From assembly GCA_017860275.1 (NCBI GenBank), contig JAFNAQ010000002.1:181089-245088 (forward strand): DNA of 64,000 nt, read 5' to 3'. Below are positions 1 to 64,000 of the stretch, one piece after another (positions within the stretch are counted from its first letter, which is position 1; every line of letters begins with the position of its first letter). Below the pieces are notes generated by a model. The model worked only from the letters and a program-made list of their open reading frames with translations. It was not told the DNA's origin and did not search any database. The stretch comes from Bacteroidota bacterium (GTDB taxonomy: Bacteria > Bacteroidota > Bacteroidia > Bacteroidales > P3). The translations under genes and the position numbers were made by a program.

Positions 1-1100
1 TCTTCCTCAGCAATTACCTTTGTTATTAGAGTTTGGTTTCTTTCAAGTTCAGGATATTGTTTTCCCATTTGGTTTACCAAAATAGCAACAAGCTCATTCA
101 TAAAAGGCTCTTTAAAACCTAAGAATGTATATCCATACCGAATAGCCCTTCTAAGAATACGACGAATAACATAACCAGCCTTAGCATTTGTAGGCAATTG
201 TCCATCGGCAATAGAAAAAGCAACAGCACGAATATGATCAGAGCAAACCCTCATTGCAACATCTGCCATCTTATCCTGACCATAGGCAATATTAGCCTTA
301 TTAGCTAAGAACTGTATTGATGGTTGAAAAACATCAGTATCATAATTAGATCTCTTCTTTTGAATAGCCATACAAAGACGTTCAAATCCCATACCAGTAT
401 CAACATGCTTCTCTGGTAAAGGTTGCAATTCTCCACTAGCCAATCTATTGAATTGAATAAAAACTAAGTTCCAAATCTCAACAACTTGTGGGTGATCGTT
501 ATTTACTAAATCTTTACCCTTAACCTTAGCCTTTTCTTCAGGAGTTCTTAAATCAACATGTATCTCAGAGCAAGGACCACAAGGACCTTGATCTCCCATT
601 TCCCAAAAATTATCCTTCTTTGAACCATCGAGAATTCTATCCTCACTTACAATAGCTTTCCAGAAATTATAAGCCTCAACATCCTTTGGTTGATTATCTT
701 TTTCATCACCACCAAATACTGTCACATAAATATCATCAGGGTTTAAACCCACTACCTTTGTAAGAAATTCCCAAGCCCACTCAATAGCCTCCTTCTTAAA
801 ATAATCTCCAAACGACCAGTTACCCAACATCTCAAACATAGTATGATGATAAGTATCATGACCAACCTCTTCCAAATCGTTATGTTTACCCGAAACTCTT
901 AAACATTTTTGGCTATCGGCAATACGAGGGAAACTCTTAGGACTATTACCCAAGAATATATCTTTAAACTGGTTCATACCAGCATTTGTAAACATAAGTG
1001 TAGGGTCATTTTTTATAACCATTGGAGCAGAAGCAACTATCTCATGCCCTTTTGAAAGAAAAAAGTTTAAAAAAGCCAAGCGTATTTCATTACTTGTCAT
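1..1100 (-). CDS. alaS: alanyl-tRNA synthetase, N-terminal part (runs off window)
   Basis: Attaches alanine to tRNA-Ala in the cytoplasm. I translated the minus strand from the ATG at 1100-1098 (begins [20 protein letters not shown]) and it stays open to base 1, about 366 codons. The N-terminal class II catalytic core is clear: the opening is typical of AlaRS, followed by the [13 protein letters not shown] segment, the [14 protein letters not shown] motif, the [13 protein letters not shown] segment and ADHIRA-like residues. The full family length is about 870 residues, so the editing and C-Ala domains lie outside the window. It is divergent from the small protein/mutL pair. Confidence is high because several invariant AlaRS blocks are present. 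Confidence 0.96.
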
Positions 1101-1174
1101 AACAATATTCTAATTAAATGATGATACTATATTTATATTCAAGCTTGCAAAATTAGTGAAAATATACGGGAAAA

Positions 1175-1206
1175 TTGGGAAAAAGAACGAAAAAACACTA
1201 TTTTTG
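1175..1206 (+). promoter_or_regulatory. Bacteroidota-type promoter of the small protein-mutL pair
   Basis: A -33-like TTG at 1175-1177 and a -7 box TATTTTTG at 1199-1206 are separated by 21 bases, close to the 19-21 base spacing of the Bacteroidota primary sigma factor. The first ATG follows 40 bases later at 1247. Pattern match only. Confidence 0.5.
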
Positions 1207-1246
1207 CATTTAAGTTTACATTATAATCTGTAAAAAAACCAATATT

Positions 1247-1519
1247 ATGGCATTCTTTAAAACAAGAAAACCTCGACAATTCGAGTATAAACCAAGATTT
1301 TATGACCCACAAAAAGAGGAATTAGAAAACTTGAAGAAGAAATACGGAGAAGTTGAGGGTGAGTCATATAATAGGAGGATTAATTTCAGAGCAGCAATGA
1401 ATGAGAAAAAGAATGAAAAAATAGGAAAACCAATTCCTGTAATGAAAATCATTGTTTTCACATCACTTGCAATGGCACTTTTATATCTTTTATTGTCCAT
1501 TATTGAAAAGTGGAAATAA
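1247..1519 (+). CDS. small conserved membrane protein upstream of mutL
   Basis: A 90-residue protein with a basic, aromatic N-terminal half (FKTRKPRQFEYKPRFYDP), a charged middle and one hydrophobic segment near residues 66-84 (IIVFTSLAMALLYLLLSII), so probably a tail-anchored inner-membrane protein. Its stop (1517-1519) directly abuts the mutL ATG at 1520, indicating co-transcription. Small proteins of this kind commonly precede mutL in Bacteroidota and are sometimes mislabelled riboflavin synthase subunit; I see no riboflavin synthase motif. Function unknown. The overlapping opposite-strand reading frame is a shadow. Confidence 0.8.
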   Translation: MAFFKTRKPRQFEYKPRFYDPQKEELENLKKKYGEVEGESYNRRINFRAAMNEKKNEKIGKPIPVMKIIVFTSLAMALLYLLLSIIEKWK

Positions 1520-3361
1520 ATGTCAAATATAATCCAACTCCTACCTGCAAACATTGCCAATCAAATTGCTGCTGGCGAAGTAGTACAAAGACCTTCCTCG
1601 GTTGTAAAGGAACTTATTGAAAACGCTATCGATGCAGGAGCAACTAATATACAACTCATAGTAAAAGACTCGGGAAAGACACTTATTCAGATAATCGATA
1701 ATGGTTATGGTATGAGTAGCGATGACGCACTAATGTCGTTTGAGCGTCATGCAACATCTAAGATAAAAAACGCCGATGATTTATTTCACCTCACAACGAT
1801 GGGATTTAGAGGAGAAGCACTTGCTTCAATAGCCTCAATAGCCCATGTAGAGATGAAAACCAAGCAAGAAGGCTCAGAACTTGGCACATTAATAGAGATG
1901 GAAGGAACAATTTGCAAGAATAACACAGCTATTGCTTGCGAAAAAGGCACATCAATATCAGTAAAAAACCTATTCTTTAATGTTCCAGCAAGAAGAAACT
2001 TCCTAAAAAGCGAGGGAGTAGAAAATTCTCATATACTCGATGAATTTCTTCACACAGCATTAATTCATAATAATATAAGCTTCACCTATTATAATAATGG
2101 AAAGCTAATACATAAGGTAGACAAATCCACAATCAAGAAAAGAATAATAGACCTTTTTGGAACAAGTTTTAATGAAAGACTAATCCCAATAGAAGAAGAA
2201 ATTGATGCAGTAAAGATTTCTGGATTTATTACCAAGGCAGAATATTCAAAGAAAAACCGTTCTGAGCAGTATTTCTTTGTGAATAATCGTTTTATGAAGA
2301 GCCCTTACCTAGCAAACGCAATAGACAAGGCATATCAAGGACTTATTGTAGAAAAGACCTACCCTTCGTTTTTTGTAAACTTAGAAGTAGCACCAGAAAA
2401 TATTGATGTAAATATTCATCCAACAAAGACAGAGATTAAATTCTTAGACGACAGAGTAATATATGCCGTTCTCTATGCAGCCGTAAAGAGAAGTCTTGGG
2501 CAGTTCACACTTGCGGCACAACTAGATTTCGAATCAGACTCATCCTTCAATGTAGCACCTCTAAAAGAAGGGCAAATCCCAATCATTCCAAAGATAGAAT
2601 ACAACCCAAGCTATAACCCTTTCGAAGATAAATGGAAGGAGCAAAAGCCAATTAGCGAAAGAGAAAAATCAAATAATGAGAATTGGAGAGAATTTTTCTA
2701 CGAAGATAAACCACTTCCAAAGCAAGAAGAGGTAATAGAACTTATAGATGAAACAATATTAGAAGAAGTTGAAGAAGTACAAGAAAAATATATAGCAAAG
2801 ACAACTAGCGACACAATTCAATTTCAAAACAAGTATATCCTTACCAAGACAAAATCTGGAATAGTAGTAATAAACCAAGAAAGAGCCTCACAAAGAATAC
2901 TTTTCGAGAAGTTCTCACAATCCAACTACGAAAGCATAACCTCGCAACAACTACTCTTTCCCTTCAATCACTTCTTCTCTCCTACCCACTCTTTCCAATT
3001 ACTAGAGCTAGTACCAGAGATAAGGAAATATGGATTTATGCTAGAGTACCAAAAAGACGGAAGTTTTAATATTGTCGGCATACCAAACACTCTTCACTCC
3101 GAAAATGCACAACTTGCGCTCGAAGAATTGCTATACGACCTAAACGAACAATCACAAGACTTAAGTACTCCAAAACATTATAAAATAGCACTTTCCATGT
3201 CGAAGAAGCTATGTATAAAAGAAGGAGAAAAACTAGAAACACAAGAAATGGTAGGGATAATTGGGCAACTATTTGCCTGCTCAAACTGCGAGCTTTCGCC
3301 CTTTGGAAAGAAGATAATGCACAAGATAGATTTCCCAGAACTAGACAGAATCTTCGAGTAA
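1520..3361 (+). CDS. mutL: DNA mismatch repair protein MutL
   Basis: ATP-dependent matchmaker between MutS and downstream excision in mismatch repair. The N-terminal GHKL ATPase has the expected motifs: IAAGEVVQRPSSVVKELIENAIDAGA (written here only as its start, IAAGEV, and ELIENAIDAGA), DNGYGM and TMGFRGEALASI. The S5-like transducer domain includes FFVNNRFMKSP and NVHPTK-type DVNIHPTKTEIKF. A linker spans about residues 335-435. The C-terminal domain carries NQERASQRILFE where endonuclease MutLs have DQHAxxExxxxE, and SPFGKK where they have CPHGRP, so nuclease activity is doubtful. 613 residues, normal length. Starts immediately after the upstream small gene. High confidence in family. Confidence 0.96.
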   Translation: MSNIIQLLPANIANQIAAGEVVQRPSSVVKELIENAIDAGATNIQLIVKDSGKTLIQIIDNGYGMSSDDALMSFERHATSKIKNADDLFHLTTMGFRGEALASIASIAHVEMKTKQEGSELGTLIEMEGTICKNNTAIACEKGTSISVKNLFFNVPARRNFLKSEGVENSHILDEFLHTALIHNNISFTYYNNGKLIHKVDKSTIKKRIIDLFGTSFNERLIPIEEEIDAVKISGFITKAEYSKKNRSEQYFFVNNRFMKSPYLANAIDKAYQGLIVEKTYPSFFVNLEVAPENIDVNIHPTKTEIKFLDDRVIYAVLYAAVKRSLGQFTLAAQLDFESDSSFNVAPLKEGQIPIIPKIEYNPSYNPFEDKWKEQKPISEREKSNNENWREFFYEDKPLPKQEEVIELIDETILEEVEEVQEKYIAKTTSDTIQFQNKYILTKTKSGIVVINQERASQRILFEKFSQSNYESITSQQLLFPFNHFFSPTHSFQLLELVPEIRKYGFMLEYQKDGSFNIVGIPNTLHSENAQLALEELLYDLNEQSQDLSTPKHYKIALSMSKKLCIKEGEKLETQEMVGIIGQLFACSNCELSPFGKKIMHKIDFPELDRIFE

Positions 3362-3372
3362 AAGACAAAAAA

Positions 3373-3412
3373 AAGAGGTGAATTGACTATCAATTCACCT
3401 CTTCACTTTTTA
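3373..3412. terminator. bidirectional terminator between mutL and the ferredoxin gene
   Basis: Perfect 13-bp stem AAGAGGTGAATTG / CAATTCACCTCTT with a 5-base loop at 3373-3403, preceded by an A-run and followed by a T-rich stretch. It sits between two convergent genes and can serve both strands. Confidence 0.85.
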
Positions 3413-3429
3413 TTTATATTTGAGTAAAA

Positions 3430-3630
3430 TTACTCAGAATATTTAATGACCTCTACAGGACACGAATCAGCTGCGCTTTTAATTCCATCGGTAAAGTCAG
3501 CATAGCTAACACCTTCAATTACATTTGCAAGCTCATCCATCTTAAAAACTTCTGGGCATTCGCTCTCGCAAGCCCCACAAGCTATACAACCTTCTTCTAT
3601 CCAAACTTTTTTTACTTCCATATAATCCAT
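3430..3630 (-). CDS. [4Fe-4S] ferredoxin, short single-cluster type
   Basis: Small cytoplasmic electron carrier of 66 residues. It contains CIACGACESECP (C-x2-C-x2-C-x3-C-P) near residues 17-28 and a distal SCPVEVI cysteine near the C-terminus. Three N-terminal cysteines plus the distal CP cysteine would hold one [4Fe-4S] cluster; the second CxxCxxC half of a 2[4Fe-4S] ferredoxin is absent. Acidic overall, as usual for ferredoxins. The start could be this ATG or the in-frame ATG at Met4 (MEVKK). Stand-alone, converging on mutL. The redox partner cannot be told from context. Confidence 0.9.
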   Translation of the reverse strand: MDYMEVKKVWIEEGCIACGACESECPEVFKMDELANVIEGVSYADFTDGIKSAADSCPVEVIKYSE

Positions 3631-3720
3631 TTTTAATTAGTACTATATTTCAATTCTTGTCATCGATAACACTAATATAACGCACAAAAAATCGAATTGT
3701 TTTACTCCAATCAAAATTAA

Positions 3721-4257
3721 TTACCTTTTCCAATTCAAAGGGTTGTTTTCAATATAATTTATAATTGACCTATACATATTATCATCCTTTATAATATGAT
3801 CATAAAATCGTGATTGCCAAGAAAAATCAGCATGAATATTTCGAATATCAAATGAGGTTCTACCCTTATACCAACGAATAATCCTCGATAAATTATGTGA
3901 TAACATTGGGTTGTTGGGGATAATTTCATTATTTGACGAGACGCGATAAATCGCGTCTTTACGGGTATTATTAATAACAATAACACAATGAATATGGTCG
4001 GGCATTACAACGAAGGCATCTAATTCTACGAATGGGAATTGATTTTTTATTTCAAACAAATTATCTCTTGCAATCATACCCATTTCGGACAAAATCATTT
4101 TCCCTTCCAATATATCTCCAAAATAACATTCCCTATTCTGGGTACAAATTGTAACAAAATATGCCCCATTTTGCCCATAATCCCATCCCTGCAATCTCGC
4201 AGAAGGAATCCGATATTTATTTTGAAATTTATCCATATATAAAAAATCAACAATCAA
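3721..4257 (-). CDS. REP-associated tyrosine transposase (RAYT, Y1_Tnp/IS200-like)
   Basis: Single-strand DNA transposase-family protein of 178 residues. Visible are the N-terminal RLQGWDYGQNGAYFVTICTQNR block, the HUH metal-binding motif MPDHIHCV (His88, His90) and the C-terminal SRFYDHIIKDD block containing the likely nucleophilic Tyr, followed by YIENNPLNWKR. All are typical of RAYTs, which mobilise or process REP palindromes. Met8 (MDKFQNKYRI) is a plausible alternative start. Matching palindromes lie just upstream at 4263-4514, and one lies inside the gene at 3938-3962, encoding about residues 98-107. Intact and possibly active. Confidence 0.92.
   Translation of the reverse strand: MIVDFLYMDKFQNKYRIPSARLQGWDYGQNGAYFVTICTQNRECYFGDILEGKMILSEMGMIARDNLFEIKNQFPFVELDAFVVMPDHIHCVIVINNTRKDAIYRVSSNNEIIPNNPMLSHNLSRIIRWYKGRTSFDIRNIHADFSWQSRFYDHIIKDDNMYRSIINYIENNPLNWKR
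3938..3962 (-). repeat. REP palindrome embedded in the transposase coding sequence
   Basis: The 25-base element reads GAGACGCGATAAATCGCGTC then TTTAC on the plus strand and differs by one base from the intergenic copy at 4417-4441. It lies in frame in the RAYT gene and encodes part of TRKDAIYRVSS, just after the HUH block. Confidence 0.85.
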
Positions 4258-4262
4258 CCCCC

Positions 4263-4441
4263 GTAGAGACGCGATTTATCGCGTCTCACATAAACGCGTC
4301 TCATGAAAATTCGCGTCATTATTTATTATATCGTAATTCATTCAAACGCATTTATTTGTAATATTGTCTTTTATTTAATGAGATGCATTTATTTATTATA
4401 TCGTCGTTTATTTAATGAGACGCGATAAATCGCGTCTCTAC
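4263..4441. repeat. REPIN: inverted pair of GTAGAGACGCG-type REPs
   Basis: The left REP is at 4263-4287 (GTAGAGACGCGATTTATCGC then GTCTC). Its inverted partner is at 4417-4441, ending CTCTAC. Each is a GTAG tetranucleotide plus an imperfect palindrome, the arrangement recognised by RAYTs. The spacer holds further fragments (ACGCGTCTC at 4284-4302, repeated ATTTATTATATCGT). This explains most of the 423-base gap 4258-4680; I see no gene in it. Confidence 0.85.
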
Positions 4442-4489
4442 GATTAATCAATTATTAATCAAATCCCAATCAAAACAAATACCCAACCG

Positions 4490-4514
4490 GTAGAGACGCG
4501 ATTTATCGCGTCTC
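4490..4514 (+). repeat. single GTAGAGACGCG-type REP
   Basis: A 25-base copy identical to the one at 4263-4287, in the same orientation, 48 bases after the REPIN. The remaining sequence to 4680 is AT-rich with no recognisable feature. Confidence 0.85.
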
Positions 4515-4680
4515 ATATAATCCGTTTAATTATAAATTCACGTCTCCAATCCGAAAAACAATCTTATTTCTTTTATTAAGGAAAACTCATCGCTACCCAT
4601 TGTAATTGTCTTTATAAATTGCTTCTAGTAGTTTAGTTATTAGTAATTTATGTATTGTTTAAAAGCAACTCACTAGTAAT

Positions 4681-7602
4681 TTACGGTGTGTGTGTTACTT
4701 TTTTTCTAATATGTAATCTGCCAATATTTACATTGCGAATTATTTTTTTAGTATCTTCTACAAATACTTTGTATGTATCTTCTATTTCTTTTAATGTAGT
4801 ACCTTTTTCCTTTCTATTCTCATAAACGAATTCGCATAAAGAATCATATGACAATTTTAATATTCTTTTTTTACAATATTTTGAATTTGTTCGAATATAC
4901 GGACAAATCATTTTTGGATATTCAATATTAAACATATAAAATGTATCATCAATAATATCTTGAAATGCAAAATCATTACGTAACATTAGTTTTTCATACT
5001 TTTTCTCGCATGGCATTACCCCCCTTGCATATTCAAGTTTTGATGCATAATTTCTAAACCAAAATTCAATATTTTTTATTATTAATTCAATATTCTTCTT
5101 AGAAACAATAATTTTTTCACCATTAATATCTGGATTATATACTAAATGCATATTTATACATTTCTTTCTAATAAAATCTACTAAAATTTCAGAATGCATG
5201 TATGAAATAGTAGCAATATTATCTTTAATTTCAAAGCTCGGAAAATCGTCATTATCATCATTTTTTGGTTCGAAAAATATTATTTCATCACTTTTCTCAA
5301 AAAAATCACCTAATTTTATTTTTCCTTCATTTTTCAGTTTAATCTCAAATTTTTCCCAATCAGAATATTGATCAATATTTTCAATATCTATATTATTTTT
5401 AATGCTATAGTAATGAATAAACATACTTGAATATTGTTTTTCTTTATCGGTTAAAGTTTCATATATATCCAATAATTGGAATAAAACCAATTTAGCCAAA
5501 TCTTTTCGAAGCTTATTTCTATAATTATTTTGCAAACTATTTCTATTAAGTGTAAGGATCTCTTTTGCATTTCCTCCCAAGATATTCACCTGAATACTAA
5601 TAAAACCTGTAAAAATACGAGCATCCTCTACAATTTGATTTCTATAAAACACCTTAGTTTCATGTGCATCACATCCAGTCGTTTTATTAAATTCAAGATT
5701 AAATTCAAGATTATTTTTATCACAAAAATATTTAAAAGAAGAATCCTTCTTATGGTTTAATTTTCCAATACTCTCATATTTTAAATCTAAATCTATTGGA
5801 CATGCTGTATCAAATTCTTCCAGCTCATCACACACCATAATTATTTCAGAGTTATGAGTCTTTTGCTTAATAAAATCGAAATTTTGTTTTACAGAAATTA
5901 AATTCTTTTTTAAATTATATTCATTATAATAGTAATAGTTAAAATAAGGAAAATCATCAAACAATTTATTGTCATCGCAGACCACTTCAAATTTTATAGT
6001 TGTACCTATCTTGTCAAACGTATTTTTTACTGTTTTTATAAGCACAGCACCATTTTTTATTCCAGCAGGATTATATAAATCTAAAATAATCTTGTTTTCT
6101 CTATTTATTTTTTTCGTTTCAATTATTACTTCATCTGTAATTAGAAATACACTTTGAAAACCTATGCCGAAAGTACCTGAAGGTTTCATCCACTCCGGCA
6201 TATTTTCAATCATCTTCCTTTTCTCGGTATTTTTATTTGAACTTCCTGTTGTGGTTAAAAAATGTATATCTTCTTTTGACATCCCTATTCCTTGATCTAT
6301 TATTGTAATATCCCATACACTAATACCATTCTTTGACTTTTCTTCATTCTTTTTAATATCTACACTTATAGGATATTTTTTACAATCCTTTAAAAAATTT
6401 TCTCTAGTGTAGCTACTTATCTCCTCTTTATTTTCCAAGTAAATTCTAAGAAAAGTTGCATCAACTGCATTTTGAAGGATCTCTCTTATACATTGATATG
6501 GTTCACGATATAATCCTGCTCCTTGAAGAAGTTCTATTGATTTTTGCGGATCAATAGAAAAGCTTGGTCTTAATTTTCCATCTATAGTATCATAGTCTTT
6601 TAGTTCAACTTTTAAATCACCCAATGTCGGCAAAAAACCATAATCAACACAAGGTACTATTTTATTCCATTTTTTCATTTGATTTGAAATTTCGGCGTCC
6701 AAAAATTCAAACCATCTGTTTGTTATATCCGCTTCTTCGTATTCTTCACATGTTGCTTTTATTTCAATTCTTTGCTTGTCAATACGAATATGTTCTATTG
6801 ATCTGTGTTTCTTATCATGAAGTACAGAATCTAATGGAATATTACTTAATGTCTGTAATATAACTTCTGAAAATCTATTATTATCCAAATCTAATAAATC
6901 CCCCAATCTCAATAAGCAAGCTATATATCTTGGGTGACAATCCTCAAAATCTATACTTGTTTCAGAAAATGGTATTTTCATAACATCTTCAAATGATTTA
7001 CCATGAGAAAGACAAATATTAGATAAAATATTAATTATTCTGCTTGGAATAGAATCACCAGGTAGTTTCAAGGAAATATCTGATATTATTGACTCTTTTG
7101 ACCTTTCAGCATGCTGTCTTCTTATAAATTCTGCAATTAAAAAACGAGAACCTTCGTAGCTCTTTGAATTAAACTCACAGTCTTTATAATAAATCTTTCC
7201 ATCTTTAATTAGTAATAGATTTGCATATTCATGCAAAGTTGATCTTGTATCGTTCTGAACATCATTCAAAAAATCTTTAAAATCATCTCCTTTAAATATT
7301 TTGTCAAAATCCTTTGCAAAAACAGCCATTCCTATATCATGATAATATGCAGAAGATAATAAAAGCCATAAATCAATAGCAGAAAAATTTTCAATTACAT
7401 CTTTTCCTACAATTCTGACAATATTATTAATGATTGTGTCTGAATGTGTTGAATCATGAAGACTATAATGCGGAAAAATATGACTAATTGTATTTAATAC
7501 TTGTGGCACATATTCTTTTGCAACCTGCCATTGCGTATAAAAAATATTAGCTCTTGTGTCCTTCGTTTTTTCCTGTAAGATATTTTCAATGTATGTTCTC
7601 AT
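4681..7602 (-). CDS. HD domain-Hsp90-like (GHKL) ATPase fusion protein, defence-associated type
   Basis: Large (973-residue) soluble protein. Residues about 1-330 form an HD-superfamily domain: His53, the YYHDIGM doublet (His88-Asp89), His164 (RRQHAER), His200 and LLRLGDLLDLDNNR (Asp235/Asp238). Residues about 345-560 form an Hsp90-type GHKL ATPase: the N-box EILQNAVDA (Glu374, Asn378), DQGIGM (Asp436) and SGTFGIGFQSVF. The C-terminal 400 residues are not assignable. HD phosphohydrolase plus Hsp90-like ATPase is an architecture I associate with bacterial conflict proteins, not with housekeeping HtpG. The gene is monocistronic, more AT-rich than the core genes, and lies between the RAYT/REP cluster and a mobile VirE cassette. 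Function is inferred only. Confidence 0.8.
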   Translation of the reverse strand: MRTYIENILQEKTKDTRANIFYTQWQVAKEYVPQVLNTISHIFPHYSLHDSTHSDTIINNIVRIVGKDVIENFSAIDLWLLLSSAYYHDIGMAVFAKDFDKIFKGDDFKDFLNDVQNDTRSTLHEYANLLLIKDGKIYYKDCEFNSKSYEGSRFLIAEFIRRQHAERSKESIISDISLKLPGDSIPSRIINILSNICLSHGKSFEDVMKIPFSETSIDFEDCHPRYIACLLRLGDLLDLDNNRFSEVILQTLSNIPLDSVLHDKKHRSIEHIRIDKQRIEIKATCEEYEEADITNRWFEFLDAEISNQMKKWNKIVPCVDYGFLPTLGDLKVELKDYDTIDGKLRPSFSIDPQKSIELLQGAGLYREPYQCIREILQNAVDATFLRIYLENKEEISSYTRENFLKDCKKYPISVDIKKNEEKSKNGISVWDITIIDQGIGMSKEDIHFLTTTGSSNKNTEKRKMIENMPEWMKPSGTFGIGFQSVFLITDEVIIETKKINRENKIILDLYNPAGIKNGAVLIKTVKNTFDKIGTTIKFEVVCDDNKLFDDFPYFNYYYYNEYNLKKNLISVKQNFDFIKQKTHNSEIIMVCDELEEFDTACPIDLDLKYESIGKLNHKKDSSFKYFCDKNNLEFNLEFNKTTGCDAHETKVFYRNQIVEDARIFTGFISIQVNILGGNAKEILTLNRNSLQNNYRNKLRKDLAKLVLFQLLDIYETLTDKEKQYSSMFIHYYSIKNNIDIENIDQYSDWEKFEIKLKNEGKIKLGDFFEKSDEIIFFEPKNDDNDDFPSFEIKDNIATISYMHSEILVDFIRKKCINMHLVYNPDINGEKIIVSKKNIELIIKNIEFWFRNYASKLEYARGVMPCEKKYEKLMLRNDFAFQDIIDDTFYMFNIEYPKMICPYIRTNSKYCKKRILKLSYDSLCEFVYENRKEKGTTLKEIEDTYKVFVEDTKKIIRNVNIGRLHIRKKVTHTP

Positions 7603-7840
7603 AATTTATTATTTTCTTCAATCCCACAAAACTACAAATTAAAATTTAACCCAAGAAATATATTTTAATGTTTTTTTATTTATTTTAGGGATTGGGGTTT
7701 TAACTGTTTTTCTTTAACTGGATTTAAGAGATAGTGAGGGTGGATTTTGATTCTGTTGGGGTGGATTTTGATGCTATTGGGGCTGTTTCTTTAATACACG
7801 GGGTTAATTCTTTGATTGACTGGCTTTAAGAGCGGTTTGG

Positions 7841-7986
7841 GTTAGGTTGGGTTAAGGTAAAAAATGTATTTTAAAAAGTTCTTTAGTTTTAGCGAAAGCG
7901 AAATTTTTTTTCTGAAAAAAAAATTTCGCTTTCGCTGATTTGTAGAAAAGTTTTATTTTTATGTTTTTACCCTAACCTACCTTAAC
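7841..7986. repeat. long imperfect inverted repeat with a perfect hairpin core
   Basis: In the 521-base gap 7603-8123. The core stem AGCGAAAGCGAAATTTTTTT pairs with its complement across 7891-7936 with almost no loop. Outer arms at 7841-7863 (starting GTTAGGTTGGGTTAAGG) and 7964-7986 (ending ACCTACCTTAAC) are complementary with a few mismatches, giving an overall fold of about 146 bases. It lies 3' of the VirE/VapE gene, so it could be a terminator, a structured RNA or an element end. The rest of the gap is G/T-rich with TGGGGTGGATTTTGAT-like repeats and no gene. Confidence 0.75.
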
Positions 7987-8123
7987 TAAACACTTCGTGA
8001 TATTCTTTGTATCAATGCTTTAAGCTCTTCAAATTTTCTCACTCAAACCCTCTTCTTTTTGGTTAATTCCTATTAAAATTAACCCGAAATTTTGACTGAG
8101 CGAAATTTCGAGTTACGATTTTT

Positions 8124-10217
8124 TTACTCCTTTTTTTGGTCATTTTCGGTTCGCTCAAGGTCTTCAACGTGGTCATACTTTTGCATCTTTTCTCGGTCAA
8201 AAGAGTTGAGTTCTACCAGTAGGTAACGCTTGATATTTTTACTATTTTTGCATAATATTTTATTGCTGCAAAGTAGCTTTCCTATCTTTTGAGAGGTTAT
8301 TTCTTTATTATATGATCCAAAAATATCGTTAATTCTTATTGCTATCTCTGCAACGCTAAAAAACTTCGCTCCCTCTATTAGTCTTTTTTGTGGACTATCT
8401 GCTGGAGCTTTAAAACACATATAAAATAACTCTTCGGTTATATTGGCACGGGTGAATTTCTTGTTTTCTTCCTTTCTTTTCTCTATCTCCTGCCCTATTT
8501 CCCAATATTTATATCCATTATTGTATAGATGAAGGGCTTGTGCCAATACTTTATCAATATTGATTGGTCGTTGATAGTCAATTTTTATTGCCTCATGCAC
8601 CCAGAATCTTCTTTCTCCTGCCTCTCCTGAGAGTATTTGTATGTCGTTAAGTGAGGCGCAGAAAGAGGATCTACGGATAAATCTCTTCTGCTCTTTGCCA
8701 AAATGTTGGCGTTCTTGTATATAGTCTCTTGTGCAAAGCTCTTTTAGTATGTCGAGTTCTCTTCTTGTATATTTCGAAAGCTCATCGATATTGATTAGAT
8801 AGTTTTGTGATAGCTTAAAACTGGTGTCTTTATGCTTTAGGTCTAATGGACTCTGAGTGTAGTATTCCTCCCACTCCTTTGGCACAAAGTCTTTGTAGAA
8901 TGTTGTTTTGCCTATTCCTTCTTCGCCTGTAAGCACCAAACATCCATGATTTACTACCTTTGGATTTAATAATGATGCTACAATTCCTACTAAGAAATTT
9001 CTAAAATCTTTTCTCCAATATTCCTGATTGGTTGTTTGAACCTTATCGGCAAAGTTTCCTATGTGGTCATACTCATCCCATGGCTCTAGTGAGTTTAATT
9101 TATCGACAAATGGGTCGTAAATCTTCACATCGGCTGTTCTGAATAGTTTCTCGAGGTTTATCTTTCTTGCCGAGGTATAATGGTCGGTTATATGGGCATA
9201 GATTGTATTTCCTTGAATATCGTCATATATTGTCCAGCCTTGATCCTGTCTTTGTTTGTCGAGTATTTCGAAGCAGTTCTTTACTATATTGTTTCTAACC
9301 TCGTAACGCTGAGAAAAAAGGTCTCTAAGCTCATCGTTGGTCAATGTATTATTATTCTTATCCTTATTATCGTTTTGTTTGTTCGATTTTGACTTTGCAT
9401 TGTTGGAATTAATGGCAGAACGCCATGTTTTCTCTATGTCGTGAAAACCTAAATCGAAATACTTATCGTTACAAAATTCGAGTGTTTTTTGGGTAGAAAT
9501 ACCCTTGGATGTAGCTATTTGACAAAAGGCATAGAGAGAGTTATTCCTATTTGTCTCTTGGTTGGGAGAAATTGTTATATGCTTATTGTATATTTCTTCC
9601 AGTTCTCCCCATGTGGGAATAAAACATTGTGCATCCTCGTTATAGTAGGCATCCTTATCGCTACTATAAAAACATAGCCTTGTGATGTCTTTTACCTGTT
9701 TATCGCCAATGGTGTTATACGTGGTCTCTACATATTCATTGACTTGATTAAATCTTTCGCTATAGAATCTTGCGAGTTTGTTGAACTGTTTTTCATTAAT
9801 CCAATCCTTCACTCTGTCCTCCTGCTGTATTCTATAAAATAGCTTTAGCCCATCACCACTTGGGGAGGTAAACATTGCTAATAGGCACTTATCCTTTCTC
9901 AATTCATCTTTTAGGTCTTTGAGTTTCTTGCCTGTTCCACAATGATCTAAGTCTACTCCAACAACAAATTGGAAGTTTTCAATGTTTTCGAGCTTTCTCT
10001 TGCCCTGAAATGTTGCTGCATAGGTAAAGCAAGGCAGAGCTCGCTTTGTACGGTCTGCCTTTGCTTCGTTTCCTTCCTTTTTAGATTGACGTAATTCCTT
10101 GACTTGGTAGTCGAACCTCTCGGTTTTAATTTCTTCTACAACCAATCTAATTGTCGTCGTGCCATTAGATGGTTGGGTTACGTTAGAAAATAAACTAACT
10201 TCTTCTCTCTTTTGCAT
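8124..10217 (-). CDS. VirE_N / VapE-type primase-helicase of a mobile cassette
   Basis: Predicted replication or mobilisation protein of 697 residues. I start at the internal ATG 10217-10215 (MQKREEVSLFSN) and not the longer frame, because the longer one overlaps the HTH gene ending at 10219. The N-terminal part matches VirE_N (BT4734-like, a primase fold): VVGVDLDHCG (the DxD near residues 89-91) and TSPSGDGLKLFYRI. A low-complexity N/K linker follows (about residues 275-290). The C-terminal VapE AAA-like domain has Walker A GEEGIGKTT (about 431-439), Walker B LINIDEL (about 474-480) and the ASLNDIQILSGEAGERRFW segment. It usually travels with an HU-related protein in Bacteroidota, as here. 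Confidence 0.9.
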   Translation of the reverse strand: MQKREEVSLFSNVTQPSNGTTTIRLVVEEIKTERFDYQVKELRQSKKEGNEAKADRTKRALPCFTYAATFQGKRKLENIENFQFVVGVDLDHCGTGKKLKDLKDELRKDKCLLAMFTSPSGDGLKLFYRIQQEDRVKDWINEKQFNKLARFYSERFNQVNEYVETTYNTIGDKQVKDITRLCFYSSDKDAYYNEDAQCFIPTWGELEEIYNKHITISPNQETNRNNSLYAFCQIATSKGISTQKTLEFCNDKYFDLGFHDIEKTWRSAINSNNAKSKSNKQNDNKDKNNNTLTNDELRDLFSQRYEVRNNIVKNCFEILDKQRQDQGWTIYDDIQGNTIYAHITDHYTSARKINLEKLFRTADVKIYDPFVDKLNSLEPWDEYDHIGNFADKVQTTNQEYWRKDFRNFLVGIVASLLNPKVVNHGCLVLTGEEGIGKTTFYKDFVPKEWEEYYTQSPLDLKHKDTSFKLSQNYLINIDELSKYTRRELDILKELCTRDYIQERQHFGKEQKRFIRRSSFCASLNDIQILSGEAGERRFWVHEAIKIDYQRPINIDKVLAQALHLYNNGYKYWEIGQEIEKRKEENKKFTRANITEELFYMCFKAPADSPQKRLIEGAKFFSVAEIAIRINDIFGSYNKEITSQKIGKLLCSNKILCKNSKNIKRYLLVELNSFDREKMQKYDHVEDLERTENDQKKE

Positions 10218-10218
10218 A

Positions 10219-10407
10219 TTATCGATTGTATTTCTCCAACAATACTTTTCCCAACGCCTCAATCTCCTCTTCGCAGAACCTGCGTTTGACCACATTTGTT
10301 AGCAGTCCATTGTCTTTTCTCAACCTATAAAGTGTGGTTTGAGAAATCTGTAAAATCCTTTGTACGTCCTTTTGCGTATACTTCGGAATTTGTCTTTCAT
10401 TAAGCAT
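10219..10407 (-). CDS. small helix-turn-helix protein (MerR/excisionase-like)
   Basis: 62 residues. YTQKDVQRILQISQTTLYRLRKDNGL is the kind of helix-turn-helix seen in excisionases and DUF4248-like partners (motif starts at about residue 10), followed by RFCEEEIEALGKVLLEKY. It ends one base before the VirE/VapE ATG, so the two are almost certainly co-translated. In comparable Bacteroidota cassettes a short DNA-binding protein precedes VirE_N. It probably binds DNA and may control the cassette; this role is inferred. Confidence 0.82.
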   Translation of the reverse strand: MLNERQIPKYTQKDVQRILQISQTTLYRLRKDNGLLTNVVKRRFCEEEIEALGKVLLEKYNR

Positions 10408-10724
10408 AATTTTACCCCTTTCTTTTTTAATAATAACTTTTCTTATGCCACAAAATTACGAATAAATATACGATAAAATATGTTGATAACCTAGTATTTA
10501 TAAGAAGTTTTCAACAAGGGTTGTTATTAAACTGAAATCTTTTCCTACTTACTTGTTCTTTATTAAGTTAAATGAGTTCACATAGAGCAAAACATTAGGC
10601 TATTTTTTTATTGTTTCGTATCTTTGTATTGTAATTGATGAGGGGAATAAATAGTAGTTATACACCTTTAATTACAAGTAAACACATTATTAATTTAACA
10701 ACCTAAAAAGAAAGGGAAAAAGTT
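10408..10724. promoter_or_regulatory. divergent intergenic control region
   Basis: Between the leftward HTH-VirE pair and the rightward HU-related gene. A plus-strand -7 box TATCTTTG is at 10619-10626 with no good TTG upstream. On the minus strand TAATTTTG at 10458-10451 is a candidate -7 box. GTTGATAAC near 10482 and TTTTCAACAAGGGTTGTTAT near 10510 form an imperfect inverted arrangement that could be an operator. The HU gene is preceded by an AAAGAAAGGGAAAAAG ribosome-binding region. Confidence 0.5.
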
Positions 10725-11162
10725 ATGGCAATTGGCTACATTCGTGTGAAAAGAACTATTCACACAGGTTACAACCCAGGTGAAAAATACCTGGCTCAGA
10801 TCTTCCGCTCGAACGATGTTTCGATGAAACAGATCTGCAAGGAAATTTCAGATGGTACCGACGTATCTTATTCAAATGCTATTGCAGCTTTGCAAGCTTT
10901 TGAACAGATTTTCTCACGTCACATCCTAAACGGAGCTGCAATAAAGCTCGATTTCTTAGGGCATTTTATCCCATCAATCAAGGCTACTGCTATGGATACC
11001 TTAGACGAGGTAACTCCATACACTATCCAAAAGGCAAAGTGTAGATTCTATCCTTCAAAGGATTTTATGAATCAGCTTAAGGCAAACGGATTCATCCTAA
11101 GAGACCTTAACGTTAAGGGCTACCAATCAGGCGCAACCCCAGAAGAACCTGTTATTCCGTAA
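10725..11162 (+). CDS. HU-related DNA-binding protein (TIGR01201 type)
   Basis: 145 residues, beginning MAIGYIRVKRTIHTG. The pattern VSMKQICKEISDGTDVSYSNAIAALQAFEQIFSRHILNGAAIKLDFLG matches the helical and saddle portion of Bacteroidota HU-related proteins; key points are the GTDVS turn and the LDFLGHFIPSIKA strand. A short Pro-rich tail ends the protein. These proteins bend or coat DNA and are recurrent neighbours of VirE_N genes, suggesting that both belong to one cassette. It is divergent from the HTH-VirE pair. Codon use is less AT-biased than in nearby genes (e.g. ctc, gac, acc), hinting at high expression. Confidence 0.9.
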   Translation: MAIGYIRVKRTIHTGYNPGEKYLAQIFRSNDVSMKQICKEISDGTDVSYSNAIAALQAFEQIFSRHILNGAAIKLDFLGHFIPSIKATAMDTLDEVTPYTIQKAKCRFYPSKDFMNQLKANGFILRDLNVKGYQSGATPEEPVIP

Positions 11163-11167
11163 TCATC

Positions 11168-11192
11168 GTAGGGGCAAATTTATATTTGCCCC
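11168..11192 (+). repeat. GTAGGGGC-type REP, also a possible terminator of the HU-related gene
   Basis: GTAG followed by a near-perfect palindrome (GGGGCAAAT ... ATTTGCCCC) and then TTATTTATT. It sits 5 bases after the HU-related gene stop. The same family recurs at 11885, 13803, 21531, 22056, 54446 and 54533. Confidence 0.8.
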
Positions 11193-11207
11193 TTATTTAT
11201 TAAATAC

Positions 11208-11280
11208 CGCCCACAGATTTACACAAATTACACGGATTGAATTGTAAAAATAATCCTATAAATCCCAAAAATCTGTGGGC
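11208..11280. repeat. inverted repeat with GCCCACAGATTT ends
   Basis: GCCCACAGATTT at 11208-11219 is matched by AAATCTGTGGGC at 11269-11280; the interior contains ACACAAATTACACGGATT. It is short and non-coding, and different in sequence from the two REP families. It resembles dispersed ACAGATTACACAGATT-type elements I associate with Bacteroidota genomes. Confidence 0.65.
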
Positions 11281-11294
11281 AAAATAACAAAAAC

Positions 11295-11870
11295 ATGGAA
11301 AAAATATTAATTAGAATAATTGCATTATTGGTTATTATTATCGCCTTCTGCATAATACGCATGGGTAGAGATAAGGCCGAGAATAAGCTTTTAAATGAAT
11401 CCAACGAGACACTTATGTCTTCGTTTGAAACCTACAAGACAAAGAAGAGTCTTAACGCTATAAAGGCTCGAAGATTATTGATCGATAGAGATGATTTAAA
11501 GAGTGACTATCCTTCTCTCGTTGAGACTGCAAAAGATGCAGGAATTAAGCCAAGGAGGATAAAATCTATTAGCGACCTATCAACCACAACAAGATACGAG
11601 ATAGTGACCAAGATAAGGGATAGTGTGGTATATATCGACACAATAAAGTGTTTTAACTCCGTTGACCCTTGGCTAAAAGCAAGTGGCTGCATAAAGAAAG
11701 ACACCATCCTCCTCTCCTACAAAAGCCAAGACACTCTAGTGCAAATTATTTCAAGAGTCCCAAAGAAATGGTGGTTCTTTCGCTACGGAACAAAAGGCTT
11801 TAACCAAACAATAGTCTCCAAAAACCCAAATACCGAATTTGAATATTTACGGTTTATTGAGGTTAAATAA
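11295..11870 (+). CDS. DUF6549-like membrane-anchored protein
   Basis: 191 residues. It has an N-terminal membrane segment at about residues 6-22 (RIIALLVIIIAFCIIRM), a helical region of about 60 residues, then a beta-rich end: VVYIDTIKCFNSVDPWLKASG, ISRVPKKWWFFRYGTKGF and TIVSKNPNTEFEYLRFIEVK. The DPW and WFFRYGTKG...SKNP blocks resemble the DUF6549 family found in Bacteroidota phages and mobile cassettes. A spanin-like or envelope role is conceivable but unproved. Position after the HU-related gene suggests the same cassette. Family assignment is from memory of motifs. Confidence 0.65.
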   Translation: MEKILIRIIALLVIIIAFCIIRMGRDKAENKLLNESNETLMSSFETYKTKKSLNAIKARRLLIDRDDLKSDYPSLVETAKDAGIKPRRIKSISDLSTTTRYEIVTKIRDSVVYIDTIKCFNSVDPWLKASGCIKKDTILLSYKSQDTLVQIISRVPKKWWFFRYGTKGFNQTIVSKNPNTEFEYLRFIEVK

Positions 11871-11884
11871 AAAACGGGGGATTT

Positions 11885-11945
11885 GTAAGGGCGAACCTAT
11901 GTGTTCGCCCAATAATAATGGGCAGACACATAGGTCTGCCCCTAC
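11885..11945. repeat. REPIN: inverted pair of GTAGGGGC-type REPs
   Basis: The left half GTAAGGGCGAAC ... GTTCGCCC is at 11885-11910 and the right half GGGCAGAC ... GTCTGCCCCTAC is at 11920-11945, with a 9-base spacer. It lies between two convergent genes and is nearly contiguous with the stop of the lipoprotein gene at 11948. Confidence 0.85.
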
Positions 11946-11947
11946 CT

Positions 11948-12664
11948 TTATTGTTCAACGTTTATATATGCTGTATCGCTTGCGCTATTAATTGTAATCT
12001 GCCTAGATATATTTTGAAAATTGCCTATACCGAAAGATGATGTACCTACAATTACTTTAAAAAATAGATATTTTAACGTGTCGTTATAATTGCCTTGGCT
12101 TACAAACCTTGCTTGATAGCGTGGATACTCAAATGTTGTTTGGTTTTCTTCCCAGAACCATGAATTTGAATTACTTGTTTTTGGCAGAGTAACTTTTAGA
12201 TAACCATGTGTGATTGGTTTTATATCTATTCTTTTGTTCTGATTTTTAAGATTATAAGTATTGTAGACGAATTGACCATTAGTAAAATTATAATGTTCTA
12301 CATCTCTAAGGTAAAGCTTTATTGCATCGAAATCCAAATCAAATTTTGTTTCACTCTTCCATACTCCATGTCTTGGAATCTTTACCTTATAATAACCATT
12401 TTGGTCTGAGACAGCAACATTATATGCTTTATATGCATATGAATATAGCCATCCTCCATCACCTTTAGGAATATAGGATGCATCAAAAACAACTCCTTGT
12501 ACCGGAGCCCCAGTATTATTATCTTTTATATAACCATCAATATATGTGTTGTAGTAGGTTATTACATCACCTTCATCTTCTTCCTTACAACCAATTAATA
12601 GAATCATTATAAAGAATAAAACTAGTATCTTTATCTTCGTACATTCTAATAAATTCTTCTTCAT
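11948..12664 (-). CDS. lipoprotein with a carboxypeptidase-regulatory-like beta domain
   Basis: 238 residues. A type II signal peptide ends in IMILLIGC, with lipidation at about Cys26 followed by KEEDEGD, suggesting surface or outer-membrane retention. Then comes YIDGYIKDNNTGAPVQGVVFDASY ... VAVSDQNGYYKVKIPRHG, the pattern of carboxypeptidase-regulatory-like (transthyretin-like) domains (motif G-x-[IV]-x-D...G...V). The C-terminal half is beta-rich without recognisable family. It is the same strand and next to the T9SS cargo gene (54 bases apart) but their link is unknown. Confidence 0.75.
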   Translation of the reverse strand: MKKNLLECTKIKILVLFFIMILLIGCKEEDEGDVITYYNTYIDGYIKDNNTGAPVQGVVFDASYIPKGDGGWLYSYAYKAYNVAVSDQNGYYKVKIPRHGVWKSETKFDLDFDAIKLYLRDVEHYNFTNGQFVYNTYNLKNQNKRIDIKPITHGYLKVTLPKTSNSNSWFWEENQTTFEYPRYQARFVSQGNYNDTLKYLFFKVIVGTSSFGIGNFQNISRQITINSASDTAYINVEQ

Positions 12665-12718
12665 CTGAGATTTATTAATTGATTATAATAAGAAATATTT
12701 ACCCAATATTTATTATGC

Positions 12719-13588
12719 TTACCTCTTTAGAATCTTTATAACAACTGTTTTATCGGTCTCAATATCTCTTATCTTACAAAAATATGTTCCTACTTTTAGA
12801 TTGCTACAATCTATTTTTCTATTGGATAATATCTTTTCAGAAAATATCTCCTTGCCGAATATATCAACTATACTTAAATTTAAAGGATATTCACTTGATT
12901 CGATATTCAAAGTATTATCAATAATTGTTGGGTATATTTTTAGTTGTATATTATCATTATTAATATCCTCTAATCCAACAAACTCATAACAATTATCATA
13001 ATAATCATTTTTATATATCAATTCTCCTGCTTGTTCTAAACAGACTAGATCTGAAGATAGTTCATAATAATGACCAGATTCAAATAATCCGCTTAAATTT
13101 CCTATGCCTTGAATCAATATTTCACGAGATCCATAATTTAATAGATGGATTCTTTTTAATGCAGTATTGTCAATATAAACTGTATCTACGCTATCAACTA
13201 CTGACAAATGCTCTCCAACTCTATTTCCAATACGTCTCGATATTAAAGAGATTGAGTCTCCTTTATTAAGGTTGAAATTATATAAAATGCTTTCTGTTCC
13301 AGCTTCAAAACAATAAACTATATTAGAATCCTCTCTTAGATATATTCCACTAAAGGAATAATTATTTTCGTCGTTAACGTGCAATGATGTTTGAAAAACC
13401 TTATAGTATTTTTGTCCGTTTATCATTGAATCACCAGAAAACTTATACTTATAAGTTCTAACAATATATGGTGTATATGTGTAAATTGTAGACCAAACCT
13501 TTGTTGTATCTACAATAGATTTATTAATTTGAGCAAATGTGTTGATTGATAAAATTACCAATGTTAATAATAATATTCCTTTTTTCAT
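12719..13588 (-). CDS. secreted protein with T9SS type A sorting domain
   Basis: 289 residues. It has a Sec signal peptide (MKKGILLLTLVILSINTFAQ, cleavage near residue 20). A beta-rich body follows with no identified catalytic motif (FSGDSMINGQKYYKVFQT is common in T9SS cargo of unknown function). The C-terminal sorting domain starts near residue 215 (IYPTIIDNTLNIES, LSIVDIFGKEIF, LKVGTYFCKIRD) and ends KTVVIKILKR. It is predicted to cross the outer membrane by type IX secretion. The last 12 codons plus flank are duplicated exactly upstream at 13631-13675, so the gene sits between 45-bp direct repeats. Confidence 0.85.
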   Translation of the reverse strand: MKKGILLLTLVILSINTFAQINKSIVDTTKVWSTIYTYTPYIVRTYKYKFSGDSMINGQKYYKVFQTSLHVNDENNYSFSGIYLREDSNIVYCFEAGTESILYNFNLNKGDSISLISRRIGNRVGEHLSVVDSVDTVYIDNTALKRIHLLNYGSREILIQGIGNLSGLFESGHYYELSSDLVCLEQAGELIYKNDYYDNCYEFVGLEDINNDNIQLKIYPTIIDNTLNIESSEYPLNLSIVDIFGKEIFSEKILSNRKIDCSNLKVGTYFCKIRDIETDKTVVIKILKR

Positions 13589-13630
13589 ATAAATGAATTA
13601 TTATTTGTTTGTCATTAATAAATGATACAA

Positions 13631-13675
13631 TTTATTATGCTTACCTCTTTAGAATCTTTATAACAACTGTTTTAT
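13631..13675 (-). pseudogene. 45-bp remnant of the 3' end of a paralogous T9SS gene
   Basis: Bases 13631-13675 are identical to 12709-12753, which include the final codons (KTVVIKILKR-stop) of the adjacent T9SS cargo gene plus about 10 downstream bases. No further coding similarity is visible upstream of the remnant. It looks like the leftover of a tandem paralogue after deletion, or one side of a cassette insertion. Confidence 0.7.
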
Positions 13676-13802
13676 ATTATTGGTAAACAAAATATTTACT
13701 TATTAATAAATTTATACTTAATTATCCTACAAATATATAAACATTTTTTAATATATATTGTTCATTAAACAAAAAAATACGAAAATTATTGAAACAAAAA
13801 AA

Positions 13803-13828
13803 GGGGCGCAGATAAACAGCGCCCCTAC
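13803..13828 (-). terminator. REP-like hairpin and probable satP terminator
   Basis: On the minus strand GTAGGGGCGC ... GCGCCCC is followed by TTTTTTTG, 26 bases after the satP stop. It carries the GTAG head of the GTAGGGGC REP family but also has all features of an intrinsic terminator. The rest of 13589-13854 contains the gene remnant and AT-rich filler. Confidence 0.75.
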
Positions 13829-13854
13829 ATTTATATGGTATAAATTCCAAATAA

Positions 13855-14460
13855 TTATTTTACCATTGGTTTTCCTACTGGCATCATTGTTCTTCCGAAG
13901 AATGCGTTTAGGTATTTTGCTCCTAAGGCGTAGAATGTTACTAGAGATGTTGCTGCTTCTGCAATTCCTGCAATTAAGCCCCAAGCGTGAACATGTGTGA
14001 ATGTGTACATCATTAGGGCAAATAATAGTATATCGATTAGTATTAATAGTACAAACATTACTGGGTTCATCTTTAGGGTTGAGATTGTCATAAAAATTGA
14101 GAATATTACATATCCAAGTAAAGCAAATCCAAATTGTCCCATATCTAAGGCATCTTTCATTGGGTCTCCAAAGTATCCAAACTTTGTCATCCAAGTGAAT
14201 GATACTCCTATCCAAAATAATCCGTAAGCTCCAAAGGCTGAGGCTCCAAATAGGTTATTGTGTTTGAAGTCGAAGATACATGCAATAAGTTGTGCAAATC
14301 CTCCTAAGAATATTGCCCATGGTAATATTCCTGATACATCGGATGTTATTCCTAACTTGTTTGAGGCTGCTACCATTGTTACGATTGCCAATCCAAATAG
14401 ACCTAAGGTTGTTGGGTCTGCTACTTGATTCTTTACTGTGTAAACGTTCTGCTCTGTCAT
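13855..14460 (-). CDS. satP: acetate/succinate transporter, AceTr (GPR1/FUN34/YaaH) family
   Basis: Inner-membrane carboxylate channel or transporter of 201 residues with six hydrophobic segments. The family signature N-P-x-x-L-G-L appears as DPTTLGLFG near residues 16-24; the FGASAFGAYGLFWIGVS block and the C-terminal FYALGAKYLN segment are also typical. It probably handles acetate, a main fermentation product or substrate of anaerobic Bacteroidales. It is separated from upstream fba by a strong terminator (14508-14557) and so is transcribed on its own. Substrate preference is inferred from the family. Confidence 0.92.
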   Translation of the reverse strand: MTEQNVYTVKNQVADPTTLGLFGLAIVTMVAASNKLGITSDVSGILPWAIFLGGFAQLIACIFDFKHNNLFGASAFGAYGLFWIGVSFTWMTKFGYFGDPMKDALDMGQFGFALLGYVIFSIFMTISTLKMNPVMFVLLILIDILLFALMMYTFTHVHAWGLIAGIAEAATSLVTFYALGAKYLNAFFGRTMMPVGKPMVK

Positions 14461-14507
14461 TTTTTTTGTCTTGTGTAAATTTATTAATTAATGTTTATCT
14501 CTCTCAA

Positions 14508-14557
14508 TAAAAAGCGTTTGAATAAGTTATTTACTAGAAATAAACCTATTCAAACGC
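14508..14557 (-). terminator. intrinsic terminator after fba
   Basis: On the minus strand GCGTTTGAATA pairs with TATTCAAACGC, with a partly paired 22-base apical region (AATAAC/GTTTATT), followed by TTTTTATT. It lies between the fba stop and the satP start. Confidence 0.85.
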
Positions 14558-14582
14558 CTTAAAATTTTTGCAAAGATATAAA

Positions 14583-15575
14583 TTATCCTCTATTTACAGA
14601 GCCTAATACATCAATTATTTTATGTTTGTATAATTCCTTTAGATTGTCTCTTGCTGGTCCAAGGTATTTTCTTGGGTCAAATTCCATTGGATTATTTGCT
14701 AGAACTTCTCTAACTGTTGCTGTCATAGCTATTCTTCCGTCGGAATCAATATTTATCTTGCATACTGCCGAAGTAGCTGCCTTACGCAATTGGTCTTCTG
14801 GTATTCCTATTGCGTTTTTCATATTGCCACCATATTTATTGATGATTGCAACTTGGTCTTGTGGAACTGATGAAGAACCATGAAGAACAATTGGGAATCC
14901 TGGTATACGTTTTTCTATTTCTTCTAATATATCGAATCTTAATGGTGGTGGAACAAGTACTCCATTTGCATCAAGAGTGCATTGTTCTGGACGGAATTTG
15001 TTTGCTCCGTGCGATGTACCAATTGAGATTGCTAGTGAGTCTACTCCTGTTTTCTTCACAAAGTCTTCAACTTCTTCTGGGCGTGTATAGGTGTGATGTT
15101 CTGCTACAACTTCATCCTCTACTCCTGCCAATACTCCAAGCTCTCCTTCTACCGATACATCGTGAAGGTGTGCATATTCAACAACTCTCTTTGTTAGTGC
15201 AACATTTTCATCATAAGGCAGATGAGAGCCATCTATCATTACTGAAGAAAATCCAAAATCTATACATGATTTACATAGCTCAAAACTATCTCCATGGTCA
15301 AGGTGAAGAACTATTGGAACATTGAATCCTAATTCTTTTGCATATTCCACTGCTCCTTGAGCCATATAGCGAAGTAGTGTTTGGTTGGCATATTTTCTTG
15401 CTCCAGCACTTACTTGAAGAATTACTGGTGATTTTGTTTCAACGCATGCTTGAACTATTGCTTGCATTTGTTCAAGGTTATTGAAATTGAAGGCTGGTAT
15501 TGCATACTTGCCTTCAATGGCTTTTGCAAACAACTCTTTTGTGTTTACTAAGCCTAATTCTTTATAACTTACCAT
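14583..15575 (-). CDS. fba: class II fructose-1,6-bisphosphate aldolase
   Basis: Zinc-dependent cleavage or condensation of fructose-1,6-bisphosphate with DHAP and glyceraldehyde-3-phosphate in glycolysis and gluconeogenesis. 330 residues. Motifs in order: YAIPAFNFNNLEQMQAIV (N-terminal), VLHLDHGDSFELC (zinc-binding His and catalytic Asp), SVEGELGVLAG (zinc Glu), AISIGTSHGANKF (zinc His) and VLHGSSSVP (zinc His/phosphate). It follows dapA by 40 bases on the same strand and may be co-transcribed with it, ending at the terminator 14508-14557. Confidence 0.97.
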   Translation of the reverse strand: MVSYKELGLVNTKELFAKAIEGKYAIPAFNFNNLEQMQAIVQACVETKSPVILQVSAGARKYANQTLLRYMAQGAVEYAKELGFNVPIVLHLDHGDSFELCKSCIDFGFSSVMIDGSHLPYDENVALTKRVVEYAHLHDVSVEGELGVLAGVEDEVVAEHHTYTRPEEVEDFVKKTGVDSLAISIGTSHGANKFRPEQCTLDANGVLVPPPLRFDILEEIEKRIPGFPIVLHGSSSVPQDQVAIINKYGGNMKNAIGIPEDQLRKAATSAVCKINIDSDGRIAMTATVREVLANNPMEFDPRKYLGPARDNLKELYKHKIIDVLGSVNRG

Positions 15576-15615
15576 AATAATTTGTTTTTTAATGATTACG
15601 TGGTTATTTAGCTTA

Positions 15616-16497
15616 TTATTTTAGCTCCTCTATTATACTTTGTAGTTTATTATATAGTGGTTTTGTTGTCTTTATTAATGGCAAACGTAGATGATTTTGG
15701 CAATAGCCCATAATCTCTAATGCTGCCTTTACTCCTGAAGGATTACCTTCTTCAAATATTGCATTTGAGAAAGGTAGAAGTTTATAATGCAAGTCTTTTG
15801 CCTTCTTGTAGTCGCCTTTTAAACATAGATTAACCATTTCACTTACTTCTTTTGGATAGGCATTTGCAGTAACTGAGATTACTCCAGTCATACCAAGACT
15901 CATTAATGGCACTACTAGTGCATCCTCTCCTGAAAGAACTTGAAAATTACTTGGTTTATTGCGTATTATCTCCATACATTGACTAAAGTTGCCTGAGGCT
16001 TCCTTTACTCCTACTATGTTTTTACACTCTTCGGCTAGTTGCAAACAGGTTTCTGCAGAAATATTTGATGCTGTTCTTCCTGGTACATTATAGAGCAAGA
16101 TAGGTTTTGGTGATGATTCTGATATTGCCTTATAATGTTGATATATTCCCTTTTGTTGAGGTTTATTATAATATGGTGCTACGGACAAAACTCCATCTAT
16201 TCCGTCGAAGTTAAAATGATTTATTCTATCTACAAGCTCCATTGTGTTGTTTCCTCCTAAACCAACTACAATTGGAAGTCTTCCATTTGCTGTCTCTATT
16301 ACATAATCCAAAACAGCCAACTTTTCTTGTTGGTTTAAACAAGCTGCCTCTGATGTTGTGCCAAGACATACTAAATAGTTTACACCACTTGAAATGATGT
16401 TTTCTACAATTCTTCCTAATGCTGTGAAATCAACATTACCTTGTTTATGAAACGGAGTGACTAGTGCTACTCCTGTGCCTTGAAATATTTTTCCCAT
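15616..16497 (-). CDS. dapA: 4-hydroxy-tetrahydrodipicolinate synthase
   Basis: Condenses pyruvate with aspartate semialdehyde in lysine/diaminopimelate synthesis, so it feeds peptidoglycan. 293 residues, the standard length. Visible are GTGVALVTPFHKQGNVD, CLGTTSEAACLN (the GTTGE region), LLYNVPGRT (catalytic Tyr) and IVGVKEASGN (Schiff-base Lys). It starts 8 bases after the end of the DUF6913 gene, an arrangement common in Bacteroidota. Confidence 0.97.
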   Translation of the reverse strand: MGKIFQGTGVALVTPFHKQGNVDFTALGRIVENIISSGVNYLVCLGTTSEAACLNQQEKLAVLDYVIETANGRLPIVVGLGGNNTMELVDRINHFNFDGIDGVLSVAPYYNKPQQKGIYQHYKAISESSPKPILLYNVPGRTASNISAETCLQLAEECKNIVGVKEASGNFSQCMEIIRNKPSNFQVLSGEDALVVPLMSLGMTGVISVTANAYPKEVSEMVNLCLKGDYKKAKDLHYKLLPFSNAIFEEGNPSGVKAALEIMGYCQNHLRLPLIKTTKPLYNKLQSIIEELK

Positions 16498-16505
16498 TAT
16501 TTAAT

Positions 16506-17042
16506 CTATATTTTAATTTTTGAAAGATAATGCATTAATTGATCCACATATTCTTTAATCTCTGGATTCTCAAGCCTTATGAACATATCAAAATGCTCCA
16601 TATTCTTTGGCGATTCTATTGCAATTTTGAATTTTGCCTTAGATACTGCCGAAATATATAGAGGTAAGAACTTGTCTGAAAGTGAGAGATTGATTAGTAA
16701 ATCAAATTTGGTATCAATAAAATCAGTGATATATTGTCCACTTGGGATTGGAAATAGCTTGTATTTCTTCTCCGAAAATAATTTAACGTATATTGTGTTA
16801 CTACACCACGAAGGAATAATCTTCCCTGTATATATACCAAAAACATTTACTGTTGCCTTATTTGCCTGAAACTCTGCGATTATTTTCTGTATCAGCTCCC
16901 ACTCATGAAGTTCATCAACATAACAAACAATTCCTACACTCTTTGCATTATCGAAGCTTGTAAATTCTTTCTCTCTTGGGGCTAGTTTGACTTTCTTTCT
17001 GAAAAAAATAAATTGTAAATATGTAATAATATTTTCAATCAT
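16506..17042 (-). CDS. DUF6913-family protein upstream of dapA
   Basis: 178 residues, cytoplasmic by appearance, beginning MIENIITYLQFIFFRKK. No catalytic motif is recognised. Blocks such as SVGIVCYVDELHEWE, KYKLFPIPSGQYITDFID, FDLLINLSLSDKFLPLYISAVSKAKFKIAI and FDMFIRLENPEIKEYVDQLMHYL are typical of the Bacteroidota DUF6913 family, which habitually precedes dapA. Function unknown; tight linkage suggests an envelope or amino-acid metabolism role, but this is only context. Confidence 0.82.
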   Translation of the reverse strand: MIENIITYLQFIFFRKKVKLAPREKEFTSFDNAKSVGIVCYVDELHEWELIQKIIAEFQANKATVNVFGIYTGKIIPSWCSNTIYVKLFSEKKYKLFPIPSGQYITDFIDTKFDLLINLSLSDKFLPLYISAVSKAKFKIAIESPKNMEHFDMFIRLENPEIKEYVDQLMHYLSKIKI

Positions 17043-17142
17043 CGTGTTTAATAATAGGTTTGTTTAAGTGTGTAAAATTACAACTAAAAACAATTTCAAA
17101 CAAATATAAATATATTATTTTTCGTTTTAGACTGAACTTATG

Positions 17143-17150
17143 TATCTTTG
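17143..17150 (+). promoter_or_regulatory. -7 box of the sensor kinase-hemW operon
   Basis: TATCTTTG at 17143-17150 matches TAnnTTTG and lies only 11 bases before the kinase ATG (17162), implying a very short leader. The -33 region has only a TTCG near 17121. Confidence 0.5.
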
Positions 17151-17161
17151 CTCTATAAATT

Positions 17162-18667
17162 ATGAAAGACTTTTTCCAAAAAATAAGAATTAAATGGATA
17201 CTTTTTATCCTTGCGTTTGCATCGATAGGGTATTTTATGTTTGAGATAAATAAGCTAATAACTCAGCTTAGGATTGAAGAAAAAAAGAAGATTGAGATTT
17301 GGGCTTCTGCCATAAGCAGAAAGGCCGAACTGGTTGAGCATACCGATAAGTTTTTCAACCAAGTTAAGGAAGAAGAAAGAAAGAGAGTTGAGCAGTTTAT
17401 CGAAGCTCATACAATTATCCTTTCTCAACCACTCGATAAGGAGCTAGACTTCTATTTTCGTTTCGTTTCTGAGAACAGAACTATCCCTGTTATTATTACC
17501 GATGAATTCAATAATATCTCCCTTTCTCAAAATGTAGATATTCCAAAAGACTACAAAGTCTTGGTTGGTGACCTTTATAAGGAATTCTCGAAAAATCCTC
17601 CTTTGGTTTATAATGTATATGGTATGAAGTTTAAATTATACTATACTGAATCAAAGGTTTATACTGATTTACATAATGTATTAGTCGATTTATCTAATTC
17701 TCTTCTTTCCGAGGTAACAGACAATTCGGTCAATGTTCCTGTTGTTATTACTGACTCTACAAGAGGACATGTTTTGGCCTCTGGAAATATCGCTCCAATC
17801 AAACTTGAAAACAAAAATCTACGCTCCACTCTATTGAAGATGGAGAACTCTAACAAACCTATTTCTATAACTCTTCCTAATAAAAAATACGCTTTTATAT
17901 TTTATGAACAATCCTCAATTCTTACTGCTCTTCAATACTACCCTATTTTCTTTATTATTATCCTTGTAATTATTATTGTTATTGCTTATTTGTTTTTCTG
18001 GACTGTGAAGCGTTCGGAACAAAACTCCGTATGGGCTGGAATGAGCAAGGAAACTGCTCACCAACTTGGAACACCTATTTCTTCGTTGATTGCTTGGGTT
18101 GAATATCTTAAGCTTAATTCAGAAAATGAGTCGATGTGTAATGAAATAAGTAAGGATATTAATCGTCTTGAGACAATTACTCAGCGTTTTTCTAAGATTG
18201 GCTCTACTCCTGAGCTTGTAAAACAGGATCTAATACCTATTATTAATAATTCAGTCGAATATCTTAGAACACGTTCTTCCAAAAAGGTTCGTTTCGATAT
18301 TGTTCTTCCTCAAGATAAGGCCATTATTCTTCCTCTTAATTCCTATTTATTAGAATGGGCTTTTGAAAACCTTTGCAAGAATGCAATTGATGCTATGGAA
18401 GGTGTTGGAGTATTTAGAATTGAGCTTATTGACGAGAACAAAAGGATTTATATAGATATTTCTGACACAGGAAAAGGATTACACAAAAACAATTACAAGA
18501 AAATATTCGAGACAGGTTATACAACTAAAAAAAGAGGTTGGGGCTTGGGACTAAGTCTAACAAAGAGAATTATTGAAGAGTATCATGATGGTAGGATTTT
18601 TGTAAAAACTTCTTCTTTGGGAAAAGGTACTACCTTTAGAATTAGTTTTAAGAAAAATGACTTATAA
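17162..18667 (+). CDS. membrane sensor histidine kinase
   Basis: 501 residues. One membrane segment lies at about residues 12-29 and another at about 261-280, enclosing a periplasmic sensor region of about 230 residues with no recognised ligand motif. The cytoplasmic part has a HisKA-like phosphoacceptor in SKETAHQLGTPISSL (His300), the N-box ENLCKNAIDAME, the G1 box DTGKGL and the G2 box GWGLGLSLTKRII, so it should autophosphorylate. No response regulator is adjacent. It overlaps hemW by one base (TAATG), indicating translational coupling; the reason for this pairing is unknown. Confidence 0.93.
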   Translation: MKDFFQKIRIKWILFILAFASIGYFMFEINKLITQLRIEEKKKIEIWASAISRKAELVEHTDKFFNQVKEEERKRVEQFIEAHTIILSQPLDKELDFYFRFVSENRTIPVIITDEFNNISLSQNVDIPKDYKVLVGDLYKEFSKNPPLVYNVYGMKFKLYYTESKVYTDLHNVLVDLSNSLLSEVTDNSVNVPVVITDSTRGHVLASGNIAPIKLENKNLRSTLLKMENSNKPISITLPNKKYAFIFYEQSSILTALQYYPIFFIIILVIIIVIAYLFFWTVKRSEQNSVWAGMSKETAHQLGTPISSLIAWVEYLKLNSENESMCNEISKDINRLETITQRFSKIGSTPELVKQDLIPIINNSVEYLRTRSSKKVRFDIVLPQDKAIILPLNSYLLEWAFENLCKNAIDAMEGVGVFRIELIDENKRIYIDISDTGKGLHKNNYKKIFETGYTTKKRGWGLGLSLTKRIIEEYHDGRIFVKTSSLGKGTTFRISFKKNDL

Positions 18668-19797
18668 TGTCAGGTCTTTATATTCATATTCCCTATTGCA
18701 AACAGAAATGTATTTATTGTGATTTTTATTCCTCTGCAACAAGAGAGAGTAAAGAAAGCTATATCAAGGCATTGACCAAGGAGATTTCTCTTAGAAAAGA
18801 TTATTTAGATAAACCCTTAAGAACAATATATTTTGGTGGAGGAACTCCATCTACTCTTAGCAAGGAAGAAATTAGTTTAATCTTCAATGCGATAAAAGAT
18901 AATTTCGACCTTTCTCTTTTAGAAGAAACAACCTTTGAGGCTAATCCTGAACATCTGAATAAGGATTATCTTGATTTTCTTATCTCCACTCCTATTAATC
19001 GCCTTAGTCTTGGCACCCAAAGTTTCGATGATAATGACCTAAAGACTCTTGGACGCAAACACTCCTCTTTGGAATCGATTGAGGTTATTAGGAATGCTCA
19101 GAAAATTGGTTTTTATAATATTAGTATTGACCTAATGTTTAATCTTCCTTCAATGAGTCTTGAAAAATGGAAGGCTAACCTTTTTAAGGCAATGGATTTA
19201 AATATTCAACATATTTCTGCCTATAGCCTAAGCGTTGAAGAAGGCACAATGTTGGATAAACTTATTTCTAAGAAACGCCTAAATATTCCTTCTGAAACAG
19301 AGCAGTTAGAACAGTTTAATTATGCTATTGATTTTCTTGAGTCTAATGGTTTTGAGCATTACGAGACTTCTAACTATGCTGCAAAAGGCTTTCGCTCGCT
19401 TCATAATTCAAATTATTGGAATAATACTCCCTATCTTGGCGTTGGTGCTTCTGCCCATAGTTTTAATGGAAAAGAAAGAAGGTGGAATATTTCAAGTATT
19501 GATAATTACTCATCGATTCTTAATTCAAATTCTAAAGAAGATTACTTTGAAAAAGAGATTCTCTCAGAAAAAGACTTCTATAATGAGTATATTATGGTTG
19601 GCATTAGAACAAAAGAAGGCTTGGATAAGAACTTTGTTGAAAGGAATTTCTCTGAAACCTTCTCAAAAGAGTTTAATAAGACAATTGAGTCCTTGCTCAA
19701 TAGAAACCTTGTAGAGAAAAGCTCTCAAAATATTTTTACCCTAACAAGAAAAGCAATAGAAATCTCTAACCAAATTGCATTAGAGTTAATAGCCTAA
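18667..19797 (+). CDS. hemW: radical SAM heme chaperone HemW
   Basis: Heme-binding radical SAM protein that delivers heme to respiratory proteins. 376 residues. The iron-sulfur motif CKQKCIYC gives Cys11, Cys15 and Cys18. The SAM-binding region has YFGGGTPSTL, and the HemW-specific heme motif HNxxYW is present as HNSNYW. It lacks the extra cysteine (CxxxCxxCxC) of true oxygen-independent coproporphyrinogen oxidase HemN, so HemW is the better name. Start overlaps the kinase stop by one base. Confidence 0.95.
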   Translation: MSGLYIHIPYCKQKCIYCDFYSSATRESKESYIKALTKEISLRKDYLDKPLRTIYFGGGTPSTLSKEEISLIFNAIKDNFDLSLLEETTFEANPEHLNKDYLDFLISTPINRLSLGTQSFDDNDLKTLGRKHSSLESIEVIRNAQKIGFYNISIDLMFNLPSMSLEKWKANLFKAMDLNIQHISAYSLSVEEGTMLDKLISKKRLNIPSETEQLEQFNYAIDFLESNGFEHYETSNYAAKGFRSLHNSNYWNNTPYLGVGASAHSFNGKERRWNISSIDNYSSILNSNSKEDYFEKEILSEKDFYNEYIMVGIRTKEGLDKNFVERNFSETFSKEFNKTIESLLNRNLVEKSSQNIFTLTRKAIEISNQIALELIA

Positions 19798-19798
19798 A

Positions 19799-21244
19799 CT
19801 ATTTTCTCCAAAAGGCTGGTATTAATACTGCTATCACCGTTGCAAATTCTAAACGTCCCATATACATTAGTATAGTGAACACCCATTTTGCTGCATCTGG
19901 GAAGGAAGAATAATTACCAAATCCCCCACAGACTCCTAGGCCAGGACCAATATTACTCATACAAGATACAGCTCCTCCCAATGATTCTTCTATTCCAACA
20001 CCTAAAAACACGAGCAATACAACTCCTAATAAGTAGGTGACTATATATAAAACAAAAACAGTAAGAACATTTAGAATTACATTATCTGGAACAACAGCTT
20101 TTTCATATTTAACAGGCATATAAGCATTTGCATGAATACTTTGACTAATTATTCTTCTCGCATTCTTAAAGAGAATTATTACTCTTACTATCTTTAGCCC
20201 TCCTGATGTAGATCCACTCATTGCTCCTGGAAACATTAAAAGATAGAGTATAAAACTTGCTGGTATTGCCCATTTGGTAAAGTCTGCACTAACAAATCCT
20301 GTCGAAGTAGAAATACTAGAGACTTGAAATAATGCATCTCTGAATGAAGTTTCTAAACCTGCATCTGGGTTATATATAATTAGGGTTATTAGTAAAGTAG
20401 CTATTATTGTGATTAGTATATATGCCTTAAACTCTTCATTTATCAATATCTTCTTATAGTCTCTTTTCATAATATTGAAGAAAATAGTAAAGTTCATCCC
20501 TGCTGCGAACATCGAAAAAACAGTTACATATTGAACAAGTGGTGAGAAAGCTGCAAAGGATAAATCCTTGGTAGAAAACCCTGCCGATGCCAGAGCTGCA
20601 AAGGAATGACATACTGCATCAAATAAACTCATACCTGCAATCCACATAAAGATAATTGACAATAGAGTTAGAGTTGCATATATTGATAGTAGTATTTTCC
20701 CTGTTGTTTCTAATCTTGGGCTTAATTTTCCTTTGCTTGGACCTGCAACTTCTGCTGCAAACAAAGACATCCCACTACCCCCAATAAATGGTATAAAGGC
20801 AATAACTATCACAACAATACCTATTCCCCCTATCCATGTTATTAATGCTCTCCAAAATAAAATACCATGAGGGATTATCTCAACAGATTTTAGAATAGAT
20901 GCTCCTGTTGTGGTAAAGCCAGACATTGTTTCGAAATAGCAGTCGGTATAACTAGAGAAATAGCCACTAAACCAAAAAGGTAAGGCTCCAAAGGCTGTAA
21001 CAATAAGCCATATTGTGGACACAATAAAGAATCCCAAGCGTCTATCTACACTTATTTTCACCTTATTGGTTGGAACTCTTAAGAAAACCCCTACTCCCAA
21101 AGTAATCAAGGCACTCTTAAGTAGTGGCATAATATCATCTTTATAATATAGTGCAACTCCTATGGCAACAAACATAAAAATTGCCTCCATAATAAGAAGC
21201 ATTCCCCATACTCTGCAAACAGTATAAAACCGAGTTCTAAACAT
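19799..21244 (-). CDS. trkH: Trk/Ktr-type potassium uptake protein TrkH
   Basis: Integral membrane K+ translocating subunit of 481 residues with about ten hydrophobic segments. Selectivity-filter-like loops are visible: SGFTTTGAS, ASAGFST, STSTGFVSADF and SNIGPGLG, and MFPGAMSGSTSGGLKIVR lies in the usual gate region. It would work with a TrkA/KtrA-type nucleotide-binding regulator that is not in the window. It converges tail-to-tail with hemW (one base between the stops). Confidence 0.95.
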   Translation of the reverse strand: MFRTRFYTVCRVWGMLLIMEAIFMFVAIGVALYYKDDIMPLLKSALITLGVGVFLRVPTNKVKISVDRRLGFFIVSTIWLIVTAFGALPFWFSGYFSSYTDCYFETMSGFTTTGASILKSVEIIPHGILFWRALITWIGGIGIVVIVIAFIPFIGGSGMSLFAAEVAGPSKGKLSPRLETTGKILLSIYATLTLLSIIFMWIAGMSLFDAVCHSFAALASAGFSTKDLSFAAFSPLVQYVTVFSMFAAGMNFTIFFNIMKRDYKKILINEEFKAYILITIIATLLITLIIYNPDAGLETSFRDALFQVSSISTSTGFVSADFTKWAIPASFILYLLMFPGAMSGSTSGGLKIVRVIILFKNARRIISQSIHANAYMPVKYEKAVVPDNVILNVLTVFVLYIVTYLLGVVLLVFLGVGIEESLGGAVSCMSNIGPGLGVCGGFGNYSSFPDAAKWVFTILMYMGRLEFATVIAVLIPAFWRK

Positions 21245-21323
21245 AGATTAAAAATAAAGCTGCAAATATACACTAAAAACCATTATCATAAGAAAATATC
21301 AACCCTAAATAAACACTATTGTT

Positions 21324-21785
21324 AATTTTAAGAAACAGAAAACAAGCTTTAATGCCTTAAAACCTTGTTTTGTCACTCTAGAATCAAGTTCTAGCGAAAT
21401 AGAATTTGATTCTATTTTCGTAGAATCTTATTCTATTTCGCTAAAATCTTTATTTTCACGAAAATATACTTCGTTTCTATGAATTTATATCAAATAAAAA
21501 TCCAAAAAGAGTAGGTAAAAATTCAATTTTGTAGGGGCAAAATATTTTTTGCCCACCGAAATTATATATTTTCTCAAAAAGGGCGAATAATTATTCGCCC
21601 CTACCGATAAAAAAACCAAATACCATGAAATTTATTACAAGAAATTAACGAACCGTTTCCCAAACCCCATCCTCTCTCTTCAAATATTCAAGTCTAAGAG
21701 CCTAATAATATTATTATTAATTAACACCAAAACCTACAAAAAGTTATCAAAAACCCAAAAACCAACGATTTTTGTTAATTGAATC
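21324..21785 (-). repeat. dispersed repeat of about 430 bp, copy A (interrupted by a REPIN)
   Basis: Explains most of the 852-base gap 21245-22096. Read by eye, this stretch aligns along its length with the reverse complement of 42260-42682. Shared blocks include AATTTTAAGAAAC (here GTTAATTTTAAGAAAC), TAGAATCTTATTCTATTT, CTAAAATC.TTATTT, ACTTCGTTTCT, GAAATTTATTA, GAATTAACGAA-like, TTTCCCAAA and ATTAACA.CAAA. It contains imperfect palindromes around TAGAATCTTATTCTA. No reading frame is conserved. A hydrophobic open frame near 21820-22056 is probably chance. Confidence 0.7.
21531..21604. repeat. REPIN of the GTAGGGGC family inside repeat copy A
   Basis: GTAGGGGCAAAATATTTTTT plus GCCC at 21531-21554, and the inverted unit GGGCGAATAATTATTCGCCC plus CTAC at 21581-21604. 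It has no counterpart at the matching place in copy B near 42.5 kb. Confidence 0.85.
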
Positions 21786-22055
21786 AAAAGTATAGATTTA
21801 CTACTTTAAGAAATATAGTTTGTGTTGGGGTTTTGGTTTGGTTGGATTTGGGAAAAGGTTGGGCAGGTATTGCACTTTTTATGTTTTACTCTCGGCATCG
21901 TGCCTCTTCTTTTTGTTGAGCATGAAGAGATTATTATTAGGGATAATAATATTAGAATTAGGGATATTTTATTTATTTGTTTCATTAATCCTTTTTATTT
22001 TTGGGCATGCACGTAGGTTCGTTTTTATTTTCGTGTTTTTGGCGAATGTGTTTTA

Positions 22056-22081
22056 GGGCGAACACGTAGGTTCGCCCCTAC
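22056..22081 (-). repeat. single GTAGGGGC-type REP at the 3' end of the helicase gene
   Basis: GGGCGAACACGTAGGTTCGC plus CCCTAC; the GTAG head is on the minus strand, 16 bases after the helicase stop. Confidence 0.8.
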
Positions 22082-22096
22082 GATTGGAATGCAAAT

Positions 22097-24244
22097 TTAA
22101 TAATTTACTTCTAATAAATTGTGCTCGGCTATAATTTCTAGGATTTCATTACCAAATTGTTCTACCTTCTTCTTGCCTATTCCTGATATTTCTAATAATT
22201 CATTTTCGTTCTTTGGAATTATGCGAACTATCTCTAATAGGGATTTTTGATTGAGAATATAAAAAGCAGAGAGATTTAACTCCTTGCTTTTTGCTAGTCG
22301 CCATGCGCGTAGAGTTTCGAAAAGTTCATTGTCATTAATCTCTTTTGGCGAAAGAGAAGTTTTCTTCTTATTTTCTTTTTCCTTATCGACAAGTCTCTTT
22401 AGTAGGGATTTCTCATCTGTAGAAAGAAGTTCATTCTTTACCTTAAGGTATTTCTTTAACTCAAAACCATCTATGGCTGTATCTAATAATCTATTCTTTA
22501 TTATACTTTCTTGGAGTATCTTTGTAAATATATCTTCTTTCTTTTTATTTATCTCCTCATTATCGAACTCAAGCTTTGAAACAATCTTTTCTATCTCTCC
22601 TATTATTGAAAGTTTGTCTTTGAAGTATTCTCCCGACTTCTTTAATCTCTCAATCAATAGGTCTTGTTCGTTTCTATCAAAGATTGTATTTAATTGATTA
22701 TGGAATTTATAAGAAATCTCAAGTATCTCTTTCGTAAACCTATTTATTAGATTAGTTATCTCTGCACTGCTTTGGCCATAGAGTTTTGAAAACTCCTGAT
22801 TGTTTAAATCTTCAAGAGTGTCTAATATCCATTTTAGTTCTGAAAAAGATATTAAATCGAAGACATTATCGGCATAGTATTTTTGTCTATCATTCTCAAG
22901 AGTCTGCTCAGAGGGTTTATTATTCTCTTGATTATTATCAAAATTGGTTATTGTGTTATCTTTCTTTATTGATGAAGATTCAAACCTTGAACTAAGGACT
23001 ATTCCTTCAAGTGTCCTACACCTAGAAAGTGCAACATAAACCTGACCTGAGGCAAATGCTTTATTTGAATCAATTACAACCTTATCGAAGGTTAGCCCCT
23101 GACTCTTATGAATTGTTATTGCCCAAGCAAGCTTAAGTGGATACTGTTCAAAGGTACCTATAACCTTTTCCTCTATTGCCTTGGTATTATTATTAATCTC
23201 GTATTTATAGTTATTCCAAACATATCTACTAACCTCGATATCGTTCTCCTCTCCTATGCATCGAACAATAATCTTATCCTTATCTATATCTACAATTTTT
23301 CCAATCTTACCATTATAGTACCTTCTTTTTGTTGCATCCGAACTATAATCATTCTTTACAAACATAACCTGAGCATCTTTCTTTAACTCAAGCTCAAAGT
23401 CGTTTGGATAACTTGACTCATAGAACTCATCCTTAACTGTTGCCTTAAAGAAAAATGAAGGATTCTTTATTGATTTAAGTTTTTCATCATTAATGTTCTT
23501 AGCTTGGTAATTATGAGTGCAAAGGGTGATATACCCTTCATCATCCTTTGGTAAGAAATTAGGTATATATCTTTTATTTAATTCTTCAATAGTATCTTGC
23601 TTAATGGTATTATTTCTAATATCGTTAAGAATAGAAATAAACCTTTCATCTCTCTGACGAAATACTTTTTGAAGATTTATTGTAAAGAAATTCGACGCCA
23701 TTAATGCCTTTGATGAAAAGAAGTATGGAGTTTCGTAGACATCCTTTAGGAGATTCCATTCATCGTCTTTGCAAACTGGTGGCAATTGTTGCAAGTCGCC
23801 TATCAATAGAAGTTGAACTCCTCCAAAAGGGAGATAACGTCCACCCTTACGAAACCTTTTAAGTACAGCATCAACGGCATCAAGTAAATCGGCTCTTACC
23901 ATTGATATTTCATCGATAATAAGTAAGTCAAGGCTGCGTATTATATTTATCTTCTGTTTAGAAAACCTCCTACTATTCCCATTGTCCAAAATATTATTGA
24001 AACTTGTATTAGGAAGAAATGGTCCAAATGATACCTGAAAGAAAGAATGAATAGTCATACCATTCGCATTAATTGCCGCAACACCTGTTGGTGCAACAAC
24101 AATATTTCGCTTAAAGGTATTCTCTCTTAGATTTCTTAGAAAGGTAGTCTTACCAGTACCTGCCCTTCCTGTTAGAAAGATATTCGTATTGGTTTCTTCC
24201 ACATAACTGCTAGCAAGTTCAAGCTGAGGATTGGTTTCTAACAT
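22097..24244 (-). CDS. PIF1-like ATP-dependent DNA helicase with C-terminal HRDC domain
   Basis: Superfamily 1B helicase of 715 residues. Motif I is FLTGRAGTGKTTFLRNL (Walker A at about residues 25-33), Ia is VVAPTGVAAINANGMTIHSFF, II is LLIIDEISMVRADLLDAVD, III is LLIGDLQQLPPV, and the late motifs are WAITIHKSQGLTFDKVVID and GQVYVALSRCRTLEG. A coiled, acidic linker follows (about residues 430-630), then an HRDC domain (TLRAWRLAKSKELNLSAFYIL ... LLEISGIGKKKVEQFG). It probably resolves G-quadruplexes or recombination intermediates. Last gene of the nusB-to-helicase run of same-strand genes. Confidence 0.93.
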   Translation of the reverse strand: MLETNPQLELASSYVEETNTNIFLTGRAGTGKTTFLRNLRENTFKRNIVVAPTGVAAINANGMTIHSFFQVSFGPFLPNTSFNNILDNGNSRRFSKQKINIIRSLDLLIIDEISMVRADLLDAVDAVLKRFRKGGRYLPFGGVQLLLIGDLQQLPPVCKDDEWNLLKDVYETPYFFSSKALMASNFFTINLQKVFRQRDERFISILNDIRNNTIKQDTIEELNKRYIPNFLPKDDEGYITLCTHNYQAKNINDEKLKSIKNPSFFFKATVKDEFYESSYPNDFELELKKDAQVMFVKNDYSSDATKRRYYNGKIGKIVDIDKDKIIVRCIGEENDIEVSRYVWNNYKYEINNNTKAIEEKVIGTFEQYPLKLAWAITIHKSQGLTFDKVVIDSNKAFASGQVYVALSRCRTLEGIVLSSRFESSSIKKDNTITNFDNNQENNKPSEQTLENDRQKYYADNVFDLISFSELKWILDTLEDLNNQEFSKLYGQSSAEITNLINRFTKEILEISYKFHNQLNTIFDRNEQDLLIERLKKSGEYFKDKLSIIGEIEKIVSKLEFDNEEINKKKEDIFTKILQESIIKNRLLDTAIDGFELKKYLKVKNELLSTDEKSLLKRLVDKEKENKKKTSLSPKEINDNELFETLRAWRLAKSKELNLSAFYILNQKSLLEIVRIIPKNENELLEISGIGKKKVEQFGNEILEIIAEHNLLEVNY

Positions 24245-24255
24245 TAGTTCTTAGA

Positions 24256-25944
24256 TTATTTCTTCAATAATATTTTTTGGCTCCAAGATTTTGAATTGGT
24301 TCTATATTTAATAATATATAATCCAGAAGGAATATTATCTGTTGGAATAGTCTTATTACTTAAACCCGATGGGATTATTGATGAAAGAACAAGAATTCCC
24401 TTACTATCATAAATATCAAAGTTTATATCTGAAGAAATATCCTTGATATAAATATTTATATCTCCATTAGTTGGGTTTGGATAAATTGTGCTTATATTGT
24501 TTTCTTTACTATATATATCCTTTAAACTAACATACGTTGTATAATCGTCTCCACTAAAAACTAAAGCTCCTGTATTTAATGAATCTAACCAATATTTAAG
24601 TTGTTTGTTTGGAGTAGTGCCATTAGATCGCCAATGATAAGACATTTTTCCATAAAAATCATATTTCATATCAGCAGTTGCAGAACAATCTGAATAACCA
24701 CCAGTAAGAGTTCCTACAATTAATCCATTTGAATTAAATAATGGAGAGCCTGAAGATCCTCCTTCTGTTATTCCATAGTTTGTTGGAGTACTTACCCATT
24801 TTGCTTTCCAATGTGTTCCGTTAGCATTAACTTGCTCCGATGTGTAAGACACGCTGATAAGTGGAGAGGTAAAGGTAGATATTTTCTTTATATCTCCTGA
24901 TGGATGATGAATACATACTCCACTTGCAGAAGTAGTATTATTTATATTCCAACCATTCCAATATGCATTATAAGTTCTTGGAACAGTATCATTCAATAAT
25001 ACTAATAAGAAATCTGAGCCAGCACTTGCATAAGATGTTTCTAATGCTAACTTTGAAGCTCCTGTTAGTGTCTTGGTTGTTGTTATTTGATTTTCGTAAT
25101 TTGGATTTGAACAAGATGCAGATTCATAATTAAAATAGAATACAAACTGATTGTAATATATTTCAGAAGAAACATTCTCAACACAATGGGCAGCAGTTAG
25201 TAGATATGGCTTTAAGTCTCTTGAAGTATTATTTACAAGCGAACCTGTACACCAACCCATAGAAAAACTATTCATCTTTATCATTATTCTTACAACACCT
25301 CTTTGTTGATTGCGATAATTAGCTCCCTCTGCACAATTGACATTGACATTACAAGAACCTGAACTTCCAAACTCTCCTGCCTTTTCATTAGATAATATAT
25401 CTCTATAAGCATAGCCAAGCTCCGAAACTTCAATCTCTGCCTTATCTTTTACTGTATTTGGTTGAAAATACTCTAAGGTCATTTCATCTCCTTCAATGAG
25501 TTCTGTTGCAAAGGTTTTTTGCTGATGATTATTTATTGATGTAAATGCACCAATAACCTTAGATTTATCTTTGTTATATAAATATAATTCTCCTCCTTTT
25601 GGTAGATAAAATTTATTTGAATAGAATACTAATGCCTGTGCTTCTGGGCAACCAACCTTCAATATCCATAGTTTCCCATTTTCTACTTCTGTCATTGATG
25701 CTTTTTCAAAGAAATCTAATCCCATTGGAATAATAACTCCAAATCGTCTAAGTTTAAAGAGACTTTCTTCAGAATTATCCTCTTCAGTAACCGTTGTCAA
25801 ATCAGGTTTATCAATATTTACTTTTGTGCCTATGCTCTTAATGTTATTTAATCGAAAAGATTTTGGAGTGCCTCCTACGCTTAGCTGAGAATATGCTACA
25901 CTGATATTCAATAAAGCAATTACAAGTAATACATTTTTTTTCAT
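24256..25944 (-). CDS. secreted trypsin-like serine protease with T9SS sorting domain
   Basis: 562 residues. A signal peptide (about residues 1-20) and a propeptide or N-domain to about 190 precede the protease domain. The triad is LLTAAHC (His253), GSDFLLVLL (Asp311) and GGSSGSPLF (Ser398), arranged as in lysyl endopeptidase-like S1 proteases. The many cysteines (SCNVNVNCAEG, WCTGS, SDCSAT) suggest disulfides. The C-terminus carries a T9SS type A sorting domain (ISTIYPNPTNGDINIYIKD ... KILLKK). It is probably exported to the cell surface. It starts 15 bases downstream of coaE, which is unusual company for a protease. Confidence 0.92.
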   Translation of the reverse strand: MKKNVLLVIALLNISVAYSQLSVGGTPKSFRLNNIKSIGTKVNIDKPDLTTVTEEDNSEESLFKLRRFGVIIPMGLDFFEKASMTEVENGKLWILKVGCPEAQALVFYSNKFYLPKGGELYLYNKDKSKVIGAFTSINNHQQKTFATELIEGDEMTLEYFQPNTVKDKAEIEVSELGYAYRDILSNEKAGEFGSSGSCNVNVNCAEGANYRNQQRGVVRIMIKMNSFSMGWCTGSLVNNTSRDLKPYLLTAAHCVENVSSEIYYNQFVFYFNYESASCSNPNYENQITTTKTLTGASKLALETSYASAGSDFLLVLLNDTVPRTYNAYWNGWNINNTTSASGVCIHHPSGDIKKISTFTSPLISVSYTSEQVNANGTHWKAKWVSTPTNYGITEGGSSGSPLFNSNGLIVGTLTGGYSDCSATADMKYDFYGKMSYHWRSNGTTPNKQLKYWLDSLNTGALVFSGDDYTTYVSLKDIYSKENNISTIYPNPTNGDINIYIKDISSDINFDIYDSKGILVLSSIIPSGLSNKTIPTDNIPSGLYIIKYRTNSKSWSQKILLKK

Positions 25945-25959
25945 TTGTAGTTTTTTTAA

Positions 25960-26541
25960 TTATTCTTTTATTAGTTCTGAATGGATTTTTAATATCTGAG
26001 GTAATAACATTGTCGTATTATCATGATTAATAATATAATCAGATAGTCTAAGTTTTTCTTCTATTGGCATTTGATTCTTTAATCTAGCATCAATTTCTTC
26101 TTTACTTAGATTATCTCTTTGCATTACCCTCTGATAAATAATATCCAACGGAGAATTTATACATATTATTTTATCAAAGTACTTATTCCATCCCGATTCA
26201 AAGAGTATTGCACTTTCATGAATAACATATTTGGATTGTTGTTCTTCTTTCCAAACTAAATATCTTGACAATACCTTTGGATGAATCATCCCATTTAGTT
26301 TCTTAAGACTCTCTTTGTTGTTAAAGACAATATTTGCAAGTTTTTCCTTGAATAGTTTTCCTTCCTTTACCACTCCACTTCCAAACTCTTTTTCAATTTC
26401 ATTTAAGAAGGATAAATCGTTATAACATTCTTTTGCCTCTTTATCTGCATTGAATATTGGTATACCAAGGTGTTCAAATACTGAACATATTAATGTTTTT
26501 CCACTCCCTATACTTCCTGTTAATCCAATACTTTTTACCAT
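25960..26541 (-). CDS. coaE: dephospho-CoA kinase
   Basis: Last step of coenzyme A synthesis, phosphorylating the ribose 3'-OH of dephospho-CoA. 193 residues. The P-loop is IGLTGSIGSGKT (about residues 5-16), followed by IPIFNADKEAKECY, HPKVLSRYLVW, VIHESAILFESGW and RVMQRDNLSKEEIDARL. The standard length. It lies 16 bases after the YbbR-like gene, in the conserved Bacteroidota order nusB-DUF1573-yajC-ybbR-coaE. Confidence 0.96.
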   Translation of the reverse strand: MVKSIGLTGSIGSGKTLICSVFEHLGIPIFNADKEAKECYNDLSFLNEIEKEFGSGVVKEGKLFKEKLANIVFNNKESLKKLNGMIHPKVLSRYLVWKEEQQSKYVIHESAILFESGWNKYFDKIICINSPLDIIYQRVMQRDNLSKEEIDARLKNQMPIEEKLRLSDYIINHDNTTMLLPQILKIHSELIKE

Positions 26542-26557
26542 TTCTTTTTCTATTGTC

Positions 26558-27532
26558 TTATCTGAATATAATATAATCGACCTTCTCTGGATTTAGACTA
26601 ATAATCTTAACATAGTCAGGAATATTCTCAATATGAACTTTAAGTTTTCTCTTCTGCCTAATATCAAAATTATTTTCAACCGTTACCCTTAACTTCGACT
26701 TGTCAAATCTTTTATAATCCTTAACAGCTATTCTATATTTTAGTTTTACTGTCGAAGGGAATAGTTTAATACTATCATATTGAATATTATCTTTATTAAT
26801 AAGTAATTCGACTTCATCTTCAGTGAATTTATCTACTAGTAATTGTATGGGAACATTATTAGTATAATACCTTATACCTAAGGAATCGGATAAACTTTGT
26901 AGGGGTATGAAAAACACAGTCGATTTATCTATATTCTTTATCTTAATATCTTTAGTAAATATGGTATCGATACCTCTTATTTCATTGGCAGGTCCTTCAA
27001 TAATTACTTCATCAACAAATAGCTTTGGCTCAGAATACAAGTAATATGATTTTTTAAATTCAAATTTTGTATTAGATATAACCTTTACTTTCTTCTTTAT
27101 TGTTCTTTGCCAATGCAAAACAATATTATCTGGAGAGATATCTTTTATCGTTTCCTTTATTCTAGTATTTTTAATAATTATATCTTTTATAGAAGATACT
27201 CTAATTTTTGCTACACCAAATGACTTATTTACTCTTAATTCATTAATATCAATTATTATTGGTCTTAACTTACTAATTCTATTCTGCAATATTTGATCAA
27301 AACCAGTGGATTGATATTGCACATTAATTATACTATCGGAAGGATTGATTATTGCCTTATTATTATATTTATCTACAAAAATAATAGGGTAAGAGATTGT
27401 ATAAATATAGGTTTGTGATAGAGTAAGAAATGCCCATATAGAAAATGCAACAACTAAACTCAAAATAATTGCCATAAATTTTGAACTTCCTAATATTCTC
27501 TTATGAATTGAAATCTTCTCAGTCTTATTCAT
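26558..27532 (-). CDS. YbbR/CdaR-like membrane-anchored protein
   Basis: 324 residues from the ATG at 27532-27530 (MNKTEKISIHKRIL). The longer frame to 27568 is rejected because it runs into the yajC terminator hairpin. One N-terminal membrane helix (about residues 20-40, SKFMAIILSLVVAFSIWAFL) is followed by repeated beta-rich YbbR-like units. Weakly conserved, as usual in Bacteroidota. A minus-strand -7 box TATTTTTG (27548-27541) lies 8 bases before the start, so it may have its own promoter. Known relatives regulate c-di-AMP synthase, but no such enzyme is adjacent. Confidence 0.82.
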   Translation of the reverse strand: MNKTEKISIHKRILGSSKFMAIILSLVVAFSIWAFLTLSQTYIYTISYPIIFVDKYNNKAIINPSDSIINVQYQSTGFDQILQNRISKLRPIIIDINELRVNKSFGVAKIRVSSIKDIIIKNTRIKETIKDISPDNIVLHWQRTIKKKVKVISNTKFEFKKSYYLYSEPKLFVDEVIIEGPANEIRGIDTIFTKDIKIKNIDKSTVFFIPLQSLSDSLGIRYYTNNVPIQLLVDKFTEDEVELLINKDNIQYDSIKLFPSTVKLKYRIAVKDYKRFDKSKLRVTVENNFDIRQKRKLKVHIENIPDYVKIISLNPEKVDYIIFR

Positions 27533-27549
27533 TATAGTGCAAAAATAAT

Positions 27550-27580
27550 AAAAAAGGGCAGACTTCACAGTCTACCCTTA
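27550..27580 (-). terminator. intrinsic terminator after yajC
   Basis: On the minus strand AAGGGTAGACT pairs with AGTCTGCCCTT (4-base loop), followed by TTTTATTATT. It overlaps the longer YbbR reading frame and supports the shorter start at 27532. Confidence 0.8.
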
Positions 27581-27603
27581 TAATATTTTCAATAATCTAT
27601 TAA

Positions 27604-27927
27604 TTATTTCTTTTCTGTAGCATTAGAGAGATCAACTGCAACGGCTGATTTTTCCATTTCTACTCTAACATCATTAGAAATTTCAACAATTACAGTAGTT
27701 TCTTTTACTTCTATAATCTTTCCATGAATACCACCAATGGTGATAACTTTTTGACCTTTTTGTAGAGATTCACGGAATTGTTTTTCCTTCTTTGCTTTTT
27801 GAGTTTGAGGACGAATCATAAAGAAATAGAATATTACTACTATTGCTAATAACATTACTATTTGACTCCAACCTCCACCTGATCCACCTTGTTGAGGTGA
27901 CATTAATAATACGTTTAATAAATTCAT
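27604..27927 (-). CDS. yajC: preprotein translocase subunit YajC
   Basis: 107-residue single-pass accessory of the Sec translocon (SecDF-YajC). A membrane helix at about residues 22-40 (IVMLLAIVVIFYFFMIRPQ) is followed by QTQKAKKEKQFRESLQKGQKVITIGGIHGKI, the YajC signature (RPQ..KK.....L..G..V.T.GG..G.I). The N-terminus is Met/Gly-rich as in other Bacteroidota YajC. Between DUF1573 and YbbR genes. Confidence 0.95.
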   Translation of the reverse strand: MNLLNVLLMSPQQGGSGGGWSQIVMLLAIVVIFYFFMIRPQTQKAKKEKQFRESLQKGQKVITIGGIHGKIIEVKETTVIVEISNDVRVEMEKSAVAVDLSNATEKK

Positions 27928-27972
27928 TTTCGTTTTTTTTAATTTGTAAGTATTATATTCTTAATATTTTGT

Positions 27973-28389
27973 TTAAATTACTTCTGCAACAATTCGAAGC
28001 TTGGTAGTTGAAGGAGATGTATTAGCTAATACAGAAACTTCCTTTGATATCCTCATCCCACTACTATTACTTGAATCATAGGTAACTGTTATCTGACCTT
28101 CTGCTCCTGGAGCTATTGGCTCTTTTGGATAATCAGCAACAGTACATCCGCAATTTCCGCTTACTGAAGAAATAATTAAATCACTTTTTCCTGAATTCAC
28201 AAACTTAAAGCTGCAAGTAACTCTTTCTCCATCTGTTAAGCGTCCAAAATCAATTAATTCCTTTTCAAATTTAATTGATGTTGTATTTTCAATTAAATCT
28301 GCATTAATCTTTGATTCATTTTTTTTACACGAGGACAAAGATAAAGTTATTATTGAAACCAACAAAATATTAATAAATATGTTTTTCAT
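27973..28389 (-). CDS. DUF1573 lipoprotein
   Basis: 138 residues. The lipoprotein signal peptide ends LSLSSC (lipidated Cys at about residue 21). A DUF1573 domain follows: IKFEKELIDFGRLTDGERVTCSFKFVNSGKSDLIISSVSGNCGCT (core GNCGCTV), then EPIAPGAEGQITVTYDSS. It is an immunoglobulin-like fold of unknown role in the periplasm or at the outer membrane. Lies 12 bases after nusB and 45 bases before yajC. Confidence 0.9.
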   Translation of the reverse strand: MKNIFINILLVSIITLSLSSCKKNESKINADLIENTTSIKFEKELIDFGRLTDGERVTCSFKFVNSGKSDLIISSVSGNCGCTVADYPKEPIAPGAEGQITVTYDSSNSSGMRISKEVSVLANTSPSTTKLRIVAEVI

Positions 28390-28401
28390 TATTCTTTAAT
28401 T

Positions 28402-29382
28402 TTATTCATATCCTTCAAGAACTTCAATTCCTTGATCAATTTTTTTAATCTTGCCTAAAGATCTTAAATCCACAACTAATTTGTCCAATAATCCATTAAC
28501 AAATAATTTACTTTTTTCGGTTGAAAATTCTTTAGAAAGCTCAATATATTCGTTTAAAGTAACCCTAATTGGAATTGTTGGACAATACATTAACTCCACA
28601 AGACCCATTTTTATTATCAAGATATCCAAAATTGCTAGTCTCTCTACCTCCCAATTTTGAATCCTTTTTTCAATCATTTGCTCTAAATCAACATTTTTTT
28701 CAACTGTTTTACGGAAAATCTTTAATAAGAATTCTTTGTCTGTTTCAAGACCTAAATCTTCCTTTGAATCATCAAAGACCTTTAGTAGGCGTTTTAATGT
28801 ATTATCTTCTTCTTTAAAGTCTTTAAGGTACTTTATTAGGTATTGAGTTAGTATCTCATAATCACATTCCCAATTAAGCTCTAATTCACATATTATATCA
28901 TAAAGTTGTTCATTCTTAATAATATAGTTTTTGAAAAGCTGTACAATTAATAATTTATCAGCATCGTAGCTCTCTTCTTGAGAGTTTATATAATTTTTAT
29001 ATGACTCTGAATTTTTGAACTTAGTAAAGATATTCTTTATTACTTCTCTTGAATCTGACCAATTTACTTTCAATCGAACAATCTCACGTGTTAAATCAGC
29101 ATTATCAACTAATTGTGATAACATTTTGTTTTCAACGAATCTAAGACTGGGATTTAATTCTTCTTCGGAAGGATAATACTTCTGTTTAGCTTCTTCTATT
29201 TGCTCAATTGCTATTGAGCGAATTTCTAAAATTGCAGAAAATAGATAAACTTGTAGATTACTGAGTTTTTCTAGACTTACTAGTAATTTTTTTTCTGCAT
29301 CTAAAATATCAGAACTATTTGAAACTTGATAAGCGTAAAGAGCTTGTAACGCTTTTGCTCTAAAAAAATGACGATTTAACAT
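28402..29382 (-). CDS. nusB: transcription antitermination factor NusB, long Bacteroidota form
   Basis: 326 residues, about twice the E. coli protein. The N-terminal LNRHFFRAKALQALYAYQ and the C-terminal VERLAILDILIIKMGLVELMYCPTIPIRVTLNEYIELSKEFSTEKSKLFVNGLLDKL carry the NusB signatures (core IPIRVTLNEYIELSKEFS). The extra middle helices (about residues 60-230) are normal in this phylum. It binds boxA RNA and acts in rRNA antitermination. First gene of a conserved minus-strand cluster. Confidence 0.94.
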   Translation of the reverse strand: MLNRHFFRAKALQALYAYQVSNSSDILDAEKKLLVSLEKLSNLQVYLFSAILEIRSIAIEQIEEAKQKYYPSEEELNPSLRFVENKMLSQLVDNADLTREIVRLKVNWSDSREVIKNIFTKFKNSESYKNYINSQEESYDADKLLIVQLFKNYIIKNEQLYDIICELELNWECDYEILTQYLIKYLKDFKEEDNTLKRLLKVFDDSKEDLGLETDKEFLLKIFRKTVEKNVDLEQMIEKRIQNWEVERLAILDILIIKMGLVELMYCPTIPIRVTLNEYIELSKEFSTEKSKLFVNGLLDKLVVDLRSLGKIKKIDQGIEVLEGYE

Positions 29383-29505
29383 TCTTCGGGTTTAAATTTC
29401 GGAATGCAAAGATACATTATTTTAGTAAAATGACAATATGTTTGTCTCTAACATTAAAAAATCCTCATTTTAACTTTTAATTTTATGCCTTTACTTTTAT
29501 TTTAG

Positions 29506-29513
29506 TAACTTTG
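29506..29513 (+). promoter_or_regulatory. -7 box upstream of the SulP transporter
   Basis: TAACTTTG, a TAnnTTTG match, 24 bases before the chosen ATG at 29538. No clear TTG at -33. Confidence 0.5.
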
Positions 29514-29537
29514 CAAATCTTAATTTTACTAATTATT

Positions 29538-31256
29538 ATGTCTAAATTTAATATTAAAGAGGTTTTCCAACCTAAGTTTTTCACGTTGATAAAAAGTCGT
29601 TCCTATACAAAGAAGGCTTTTATTTCCGATTTAATTGCAGGTATTATAGTTGGAGTTGTTGCTATTCCTTTGGCAATAGCTTTTGGTATTGCATCTGGTG
29701 TTAGTCCTCAACAAGGTTTATTAACTGCTATTCTCGCAGGATTTTTAATATCCTTTTTGGGAGGAACAAGTGTACAAATTGGAGGACCCACAGGAGCTTT
29801 CATTGTAATCATTGCTGGCGTTATTACTCAGTTTGGGTTTCAAGGATTGATTGTTGCAACAGTTCTTGCAGGTATAATGCTTGTATTAATGGGGATACTT
29901 AAACTAGGAGATGTAATAAAGTTTATGCCATACCCGATAATAGTTGGATTCACCTCAGGAATTGCTGTTGTAATTTTTTCAACTCAGATGAAAGATTTCT
30001 TTGGGTTAACTGCTCTTAATGGCTCTGAGCTTGTTGTACCTTCAGAGTTCATAGATAAATGGATGGTTTATTTCGAAAATTTCTCTACAATTAATCCTTG
30101 GGCAACAATAATTGCAGTTACAACGGTTTTTATTGGTTTCTCTTGGCAAAAAGTAACTAAAGTTATACCTGGGAGTTTAGTAGCTTTAATTTTATGTACA
30201 GTTTTTGCTATTGTCTTAAAAAACTACTTTGGAATCGAAGTTGCAACAATTGGAAGTAAATATCCTGAACTTTCGGGAGGCTCTCCTATTCCTGCTCCTA
30301 TTACTCCTGAACTTAATATGAAATCCATTCGTTTACTAATTTCTCCAGCTTTTACTATTGCAATGCTTTGTGCTATTGAGAGTTTACTTTCAGCCATGGT
30401 TGCTGATGGTGCTATTGGAAAAAAACATAATTCAAATACAGAACTTATAGCTCAAGGTATTGCAAATATTACAGTTCCTTTTTTTGGTGGTATCCCTGCT
30501 ACAGGAGCAATTGCAAGAACAATGGCAAATATTAATAATGGAGGAAGAACTCCTGTTGCTGGTATTGTTCACGCTATATTCTTATTACTAATATATTTAT
30601 TCTTGATGCCTCTTGCTGCACATATCCCATTTGCAGCCTTGGCAGGAATATTAGTTATTGTAAGTTATAATATGAGTGAGTGGCGTTCTTTTAAAGCAAT
30701 TCTTAAGGCTCCTAAATCTGATGTTATAGTTCTAATTCTAACATTTTTCCTTACAGTTGTATTTGACCTAACTATTGCAATCGAGATTGGTCTATTATTG
30801 GCTGCTATACTATTTATTAAACGAGTTATGGATACGTCGGGAATCAAGGTTATTGAAAATGAAATTGCACGTACCGAAGATAGAGAAGCAACGGATATAG
30901 AACTAGAAACCATATCAAAAGAAATTGAAATATACGAAATAGATGGACCATTCTTCTTTGGTATTGCAAATACATTTGACGAAATTAATAATGAAACCAA
31001 GTCGCATAGACCTAAGGTTAGGATTATTCGGATGAGAAAAGTCCCATTTATTGATTCAACTGGTATCAAAAACTTAAAATCTCTTTGTGAACGTTCTAAG
31101 AAAGAAAAAATTCAAGTTATCCTTTCTGGGGTAACAATTGAGGTTTATGAAACTTTAGATAAGTCTGGTTTTATTGATAGCTTTGGAAGACATTATATAT
31201 TTGACCATATCTCAAAAGCAATGGATAAGGCAAATGATATAATAAAGAATACATAG
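29538..31256 (+). CDS. SulP-family anion transporter with STAS domain
   Basis: Inner-membrane SLC26-type transporter for sulfate, bicarbonate or another anion. 572 residues from the ATG at 29538 (MSKFNIKEVFQPKFF); the longer frame starts inside the promoter. The membrane domain has the typical SDLIAGIIVGVVAIPLAIAFGIASGVSPQQGL opening (core SDLIAGIIVGVVAIPLA) and FFGGIPATGAIARTMANI. The C-terminal STAS domain contains IYEIDGPFFFGIA and VPFIDSTGIKNL. The substrate cannot be told. It is 21 bases upstream of an ABC uptake operon. Confidence 0.93.
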   Translation: MSKFNIKEVFQPKFFTLIKSRSYTKKAFISDLIAGIIVGVVAIPLAIAFGIASGVSPQQGLLTAILAGFLISFLGGTSVQIGGPTGAFIVIIAGVITQFGFQGLIVATVLAGIMLVLMGILKLGDVIKFMPYPIIVGFTSGIAVVIFSTQMKDFFGLTALNGSELVVPSEFIDKWMVYFENFSTINPWATIIAVTTVFIGFSWQKVTKVIPGSLVALILCTVFAIVLKNYFGIEVATIGSKYPELSGGSPIPAPITPELNMKSIRLLISPAFTIAMLCAIESLLSAMVADGAIGKKHNSNTELIAQGIANITVPFFGGIPATGAIARTMANINNGGRTPVAGIVHAIFLLLIYLFLMPLAAHIPFAALAGILVIVSYNMSEWRSFKAILKAPKSDVIVLILTFFLTVVFDLTIAIEIGLLLAAILFIKRVMDTSGIKVIENEIARTEDREATDIELETISKEIEIYEIDGPFFFGIANTFDEINNETKSHRPKVRIIRMRKVPFIDSTGIKNLKSLCERSKKEKIQVILSGVTIEVYETLDKSGFIDSFGRHYIFDHISKAMDKANDIIKNT

Positions 31257-31277
31257 TAGTTATATCAATAAAACAAT

Positions 31278-32267
31278 ATGAATAAATATAAACATTATTA
31301 TTACTACCTGTTGCTTTTTATAATTGCACTTGGCTTAGTGTTTCTTGGCTTAGTATTAGGTAGTGTTGATATTGATATTATTTCTTATTTAAAAGGCGAG
31401 GCTGATCAAACAACAGTATATATTATTAATAATATTCGATTACCAAGGGTATTAATGTCTGTTTTAGCTGGTGCTGGTCTTGCTGTATGTGGAGCTGCGT
31501 ACCAAGCAATATTTCGAAATCCACTTTCTGATCCATATATTCTTGGTGTATCTTCAGGAGCTTCACTTGGAGCGTCCTTAGCTATTGTATTTGGTCTTGA
31601 AGGTTTATTCTTTGGAATATCTGGTTTTGCCTTTGCCTTTGCACTTTTTACAGTATGGTTTATTGTAAAAATATCATCTATAGGAAATCGATTACATAAT
31701 ACTACCCTATTATTATCTGGTATATCTATCAACTTCCTAATGGCTTCAATTATTTCCTTACTTATGGTAATGAATAAGGAAAGTATGGATAAAATCATTT
31801 TCTGGACAATGGGTTCTATGTCGAGTGCTAAATTCTCTGACCTTGGAATTGTTCTTTTCTTTGTTCTATTGGGTATTGTTGTAATTAGAATTTTTGCAAA
31901 GGAACTAAATATATTACTAACTGGTAGTGAAACGGCAAGAAGCCTTGGTGTCGATGTAGAAAAAACTAAGAAGATTATACTTTTCTTCTCTACCCTTATG
32001 ATTGCTGTAATTGTTTCATATTGTGGAGTAATTGGATTTATTGGTCTTATTGTTCCTCATATAATAAGGCTACTTGTTGGTTCCGATAATAGAAAGATTA
32101 TTCCTTACTCAATATTTGGAGGTATAATTTTCACACTAATTGCAGATATACTTGCACGAACACTTATCTCCCCTAGCGAGCTACCAATTGGCTCTATCAC
32201 TTCGATTGTTGGAGCACCATTCTTTATTTTCTTATTATATAATGCTAAAAAGAAACTTAATCCGTGA
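31278..32267 (+). CDS. FecCD/BtuC-type ABC transporter permease
   Basis: Membrane subunit for uptake of iron-siderophore, heme or cobalamin. 329 residues with about nine to ten membrane helices. Family blocks visible are RLPRVLMSVLAGAGLAVCGAAYQAIFRNPLSDPYILGVSSGA (core NPLSDPYILGVSSGA), FIGLIVPHIIRLLVG and RTLISPSELPIG. It overlaps the ATPase gene by four bases (GTGA). No riboswitch is visible upstream, so the ligand is undecided. Confidence 0.94.
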   Translation: MNKYKHYYYYLLLFIIALGLVFLGLVLGSVDIDIISYLKGEADQTTVYIINNIRLPRVLMSVLAGAGLAVCGAAYQAIFRNPLSDPYILGVSSGASLGASLAIVFGLEGLFFGISGFAFAFALFTVWFIVKISSIGNRLHNTTLLLSGISINFLMASIISLLMVMNKESMDKIIFWTMGSMSSAKFSDLGIVLFFVLLGIVVIRIFAKELNILLTGSETARSLGVDVEKTKKIILFFSTLMIAVIVSYCGVIGFIGLIVPHIIRLLVGSDNRKIIPYSIFGGIIFTLIADILARTLISPSELPIGSITSIVGAPFFIFLLYNAKKKLNP

Positions 32268-33025
32268 TAGTAGAAGTAAACAAATTATCTTATTTTGTTC
32301 CTAACAAGGAGATTCTTCGCCAGATTAGTTTTTCGTTGAAAGCTGGGGGATTTTATATTGTAGTTGGCTCTAATGGATCAGGAAAAACAACTCTATTGAA
32401 ATGTCTTTCGGGTTCATTAAACACAGAAACAAAATGTATTAAGATAAATAATGAATATATTAATACTTATTCCCCAAAAAGGCTGGCTAAACAAATATCT
32501 ATTGTACCTCAAAATACAGAGATTCTTTTCGACTTCTCTGCCCTTCAGATTGTAATGATGGGAAGAATGCCTTATCAAAGACTTCTGCAAACCGATTCTG
32601 CCTTAGATTATGATATTGTTCGTAATAGTATGTTAAGAACTAACACTTGGCATCTAAGAAATAGATCAATTAAGCAATTGAGTGGCGGTGAATTGCAACG
32701 AACAATAATAGCAAGGGCTCTAGCTCAACAAACTCCTATCATGCTCCTAGACGAACCAATTTCTAATCTTGATATTCGTCACCAATTCGAGATAATGGAG
32801 TTATTAAAGAGAATAAACCAAGAGAATCAAACTACAATTTTCATTATTCTTCATGACCTAAACCTTGCACTAAAATATGCTGATGAAGTATTGGTTATAG
32901 ATAATGGAGAGCTTATTCACAAGGGTAAGGCAATAGATATATTAACTAAAGAAAATATTGAAAATATCTTTGGAGTAAATGCAAATATCATTGACAATTC
33001 CTTTATCCATCTAAACAAAAAATAA
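32264..33025 (+). CDS. ABC transporter ATP-binding protein (FecE/BtuD type)
   Basis: Energises the adjacent permease. 253 residues with a GTG start overlapping the permease stop (GTGA). Walker A is VGSNGSGKTTLLKCL, the signature is LSGGELQRTIIARAL, Walker B is IMLLDEPISNLD and the H-loop is FIILHDLNLALKYAD. Two bases separate it from the binding-protein gene. Ligand class as for the permease. Confidence 0.95.
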   Translation: MIVEVNKLSYFVPNKEILRQISFSLKAGGFYIVVGSNGSGKTTLLKCLSGSLNTETKCIKINNEYINTYSPKRLAKQISIVPQNTEILFDFSALQIVMMGRMPYQRLLQTDSALDYDIVRNSMLRTNTWHLRNRSIKQLSGGELQRTIIARALAQQTPIMLLDEPISNLDIRHQFEIMELLKRINQENQTTIFIILHDLNLALKYADEVLVIDNGELIHKGKAIDILTKENIENIFGVNANIIDNSFIHLNKK

Positions 33026-33026
33026 A

Positions 33027-33968
33027 ATGAAATTTAGTCTAAAATACATATTATTTCTATCTTTAATATTAATTATAATCTCTTGTAATAGTGACAATAA
33101 GAATAATTCAACTAATCTAAAGAATAAAGATGTTTTAGTTATAAAAGATTACTATAATTTTGAGGTAGGTCTAAAAGAATATCCCAAGAGAATTGTCTCT
33201 GTCTCCCCTGCCATAACAGAACTTTTTTATGAATTTGAATCAGGTTATAAATTAATTGGAAGAACCGACTTTTGTAATTATCCAAAAGATAGCGTAAAGA
33301 ATATTAAATCTATTGGGGGAATAAATAATGCAAATATTGAACAAATAATTTCACTTCATCCTGACCTTGTAATCACATCTTCTATCTTTACTAAGAAAAT
33401 GGCAGATGTTATAAAAGGAGCAGGCATACCTATTATTTCTTTTCCTGAAAAAAAGAATATTGAAGGAGTTTATGAAACAATTGATATTTTGGGAAAGATT
33501 TTAAACAAGAAAGAAAAAGCGGATTCAATTATAAATAATATAAAAAATCGTTTACGAGAAATTAACCATAATAGAGAGCTAAGCCTTGGCTCTGGCTCAT
33601 CCACGAAAGCTATAAGAGCTCTACCAAAGGTATATTATGTTATTCAATATGGTTCCTCTGGAGATTTCTCAGCAGGTAAAGATACATATATCAATGAGAT
33701 AATATCTCTTGCTGGAGGAGATAATATAGCAAAAAACACAAAAAACTGGTCTTTCTCAAAAGAACAACTTTTTGCCAATCAACCAGATTATATCTTTCTA
33801 AGAAAAGAAGACTCAGCACAATTTATCAAAACTTCTCCTTACAACCAATTAAAAGCCGTCAAAGAAAAAAGAGTCTACGGAATAGAAAGCGGATGGATGG
33901 ACATTCAATCCTCACGAACCCTCCTAGCTATAGATTTTATCTCAAAAACAATAAACCGAAAAAAGTAA
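33027..33968 (+). CDS. ABC substrate-binding lipoprotein (BtuF/FepB type)
   Basis: 313 residues. The lipoprotein signal ends LIIISC (Cys20). The periplasmic-binding fold shows YPKRIVSVSPAITELFYEF, LIGRTDFCNYPKDSVKNIKSIGG, ISLHPDLVITSS, and the late GWMDIQSSRTLLAIDFI. The RIVSVSPAITE, GRTDFC and IGG features favour cobalamin- or heme-binding BtuF-like proteins, but the ligand is not proven. Third gene of the permease-ATPase-binding protein operon. Confidence 0.92.
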   Translation: MKFSLKYILFLSLILIIISCNSDNKNNSTNLKNKDVLVIKDYYNFEVGLKEYPKRIVSVSPAITELFYEFESGYKLIGRTDFCNYPKDSVKNIKSIGGINNANIEQIISLHPDLVITSSIFTKKMADVIKGAGIPIISFPEKKNIEGVYETIDILGKILNKKEKADSIINNIKNRLREINHNRELSLGSGSSTKAIRALPKVYYVIQYGSSGDFSAGKDTYINEIISLAGGDNIAKNTKNWSFSKEQLFANQPDYIFLRKEDSAQFIKTSPYNQLKAVKEKRVYGIESGWMDIQSSRTLLAIDFISKTINRKK

Positions 33969-34034
33969 AAGTTTATTCTTTTTGAAATAACAGAAAGCCA
34001 TATCAAACTTTTTTTACTTTGTTTTAATCTCAAC

Positions 34035-34091
34035 ATCATGGCATGATCTAAAAAACATCATGGCATGAAGTTGAGAAGATCATGGCATGAT
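34035..34091. repeat. three 13-bp palindromes ATCATGGCATGAT at exact 22-bp spacing
   Basis: Copies start at 34035, 34057 and 34079 (the second ends in G instead of T), each ATCATG-G-CATGAT. They lie in the 194-base region between convergent genes, so they are not an obvious promoter operator. The spacing equals about two helical turns. Confidence 0.8.
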
Positions 34092-34162
34092 ATTGACATC
34101 AGAATAAGGAAAAAATACTTCGAAACAGAGATTTGTTAGCTAAGAATCAAATATACGGAAAA

Positions 34163-35257
34163 TTATTGAACGATTAATTTCTTGGTTATTGCTCTATTAT
34201 TTGTTTGAATTGAAACATTATATGTTCCTTTTGTAAAGGATTCTAGATTAATCTCCAAAGATTGGCTTTCGTTGATATTGTATTTACTCATCATTCTTCC
34301 AAATAAATCTGTTATGATTACCTCTGCCTTATTTTCTAGACCTTGTATCTCTATTATTGTTTTATTTATTGCTGGATTTGGGTAAAGTTTTGCAGAAAGT
34401 TTATTATCAAATCTATCTAATAAAGATGTAAAACATGTAATATTGGAAAATCTACTCCAATATTGAGCATTACGATAACTCTCAATTGATGAACAAGGAA
34501 CATTTACTGGAATATTCATAGGTACATCTAAGAATATATCGGATGATTCAATTGTTGGAGGAATAACTGCAGCACAATTTATTGAAGTTAGATTAGTACA
34601 ATAATTAAAAGCACAATCTCCGATAAAGTTTACCGATTCAGGAATAGAGATGGATGTCAATCCAATACATAGACAAAAGGCATGTTTCTCTATTCGGGTA
34701 ACAGAGTTTGGAATTGAAACTGATGTCAAACCTTTGCAAAATTCAAAAGCATTTGCTCCAACGATGTTTACAGAGGAAGGTATAGTAAAACTACTCCTAC
34801 TATATGATTCTGGACAACGAAGCAATGTGTCTTGAGCCTTGTTATATAATACTCCGTCCAAGGAAGAATAATACATATTATTAGAATCAACATTTATTGA
34901 AACTAAACTAGGAATGATATAGAATGATGAAGCAATTATTGAGTTAATAGTTGCAGGGATTGAAATAGATGTTAGACTATCACAGTAGGTAAATGCCATT
35001 TCTCCAATTGAGTTAATATTATAGGTTTTATCATCATAAATTACTGTAGGAGGAATAACTAAGTCTCCAGAATACTCATTAAAGGAAGCTGTTGGGAAAT
35101 CACCTTTATAGGTAACCTCTACTGAGTAAGGAGAACTCATGGAAGTTATATTGTAGTAAATAGTCTGACCTTGATAGACTGATGAAAAATCTTCTGCACT
35201 AGCTTTAAAACTTAATACTATAATTATAGAAACCCAAACTAATAATAACCTTTTCAT
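34163..35257 (-). CDS. BspA-like leucine-rich repeat surface protein with T9SS sorting domain
   Basis: 364 residues. It has a signal peptide (about residues 1-21), then BspA-type (LRR_5) repeats of about 23 residues at roughly 70-260: SIGEMAFTYCDSLTSISIPATI, VGANAFEFCKGLTSVSIPNSV, RIEKHAFCLCIGLTSISIPESV and FIGDCAFNYCTNLTSINC (each around the AFxxCxxLTSIxIP core). The C-terminal T9SS domain includes LSAKLYPNPAINKTIIEI and VIITDLFGRMM. Such proteins often act in adhesion or host contact; here that is only family inference. Confidence 0.92.
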   Translation of the reverse strand: MKRLLLVWVSIIIVLSFKASAEDFSSVYQGQTIYYNITSMSSPYSVEVTYKGDFPTASFNEYSGDLVIPPTVIYDDKTYNINSIGEMAFTYCDSLTSISIPATINSIIASSFYIIPSLVSINVDSNNMYYSSLDGVLYNKAQDTLLRCPESYSRSSFTIPSSVNIVGANAFEFCKGLTSVSIPNSVTRIEKHAFCLCIGLTSISIPESVNFIGDCAFNYCTNLTSINCAAVIPPTIESSDIFLDVPMNIPVNVPCSSIESYRNAQYWSRFSNITCFTSLLDRFDNKLSAKLYPNPAINKTIIEIQGLENKAEVIITDLFGRMMSKYNINESQSLEINLESFTKGTYNVSIQTNNRAITKKLIVQ

Positions 35258-35446
35258 AAGCCTTGATTTATTTATCTATAAAATTGACTAATGCAAATGT
35301 AAGTATTTTTATCTACAAAAGCAACATTTTCTACTAGAAATAAAACAAAGAAAAATGTAAATTGTTTTGAAAAAATTGGAATAATTTACAAAAAAAACAA
35401 TAAGGGGGTGAAATATAGCATTTTACAAAGCTATTAATCAAAAGAA

Positions 35447-36241
35447 TTATTCAATTATTTTAATCGTTACAGGCGTACCAATTCTATAGCCAAGAAGCTC
35501 TGAAGCATTGGCTTTATTGATAGCAATCTGTAAATAACCTGTTGAGGAAACAGTTAAAAGAGGATTATTTATCCTCACATCAATATATGAAGTTGATATT
35601 TTCTCAATTTTGAACTTTTCAATTTCGATAAGAAACTTCCTATCTTTTAAAATATCGAGAAAATCATTAATAGTTATATTTAGGAATGCATTTCCGTAAG
35701 AATCAACATGAAATACTGTACATGAAATTGAGCCAAAAATATAGGCTGGTTTAATCTGACTTCCTTTACGATAAAAATCTTGAATTTCATAACCTAAATC
35801 CTCCACTGGTTCTCCTTTTGCAATCTCTGAGGCAACCTTGCAAAATAAATTAAAAGCAGAAAAGGTATAAAAGTTAGAGTCTTGAAACACACTCAATCCA
35901 TAAATCCTTACATCATTTAAAGTATCGAAGACTAAATTTGGTAAACCATTATCTGTACAAATAAAAAATTGATCATTCCATTTGATTAAAACGTGAAGAT
36001 TTTCACTCGATTCAGCGCAGTCAACATCAATAATATGAATAGTACCCTTTGGGAAACCAAGGCAAGCATTCTTAACTATAAAAGCTGCTGAGGGAATATT
36101 GAATTTATCAATATTGTGAGTTATATCCACAACATGACAATCTTCAATAATCGAATAGAGTTTTGCTTTTACAGCACCTACATAGTGGTCAGAATTTCCC
36201 CAATCGGTTGAAAGAGTTACTAATTGCATATTTGTAATCAA
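35447..36241 (-). CDS. SAM hydroxide adenosyltransferase family protein (DUF62/SAM hydrolase)
   Basis: 264 residues, cytoplasmic. Family members split S-adenosylmethionine to adenosine and methionine, relatives being chlorinase and fluorinase. The N-terminal LVTLSTDWGNSDHYVGAVKA, the VVDITHNIDKFNIPSAAFIVKNA block, GTIHIIDVD and CTDNGLPNLVF are all diagnostic. It is followed by a C-terminal beta domain (FHVDSYGNAFLNITINDF). It sits 29 bases after mgtC on the same strand. Confidence 0.92.
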   Translation of the reverse strand: MITNMQLVTLSTDWGNSDHYVGAVKAKLYSIIEDCHVVDITHNIDKFNIPSAAFIVKNACLGFPKGTIHIIDVDCAESSENLHVLIKWNDQFFICTDNGLPNLVFDTLNDVRIYGLSVFQDSNFYTFSAFNLFCKVASEIAKGEPVEDLGYEIQDFYRKGSQIKPAYIFGSISCTVFHVDSYGNAFLNITINDFLDILKDRKFLIEIEKFKIEKISTSYIDVRINNPLLTVSSTGYLQIAINKANASELLGYRIGTPVTIKIIE

Positions 36242-36270
36242 AATTTATCAATTGCAAATATAATAAAAAT

Positions 36271-36984
36271 TTACAAAGCTGTTAGGCTAATTGAGGAAAT
36301 ATGTTCAATTTTCTTGATTTCAGCAAATAATGAATTTAGTGTTTCTCTAGGGGGTACTTGAATTTTTAAGATAAGTACAAATTGATTTAGTTTATACCTA
36401 TTCTCAATAGATATGTCAAAAACATAGATAGAACTTTTTTTAATCATTGCAAGAATTTGATCTATATCTGGGTCATTAATATCATATGTCAATTTCATTA
36501 TCTTAATATCTCCAGCAATCATTTTCTTCTTCTCATATCTTTCCAATGCTACAAGAACAAATAGACTTAGGAAGGTTAGGGCTACTGCAGGAATATAGAG
36601 TCCAGCTCCAACGCAAAGACCAATAATAGCCACCACCCATATAGTTGCAGCTGTAGTTAATCCTTTCACCGAACCCCTACTCTGTATTATAGCTCCTGCA
36701 CCAATAAAACCGACTCCAGTAAGAACTTGTGCTGCTAAGCGCCCAGGGTCTCCAACATACATTCCTGAATAGGTTTGTGGTATCCAAATAGAAAGTAACA
36801 TTGCAGAAGTAGATGCCATACATATTAAAGAAATTGTTCTCATCCCAGCACTCTGACGACGAGTCTGACGTTCAATACCAATTATTGCACCCAATAAAAA
36901 GCTAATACAAATTTTTAAGGCAGAAGAAAGGTAGGTTACCTCTATCGAAAAAAGCGCCTTATATAAATCATCAATTACTATCAT
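36271..36984 (-). CDS. MgtC/SapB family membrane protein
   Basis: 237 residues with five membrane segments in the first 145: LLGAIIGIERQTRRQSAGMRT (core GIERQ), GRLAAQVLTGVGFIGAGAII and GLTTAATIWVVAIIGLCVGAG are the MgtC signatures. The C-terminal cytoplasmic part resembles an ACT-like domain. It may affect Mg2+ homeostasis or ATP synthase control, as for relatives. It starts 28 bases after the glycogen enzyme gene. Confidence 0.92.
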   Translation of the reverse strand: MIVIDDLYKALFSIEVTYLSSALKICISFLLGAIIGIERQTRRQSAGMRTISLICMASTSAMLLSIWIPQTYSGMYVGDPGRLAAQVLTGVGFIGAGAIIQSRGSVKGLTTAATIWVVAIIGLCVGAGLYIPAVALTFLSLFVLVALERYEKKKMIAGDIKIMKLTYDINDPDIDQILAMIKKSSIYVFDISIENRYKLNQFVLILKIQVPPRETLNSLFAEIKKIEHISSISLTAL

Positions 36985-37012
36985 AACTAAGTAAAAATTA
37001 ATAGTTTTGGGT

Positions 37013-40000
37013 TTATATCCATTTTACAAGAGGGAGATCCATTCTGTGAGGCATTAAAGGATGTTTTGGATAGATTCTAATAGAATAATCGAATACACCA
37101 GAAGAATTAGGACGTATTGCAACTCCATATTCTGCCTTTGAATGCAAACAACTTATTAGCTCAAGTGGATATATCTTGTACAATTCTTTTATTTCATTAT
37201 TTTGCTTTCTTACTGCAACAACTTCAACCCCTATATGTTCACTACTTATATCATTAATATGCAAGATTACTTTTATATTTATTTCATCTTCAATTGTAAT
37301 AAAATCATTTTCAATATGTGGGATTTGAAAGTCAATCAACTCAATACCATTCCATGCTCTTCTCATTCTATGCTTCCAAGCAGCATAATCACGAGCCAGC
37401 TTAGCATTATTCTCTAAAAGTAGCCTTGTTCTTGAAGCCTGATTGATGTAAAACTTCTGGTAATACTCATCAATCTGACGTTTCATTGTAAACCTTGGGG
37501 CAATCTTAGCAATGGTATTCTTAATATGAGAAACCCACACTGAACTAACTCCATATTGGTCTTGATTATAATAAGCTGGAATAATATCATTTTCTATTGT
37601 CTCATAAATCATCTCTGCATCTAAAGCATTTTGATACTCACCAGATTCATAAACCTGCTTTTCGGGTAACATCCACCCTGCCCCTTCAGACCACCCTTCG
37701 GCCCACCATCCATCAAGTACAGAAAAGTTTACTACTCCATTCATCACAGCCTTCTCTCCAGAAGTACCCGATGCCTCTAAAGGACGTGTTGGAGTATTCA
37801 ACCAAACATCCACGCCTGAGACAAGATGTTTAGCCACATGCATATCGTAGTTTTCAATAAAGATAATCTTCCCTATAAATTCCGGACGTTTCGATACCTC
37901 AATTATATTCTTAATCAAATCTTGTCCTGCCTTATCGGCTGGATGAGCCTTTCCTGCAAAAAGAAACTGCACAGGAGTTTTTGGGTTATTGACTATCTTT
38001 TCCAATCTTTCCATATCGGTAAAGAGCAGATGAGCCCTCTTATAAGTAGCAAAACGACGTGCAAAACCAAATGTTAGGCTATTGGTGGAAAATCGTTCCT
38101 TAGTTTGAATAAATAGCTTTGGATTCTCAGCCCTTTGAAGAAGCTCTTTTTCCAATCTTTCCAAAACAAAATCGCCAAGTTCTTCCTTTGCTTGTTTATG
38201 AATATCCCAAATGGTTTTATCATCAACATTATATATCTTTTCCCAATAGGAAACATTAGACTGGTCATTATTATACTCCTTAGAAAATACTTCGTCGTAT
38301 AGGTTTGACCACTGACGATTTATCCAAGTAGGTTTATGCACTCCATTTGTCACATAATCAATATGAAGCTCGCTAGGAAAATAACCTGGGTACATATTTA
38401 CAAACATCTCCCTACTAACCTTTCCATGTATCTTACTAACACCATTTACTTGTTGAGAGAAATTTAATGCCAGAACACTCATCGAAAATTTCTCTTGAGA
38501 ATCATTCTTATCAACTCTTCCTAAGCCCATAAAATCTTCCCAAGATATTCCTAATCTATCGGTATAATGCGACATATAAACCCTCATCAAATCCTCACTA
38601 AAGGCATCATGTCCAGCAGGAACAGGTGTATGTGTTGTAAACAAAGTGGAGCAAGACACTATCTCCTTTGCTTGTGGATAAGACATCTTTTTATGATGAA
38701 TCAAATCGTTTAACCTTTCCAAAGAATTGAAGGCAGAATGTCCTTCGTTGGAATGATATAATAATGGTTCTAAACCAAGTGTTGAGATAAGTCTTACACC
38801 AGCAATACCTAAGAGCATTTCTTGCTTAAGACGATTCTCCCAATCTCCACCATATAGCTGATGTGTTATTGCTCTATCTTGTAACTCATTATCCTCAGTA
38901 TCGGTATCCAATAGATATAAAGGAACTCTACCAACATCGCAACACCAAACCCTTGCATAAACGATTCTACCAGGTAGTGCAAGGCTGATTTTTATCCATT
39001 CTCCATTAGAATTCTTAATGGCCCTAATAGGTAAATGAGAAAACTTCTGTGGGAACATCTCCGAAATCTGTTCTCCACTTCGAGTAATCTTTTGATTAAA
39101 GTATCCATAATGATAAAGCAAACCTATACCTATGATATTCATATTTGAATCAGAAGCTTCTTTAAGATAATCTCCAGCAAGCATTCCCAATCCTCCCGAA
39201 AATATCTTAATACTATCATGAAGACCAAACTCCATAGAGAAATAAGCAATCAAATCTCCTGTCTTATTCTCTTTTTCATTCATATAAGAATCGAAGCTCT
39301 CAAGCACAGAGTCTAACCTTGATAAGAAATCATAATTTGCTAACAAAAGGTCAATATCCCCTTTGGAAAGACTTTCAAGCAATCTAATAGGATTATGTTC
39401 AAATTCTTCAAACCTTGTTGGGTTAATACTCCTCAATAAATCACAGGCATCGATATTCCAACTCCACCAAATATTCTGTGTTAGCCTATGTAGTCCTTCG
39501 AGCCTTGAAGGCATCTTAGGTTTTATCATTATCTTTTTCCATGAAGGAGTTACGCCCCAAGTGGTATGAACAGTAGTTTTAAGATTAATAGGTTGCTTAT
39601 GGGAATATAAATCGAACCTCGATTCAGCCTTCAATAAAGCAATCTTATAAGATTGGTAATAATAATCAATTAAGTTTTCCCATAGAGTAGATTTTGCTAT
39701 CTCAAATGCCTTTTCTCTTAACTTATTCATCTCCTCAGAGCTTAGAAATAGGGTTTCTTCAATAATATCAACAATGCTATGCGTTGTTTGAAGAGTATCG
39801 GTATCATTTCTTATTACAACAGCTGAACCATGCTTTGCATCCTTAACCATATCCTCAATCCAAAGTCCATAACCTGCAAGAGTAGTCGTTATGGAAGGGA
39901 TATGAAATGCCATAGATTCCATAGGAGTATATCCCCAAGGTTCATAATAGGATGGAAAAACAGAGAGGTCGAAACCTATTAGAAAATCGAAATAGCTTAG

Positions 40001-41239
40001 GTTTACTATTCCGTCCTCACCATTTAGATAGCAAGGAATAAATATTATCTTTACACTATCCGATGGTGAGTTATTCAGTGCATTATCCTTAATTGCCTTT
40101 AGTATTGGGTCATGTTCAGGGTCGAATAAGTGATGAGTGAGATATTGGTTAGATGTAGGATTATTAAAGTCAGAATTACCTATACGCTCCAACATACTTC
40201 TATAAATATCGGTAGTGTGTGCAGGAACAGCAATAACGGCAATAATTTGTCTATCCAATTCCTTCTTATTAAGCTCTCCCATTGCATTGATAAAGACATC
40301 TATGCCCTTATTCTTATACTCATATCTTCCACTATTAATAATTAGAAAAGCATCATTATCTATTTTTTGATTAGTAATCGCCTGAGCAACATCGAATATC
40401 TTCTGTCTTGCCAATAATCTCTTTTGTTCAAAGACATCATCACTTGGAACAAAAGTAGGCTCAAAACCATTAGGTGTAATAACATCAACCTCTTTCCTAA
40501 AAAAGCTTCTACACTCCTCATTTGTGAGCTTACTAACTGTAGTAAAACAGTCCGACATATGTGCCGAAACATCCTCTAAGGAGAACTTAGCCCTGATATT
40601 AAACTCATTAGAAATAGCGTTTGCATCGTAATGAAATAGTTCTGCATATAAAGGTAGGTTATTTCCTGCAATAGAGCGACCTATAACAGTTGCATGAGTA
40701 GTAAAACAAGTTGCAATCTGAGGGCAAGATTTCTTAAGATAAAGAAGTCCAGAACCTGTCATCCATTCATGCCACTGAGTGACAATCTTGTCTTGTGAGG
40801 AAAGATAAAACTCATAGAAACTTTCAATAACCTTTGCTGAGGCATATCCAAAAAGGAAGGGCTCAACATAGTCCCATGCTCCCGTTATACTATCCAAACC
40901 ATATTCTTCCCAAAACTCCGAAAACAATCTATCCTTTTCCGAGAAAAAAGTAGTAAAGTCTACAAGTATTACAATAGGCTCTCCTTGAATATTCCATCTC
41001 CCAATTCTAATACGCAAACCCTTCGATTCAGCATAAGCCCTCCAGCTCTTAAGAATATATTTATCCTCCTCAAACTCAGGATTAGCCTTAGTATCCTTCC
41101 ATATATCTGGACCAATAACCATGTAATTATCCTTGAATTTCTCAACCAAAGTCTTAGCCTTAGTCGACACCACAGTATGTATCCCCCCTACCTTATTACA
41201 TACCTCCCAAGAAGTCTCAAATAAAAAATCTGATTGCAT
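37013..41239 (-). CDS. fused glycogen synthase (GT3) and alpha-glucan phosphorylase (GT35)
   Basis: 1408 residues. Residues 1 to about 545 are a GT3 glycogen/starch synthase-like domain: LFETSWEVCNKVGGIHTVV, QWHEWMTGSGLLYLKK, TTHATVIGRSIAGN, TPNGF and FPSYYEPWGYTPMESMA. From about 570 there is a DUF3417/phosphorylase domain: LTQNIWWSWN, IAYFSMEFGLH (as LIAYFSMEFGL), HSNEGHSAFNSLERL, FGFARRFATYKRAHLLF and the PLP-lysine motif EASGTSGEKAVMNG (Lys1163). One chain thus carries enzymes for building and for breaking down glycogen. I believe this fusion is a Bacteroidales feature. Cytoplasmic, probably the first gene of a glycogen-mgtC-SAM hydrolase run. Confidence 0.93.
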   Translation of the reverse strand: MQSDFLFETSWEVCNKVGGIHTVVSTKAKTLVEKFKDNYMVIGPDIWKDTKANPEFEEDKYILKSWRAYAESKGLRIRIGRWNIQGEPIVILVDFTTFFSEKDRLFSEFWEEYGLDSITGAWDYVEPFLFGYASAKVIESFYEFYLSSQDKIVTQWHEWMTGSGLLYLKKSCPQIATCFTTHATVIGRSIAGNNLPLYAELFHYDANAISNEFNIRAKFSLEDVSAHMSDCFTTVSKLTNEECRSFFRKEVDVITPNGFEPTFVPSDDVFEQKRLLARQKIFDVAQAITNQKIDNDAFLIINSGRYEYKNKGIDVFINAMGELNKKELDRQIIAVIAVPAHTTDIYRSMLERIGNSDFNNPTSNQYLTHHLFDPEHDPILKAIKDNALNNSPSDSVKIIFIPCYLNGEDGIVNLSYFDFLIGFDLSVFPSYYEPWGYTPMESMAFHIPSITTTLAGYGLWIEDMVKDAKHGSAVVIRNDTDTLQTTHSIVDIIEETLFLSSEEMNKLREKAFEIAKSTLWENLIDYYYQSYKIALLKAESRFDLYSHKQPINLKTTVHTTWGVTPSWKKIMIKPKMPSRLEGLHRLTQNIWWSWNIDACDLLRSINPTRFEEFEHNPIRLLESLSKGDIDLLLANYDFLSRLDSVLESFDSYMNEKENKTGDLIAYFSMEFGLHDSIKIFSGGLGMLAGDYLKEASDSNMNIIGIGLLYHYGYFNQKITRSGEQISEMFPQKFSHLPIRAIKNSNGEWIKISLALPGRIVYARVWCCDVGRVPLYLLDTDTEDNELQDRAITHQLYGGDWENRLKQEMLLGIAGVRLISTLGLEPLLYHSNEGHSAFNSLERLNDLIHHKKMSYPQAKEIVSCSTLFTTHTPVPAGHDAFSEDLMRVYMSHYTDRLGISWEDFMGLGRVDKNDSQEKFSMSVLALNFSQQVNGVSKIHGKVSREMFVNMYPGYFPSELHIDYVTNGVHKPTWINRQWSNLYDEVFSKEYNNDQSNVSYWEKIYNVDDKTIWDIHKQAKEELGDFVLERLEKELLQRAENPKLFIQTKERFSTNSLTFGFARRFATYKRAHLLFTDMERLEKIVNNPKTPVQFLFAGKAHPADKAGQDLIKNIIEVSKRPEFIGKIIFIENYDMHVAKHLVSGVDVWLNTPTRPLEASGTSGEKAVMNGVVNFSVLDGWWAEGWSEGAGWMLPEKQVYESGEYQNALDAEMIYETIENDIIPAYYNQDQYGVSSVWVSHIKNTIAKIAPRFTMKRQIDEYYQKFYINQASRTRLLLENNAKLARDYAAWKHRMRRAWNGIELIDFQIPHIENDFITIEDEINIKVILHINDISSEHIGVEVVAVRKQNNEIKELYKIYPLELISCLHSKAEYGVAIRPNSSGVFDYSIRIYPKHPLMPHRMDLPLVKWI

Positions 41240-41604
41240 AACATTAATTTATTTGCCGATAACAAAAACGATTATCCATACAAAAATACATATATTAACC
41301 TAACAATCTTCTATGCACTTCGTTTATTTTCAATGCTCAAAAATATGAATTTTATTTTAATTATTAGGATTATTTAGGTTTATCTTTTTGATATTACATG
41401 AAAGAGATAAGAATACCCCCTTTTAATTCCAGTAACACTACCTAAAAGAGACAGCATCCCTATATCTTTAATCCACTACACCCAATCAACAATCCATCAA
41501 CCTAAAACCAAACCCCACCCCAATATCTCTAAACAAAAAAAGAAAAGAACAAATCCCTCCCATTATGAATATTATCAACAAATCTAAATCAACCTTCAAT
41601 CTTA
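41240..41604. other. 365-base intergenic region without recognised features
   Basis: AT-rich, with an A/C-rich stretch near 41440-41560 (CCCAATCAACAATCCATCAACC and similar in style). No reading frame, hairpin terminator or repeat copy that I can support. The first about 60 bases presumably hold the promoter for the leftward glycogen enzyme gene. Confidence 0.4.
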
Positions 41605-42060
41605 TTACACCTGTTCTATACCCAATACTCGTATTAAATACACAGCATGTGCAGGTCCATCATGCCAATTTAGCTCTCTTATAATTTCTCCTGTTAAATC
41701 GTAAATACCGAGGGTAAACAAAATATGAATAATATTCAAGATTTTATATATTTTCTTTTTTCTTTTATCCATATTTTTTATTTCTTCATAAACTATGTCA
41801 CATCTCCTCTTGTAGCCAAAATAGATACACGATATAATTCCCAATGTTATAGGCAAATATATTAAGATTTTATAATTAGACCAAATCATGGGTCGGTAAA
41901 TAAAAAGCCCAATTATACTCATAATATTCATTATTGTAAGAGCTATGAAATAACCAACGAATCCTGCTCCCCATATAAAATACATATCTTTAACTTCCCA
42001 AATTCTATCATATTTTTTTACAACATATGATGCACTATAAAACAAATATTTATATAACAT
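41605..42060 (-). CDS. hypothetical membrane protein with a T9SS-like C-terminal tail motif
   Basis: 151 residues. Two to three hydrophobic segments lie at about residues 28-54, 65-83 and possibly 106-120. The C-terminus, LGIYDLTGEIIRELNWHDGP then AHAVYLIRVLG, looks like the core of a T9SS type A sorting domain (xYDLTGRxVxxL...GVYLxRV) although the protein has no signal peptide and the preceding part is polytopic. It may be a real small gene or a chimera formed at the 3' end of a lost T9SS gene. Stand-alone. Confidence 0.55.
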   Translation of the reverse strand: MLYKYLFYSASYVVKKYDRIWEVKDMYFIWGAGFVGYFIALTIMNIMSIIGLFIYRPMIWSNYKILIYLPITLGIISCIYFGYKRRCDIVYEEIKNMDKRKKKIYKILNIIHILFTLGIYDLTGEIIRELNWHDGPAHAVYLIRVLGIEQV

Positions 42061-42259
42061 ACTATACTTTTTAAATTATTATGGTCTAATTCCTATTGCT
42101 TTTTGAAGAGGAGTTCGCACATTTTTCTGTCAAGCGGGATTTATACTCCAGCTCTATTTTATTATTAAGATTTATTGTCTTATTCTTCGCTTTTGCTTCT
42201 TAATTACTTGGTTCAAAGGTATGGTTTTTTTCTTTTGTAAGGTTAATTAATGAAAAATA

Positions 42260-42682
42260 ATTTTTGGTTGATGGTATTGATTTAACTAAAACCTTGATTT
42301 TTGGTTGTTTTTCTAACATTTTGCAAACTTTGATGTTAATTATTGCCTATTATATTATGGGCTAAGGATTGAAAAATTGAAGACAATGGGTGGCTTTGGG
42401 AAAAAGATTCGTTAATTCTTTATAATAAATTTCTTGATTTGACCATTTTTTAGGGGATTATTTCGTATTTTTATATTTTTTCTTCGTATTTCTGGATTTA
42501 TCTCTGATAAAAATTTACAGAAACGAAGTTTATTTTTGTAGAAATAAGGATTTTAGAGAAATAACTCCTTATTCTAGAAAAATAGAATAAGATTCTGCTG
42601 TTGTAGAATAAGATTCCAGAGCAGCAAAACAGCTATTTAATGGCTTAAAGTCAATAAATAGTTTCTTAATTTTAACAGAGGA
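42260..42682 (+). repeat. dispersed repeat of about 430 bp, copy B
   Basis: Explains most of the 630-base gap 42061-42690. Its reverse complement aligns by eye with 21324-21785 along the full length except for the REPIN of copy A. It contains TAGAATAAGATTC repeats (42581-42617), GAAACGAAGTTTATTTTTGT, TTTGGGAAAAAGATTCGTTA and TTGATGTTAATTATTG. No conserved reading frame. The fabK gene ends just beside it. Confidence 0.7.
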
Positions 42683-42690
42683 AAAATATT

Positions 42691-43635
42691 TTATTGGATA
42701 TTTGTTAGCCTTTGCTTGGCAGAGGTGTATTCTTGTTTGAGTTTTATGAAGATTTCTTTTACAGAAAGTTCATTATTGATTAATGAGGAGACTTGTCCTA
42801 TTTCTAATTCTCCTTCTTCTAAATCTCCTTCAAATATTCCTTTTCTTGACCTGCCTACTCCTATTATCTCTAATAATTCTTCTTTTGAGGCTCCTCTTGA
42901 TTCAGCTTCTTGTATTTTATTGAAGAAACCACCTTTGAGTAGTCTTGTTGGAGATAGTTTTCTAAAGAATAATAAGGTATCGCCTTCTCTTGCATCAATT
43001 ACAGCTTTCTTGAAATTCTCATGTGCAGAGGATTCATTTGAAGAAGCGAATAATGAGCCAATCTGTACACCTTCTGCACCAAGAGCATTCATCGCTAACC
43101 ACTGCTCCCCACTTGCTATACCTCCTGCTGCAATAACAGGTATATCTAATGCTTTTACTATTTGGTCTACCAAAACTAATGTTGTGGTTTCTTCTTTACC
43201 ATTATGTCCTCCTGCCTCAAATCCTTCTGCAACCACTGCATCTACTCCTGCCTCTTGAGCCTTTCTTGCGAACTTCTCATTTGCAATAACGTGCACAACC
43301 TTTATTCCTGCTTGTTTTAGCCTTTGCGTATATGTGGCAGGATTTCCTGCCGAAGTGAAAACAACAGGAATCTTTTCTTGAATAACAATATCAATATGTT
43401 TTGGGGAGTTTGGGTTCATTAAAGGAATATTTACTCCAAAGGTATTTGTTGTAGCTTTTCTGCACTTATGAATATGTTCTACTAAAATTTCTGGAGTCAT
43501 CGAGCCTGCTCCTATTAATCCTAAACCTCCTTCATTACTTACTGCTGAGGCTAATTCCCAACCGCTGCACCAAACCATTCCTCCTGAAATAATAGGAGTT
43601 TGTATCTCTAATATTTCACAAATTCTATTTCCCAT
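42691..43635 (-). CDS. fabK: FabK-type enoyl-ACP reductase II / nitronate monooxygenase family flavoprotein
   Basis: 314-residue FMN TIM-barrel protein. Visible are ICEILEIQTPIISGGMVWCSG, NEGGLGLIGAG, FGVNIPLMNP, VVFTSAGNPATYTQRLKQAG, AVVAEGFEAGGHNGKEETTTL, IPVIAAGGIASGEQWLAMNALGAEGVQIGSLF and the C-terminal GDLEEGELEIGQVSSLINNE. The EGxEAGGHxG motif and the C-terminal GQVSxLI segment follow FabK (fatty acid elongation) more closely than nitronate monooxygenase, but the two are hard to separate by eye. Monocistronic. Confidence 0.82.
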   Translation of the reverse strand: MGNRICEILEIQTPIISGGMVWCSGWELASAVSNEGGLGLIGAGSMTPEILVEHIHKCRKATTNTFGVNIPLMNPNSPKHIDIVIQEKIPVVFTSAGNPATYTQRLKQAGIKVVHVIANEKFARKAQEAGVDAVVAEGFEAGGHNGKEETTTLVLVDQIVKALDIPVIAAGGIASGEQWLAMNALGAEGVQIGSLFASSNESSAHENFKKAVIDAREGDTLLFFRKLSPTRLLKGGFFNKIQEAESRGASKEELLEIIGVGRSRKGIFEGDLEEGELEIGQVSSLINNELSVKEIFIKLKQEYTSAKQRLTNIQ

Positions 43636-43680
43636 GATATATTAATTATAATTATTTCTAAGGCAAAGATAATATAAAAT

Positions 43681-43710
43681 TTGCATATTCAATATTTATT
43701 TGTAATTTTG
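43681..43710 (+). promoter_or_regulatory. consensus Bacteroidota promoter
   Basis: TTG at 43681-43683, a 19-base spacer and TAATTTTG at 43703-43710: a full match to TTG-N19-TAnnTTTG, 43 bases before the ATG at 43754. Confidence 0.75.
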
Positions 43711-43753
43711 AAGCTCCTAAAAAACACTTAATAAATATTAAAGCCTTATAATA

Positions 43754-44497
43754 ATGAAAAAAGTATTTATTTTCTTATCAGTTTGTATGTTAGCATTCAG
43801 TGTATCTGCTGACGATTGGAGAACAGGAAGATATATGAACCCTGTTCCTGAATACCTACTTTCTGTAAATCTTGATGGTAAAATGATGATGGGTAAAAAT
43901 GCAGATCTTAACCCTTGGGGATATGGTTTTTCAGTAGAATACCTATACAAAACTGGAAGAAAAAGAAATATGGTAGTAAGTACTGCCCACGGTTTTGGAG
44001 GAAAAATTGGAATGAGTTACTTCAGAGGTACTGACATTCCTAAGGATGCAGTTGGGTCTAATAATCCTGTGATATTTGACCAATATAAATCATTCAATTA
44101 TGTGCCAATAATGTTGTCTTATAATCTTTTTATTACTCATAAACGCTCACATTATATTTTAGGTGTTGATGCTGGTATAAATTTAATGATTAGAGAAAGA
44201 GACTATGCAGATTCAACAATCACATACTTTAACGGAGAAAATGAAATAAAACTTACCCGTGTATTACCTTCTTTTAGTGCTTATTTTGGTTATATGTATG
44301 AACTTTCACCTAACCTTAGATTAAAAGGAAAAGTTGGTATGGATTATACTATGGGATATGTATTTGATGGTAGAACACCTACCTATACTATTGCCCCAAT
44401 AACAGGTCAAATTATTTATGGCTCTAAAGATAGAGACTACACTACATCTGGACTATTAAATTTATCTGCTTCATTTGGTTTAGTATATTCATTATAA
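43754..44497 (+). CDS. outer-membrane beta-barrel protein
   Basis: 247 residues. Signal peptide about 1-19 (KKVFIFLSVCMLAFSVSA). The remainder consists of alternating amphipathic strands with aromatic girdle residues (WGYGFSVEYLYKTGRKRNMVVST, FNYVPIMLSYNLFITHKRSHYILGVDAGINL, SFSAYFGYMYELSPNLRLKGKVGMDYTMGY; each shows the alternating pattern) and ends ASFGLVYSL, i.e. a terminal strand. Family not recognised beyond small porin-like/OmpW-like barrels. One base separates it from rsmE, suggesting co-transcription from the consensus promoter. Confidence 0.78.
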   Translation: MKKVFIFLSVCMLAFSVSADDWRTGRYMNPVPEYLLSVNLDGKMMMGKNADLNPWGYGFSVEYLYKTGRKRNMVVSTAHGFGGKIGMSYFRGTDIPKDAVGSNNPVIFDQYKSFNYVPIMLSYNLFITHKRSHYILGVDAGINLMIRERDYADSTITYFNGENEIKLTRVLPSFSAYFGYMYELSPNLRLKGKVGMDYTMGYVFDGRTPTYTIAPITGQIIYGSKDRDYTTSGLLNLSASFGLVYSL

Positions 44498-44498
44498 T

Positions 44499-45203
44499 AT
44501 GCAATTATTCTATACTCCAGATATTGACCCAAGTTCAATATATTCACTTAATAAAGAAGAATCTACACATTGCGTAAAGGTTCTAAGATTAAAAGAAGGA
44601 GACAATATACATTTAACCGATGGGTTGGGAAATCTATATCTTGCTGAAATTATTGAGGCAAATCCAAAGCATTGCTTAGTACAAGTTAGAGATACGTTTG
44701 CTGAATATGGCAAACGTAACTTTTATATACATGTTGCTATTGCTCCAACGAAGAATATTTCAAGAATAGAATGGTTCTTAGAAAAGGCTACAGAGATGGG
44801 CATTGATGAGATTACCCCTATTATTTGTGAACATTCCGAAAGAGATATTGTAAAGAATGAAAGATTAGAAAAAGTAATTGTTTCTGCTCTTAAGCAATCT
44901 CTAAAAGCCTATATGCCTAAACTTAACGAGGCAACAAAGTTCAAAGACCTTGTAAAAAAATCTTCTGAGACGAATAAGTTTATTGGCTATTGCGCAGGCG
45001 ATGAACGTTCCAAGATTAAGGATGTATACAAGGAAAAGGAATCTGTATTATTGTTGATTGGACCTGAAGGTGATTTTTCTGAAAAAGAAGTTCTATTGGC
45101 AAAGGAAAATGGATTTAAGGTAATTACCATGGGTGAGGCTCGTCTTAGAACAGAAACAGCAGCTCTTTATGCTCTTTTGTCTATTCATTTTATGAATCTA
45201 TAA
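44499..45203 (+). CDS. rsmE: 16S rRNA m3U1498 methyltransferase
   Basis: Methylates N3 of U1498 in 16S rRNA (SPOUT fold with a knotted SAM site). 234 residues. The N-terminal PUA-like part has STHCVKVLRLKEGDNIHLTDGLG (core HCVKVLRLKEGD). The catalytic domain has IEWFLEKATEMGIDEITPI, ALKQSLKAYMPKL, LLIGPEGDFSEKE and MGEARLRTETAALYALLSI, all diagnostic. It sits between the barrel gene and DUF4159; rsmE-DUF4159 adjacency is usual in Bacteroidota. Confidence 0.96.
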   Translation: MQLFYTPDIDPSSIYSLNKEESTHCVKVLRLKEGDNIHLTDGLGNLYLAEIIEANPKHCLVQVRDTFAEYGKRNFYIHVAIAPTKNISRIEWFLEKATEMGIDEITPIICEHSERDIVKNERLEKVIVSALKQSLKAYMPKLNEATKFKDLVKKSSETNKFIGYCAGDERSKIKDVYKEKESVLLLIGPEGDFSEKEVLLAKENGFKVITMGEARLRTETAALYALLSIHFMNL

Positions 45204-45218
45204 TTCATTATCACATTA

Positions 45219-45884
45219 ATGAGAAACAAGATATTCCTTATTACTCTTTTACTTGGATTATTTTTTAGTCCCCTTTGCTTATTCTCTCAACAAAAACAAA
45301 CAATAGCCTTATTGAAATATAATGGTGGTGGCGATTGGTATGCCAACCCAACATCTCTAACTAACCTAATAAATCTCTGTAACAAGGAATTAAATACAAA
45401 TCTCAACCCTTCTTATGCAACAATTGATATTGGAAGTTCTGAAATATTCCTTTACCCATTTGTTCATCTCACAGGACATGGGAATATTGTACTTAACGAC
45501 CAAGAAATAAAAAACCTCAGAAACTATCTTATTGCAGGGGGATTCCTACATATTGACGATAATTACGGACTAAGAAAGTTTATTGAACCTCAGATTAAGA
45601 AGGTATTTCCAGAACTTGATTTTGTAGAAATACCCTTTTCACACCCAATTTATCATCAAAAATTTAATTTTCCAAGTGGCTTACCAAAGATACATGAGCA
45701 CGATAATAAACCGCCAAAGGGATATGGACTTTTTTGGGAAGGTAGATTAATTTGTTTCTTTTCTTATGAGTCAGACCTTGGAGATGGATGGGAAGATCAA
45801 GATGTTCATAATGACTCTCAATCCACAAGGCTTAAGGCTCTTCAAATGGGAGCAAATCTAATCCAATTTGTATTTATGCAATAA
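45219..45884 (+). CDS. DUF4159 secreted protein
   Basis: 221 residues. Signal peptide about 1-24 (LLGLFFSPLCLFSQ). The DUF4159 core is visible: IALLKYNGGGDWYANPTSL, FLYPFVHLTGHGNIVLND, LIAGGFLHIDDNYG, FVEIPFSHPIYHQ, FNFPSGLPKIHEHD and FSYESDLGDGWED. The fold resembles a glutamine-amidotransferase-like flavodoxin domain, function unknown. Its last 11 bases overlap the 3' end of rmuC on the other strand. Confidence 0.92.
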   Translation: MRNKIFLITLLLGLFFSPLCLFSQQKQTIALLKYNGGGDWYANPTSLTNLINLCNKELNTNLNPSYATIDIGSSEIFLYPFVHLTGHGNIVLNDQEIKNLRNYLIAGGFLHIDDNYGLRKFIEPQIKKVFPELDFVEIPFSHPIYHQKFNFPSGLPKIHEHDNKPPKGYGLFWEGRLICFFSYESDLGDGWEDQDVHNDSQSTRLKALQMGANLIQFVFMQ

Positions 45885-47289
45885 GGTTATCATCCCCACT
45901 ATTTGCCTCATCTTCTTGATAATCATCGAAAATCTCTGGCATTTTCTTTCCCGATACTTTTATCCCAAGCTCATTCAATTGCTTAACCTGTCCAATTAGA
46001 TTTCCTCTTCCGTCCTTTACCCTATTTATTACCTCGTCATAAGATTTTTGAGTGTTCTTAATCTTATCTCCTAAGTCTTTAATTGACTCCAAAACTAAAT
46101 AAAGCTTAGCAAGCATCTTTTCTCCACTCTCTGCAATCTTTATAGCATTCTTATTGTACTTATCTTTCTTCCAAAGATCTGAAATAATCCTTAGGGAAGA
46201 AATCAAGGTTGTACCACTAATGATAATAATCCTTTTATTATAAGCAAAAGACCATAAGTCCTTATCATTTTGCATTGCAAGCAAATATGCACCCTCAATA
46301 GGAATAAACATCATTGTAAAATCAAGAGCCTTTTGTTCCAAATCACTATACTTTTTCGACTCTAAATTAATAATATGAGAACGAATAGATTCTATATGAT
46401 TATGTAGTTTAATGTTTTGCTCCTCTTCTGTCTCTGAATGGAAATACTCATCATAGGCAACAAGAGAAACCTTTGAGTCAATAATCACAGCCCTATTATC
46501 AGGTAAATAAACAATTACGTCAGGTCTTAGACTCCTATTCTCATCATCCTTATAGGTCTTTTGAGTCTCATAATGAATATCTTTTTCCAAGCCTGAGGTT
46601 TCCAATATTGTCTCAAGAATATTCTCTCCCCAATTCCCTGCCTTCTTATTATTAGACTTAAGAGCCGATGCTAAATTATTAGCCTCCTTACTAACATTCG
46701 AGGCCTGCTCCATAACTTTTTTTATCTGCTCCTCTAAAGAAGTTCTTTGTTTCGTTTCTTCGGTAAGGTTGGTTTGTATCTTTTCCTTAAAGTCCTTAAT
46801 ACTCTCATCAAGAGGCTTAAGCAATTGACTCATATTATCCTCGTTAGATTTCTTAAAGCTCTCTGTATTATTCTTTAGAATCTCATTTGCAACCTTTTCA
46901 AACTCAAGCTTTGCTGTTTTTTGTAGGTTTTCAAACTCAAGCTTAATCTTATCTTGATTCTCAATCAAGGAATCATACCTTGTCTTAAGCTCTCTATAAT
47001 CAATACTAATCTTAGTATTTTCAATAGCTATAGCCTCCTTCTCTGCTCTCAGCTCCTGTAAATCTTTCCTTAACCCATCTCTCTCTAGGCAAAGAGAATC
47101 AAACCTCTGCTTTTCATTACTAATAGTTTGTTCCAATAAGGCATTCTTAATATTTGCCTCATTAACCCTATTTTCAAGCTCCTTAATCTCTAAAACGAAG
47201 GCTTGTGTATTATTTTTCTTAAATATGTATACTAAGAGAAAACCCAATACCACTATTATTATGCAAAGCAAACCAACAACTAAATTCAT
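45874..47289 (-). CDS. rmuC: RmuC-family DNA recombination protein
   Basis: 471 residues. An N-terminal membrane helix (about 3-22, VVGLLCIIIVVLGFLLVYIF) is followed by a long coiled coil (about 30-215), then the RmuC nuclease-like domain: NKKAGNWGENILETILETSGL, RPDVIVYLPDNRAVIIDSKVSLVAYDEY (the D-x-x-x-DSKV core), DFTMMFIPIEGAYLLAM and RIIIISGTTLISSLRII. Proposed to limit DNA inversions or rearrangements. Convergent with DUF4159, 3' ends overlapping by 11 bases. Confidence 0.94.
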   Translation of the reverse strand: MNLVVGLLCIIIVVLGFLLVYIFKKNNTQAFVLEIKELENRVNEANIKNALLEQTISNEKQRFDSLCLERDGLRKDLQELRAEKEAIAIENTKISIDYRELKTRYDSLIENQDKIKLEFENLQKTAKLEFEKVANEILKNNTESFKKSNEDNMSQLLKPLDESIKDFKEKIQTNLTEETKQRTSLEEQIKKVMEQASNVSKEANNLASALKSNNKKAGNWGENILETILETSGLEKDIHYETQKTYKDDENRSLRPDVIVYLPDNRAVIIDSKVSLVAYDEYFHSETEEEQNIKLHNHIESIRSHIINLESKKYSDLEQKALDFTMMFIPIEGAYLLAMQNDKDLWSFAYNKRIIIISGTTLISSLRIISDLWKKDKYNKNAIKIAESGEKMLAKLYLVLESIKDLGDKIKNTQKSYDEVINRVKDGRGNLIGQVKQLNELGIKVSGKKMPEIFDDYQEDEANSGDDNLIA

Positions 47290-47436
47290 AAAAATCTATT
47301 TTAAATTAATTGCTACAAATATAATACATTTTCTTCAAACGACAGTCTTCGAAAAATTTCAGAAGATATAATTCTCAGAAAATCACTATAATCCTAATAA
47401 ATGCTAGGATTAACCGCAAAATTTTATCAAAAAAAT

Positions 47437-47466
47437 TTGTCAATATTGAAAATAGTAGTATCTTTG
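47437..47466 (+). promoter_or_regulatory. consensus promoter of tRNA-Gln
   Basis: TTG at 47437-47439, 19 bases, then TATCTTTG at 47459-47466, about 25 bases before the tRNA. Confidence 0.75.
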
Positions 47467-47491
47467 CAACGTCAAATCAAGAAAAACTGAT

Positions 47492-47562
47492 TGTCCCGTG
47501 GTGTAATGGTAACACATGTGTTTTTGGTACATACGTTCTAGGTTCGAGTCCTGGCGGGATAA
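47492..47562 (+). tRNA. tRNA-Gln (anticodon TTG)
   Basis: Folded by hand. Acceptor TGTCCCG/CGGGATA, D-arm GTGT-AATGGTA-ACAC, anticodon stem TGTGT/ACATA with loop TTTTGGT (anticodon TTG), variable loop CGTT, T-arm CTAGG-TTCGAGT-CCTGG. CCA is not encoded. Promoter and terminator flank it, so it is a single-gene transcript. Confidence 0.95.
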
Positions 47563-47570
47563 CAAAACTA

Positions 47571-47600
47571 AGCTCTAACAATAATTGTTAGGGCTTTTTT
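47571..47600 (+). terminator. intrinsic terminator of tRNA-Gln
   Basis: AGCTCTAACA pairs with TGTTAGGGCT around a 5-base loop, followed by TTTTTATT. It ends 15 bases before the ABC ATPase ATG. Confidence 0.9.
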
Positions 47601-47614
47601 ATTATATTTGCATC

Positions 47615-49300
47615 ATGAATAAGATTGTTGATATTAATGATTTGAGAATTTCTTTTCTTAGAGAGAAAAATTGGCACCAAGTTGTAAAAGGGATTAGTTT
47701 TTCCATCTCTAGTGGAGAGATTGTAGGACTTGTCGGCGAAAGTGGTTCAGGGAAAAGTGTTTCATCATTAGCTATTATGGGTTTACTGCCTCAGAAGTCT
47801 TCACATATTGATTCTGGGAGCATAATCTTCGATGGCTTAAATCTTGCAAATATCGACGAAAAGATTCATCGCACTCTTAGAGGGAAACATATTGCAATGA
47901 TTTTCCAAGAACCAATGACTGCACTAAATCCTGTTCAAAAATGCGGGAAACAAGTATTAGAAATTATCCTTCTTCATAATAAAATATCTAAATTTGAGGC
48001 AAAGGAAAGAGTTTTGGAGCTTTTCACCGAAGTAATGCTTCCGGATATTGAAAGAATTTACAATAGTTATCCTCATGAACTTTCGGGAGGTCAGAAACAA
48101 AGGGTAATGATTGCTATGGCTCTTAGTTGCAACCCCGATTTGCTTATTGCCGATGAGCCAACTACTGCCTTAGATGTTACAGTACAAAAAACAATCTTGG
48201 AATTATTAAAATCTCTTCAAGAAAAATATGGAATAGGTATATTATTTATAACACATGACCTTGGAGTAATAAAACAGATTGCCGATAGAGTTGTTGTGCT
48301 ATATAAGGGAGAAATTGTTGAGCAAGGAGAAGTTAATGAGGTTTTCTTTAAACCAAAACACCCATACACACAAGGTTTAATAGCCTCTCGCCCTCCTACT
48401 GATGAAAGACCTAGACGTCTTTTAACCGTTTCTGATTTTCTAAATACCGAGAAAAAGGTTTCTGAAATAATAACTACAAAGGAAAGAGAGGAAAATCACA
48501 AAGTTCTTTATTCTAATAATCCAATTCTAAAAGTTAAGGATTTGGTTATTGAATATGTGATTGAGAAAAATCTCTTTGGCAAAACAACAAAGACTCTTAA
48601 AGCAGTAAATAATGTTAGTTTCGATATATACAAAGGAGAAACTCTTGGGCTTGTTGGAGAGAGTGGTTGTGGAAAAACAACAATAGGAAGAGCTATACTT
48701 CAACTAATTGAATCAAAGAGTGGAAAAGTTGAGCTTGAGGGAGTAAACCTAAGCGAGCTAAGCCCAGAAAAGATGCGTCTCTTGAGGAAAAAGATACAAA
48801 TAATATTTCAAGACCCCTACTCATCTCTTAACCCTCGCATGACTATAGGTGATGCCATTAAGGAACCTATGACTGTACATAATCTTTATTCCAATGATAC
48901 TCAAAGAAAGGAAAAAGTTATGGAATTACTCGAAAAAGTTGGTTTAGATAGGAGTCATTATAAACGTTATCCTCATGAATTTTCTGGTGGTCAGCGCCAA
49001 AGAATTGGTATTGCAAGAGCCTTATCCTTAGAACCAGAGATTGTGATATGCGATGAGTCGGTTTCAGCGCTTGATGTATCTGTTCAGGCTCAGGTTTTGA
49101 ATCTTATTAATGACCTTAAAAGAGACTTTGGTTTTACCTGTATTTTTATCTCTCACGACCTATCTGTAGTGAAATATATGTCTGATAGAATGGTAGTAAT
49201 GCAAAAAGGGAATATTATTGAAATGGGTGAATCTGATACTATATACTCCAATCCTCAAACAGATTACACCAAAAAACTTATTTGGGCAATTCCTAAATAA
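47615..49300 (+). CDS. fused two-domain peptide-type ABC transporter ATPase (DppD-DppF/YejF-like)
   Basis: 561 residues from the ATG at 47615 (MNKIVDINDLRISF); the longer frame starts inside the tRNA terminator. Two complete nucleotide-binding domains are present. The first has Walker A GESGSGKSV, signature LSGGQKQR and DEPTTALD. The second has Walker A GESGCGKTT, signature FSGGQRQR and CDESVSALD. The HPYTQGLIASRPP segment between them is the oligopeptide-binding-family C-terminal tail. It powers di/oligopeptide or nickel uptake; permease and binding-protein genes are not adjacent. TATATTTG ends only 4 bases before the ATG and could be a -7 box for a near-leaderless message. Confidence 0.94.
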   Translation: MNKIVDINDLRISFLREKNWHQVVKGISFSISSGEIVGLVGESGSGKSVSSLAIMGLLPQKSSHIDSGSIIFDGLNLANIDEKIHRTLRGKHIAMIFQEPMTALNPVQKCGKQVLEIILLHNKISKFEAKERVLELFTEVMLPDIERIYNSYPHELSGGQKQRVMIAMALSCNPDLLIADEPTTALDVTVQKTILELLKSLQEKYGIGILFITHDLGVIKQIADRVVVLYKGEIVEQGEVNEVFFKPKHPYTQGLIASRPPTDERPRRLLTVSDFLNTEKKVSEIITTKEREENHKVLYSNNPILKVKDLVIEYVIEKNLFGKTTKTLKAVNNVSFDIYKGETLGLVGESGCGKTTIGRAILQLIESKSGKVELEGVNLSELSPEKMRLLRKKIQIIFQDPYSSLNPRMTIGDAIKEPMTVHNLYSNDTQRKEKVMELLEKVGLDRSHYKRYPHEFSGGQRQRIGIARALSLEPEIVICDESVSALDVSVQAQVLNLINDLKRDFGFTCIFISHDLSVVKYMSDRMVVMQKGNIIEMGESDTIYSNPQTDYTKKLIWAIPK

Positions 49301-49344
49301 TTGAATTTTCAATTTTCAATTTTCTTTGTTGATTAAAATTTACT

Positions 49345-49352
49345 TATATTTG
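49345..49352 (+). promoter_or_regulatory. -7 box upstream of arcA
   Basis: TATATTTG matches TAnnTTTG; a TTG at 49326-49328 gives a spacing of 16, shorter than usual. The arcA ATG is 66 bases downstream. Confidence 0.45.
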
Positions 49353-49418
49353 CAGTTTACTTGTAACTTGTAAAGATTATCATGTCTTTCAAGCTTTGTC
49401 AAACTAATTAAAACCTTT

Positions 49419-50651
49419 ATGTTAAACATAGATGTAAAATCTGAAATAGGACATTTAGAAGGAGTAATACTGCACACTCCAGGTGCTGAGATAGAGCAGA
49501 TGGCTCCAGATACAATAAAAGAAGCTTTATACAGCGACCTTTTAAACTTAAATATAGCACAAAAAGAATATAAGAGTTTCGAAGGCGTTTTGTCGAAATG
49601 GACAAAAACATACCAAGTATCCTTTCTACTTTCTGAAATTCTTCAGAACGAAGGCAACAAAATAGAGCTTTTGAATCAAATCCTAAAAGCAGAAAACAAA
49701 ACATTTTTATTCACAGAGCTAATGTCTTACCCAAAAGATATTTTAGCTAAATTTCTAATAGAGGGTTATCTATTCGACAAAGGTTCTCATCCAAGAGAAT
49801 ATGAAGGCAAGAGATATATCTTAGCCCCACTATATAATTTTTACTTCACTCGTGATGCCTCTTCAACAATGTATAATCAAGTTCTGATAAATGCAATGCA
49901 GTATGAGGTTCGCTCACGTGAGTCGATTATTATGGAGGCTATCTTTAAAAACTATTTCAATACCGAAACAATAAATCCTCGCATACTTTCTCAAAGTGCT
50001 AACACAGAGGGTGGAGATATTCTTATAGCAAGAGAAGATACATTATTTATTGGTCAGGGGTCGAGAACAAACAAGGATGGTATTGATTTCCTTGTAAACT
50101 ATTTTGCTGCTCGCAAACCTAAACAAAATATCTTAGTTCAAATGTTACCCGACTTTCCTGAGTCTTTTATCCATCTTGATATGGTCTTTACCATGTTAGA
50201 TAAGGATAAATGTATGGTTTATGAGCCTTTAATAACTAAACAAAACTCATTTGGCTCTTATCTTATTCAGATAGATAACGGAAAAATAACATATAAGGCA
50301 GAAGATACCTTTATGCATGGACTTAAAGATTTAGGCTTTGATCTTAAGCCAATTAAATGTGGTGGCGATGATAAAATGTATCAACAAAGAGAGCAATGGC
50401 ATTCTGGAGCAAACTTCTTTGCATTAGGTGAAGGAAAAATTATTGGCTATTCTCGCAATACAAACACTATTGATTCGTTGAATAACAATGGTTTTGATGT
50501 GATTAGAGCCGAAGATATTACAGAAGGTAAGATTGATATGAATCAACATAATAAATTTGTGGTTACTCTTGATGCAGCTGAGCTTCCTCGTGGTGGAGGT
50601 GGTGCAAGATGTATGACAATGCCTATTCGTCGCTCCGAAGTAGAATGGTAG
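49419..50651 (+). CDS. arcA: arginine deiminase
   Basis: Hydrolyses arginine to citrulline and ammonia, first step of the deiminase pathway, giving ATP and acid resistance to anaerobes. 410 residues, normal length. Motifs: EIGHLEGVILHTPGAE, NFYFTRDASS (guanidinium-binding Asp), NTEGGDILIA, HLDMVFTMLD (catalytic His) and the nucleophile GGARCMTMP (Cys398). The other pathway genes (arcB, arcC, antiporter) are not adjacent, so its partners must lie elsewhere or the enzyme works alone. Confidence 0.96.
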   Translation: MLNIDVKSEIGHLEGVILHTPGAEIEQMAPDTIKEALYSDLLNLNIAQKEYKSFEGVLSKWTKTYQVSFLLSEILQNEGNKIELLNQILKAENKTFLFTELMSYPKDILAKFLIEGYLFDKGSHPREYEGKRYILAPLYNFYFTRDASSTMYNQVLINAMQYEVRSRESIIMEAIFKNYFNTETINPRILSQSANTEGGDILIAREDTLFIGQGSRTNKDGIDFLVNYFAARKPKQNILVQMLPDFPESFIHLDMVFTMLDKDKCMVYEPLITKQNSFGSYLIQIDNGKITYKAEDTFMHGLKDLGFDLKPIKCGGDDKMYQQREQWHSGANFFALGEGKIIGYSRNTNTIDSLNNNGFDVIRAEDITEGKIDMNQHNKFVVTLDAAELPRGGGGARCMTMPIRRSEVEW

Positions 50652-50700
50652 AGGAATAAATTGAAAATAACTTACAATAAAATAATTAATAATTACATTA

Positions 50701-53700
50701 ATGAAAAAGTATTCTTTGATTAACAATATCTTGGGTTGGGTAGTATTCCTGATTGCAAGTATTGTTTATTTAGTTACAGCAGAACCTACTGCTTCTTGGT
50801 GGGATTGTGGTGAGTATATTGCCACAGCTTATAAATTTCAAGTTGGTCACCCTCCTGGGGCTCCTACATTTCAACTTTTTGCTAGAATATTCTCACTTTT
50901 CGCAGGTGGAGATGTTACTAAGGTAGCTTATATGGTTAATGCTGTAAGCGCAATATGTAGTGGATTCACAATATTGTTCTTGTTTTGGTCAATCAATATG
51001 CTTGCAAAGAAACTTGTTGCAAAAACAGGAGAGATAACAACAGCTAAAACAATTGCTATCCTTGGTAGTGGTTTAGTTGGTGCTTTGGCTTATACATTCT
51101 CCGATACTTTTTGGTATTCTGCTGTTGAGGGTGAGGTTTATGCTATGAGTTCATTCTTCACTGCTTTAGTTTTCTGGGCAATATTGAAATGGGAGGCTAA
51201 CTCCGATGACACTCACAACCTTCGTTGGATTATTCTTATTGCCTTCCTTGTTGGTATATCTATTGGAGTCCATTTACTTAACCTCCTTGCAATTCCTGCA
51301 ATGTCTTATGTTTGGTACTTCAAAAAATATCCTAAGACCACTAAGAAAGGATTTATTTGGGCAGGTATACTATCATTCGTAATTGTTGGAGTTGTTCTTT
51401 ACTTTGTTGTTCCAATGATTGTAAACCTTGCTGGTAAATTTGAAGTATTCTTTGTAAATAGTATAAAGATGCCTTTTAACTCTGGTACAATATTTTTCTT
51501 CTTATTGGTTATTGGATTTATTGTTTGGGGATTGTATTGGAGCAAAAAGAAGGTTAAACCTTTGTTTAATACAATTATCCTTAGCTTCCTTTTCCTTTTA
51601 ATTGGATATTCAACATTCTTTATCTTAGTTATCCGTGCTAATTCAAACACTCCTATCAATGAGAACGCTCCTAAGGATGCCGTTGCTTTATTGACATATT
51701 TGAATCGTGAGCAATATGGTGACACTCCACTACTTTATGGACAATATTACAATGCTCAAGCTATTGAACAAAAAGATGGTTCTCCAAAATATATTAAAGA
51801 TACTGTAAATGACCAATACATTGCTGTTCGCAGCGGTGGAAAAGTTGTTTACGAACCAAACAATTGTACTACTTTTCCTCGTATGTATTCTAATGACGAA
51901 GGCAGAAAGCACGTTACATATTATAAATATTGGGCTGGGATTAATGGAGACAGAAAGCCAACCTTTGGAGAAAACCTAACATATTTCTTCCGTTACCAAG
52001 TAAATCATATGTACTGGCGATATTTTATGTGGAATTTCACTGGTCGTCAAAACGATATTCAAGGCTTTGGTCTTAATCATTCAAACTTCGATGCAGAGTC
52101 TAACGGTAAAAAAGATGTACTTAATGGAAACTGGATTTCTGGTATAAACTTTATCGACGAGATGCGTCTTGGACCTCAATCTAATCTTCCTGCTGAAATG
52201 GCTAATAACCCTGGAAGAAACAAATTATTCTTCCTACCTTTTATCTTAGGAATTTGTGGTTTGGTTTACCAATACAAGAAAGACAAGAAAGATACATTTG
52301 TTGTATTTATGTTATTCTTTATGACAGGTTTTGCAATTGCTCTTTACCTTAATATGCCTCCTCAACAACCAAGAGAACGTGACTATGCTTTTGCTGGTTC
52401 ATTCTATGCCTTTTCAATTTGGATTGGTTTGGGAGTACTTGCTCTTTACGAGTGGCTAAAGAAGGTTAAGATGCCTGAAAACGTTAAGGCTATTGGAATT
52501 ACTGCTGTTTGTTTGGTAGCTGTTCCTGTGCTTATGGCTACTCAAGAATGGGATGACCATGACAGAAGCGGACGTTATATGGCAAGAGAATTTGCACGAA
52601 ACTATCTCGAAAGCTGCGAAAAGGATGCAATCTTAATTACCTTTGGCGATAACGACACCTTCCCTCTTTGGTATGCACAAGAAGTTGAAGGCATACGTCC
52701 TGATGTTAGAATACTTAACTATACTCTTTCTGGAATGCACTGGTATGTTGAACAGTTATACAACAAGGTTTATGACTCAGAGAAATGTCCTTTCACCCTA
52801 ACGAAAAACTATTATGGTGTTGGTTCTGATGTAAGCTTTATTATGCCAGAGAGCGATCAAGAAGTTGAGTTCACAGATATGCTTAAGCGTATAATGACCG
52901 ACCCTGCAACAACAAGAGTTTCTCAAAGTGGTGACACAGTTAAGGTTTTGCTTGCTAATAAATTTAAGATTACACTAAGCGATTCAAATGTTATCTCTTG
53001 GACTATTCCTGTTGATCAAAATGGAATGAGACAAATCATAAGAAATGAATTAATGTTCTTAGATATTCTTTCAACTAATAAGTTCAAACGTCCTATCTAT
53101 GTTATGAACCCTGGTTATATGGCAAATATATTCCCAAGCATTAACGAATATATACGTCAAGAAGGTATTCTTTATCGTATAATGCCATATAAGACTAATG
53201 GTTCATTAGACCATGAAAAAACATATAACTTATTGATGAATAAGTTTAACTGGGGTGGTGTTAAAGACCCTAAGACTTATCTTGAAGACGCTGTTTCAAT
53301 CAACAATTCAAGAAATATGCGTCAGCAATATATGTTATTAGCTAAGAGTCTTACTCAAGTGGGACAAAGAGACAAGGCTATCAAGGCTTTGGATAAAGGT
53401 TTAGTTGAATTCCCTGAGTCAAAGATTCCTTTCGATAAATATGATATTGGTTATGCTGCTCAATATTGCGAATCTGGTAATATGAAAAAGGGTGAAGAGA
53501 TGTTCAATAAGATAACAGACCTTTATATAAACCAAATTAAGTACTTCAACCGTTTCAAAGGCAAGAAAGCAATAAGCGTTGCAAGTAGCAGAAACGAAGC
53601 TTTACAATTCCTTGCAATGGTTTATTCCAACGCAATCGATCATAAACTTACTGCACTTCAAGCTAAGATAAAAGCTATCCCAGAGGTTGCTCCTGTTCTT

Positions 53701-54060
53701 GGTGCTCAAGAGATGCAAAAAGGATATAATGACTTAGTTCAAAAGGTAAACACTGCAATAGATTTAGCACAAAAGGGAAATAAAGCTGATGCTGAAACAT
53801 TATTAAGCGATGCACTAAATTCTCTTGAAGCAATGGTTAGTTCAAATTCTCCTGAGCTTATGCAACATGCTGGAGACCTAATCTTATTCGCATTCTCTAA
53901 TAGCTCAAATCTTAAACTTGAAAAGATAACTTCAAGAATGTTAGCAAACCCAACATTCAAAGCAATTATCGAACAAGCAATGCAACAGCAACAACAACAA
54001 GCTATGCAACAACAATCCCAAGGTGGTGGCGCTCCAGGAAGTTTCCAAGTTGGAAACTAA
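50701..54060 (+). CDS. DUF2723 polytopic membrane protein (putative glycosyltransferase)
   Basis: 1119 residues. The N-terminal DUF2723 region has TAEPTASWWDCGEYIATAYK, VGHPPGAPTFQLFARIFSLF and WYSAVEGEVYAMSSFFTALVFW (core EGEVYAMS), typical of the Bacteroidota family related to O-mannosyl/GT-C transferases. There are about 11-13 membrane helices over residues 10-620, then a soluble part with TPR-like helices (about 840-1090) and a Gln/Gly-rich tail (QQQQQAMQQQ). It probably transfers sugar from a lipid carrier to exported proteins; this is family inference. It ends at a strong terminator. Confidence 0.92.
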   Translation: MKKYSLINNILGWVVFLIASIVYLVTAEPTASWWDCGEYIATAYKFQVGHPPGAPTFQLFARIFSLFAGGDVTKVAYMVNAVSAICSGFTILFLFWSINMLAKKLVAKTGEITTAKTIAILGSGLVGALAYTFSDTFWYSAVEGEVYAMSSFFTALVFWAILKWEANSDDTHNLRWIILIAFLVGISIGVHLLNLLAIPAMSYVWYFKKYPKTTKKGFIWAGILSFVIVGVVLYFVVPMIVNLAGKFEVFFVNSIKMPFNSGTIFFFLLVIGFIVWGLYWSKKKVKPLFNTIILSFLFLLIGYSTFFILVIRANSNTPINENAPKDAVALLTYLNREQYGDTPLLYGQYYNAQAIEQKDGSPKYIKDTVNDQYIAVRSGGKVVYEPNNCTTFPRMYSNDEGRKHVTYYKYWAGINGDRKPTFGENLTYFFRYQVNHMYWRYFMWNFTGRQNDIQGFGLNHSNFDAESNGKKDVLNGNWISGINFIDEMRLGPQSNLPAEMANNPGRNKLFFLPFILGICGLVYQYKKDKKDTFVVFMLFFMTGFAIALYLNMPPQQPRERDYAFAGSFYAFSIWIGLGVLALYEWLKKVKMPENVKAIGITAVCLVAVPVLMATQEWDDHDRSGRYMAREFARNYLESCEKDAILITFGDNDTFPLWYAQEVEGIRPDVRILNYTLSGMHWYVEQLYNKVYDSEKCPFTLTKNYYGVGSDVSFIMPESDQEVEFTDMLKRIMTDPATTRVSQSGDTVKVLLANKFKITLSDSNVISWTIPVDQNGMRQIIRNELMFLDILSTNKFKRPIYVMNPGYMANIFPSINEYIRQEGILYRIMPYKTNGSLDHEKTYNLLMNKFNWGGVKDPKTYLEDAVSINNSRNMRQQYMLLAKSLTQVGQRDKAIKALDKGLVEFPESKIPFDKYDIGYAAQYCESGNMKKGEEMFNKITDLYINQIKYFNRFKGKKAISVASSRNEALQFLAMVYSNAIDHKLTALQAKIKAIPEVAPVLGAQEMQKGYNDLVQKVNTAIDLAQKGNKADAETLLSDALNSLEAMVSSNSPELMQHAGDLILFAFSNSSNLKLEKITSRMLANPTFKAIIEQAMQQQQQQAMQQQSQGGGAPGSFQVGN

Positions 54061-54100
54061 CCTTCCCTCCTACCAAAAGGACAAAAACAAATAACCAAAA

Positions 54101-54137
54101 ATGCTCTCAAGAAAAATCTTGAGAGCATTTTTATTTT
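54101..54137 (+). terminator. intrinsic terminator after the DUF2723 gene
   Basis: ATGCTCTCAAGA pairs with TCTTGAGAGCAT (loop AAAA), then TTTTATTTT; an A-rich run precedes it. Confidence 0.92.
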
Positions 54138-54170
54138 ACACCGACATTTACACCGACATTTACACCGACA
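54135..54170. repeat. three tandem 12-bp units TTTACACCGACA
   Basis: Exact tandem units at 54135-54146, 54147-54158 and 54159-54170, directly after the terminator T-run. Non-coding. Confidence 0.85.
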
Positions 54171-54270
54171 TTATTTATAATTATTAAATTTACCTTGTCT
54201 GTTTTTGTAATCTTTCCAAATAAAAAACCTTACATTCAAAAGAAAATATCAAACAATTACCCATTAAACT

Positions 54271-54432
54271 CTTCGTATTTTTCTTCAAACTCTTCGTATT
54301 TTTTCTGCGAATTTTGACCATTATTTCCCAAAACCCAACCCCAAAAAAATAGAACCTTATTCCACGCCCGTAGAATCTTATTCTATTTTTCTAGAATAAG
54401 GATCTAATTTTCTAGAATAAGATTCTATAAAA
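54271..54432 (+). repeat. partial copy C of the dispersed repeat
   Basis: Within the 872-base gap 54061-54932. It contains CTTCGTATTTTTCTTC twice, TTTTGACCATTATTTCCCAA, and TAGAATCTTATTCTATTTTT then CTAGAATAAGATTCTA, blocks shared with copies A and B, but in a rearranged and shorter form. Confidence 0.55.
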
Positions 54433-54445
54433 CCGACCAAACCCT

Positions 54446-54556
54446 GTAGGGGCAAATATAAATTTGCCCCAAAACAAGAACAAAAAATCAATATTCAAGG
54501 CAGATTAATTATTAAGGACGAATAATCATTAAGGGCAAATTTATATTCGCCCCTAC
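54446..54556. repeat. REPIN of the GTAGGGGC family upstream of the modification-TIR operon
   Basis: GTAGGGGCAAATATAAATTT plus GCCCC at 54446-54470, and the inverted unit GGGCAAATTTATATTCGCCC plus CTAC at 54533-54556. The spacer includes AATTATTAAGGACGAATAATCATTAAGG. Confidence 0.85.
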
Positions 54557-54712
54557 AGACATATCCCCCAAAAAAATCTTTCCCAAAACCAATCCAAAAA
54601 AAATTAAAGGAAACATCCCCAAAACTATCCCAAAGAAAAATAAAATTATCCCTAAGAAAAAATTATTTTCCCTTCCTAAAAAAACAAAAAGAGGAAGGAA
54701 AAATCCAAATAA

Positions 54713-54751
54713 GAAATAATCATTAAGTACGAATCTTATTACACCCCTACA
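54713..54751 (-). repeat. degenerate GTAGGGGC-type REP
   Basis: AATAATCATTAAGTACGAATCTTATTACACCCCTACA-like sequence repeats the right end of the REPIN at 54521-54557 with several changes. The A/C-rich stretch 54560-54712 has no other recognised feature. Confidence 0.6.
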
Positions 54752-54842
54752 AACAATCACAAAATATTATAAAAATAAGACAGATTCAATCGTTTTAGTT
54801 AATATACAATCAAAAAATCATCTTTATTTGGAAATATTTATT

Positions 54843-54850
54843 TACCTTTG
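54843..54850 (+). promoter_or_regulatory. -7 box of the modification-TIR operon
   Basis: TACCTTTG, a TAnnTTTG match, 82 bases before the first ATG of the operon. The nearest TTG (54828-54830) is too close, so the -33 element is unclear. Confidence 0.45.
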
Positions 54851-54932
54851 AACATTAAAATAAGTACTATTAATATTGAGTAATTTCTTTTCAACTTAAA
54901 GAACAAAGTATACCAATATCAAAATTATTATT

Positions 54933-55937
54933 ATGCTAAAAGTAAACGACGAAGTTTATAAATACTATTTTTATTTCATTCAAGAAAGAATGAATATTTT
55001 TTGGAATAAATATGAATTAAAAAAACAACCTTGGACAAATGATATAATATTAAAAGAAAATAAGTTTACCAATGTATATAGAGCCTCCGACAGAATTAGT
55101 CAATATCTTATAAAAAATATAATATACGATAATCTGGACAGTTTTAACGAAAAAGATATTCTATTTAGAATATTGATTTTCAAAATATTCAACAAAGTTG
55201 AAACGTGGGAATATCTCGAAAATAAAATTGGACCAATATCAATCGACAACTTCAATATCTCGGAGGTAAACACATTATTAACTGAAAGAATGCATCAACT
55301 ACCAATATATAATAATGCGTATATGATGACTGGCACTCATTCAAAATATAATTATTTGACATATAAGCATGAGAAATGGCTTCAAATGGTTATGGACGAA
55401 ATAGTAAAAGAAAAAATATTTGAAAAAATACTAAGTGCGAAATCTCTTGATAGGGTTTACTTTTTATTAAGAGAACGATCTTTTATTGGAGATTTTTTAG
55501 CATATCAATACACAATTGATTTGAATTATTCTCCTGTTATTGATTTTGATGAAAATTCTTTTGTTAAAGCTGGTATCGGTTCAATCAGAGGAATAAAAAA
55601 ATGTTTTAATACTCTTGGCAATTCCTCTTTTGAAGATGCAATACGATATACTCATGACAATTTTGAATTTTATCAACAAAAATATGGATTTACTGAATTT
55701 ATTAACCTATTTGGAAGACAACCAACTTTAATCGATATTCAAAATTGTTTTTGCGAAACTGATAAATACTTGAGAGTAAAAATGCCTGAACTTCAAGTTG
55801 ACAATATTCGAATAAAACAAAAGTACAAAGTAGGTAAACCATCATTTAATTTATTTTTTCCACCAAAATGGAATATTAATAATCAAATACAAAACACATG
55901 TATACAGCAGAATACAAAGGTATTAACTCTTTTCTAG
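54933..55937 (+). CDS. putative DNA base hypermodification protein (HMUDK_hel / aGPT-Pplase, stand-alone)
   Basis: 334 residues, mostly helical. Conserved blocks I recognise from this family are YRASDRISQYLI, EKDILFRILIFKIFNKVETW, LPIYNNAYMMTG, HEKWLQMVMDE, FLAYQYTIDLNYS, VIDFDENSFVKAGIGSIRGIKKCF, AIRYTHDNFEF, FGRQPTLIDIQNCFCETDKYLRVKMPEL and RIKQKYK ... FFPPKWNIN. Relatives with a kinase part act on 5-hydroxymethyl-deoxyuridine in phage DNA as a step to hypermodified thymine. No P-loop kinase is fused here. The last 40 bases overlap the thymidylate synthase-like gene, so the two are translationally linked. First gene of a seven-gene AT-rich operon. Confidence 0.85.
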   Translation: MLKVNDEVYKYYFYFIQERMNIFWNKYELKKQPWTNDIILKENKFTNVYRASDRISQYLIKNIIYDNLDSFNEKDILFRILIFKIFNKVETWEYLENKIGPISIDNFNISEVNTLLTERMHQLPIYNNAYMMTGTHSKYNYLTYKHEKWLQMVMDEIVKEKIFEKILSAKSLDRVYFLLRERSFIGDFLAYQYTIDLNYSPVIDFDENSFVKAGIGSIRGIKKCFNTLGNSSFEDAIRYTHDNFEFYQQKYGFTEFINLFGRQPTLIDIQNCFCETDKYLRVKMPELQVDNIRIKQKYKVGKPSFNLFFPPKWNINNQIQNTCIQQNTKVLTLF

Positions 55938-56920
55938 TTGGAGCATCAAAATTACTTCTTGAGCAAGGGGTAAAAAGAGAAACTAGGGGAAAAGTTTGTT
56001 TTGAGCTGCCAGAGCCTTTCATGTTTAAAATTACAAATCCAAAGGCTAGATGGATTACAATTACTGAAAGAAAATGGAATGTTGCATTAGCTTATGCAGA
56101 ATCTCTTTGGATAGCATGTGGTAGAAATGATTTACAAATGATAAACAGATATCTTGCTAGTATGAAAGATTTTTCAGACGATGGTATCAGTTTGAGGGGC
56201 GGATATGGTCCAAGAATCAGAAAATATAATGGAAGTAATAATGACTATTTAATAAATAAATCTTTTAAAAAATCTCCGATTTCTCCTATTAATGAAATTG
56301 ATCAGCTTCAATTTGTAATTGAATGTTTAAAACAAGACATTAATACTAGACAAGCAATTATTACTATCGGTGATCCAAACAAAGATTGTTTTGAAAAGAC
56401 AGATGAATTAAAACAGACTAAAGATTTTCCTTGTACAAGAACGCTTCATTTTATGAAACACCCTACTGAAAATAAATTGAATTTAACTGTACATATGAGA
56501 TCTAACGATTTATTATGGGGTGCAAGTGCAGTAAATATATTTAATTTTACTTTCATGCAGGAATATATTTCACATATGGTAAATCTTCAGGTTGGAGAAT
56601 ATTTTCATATTGCTAATAATTTCCATTTTTATGAAGATAAAAAGCATATTATTGAAAGTATTTCAAAAGTAAATAATTATACTGATGAAAGTTATAAATA
56701 TAAATTTTCATTCAAAACATTAGAGGAATTTGATTTGAAATTAAAAGATTTGGAAAATATTGAATATGATATTTGTAATAGTAATCATAAAATGATTAAT
56801 TTCGACGATGACTTTTTTAATGATTGGTATAAAGTTATTTATCATTGGAATACCAAAAAAAATGTTGATTTTTCTAATCCAATTTTAAATGAAATAATTA
56901 AATGTAACAACTATGAATAA
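55898..56920 (+). CDS. thymidylate synthase-family protein (TS or dUMP hydroxymethylase)
   Basis: 340 residues, longer than E. coli ThyA (264). The catalytic cysteine lies in DFPCTRTLHF (Cys179); the phosphate/base site is HMRSNDLLWGASAVNIFNF with Arg201, Asp204 and Asn213. Asn at the base-selecting position argues for dUMP and against dCMP. The nucleophile context (FPC) and the one-residue-longer SND-to-N spacing differ from housekeeping ThyA (PPCH, GLPFNIA). It is plausibly a dUMP hydroxymethylase making hmdUMP for the upstream protein. It starts inside the upstream gene (40-base overlap) and overlaps the next by 8 bases. Confidence 0.85.
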   Translation: MYTAEYKGINSFLVGASKLLLEQGVKRETRGKVCFELPEPFMFKITNPKARWITITERKWNVALAYAESLWIACGRNDLQMINRYLASMKDFSDDGISLRGGYGPRIRKYNGSNNDYLINKSFKKSPISPINEIDQLQFVIECLKQDINTRQAIITIGDPNKDCFEKTDELKQTKDFPCTRTLHFMKHPTENKLNLTVHMRSNDLLWGASAVNIFNFTFMQEYISHMVNLQVGEYFHIANNFHFYEDKKHIIESISKVNNYTDESYKYKFSFKTLEEFDLKLKDLENIEYDICNSNHKMINFDDDFFNDWYKVIYHWNTKKNVDFSNPILNEIIKCNNYE

Positions 56921-57206
56921 AGAAAGTATTACAAAAATTACTGATGAAATTACAAAATTGCTTTTAAAAAAAAACCAAGACTACGGCGGCGCAAGTTTTG
57001 ATTTAGGATTAAATGGCAACATGGTTCATTTATGGGATAAAATAAGCAGGTACAGGAACTTAATTAATATTGACAATGAACCTAATTTTGAATGCATTGA
57101 AGATACATTGAAAGATATTATTGGGTATGCAATAATTGGGTTGCATATTATACATGATGATTCAGTAATTCATAAAATTTATGGTGATTATTTAAAAAGA
57201 CTATGA
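56913..57206 (+). CDS. DUF1599 / nucleotide modification associated domain 1 (Nmad1) protein
   Basis: 97-residue, MazG-like all-helical protein. KKNQDYGGASFDLGLNGNMVHLWDKISRYRNLI (core KNQDYGGASFD and MVHLWDKISR) and DTLKDIIGYAIIGLHII match the DUF1599 family, which recurs beside phage-type DNA base modification genes. It may clear or channel modified nucleotides; that role is inferred. It overlaps the preceding stop by 8 bases and the following HD gene by 4 (ATGA), so it is a firm operon member. Confidence 0.85.
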   Translation: MNKESITKITDEITKLLLKKNQDYGGASFDLGLNGNMVHLWDKISRYRNLINIDNEPNFECIEDTLKDIIGYAIIGLHIIHDDSVIHKIYGDYLKRL

Positions 57207-58711
57207 ATAAAAATATAAAAAATTCGTTAATCGGAGTTCGATTAAACAAAGATCGTTTGTATGATGACGTTATAAAACAAATAGCTGAATCAGATTTACC
57301 ATACATTAGTGAATCTAGTAAAAAAAATTTACTTTCTTTTAAGGATAATGATATAAGTAACCTAAAAAAATTGTGGAAAAATTTACTTATTGATTCTATT
57401 TGCATACTAAAAATAAATGATAGTAGAGAAAAAATATATAGAGATGCAAAAAAATATGAAAATAAATTTAAATCCAATTTTGATGAGATAAGAATGACAA
57501 GTTCATATGGTATTGATGAGATAAGTAATTATTTTGATGACTTTATTGTTTTTGAATCTGTCTTATATGGCACAGATGAACATTATAGAGATCATGTTGA
57601 TCATGTTTTACAAGTTTGGGCAATTGGAGTTAGTCTACTTTCGCAGAATAAGTTTACTCTGAGTGAAGGTTATGAAATAAATATGGAATCCTATTTTCAT
57701 TATAATATTACTGAGGATACTGAGGATACTAAGGATACTAAGGATACTAAGGATACTAAGGATACTAAGAATACTGAGGATACTAAGGATACTAAGAATA
57801 ATCAAATTTCACAGAGTGAAATATTTGCAATGTGGACAATTATTTCATTATGTCATGATTTAGGTTATCCTATTGAAAAAACAGCAAAAATAAACACTCA
57901 AGCAAAAAAAATTATTGGACATTTTGGAAATATGAACTTTAATGAATTGAGCTACAGTTTTGATATTTTTAATACATTTCTTGTTGATAAATTTTTAAAT
58001 ATTATTTCATCGAAAGCATCAACAATAATAAATAATACAAGTAAAGATGATAAAGGTAATAAAGTTGATAAATGTGGAATTACAAAAATACAAACGAAAT
58101 ATAGAGATAAATTTTCCAAATCATTAGAAGAATATAAACATGGTATTTTTTCAAGTTTACTTCTTTTTAAAAACCTAACATATTTCTTAGAAACAGATTA
58201 CTATTCTTCGGAAGATAGTCTTTCTGAAGAAGACCTTCGCCAATTTTATATTAGAAAAGAAATTCTTAGAGCTATTGCTGCCCATACTTGTCCTAAAATT
58301 TATCATTTGTCTTTAAATTCACTTTCATTTTTATTGATATTATGTGATGAATTGCAAGAGTGGAATAGACCTAAATTTGATGAATTACTAAATAGAAAAT
58401 ATGGAAATGAACCCTATATCGAAATAAAGAATTTTTCTATTGATAATGATCAAAAAATAAAAATACAATTTAAATATGATAAAATTGAAAAAGAACACTT
58501 GAAATATTTTATTGATAATAAATTTAAAAATATTCACTGTCTATTGAGAAGCGCAAAGGATGATAAGGATCGTAATGTCAATTTTATTTGGGAAATAATC
58601 GCAAATAATATAACATATACTTTAAATTTTGATTCAAAAAATGATTCTTTTGATATAATGAAATTCACAGAAACATCTGATGGTAAAGAAACAGCATATA
58701 AATTATACTAA
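57203..58711 (+). CDS. HD-superfamily phosphohydrolase with minisatellite insertion
   Basis: 502 residues. HD-type ligands: HYRDHVDHVLQVW (His127, His131, His134), LCHDLGYPIEK (His218-Asp219), and downstream EYKHGIFSSLLL, AAHTCPKIYH and FLLILCDELQEWNRP (late Asp). Between the first His and the HD pair lies a hydrophilic insert of ten Thr-x-Asp/Asn triplets (residues 170-199) coded by 9-bp tandem repeats. The C-terminal 100 residues are beta-rich and unassigned. Possibly a nucleotide or cyclic-nucleotide hydrolase controlling the TIR gene six bases downstream; the substrate is unknown. Very Lys/Asn/Ile-rich, AT-biased codons. Confidence 0.82.
   Translation: MNKNIKNSLIGVRLNKDRLYDDVIKQIAESDLPYISESSKKNLLSFKDNDISNLKKLWKNLLIDSICILKINDSREKIYRDAKKYENKFKSNFDEIRMTSSYGIDEISNYFDDFIVFESVLYGTDEHYRDHVDHVLQVWAIGVSLLSQNKFTLSEGYEINMESYFHYNITEDTEDTKDTKDTKDTKDTKNTEDTKDTKNNQISQSEIFAMWTIISLCHDLGYPIEKTAKINTQAKKIIGHFGNMNFNELSYSFDIFNTFLVDKFLNIISSKASTIINNTSKDDKGNKVDKCGITKIQTKYRDKFSKSLEEYKHGIFSSLLLFKNLTYFLETDYYSSEDSLSEEDLRQFYIRKEILRAIAAHTCPKIYHLSLNSLSFLLILCDELQEWNRPKFDELLNRKYGNEPYIEIKNFSIDNDQKIKIQFKYDKIEKEHLKYFIDNKFKNIHCLLRSAKDDKDRNVNFIWEIIANNITYTLNFDSKNDSFDIMKFTETSDGKETAYKLY
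57710..57799 (+). repeat. minisatellite of ten 9-bp units (ACTAAGGAT type)
   Basis: Ten units from 57710 to 57799: ACTGAGGAT x2, ACTAAGGAT x4, ACTAAGAAT, ACTGAGGAT, ACTAAGGAT, ACTAAGAAT. A unit of nine keeps the HD protein frame whatever the copy number. Confidence 0.95.
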
Positions 58712-58717
58712 TGTGAT

Positions 58718-59197
58718 ATGGAAAAGAAGCATAATATTTTCATCAGTCACCATGGAAAAGACGACGAACATGTTCAGAGACTCAAACAAAGATTAAAGGA
58801 TGAGGGTTACTTTATTCGTAATAGTTCAATTGATAGTACAAAACATCGACCTGTAAGACCAAATGATAAAGTTATTGGAAGATTACTTCGAAAAGGGATA
58901 AGTTGGGCAGGAACTTTCATCTGTTTAATTGGCTCCGAAACGCATTCAAGACCATGGGTTAACTATGAAATAAAACAAGCATATTTACAAGGGAAAAGAA
59001 TTGTTGGTATATATTTGCATGGATGCAAAAATACGGTAGAATTACCCGAAGCATTTAAAAGATATGGAGGAACACCGTTGGGTTGGAACTCATTGAATAA
59101 ACTTGGAGATGCTATGGCTGGGGAAAATTGTGAAGCTGAAAATCCCGATAGTTCTTCTCGTGAACCAATATATAATATTATTAGAATACCATGTTAA
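58718..59197 (+). CDS. TIR domain protein (ThsB-like, DUF1863 / MTH538 type)
   Basis: 159 residues, one TIR-fold domain: HNIFISHHGKDDEHVQRLKQRL at the N-terminus, WAGTFICLIGSETHSRPWVNYEIKQAYLQGKRIVGIYLHG (core PWVNYEI with the likely catalytic Glu84). This subtype includes ThsB of Thoeris, which turns NAD+ into a cyclic ADP-ribose signal. The stretch after residue 110 (LPEAFKRYGGTPLGWN) also fits ThsB-like proteins. No ThsA-like SIR2-SLOG effector is present; an unusual membrane protein lies two genes downstream. It lies 6 bases after the HD gene. Confidence 0.88.
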   Translation: MEKKHNIFISHHGKDDEHVQRLKQRLKDEGYFIRNSSIDSTKHRPVRPNDKVIGRLLRKGISWAGTFICLIGSETHSRPWVNYEIKQAYLQGKRIVGIYLHGCKNTVELPEAFKRYGGTPLGWNSLNKLGDAMAGENCEAENPDSSSREPIYNIIRIPC

Positions 59198-59207
59198 ATA
59201 CACGCAT

Positions 59208-59846
59208 ATGCCTTATTATTCATATAAATTAGAACACGATTTTGGATTAGCTCCAAATCCTTTTGGTAGATATTGCACACTTGCTGTTTGCAAATCACAT
59301 ATTAGAAATAATAAAAAATTAAACATTGGTGATTGGGTAATTGGAACTGGAAGTAAAGGGTTAGGCTGTCTTCATCATTTAATTTTTGCTATGAAAGTTG
59401 AAGAGAAGATTAATTTCAATCAATATTGGGAAGATGAAAGGTTTCAATATAAAAAACCTGTACTAAATGGGAGCTTAGTACAAATGTATGGTGATAACTT
59501 TTATCATTTAGATCATGTCTCGAAAAAATGGATACAAGAGAACTCAGCACACTCCATGGAGGACGGAACTCCGAATATTGGTCATTCTAATAGAGATACA
59601 GGTGGTGAGTTTGTATTGATATCTGAAAAATTTTATTATTTTGGAGATGACTGTCGTAGAATACCAAACGAATATCTAGATGTTTGTTGCGAAGGTAGAG
59701 ATATGAAAAGTTCTTCGATTTCAAATGAACTTGGTGATAGATTTATTGAATGGCTTGAATCTAATCATAGACAGGGAATACATGGTGATCCGATTAATTG
59801 GGGAGATTATCAATTAGAAAAAATTGAATACGAAGTTGAGATTTAA
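59208..59846 (+). CDS. Nmad2 (nucleotide modification associated domain 2) protein
   Basis: 212 residues from ATG 59208 (MPYYSYKLEHDFG); the longer frame back to 59103 overlaps the TIR gene and lacks family similarity. The N-terminal GLAPNPFGRYCTLAVCKSHIR and IGDWVIGTGSKGLG are the Nmad2 hallmarks; further SMEDGTPNIGHSNRDTG and YFGDDCRRIP follow. Nmad domains were defined by their linkage to DNA base modification genes; biochemistry is unknown to me. Ten bases after the TIR gene. Its presence ties the TIR half of the operon to the base-modification half. Confidence 0.85.
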   Translation: MPYYSYKLEHDFGLAPNPFGRYCTLAVCKSHIRNNKKLNIGDWVIGTGSKGLGCLHHLIFAMKVEEKINFNQYWEDERFQYKKPVLNGSLVQMYGDNFYHLDHVSKKWIQENSAHSMEDGTPNIGHSNRDTGGEFVLISEKFYYFGDDCRRIPNEYLDVCCEGRDMKSSSISNELGDRFIEWLESNHRQGIHGDPINWGDYQLEKIEYEVEI

Positions 59847-59885
59847 TATCATAATGTATTTGAAAAATATAACTTTACACGAAAA

Positions 59886-60545
59886 ATGAATGACACAACT
59901 TCTTTAGAAATTATTAAATTGTCTTTTGATAGTAATCAGCCTTCAATCACTCTTGCAAGTAATTGGATATTCATTATTATTGTTTTTGCTATTATTATTC
60001 TTTTGTTTAGTTTGAAAAAATATTATTCTAGGATATTTCAACATCGCTTGCAAAGTATGGAAATTGAAATATCTGGAACTCCTAAAATGACTTTTAAAGT
60101 TGAGCGAAATTATGAAAATCTATATATTGCAAATCGAATTTATATTGAATTAACGACTAGAAAAGCTGCAATTCCTATTGATGAAAATAATGATAGTATT
60201 GAAGAAATATACAATTCATGGTATAAACTATTTGGAATTATTAGGGATGAAATCAAAACAGTTCCAGGAAAATACCTAAAAGACCATGATTCAACAAAAG
60301 CATTAATAGGTTTAACACGAAAAATATTAAATGATGGCTTAAGACCACATTTAACTGAACATCAAGCTAGATTTAGAAATTGGTTAGAGAAAGCAAAAAG
60401 TGATCCAAATAACTTAAATCTTTCACCTCAAGATCTCCAAAAGAAATATCCTGATTATGAAAAATTAGTTACTTCCATGAAAGCGGTAAATGTTATTCTG
60501 ATAAAATATGCGGAAGAGCTAGACAAATTGATAATGAGAAAATAA
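59886..60545 (+). CDS. single-pass membrane protein, possible effector
   Basis: 219 residues. A short lumenal N-terminus precedes one membrane helix at about residues 27-43 (WIFIIIVFAIIILLFSL), followed by a cytoplasmic helical domain (FKVERNYENLYIANRIYIELTTRKAAIPI, IYNSWYKLFGIIRDEIKTVPG, LNDGLRPHLTEHQARFRNWLEKA; no enzymatic motif). 39 bases after the Nmad2 gene and of the same AT-rich composition, so probably the last operon gene. The family is not recognised. A membrane-disrupting effector triggered by a TIR product is one possibility, unsupported beyond context. Confidence 0.75.
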   Translation: MNDTTSLEIIKLSFDSNQPSITLASNWIFIIIVFAIIILLFSLKKYYSRIFQHRLQSMEIEISGTPKMTFKVERNYENLYIANRIYIELTTRKAAIPIDENNDSIEEIYNSWYKLFGIIRDEIKTVPGKYLKDHDSTKALIGLTRKILNDGLRPHLTEHQARFRNWLEKAKSDPNNLNLSPQDLQKKYPDYEKLVTSMKAVNVILIKYAEELDKLIMRK

Positions 60546-60624
60546 TATACTCTAAAATTCTCGCTTTTAATTCAATAGGTTATCTTTCAACATTTATGAA
60601 ATTAATTTTTAAAATATATATTTT

Positions 60625-60942
60625 ATGAACAAAGACATTTTTATGGGGTTAAAGAGTTTTGAGTTTTATTATTTTATTGGGGTTCTTGCTTTGGGGATTG
60701 CTTTTTTCTTGGTATTATTTTATTTTAAATCTCCTTACAAAGAGGTGAAACAACTGAAAAAAGTTTTCTTCGGATTTATCTTGATTGCTACGGTTGCTTT
60801 ATTTTTTGCAATAATCGCAAATACCTTTGGTGACTATAATCTTATTCCAAATGCAATAATGAATGTATTTTTTAGTACAACATTATATTTGAGCGTATCG
60901 TCATACGTTCGTTATTTAGATAAAAAGAACAAAATATTGTAG
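60625..60942 (+). CDS. small hypothetical membrane protein
   Basis: 105 residues with three likely membrane helices (about 12-34, 45-66 and 76-92; e.g. FYYFIGVLALGIAFFLVLFYF starts at about residue 14). No family recognised. It lies 79 bases after the operon and may or may not belong to it. Its TAG stop (60940-60942) is part of the GTAG head of a degenerate REP. Confidence 0.65.
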   Translation: MNKDIFMGLKSFEFYYFIGVLALGIAFFLVLFYFKSPYKEVKQLKKVFFGFILIATVALFFAIIANTFGDYNLIPNAIMNVFFSTTLYLSVSSYVRYLDKKNKIL

Positions 60943-60963
60943 AGACGCAATTTATTACGTCTA
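60939..60963 (+). repeat. degenerate GTAGAGACGCG-type REP
   Basis: GTAGAGACGCAATTTATTAC plus GTCTA; the palindrome arms match the 4.3-kb copies with about four changes. It overlaps the stop codon of the preceding gene. Confidence 0.75.
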
Positions 60964-60989
60964 AATGAATTGGTTGTATAGATACTCCC

Positions 60990-61391
60990 CTATTTGTTTA
61001 TGTTAATGTTTAGGGTGTCGATGTCGTGGTTTATTATTACTTTGTATTGTCCTTTTGGGATGTCTTTGATAAAGTAGAATAGATCTCTTTTACATAAACA
61101 ATTGCATAAGGTTGAAGATTCTATTTCTGTAATGTTTATGAAATTGTCTTTTATGTTTGAACTGATTGTTATTGAATCGGCACAACAATTATAGAATGTG
61201 TTATACTTTTTGATAAAGAGAGTGTCTCCACTAACGTTATATATTAATGAATCTCCTATAAATTTTGTGTCTGTTGTATTCTTACAGGTACTATAAAAGG
61301 TTACATTTCCTCCCAAATCATCCTTGTCTTCTTTATCATCACACGAAAGAAAGAATAGTCCTATTACCAATAATATCAATAACTTTTTCAT
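60990..61391 (-). CDS. hypothetical lipoprotein
   Basis: 133 residues. The lipoprotein signal MKKLLILLVIGLFFLSC gives Cys17 followed by DDKEDKDD, consistent with surface retention in Bacteroidota. Cysteine-rich body (YNTFYNCCADSITI, STLCNCLCKRDLFYFI) with beta-type composition, no recognised family. Stand-alone, 98 bases beyond the gyrB terminator region in the same direction. Confidence 0.7.
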   Translation of the reverse strand: MKKLLILLVIGLFFLSCDDKEDKDDLGGNVTFYSTCKNTTDTKFIGDSLIYNVSGDTLFIKKYNTFYNCCADSITISSNIKDNFINITEIESSTLCNCLCKRDLFYFIKDIPKGQYKVIINHDIDTLNININK

Positions 61392-61483
61392 AATGGCGCA
61401 TTATTATATTTATAAATATTGAATTTCATTATAGTAAACAATCTATATATAAATAAGTTGAAACTACTATAAAGATTTTTGCA

Positions 61484-61513
61484 TAAAAAAATGGGCAGAG
61501 AAGCTCTGCCCAT
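61484..61513 (-). terminator. intrinsic terminator of gyrB
   Basis: On the minus strand ATGGGCAGAG-CTT-CTCTGCCCAT is followed by TTTTTTT; 29 bases after the gyrB stop. Confidence 0.92.
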
Positions 61514-61541
61514 TGATATTTCGTTGTTTTATGCTTTTATC

Positions 61542-63509
<1,968 letters not shown>

Positions 63510-63583
63510 TTAATCTGCAAATGTAAGAAAAAATCAGCAGATAAAAAAACAAAACAAATTAAACTAAAAAGTGAAAAGATAGA

Positions 63584-64000
63584 TTAATCGAAAAATCTCC
63601 AAGATACCCCAAATCTAAAATTTAGATTTTCATTTGGATAATGCGAAGTTGCATAATAACCATATCCGAACTTACCTGAATATGGATGGGTAAGAACAAC
63701 AAAAATCTTTGCTCTCTCTAGCTTTGTTTGAATAAAAAAGTCTGTGTAAAGATAGTTCCCGATAAGGGTTTGGTTTTGTCTGTAAAATGATCCCATTGCA
63801 GGCATATAAGCATCGGCATAGTAGGCTGTATTGTATCTGAAATCGAAACCAATATATGTATCTAATTTCTTTCCAAAGAGTTTAAAGTTTATACTTATAC
63901 TTTGCTTTGCTTGAAAGACTGGAACGCGCAAAGCATCATTATTATCCGCCTCTTGCAAGGTTGCTAACCCTTCAAAATTAAACATTCCTTTGCGAATATT
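63584..64000 (-). CDS. putative porin (Porin_10-like), C-terminal fragment
   Basis: The frame is open from the window edge to the stop at 63584, about 138 codons. Alternating strands with many aromatics (TYIGFDFRYNTAYYADAYMPAMG, LIGNYLYTDFFIQTKLERAKIFV, FGYGYYATSHYPNENLNFRFGVSWRFFD) end in a terminal Phe-Asp strand, as in outer-membrane barrels; the YYADAYMPAMGSFYRQ...LYTDFFI pattern matches the Bacteroidota putative porin family. The N-terminal part is outside the window. Confidence 0.82.
   Translation of the reverse strand, partial: NIRKGMFNFEGLATLQEADNNDALRVPVFQAKQSISINFKLFGKKLDTYIGFDFRYNTAYYADAYMPAMGSFYRQNQTLIGNYLYTDFFIQTKLERAKIFVVLTHPYSGKFGYGYYATSHYPNENLNFRFGVSWRFFD

Follow-up and report, generated by a model that had tools for sequence, protein, structure and literature searches.

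What is the function of a gene that joins an HD domain to an Hsp90-type ATPase and stands alone in an AT-rich stretch of a Bacteroidota genome? The window, by which we mean the whole stretch of 64,000 nucleotides that was analysed, contains an intact minus-strand ORF for 973 aa at exactly 4681-7602, present in single copy in its own genome. A first-pass annotation, made from the sequence letters, had delimited the same ORF (leaving out its strand) and had suggested a single-gene anti-phage system in a neighbourhood of defence genes. Its account of the ORF, the named residues, the flanks and the AT-richness stands; the size of the HD residue set, the extent of the uncharacterised C-terminus and the defence surroundings have to be revised. 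A profile search resolved the protein into Pfam HD-CE joined to an Hsp90-type ATPase, and we describe it by the following features:

4681..7602, minus strand: HD-CE / Hsp90-type ATPase gene, 973 aa, intact
6685..7476, minus strand: HD-CE domain, residues 43-306 (PF24391, E 1.1e-54; conservation in 116 homologues; AF2 model)
5359..6549, minus strand: Hsp90-type ATPase, GHKL nucleotide-binding and middle domain, residues 352-748 (profiles, conservation, fold match)
4684..5358, minus strand: C-terminal region, residues 749-973, without Pfam family or recognised fold; a candidate sensor (inferred)
7627..7634, minus strand: possible own promoter element TAGTTTTG, 24 bases upstream of the ATG, read from the sequence

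The upstream element fits TAnnTTTG, which we take to be the consensus of the Bacteroidota -7 element, and may be a promoter of the gene's own; in a promoter scan such sites were no more frequent than chance.

The HD-CE profile (PF24391) matched with 186.3 bits against a curated cut-off of 27 and was covered from position 1 to 262 of its 263 positions. For residue conservation we used an alignment of 116 homologues, from which ORFs shorter than 700 aa were excluded and L145 and L148 left out as the same records as L057 and L052 (the broken copy L067 enters as a gapped row with its 742-aa piece only, and both pieces of L126 fall below the length limit). Both active-site residue sets of the protein are kept in nearly all of these homologues. 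In the HD domain, H49 and H53 are found in 113 (the remaining rows, L067, L162 and L087, are gapped), H88, D89, R161, H164 and H200 in 114 (L067 and L162 being gapped), and D235 and R243 in 115 (the remaining row being gapped), so that each of them is unchanged wherever the alignment row has a letter. H53, H88-D89 and D235 form the H...HD...D metal-ligand pattern of HD superfamily phosphohydrolases, and by this sequence pattern the domain is a member of that superfamily. Two extra histidines, H164 and H200, lie between the HD motif and the last aspartate, an arrangement that we take to be the mark of the two-metal HD class; the order H-HD-H-H-D presumably resembles that of the two-metal HD phosphodiesterases PgpH and HD-GYP. 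His53, His88-Asp89, His164 and Asp235, like Glu374, Asn378, Asp436 and GTFGIGF (476-482) further downstream, lie just where the first-pass annotation had placed them, but its HD set was too small, His49 and His200 being invariant as well. Because these two are also kept, the site looks like that of a two-metal phosphohydrolase or phosphodiesterase, and the domain probably binds two metals.

Comparison with solved structures gave a less specific picture. The best match of the HD profile was to class I cyclic-nucleotide phosphodiesterases, weakly (E 0.006) and across profile positions 48-100 only, with E 0.23 for the best single stretch. An AF2 model of residues 1-335 (mean pLDDT 94.6) was closest in structural comparison to the HD domain of a PPX/GppA exopolyphosphatase (8jgx_B; Z 13.7, rmsd 4.2, 185 aligned) and also matched the phosphodiesterase 4i15_A (Z 12.0, rmsd 4.8, 225 aligned), Z scores of 12-14 lying in the range where helical folds may agree through a common arrangement. 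Foldseek with the same model returned no match at E <= 0.001; SAMHD1 chains appeared in its list only at E >0.5, and SAMHD1 was absent among the 50 matches listed in the structural comparison. A dNTPase-like nucleotide hydrolase gains no support from these searches, whose weak matches are to class I phosphodiesterases and the PPX/GppA HD domain.

The second module is an Hsp90-type ATPase. HATPase_c_3 (Pfam) matches residues 371-509 (E 1.4e-07), and NCBIfam Hsp90 models match at E 1.2e-18 and 4.9e-13, both under their equivalog cut-offs (HtpG, 48.4 bits against 371; PRK14083, 66.9 against 455). The Glu/Asn of GHKL motif I, the DxGxG of motif II and the glycines of motif III (FGIG, 478-481) are all present, with N378, D381, G479 and G481 in 116 of 116 homologues, D436 in 115 and E374 in 114 (L119 is a row that has neither E374 nor D436), which bears out the complete GHKL set reported earlier. 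In a model of the whole protein, built from 28 sequences (mean pLDDT 79.7), residues 352-748 match the N-terminal and middle domains of Hsp90, with TRAP1 (7kcl_B; Z 21.1, rmsd 4.3, 322 aligned), HSP90B (8eob_A; Z 20.8, rmsd 4.4, 322 aligned) and HtpG, taken as a chain from an integrative model (9a6t_B; Z 21.4, rmsd 5.0, 329 aligned) among the matches. A profile of 28 homologues found HtpG at E 4.5e-18, across its N-terminal and middle domains, and aligned R687, invariant in 28/28, with an arginine of the HtpG middle domain that we take to be the known catalytic one. We conclude that the protein has the Hsp90 N-M fold, HtpG-type arginine included, and that it is not an HtpG equivalog. It has the GHKL domain, the middle domain and its arginine in common with Hsp90, HtpG and TRAP1, whereas the extra N-terminal HD domain, the unrecognised C-terminal region and the accessory distribution described below set it apart from them.

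Since the Hsp90 match extends over residues 352-748, the 400-residue C-terminus that had been called uncharacterised shrinks to residues 749-973: more than half of it is Hsp90 middle domain with R687, and the remainder is indeed matchless. Structure prediction, which the first-pass annotation had proposed for this part, thus resolved the middle domain as far as residue 748, and residues 749-973 were predicted mostly with low confidence. An Hsp90 C-terminal dimerisation domain was not recognised there, but GHKL ATPases took up the list of the fold search, which therefore hardly probed this end of the protein. Pfam scans of 111 homologue C-termini gave three families with one member each and no convincing effector domain. 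That this region is a sensor is a guess.

Several defence proteins share parts of this architecture. In VcSduA (GHKL-Shedu / paraMORC3), a GHKL ATPase is thought to control an enzyme domain, and the E27A substitution abolished defence (excerpt of PMC12137116). On the same excerpt, VcSduA is likewise a single protein with a GHKL ATPase and an enzyme domain, but combines a MORC-type GHKL module with a C-terminal PD-(D/E)xK nuclease, whereas the window protein combines an Hsp90-type GHKL module with an N-terminal HD domain. Clover CloA and the defence dGTPases provide examples of an HD-domain enzyme as a defence effector; CloA binds Mg2+ via H69, H117, D118 and D242, carries an H126/E129 dyad and has a partner NTase (excerpt of PMC12265719). 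Compared with CloA as given there, the window HD domain has a larger invariant set (H53, H88, D89, H164, H200 and D235, with H49), and its K97 and D100 sit at the spacing of the CloA dyad after the HD motif, counted from the published CloA residue numbers. The HD domain also matched RT_UG24, the DRT UG24 protein (E 6.6e-16, model positions 693-920 of 1036), with which the window protein has the HD stretch in common but not the reverse transcriptase. This stretch and weak short stretches of TmtA were the only matches in PADLOC-DB 2.0.0, with no match to the whole protein. The window protein is therefore an HD-CE member outside any PADLOC system tested, and PF24391, which it matches over nearly its full length, is a domain family rather than a tested system. 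A literature search of titles and abstract beginnings, with subscription papers mostly outside its reach, found no paper testing an HD + Hsp90 protein in defence, and a full-text search for HD-CE gave no paper on such proteins by title. Term searches found no description of an HD + Hsp90 protein in the accessible parts of PMC13092281, PMC3710099, PMC8195603, PMC11090510 and PMC7159879, a figure legend in the first of these naming HATPase among the domains of predicted systems; the searched terms were absent from PMC10853773 and PMC12839542.

The distribution of the gene is that of an accessory gene. At E <= 1e-10 its own genome was the only positive one among 61 searched, with none of ten other members of the genus (two of them <90% complete) encoding a homologue, and a protein search of a phylum sample found it in 11 of 395 genomes, its own included. 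Homologues in conserved housekeeping positions, which had been named at first pass as evidence against a defence role, are thus not what we observe. The HD-CE profile exceeded its cut-off in 62 of the 395 genomes and reached at least 100 bits in 21; the weaker matches are mostly frames of ~500 aa that look, judged by length only, like ordinary HD proteins, and among 14 named control genomes one had an HD-CE match, below the cut-off. A scan of genome contigs that used one protein as query gave no confirmed relative, whereas an alignment-based scan succeeded: the best 80 of its 360 loci come from Bacteroidota, Pseudomonadota, Bacillota, Spirochaetota and others, plus the archaeon Methanosarcina. 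A distant DNA search with two relatives found no homologues in E. coli. Mobile copies comprise 17 viral-contig loci, five plasmid records and one phage record marked unverified. In a 41-row tree the window protein groups with Bacteroidales, Hymenobacter plasmid and Fibrobacter copies (98/99), and adjoins copies from Pseudomonadota and viral contigs at 94/89 and 94/91, values slightly under the tool's mark; several long branches make the deep placement unsure. The gene is accessory, sporadic in the phylum and scattered over many phyla.

At home, the gene stands alone, separated from its neighbours by gaps of 424 and 521 bases. The 1-kb bin at 5001-6000 has the lowest GC content of all 64 (24.3%, against a window mean of 32.2%), and the flanks are those reported before, a RAYT gene with REP-like palindromes on one side (its product scores below the NCBIfam cut-off but above that of Pfam Y1_Tnp) and, on the other, a gene for a BT4734/VapE ('VirE') protein. 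The RAYT gene and its palindromes occupy 3721-4514. Of the 7 exact copies of the palindrome that the genome has, 3 fall within 4266-4514; a further, degenerate one is embedded in the RAYT ORF near 3938-3958. What did not hold was the placing of this locus among defence genes: PADLOC on the 47 other window proteins gave 13 families, none of them matched by more than 2 proteins, and revealed no coherent multi-gene system, at a rate per protein not below that of our control set. In 9/9 genomes of genus relatives a conserved 351-aa gene comes after mutL (in two via one small ORF; G009 is outside this set), and recN comes next in 8/9, in one of them cut by the contig end. In the genome under study the order after mutL is broken from 3361, and the 351-aa gene lies ~20 kb from mutL on the opposite strand. 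A clean insertion at an empty site was considered but not borne out: the displaced gene points to rearrangement rather than a simply inserted island.

The neighbourhoods of homologues, in contrast to the home locus, are rich in defence genes. At 1e-10, PADLOC matched 172 families among 146 neighbours at 15 homologue loci and 20 among 143 control proteins, a ratio that overstates protein numbers since PADLOC models are redundant and no family matched more than 4 of the 146 neighbours. The 15 loci are those usable among 22 fetched (others lay on short contigs or were weak), the neighbours number 146 after removal of a single long protein from the 147, and the control regions were hand-picked at round coordinates on the same contigs. 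A lack of defence enrichment, the other finding that was to speak against the first-pass reading, was thus not seen, the excess being one of model families, not proteins. Around the query's own subfamily, 164 PADLOC families matched among 148 neighbours (148 of 160 proteins, the rows of L080 and L150 being dropped; this set is without a matched control); the 25 families listed include Type I and IIG R-M, AbiEii and GajA.

A second line of evidence comes from prophages. The interval between gpA and gpQ is a hotspot for anti-phage systems in P2-like phages of E. coli (excerpt of PMC9122126). At three of the 17 viral loci (L153, L154 and L166), the placements established so far, the HD-CE/Hsp90 gene lies in a P2-like prophage between a gpA-type replication nickase gene and a gpQ-type portal gene. 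It is the only ORF >100 aa in this interval at L154 and the only one >80 aa at L166, and L153 has one more, of 251 aa. L153 and L154 belong to the wider clade of the window protein in the 41-row tree; L166 is divergent, with 25% identity.

Since its homologues lie beside anti-virus genes and inside prophages, the gene probably encodes a virus-defence switch. Defence is the best supported reading, on the basis of association: the anti-phage interpretation is favoured by the accessory distribution, by the enrichment near homologues, by their operon-like partners (listed below) and prophage positions, by the conservation of both active-site sets together with the Hsp90 N-M match, and by the HD match to the DRT protein RT_UG24. 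It is not favoured by the home surroundings, and the absence of a PADLOC model for the whole protein counts against it. Action as a single gene gained no clear support, homologue loci with and without a close same-strand ORF being about equally frequent (52 and 50 of 102). We give a probability of about 0.5 to the reading that the gene was acquired horizontally and serves in defence, most likely against phages, with a coupled ATPase-HD mechanism as follows. In the scheme that we infer, including its metal content, dimer closure, cue, coupling, substrate and outcome, the N-M module (352-748) would form an ATP-driven dimeric clamp, which together with the variable C-terminal region (749-973) would detect a sign of infection, perhaps a phage protein in the course of folding or assembly. 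By closing with ATP bound, the clamp would pair two N-terminal HD domains and so turn on the two-metal active site, which could then hydrolyse a phosphodiester or nucleotide (a signal nucleotide, the dNTP pool or nucleic acid), stopping phage multiplication, probably through growth arrest. More tentatively, such proteins may constitute a widespread, unnamed kind of bacterial and archaeal immune switch made of one polypeptide, whose Hsp90-type clamp senses phage 'clients' and on closing activates a fused two-metal HD phosphodiesterase.

The gene might instead encode an accessory regulator or maturation chaperone for defence effectors that are encoded with it or close by: its Hsp90 module would govern their assembly, its HD domain would trim a signal, and stand-alone copies would serve effectors elsewhere. 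The Hsp90 fold would suit such a helper, which would be expected in operon-like order with systems as different as Lamassu/ABC-3C, OLD-like, PDC-S06, Type III/IIG R-M and Hma. A same-strand ORF within 120 bp is present at 52 of 102 testable homologue loci, and operon-like partners (same strand, <=120 bp; one member per pair scanned, the other alike by sequence) include an ATPase of an LmuB / ABC-3C set (LmuB/LmuA, Lamassu; L048, L143), OLD/GajA/AriA-like proteins (L094, L102), PDC-S06 (L099, L114), a Type III methylase (L128, L133), HmaB (L093), a Type IIG protein (L088) and RloB (L071). The ten partners scanned, one of which (a 200-aa protein at L102) had no family match, were chosen for their defence-like look and so illustrate the enrichment rather than measure it; moreover, the ORFs were taken as longest-first open frames and not from a trained gene finder, so that some neighbours and partners are probably spurious. 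The other 50 of the 102 loci have no such ORF, the window gene stands alone, and the copies at L154 and L166 are the sole sizeable ORFs of their prophage intervals, all of which makes the helper function unlikely.

We consider it distinctly improbable that the protein serves some other purpose of mobile elements (element maintenance, inter-prophage competition or counter-defence) and travels with defence genes. The plasmid, prophage and phage copies would fit, as would neighbour clusters that on inspection by eye look like tyrosine recombinases (near 14 of 121 loci) and serine recombinases (near 10), one member carrying a recombinase annotation, but operon-like order with R-M and Lamassu-like genes and the spread across many phyla and an archaeon argue against it. 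Quite improbable, too, is an off-switch in which an HD phosphodiesterase removes a signalling nucleotide and thereby restrains or ends a signalling response. It would account for the HxxxH + HD pattern, the weak resemblance to class I cyclic-nucleotide phosphodiesterases in profile and fold, the ligand order presumably shared with PgpH/HD-GYP enzymes and single neighbours annotated as nucleotidyltransferases (L013, AbiEii type; L014); yet inspection of the 45 largest neighbour clusters by eye revealed no cyclase or nucleotidyltransferase cluster, and an off-switch alone does not explain lone copies in prophage hotspots. A housekeeping Hsp90 paralogue or HD metabolic enzyme, although both domains have housekeeping relatives, is hardly credible and was rejected because of the sporadic distribution (0/10 genus relatives, 11/395 phylum genomes), the protein also scoring below the HtpG and PRK14083 equivalog cut-offs.

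If the defence reading is true, an Hsp90-type machine would join the STAND, AAA, SMC-like and MORC-like ATPases of bacterial immunity, a gene whose small size allows direct testing would tie a chaperone fold to infection sensing, and the annotated HD-CE family would gain a testable function.

Three further observations concern gene arrangements. At L048, L143, L051 and L098 the HD-CE/Hsp90 gene has SMC-like ATPases nearby that belong to a single cluster, and the gene order takes two forms; the set at L048, the one scanned, is ABC-3C / Lamassu-like by family scan. Clostridium uliginosum carries three HD-CE/Hsp90 homologues in tandem within 12 kb (L110:2368-13867). Elsewhere in the window, an AT-rich plus-strand cassette at 54933-60542 encodes a 5-hmdU DNA kinase (PF18723), a thymidylate-synthase-like protein, a 502-aa protein and Nmad2 (PF18753), a set of the thymidine-hypermodification type on a bacterial contig.
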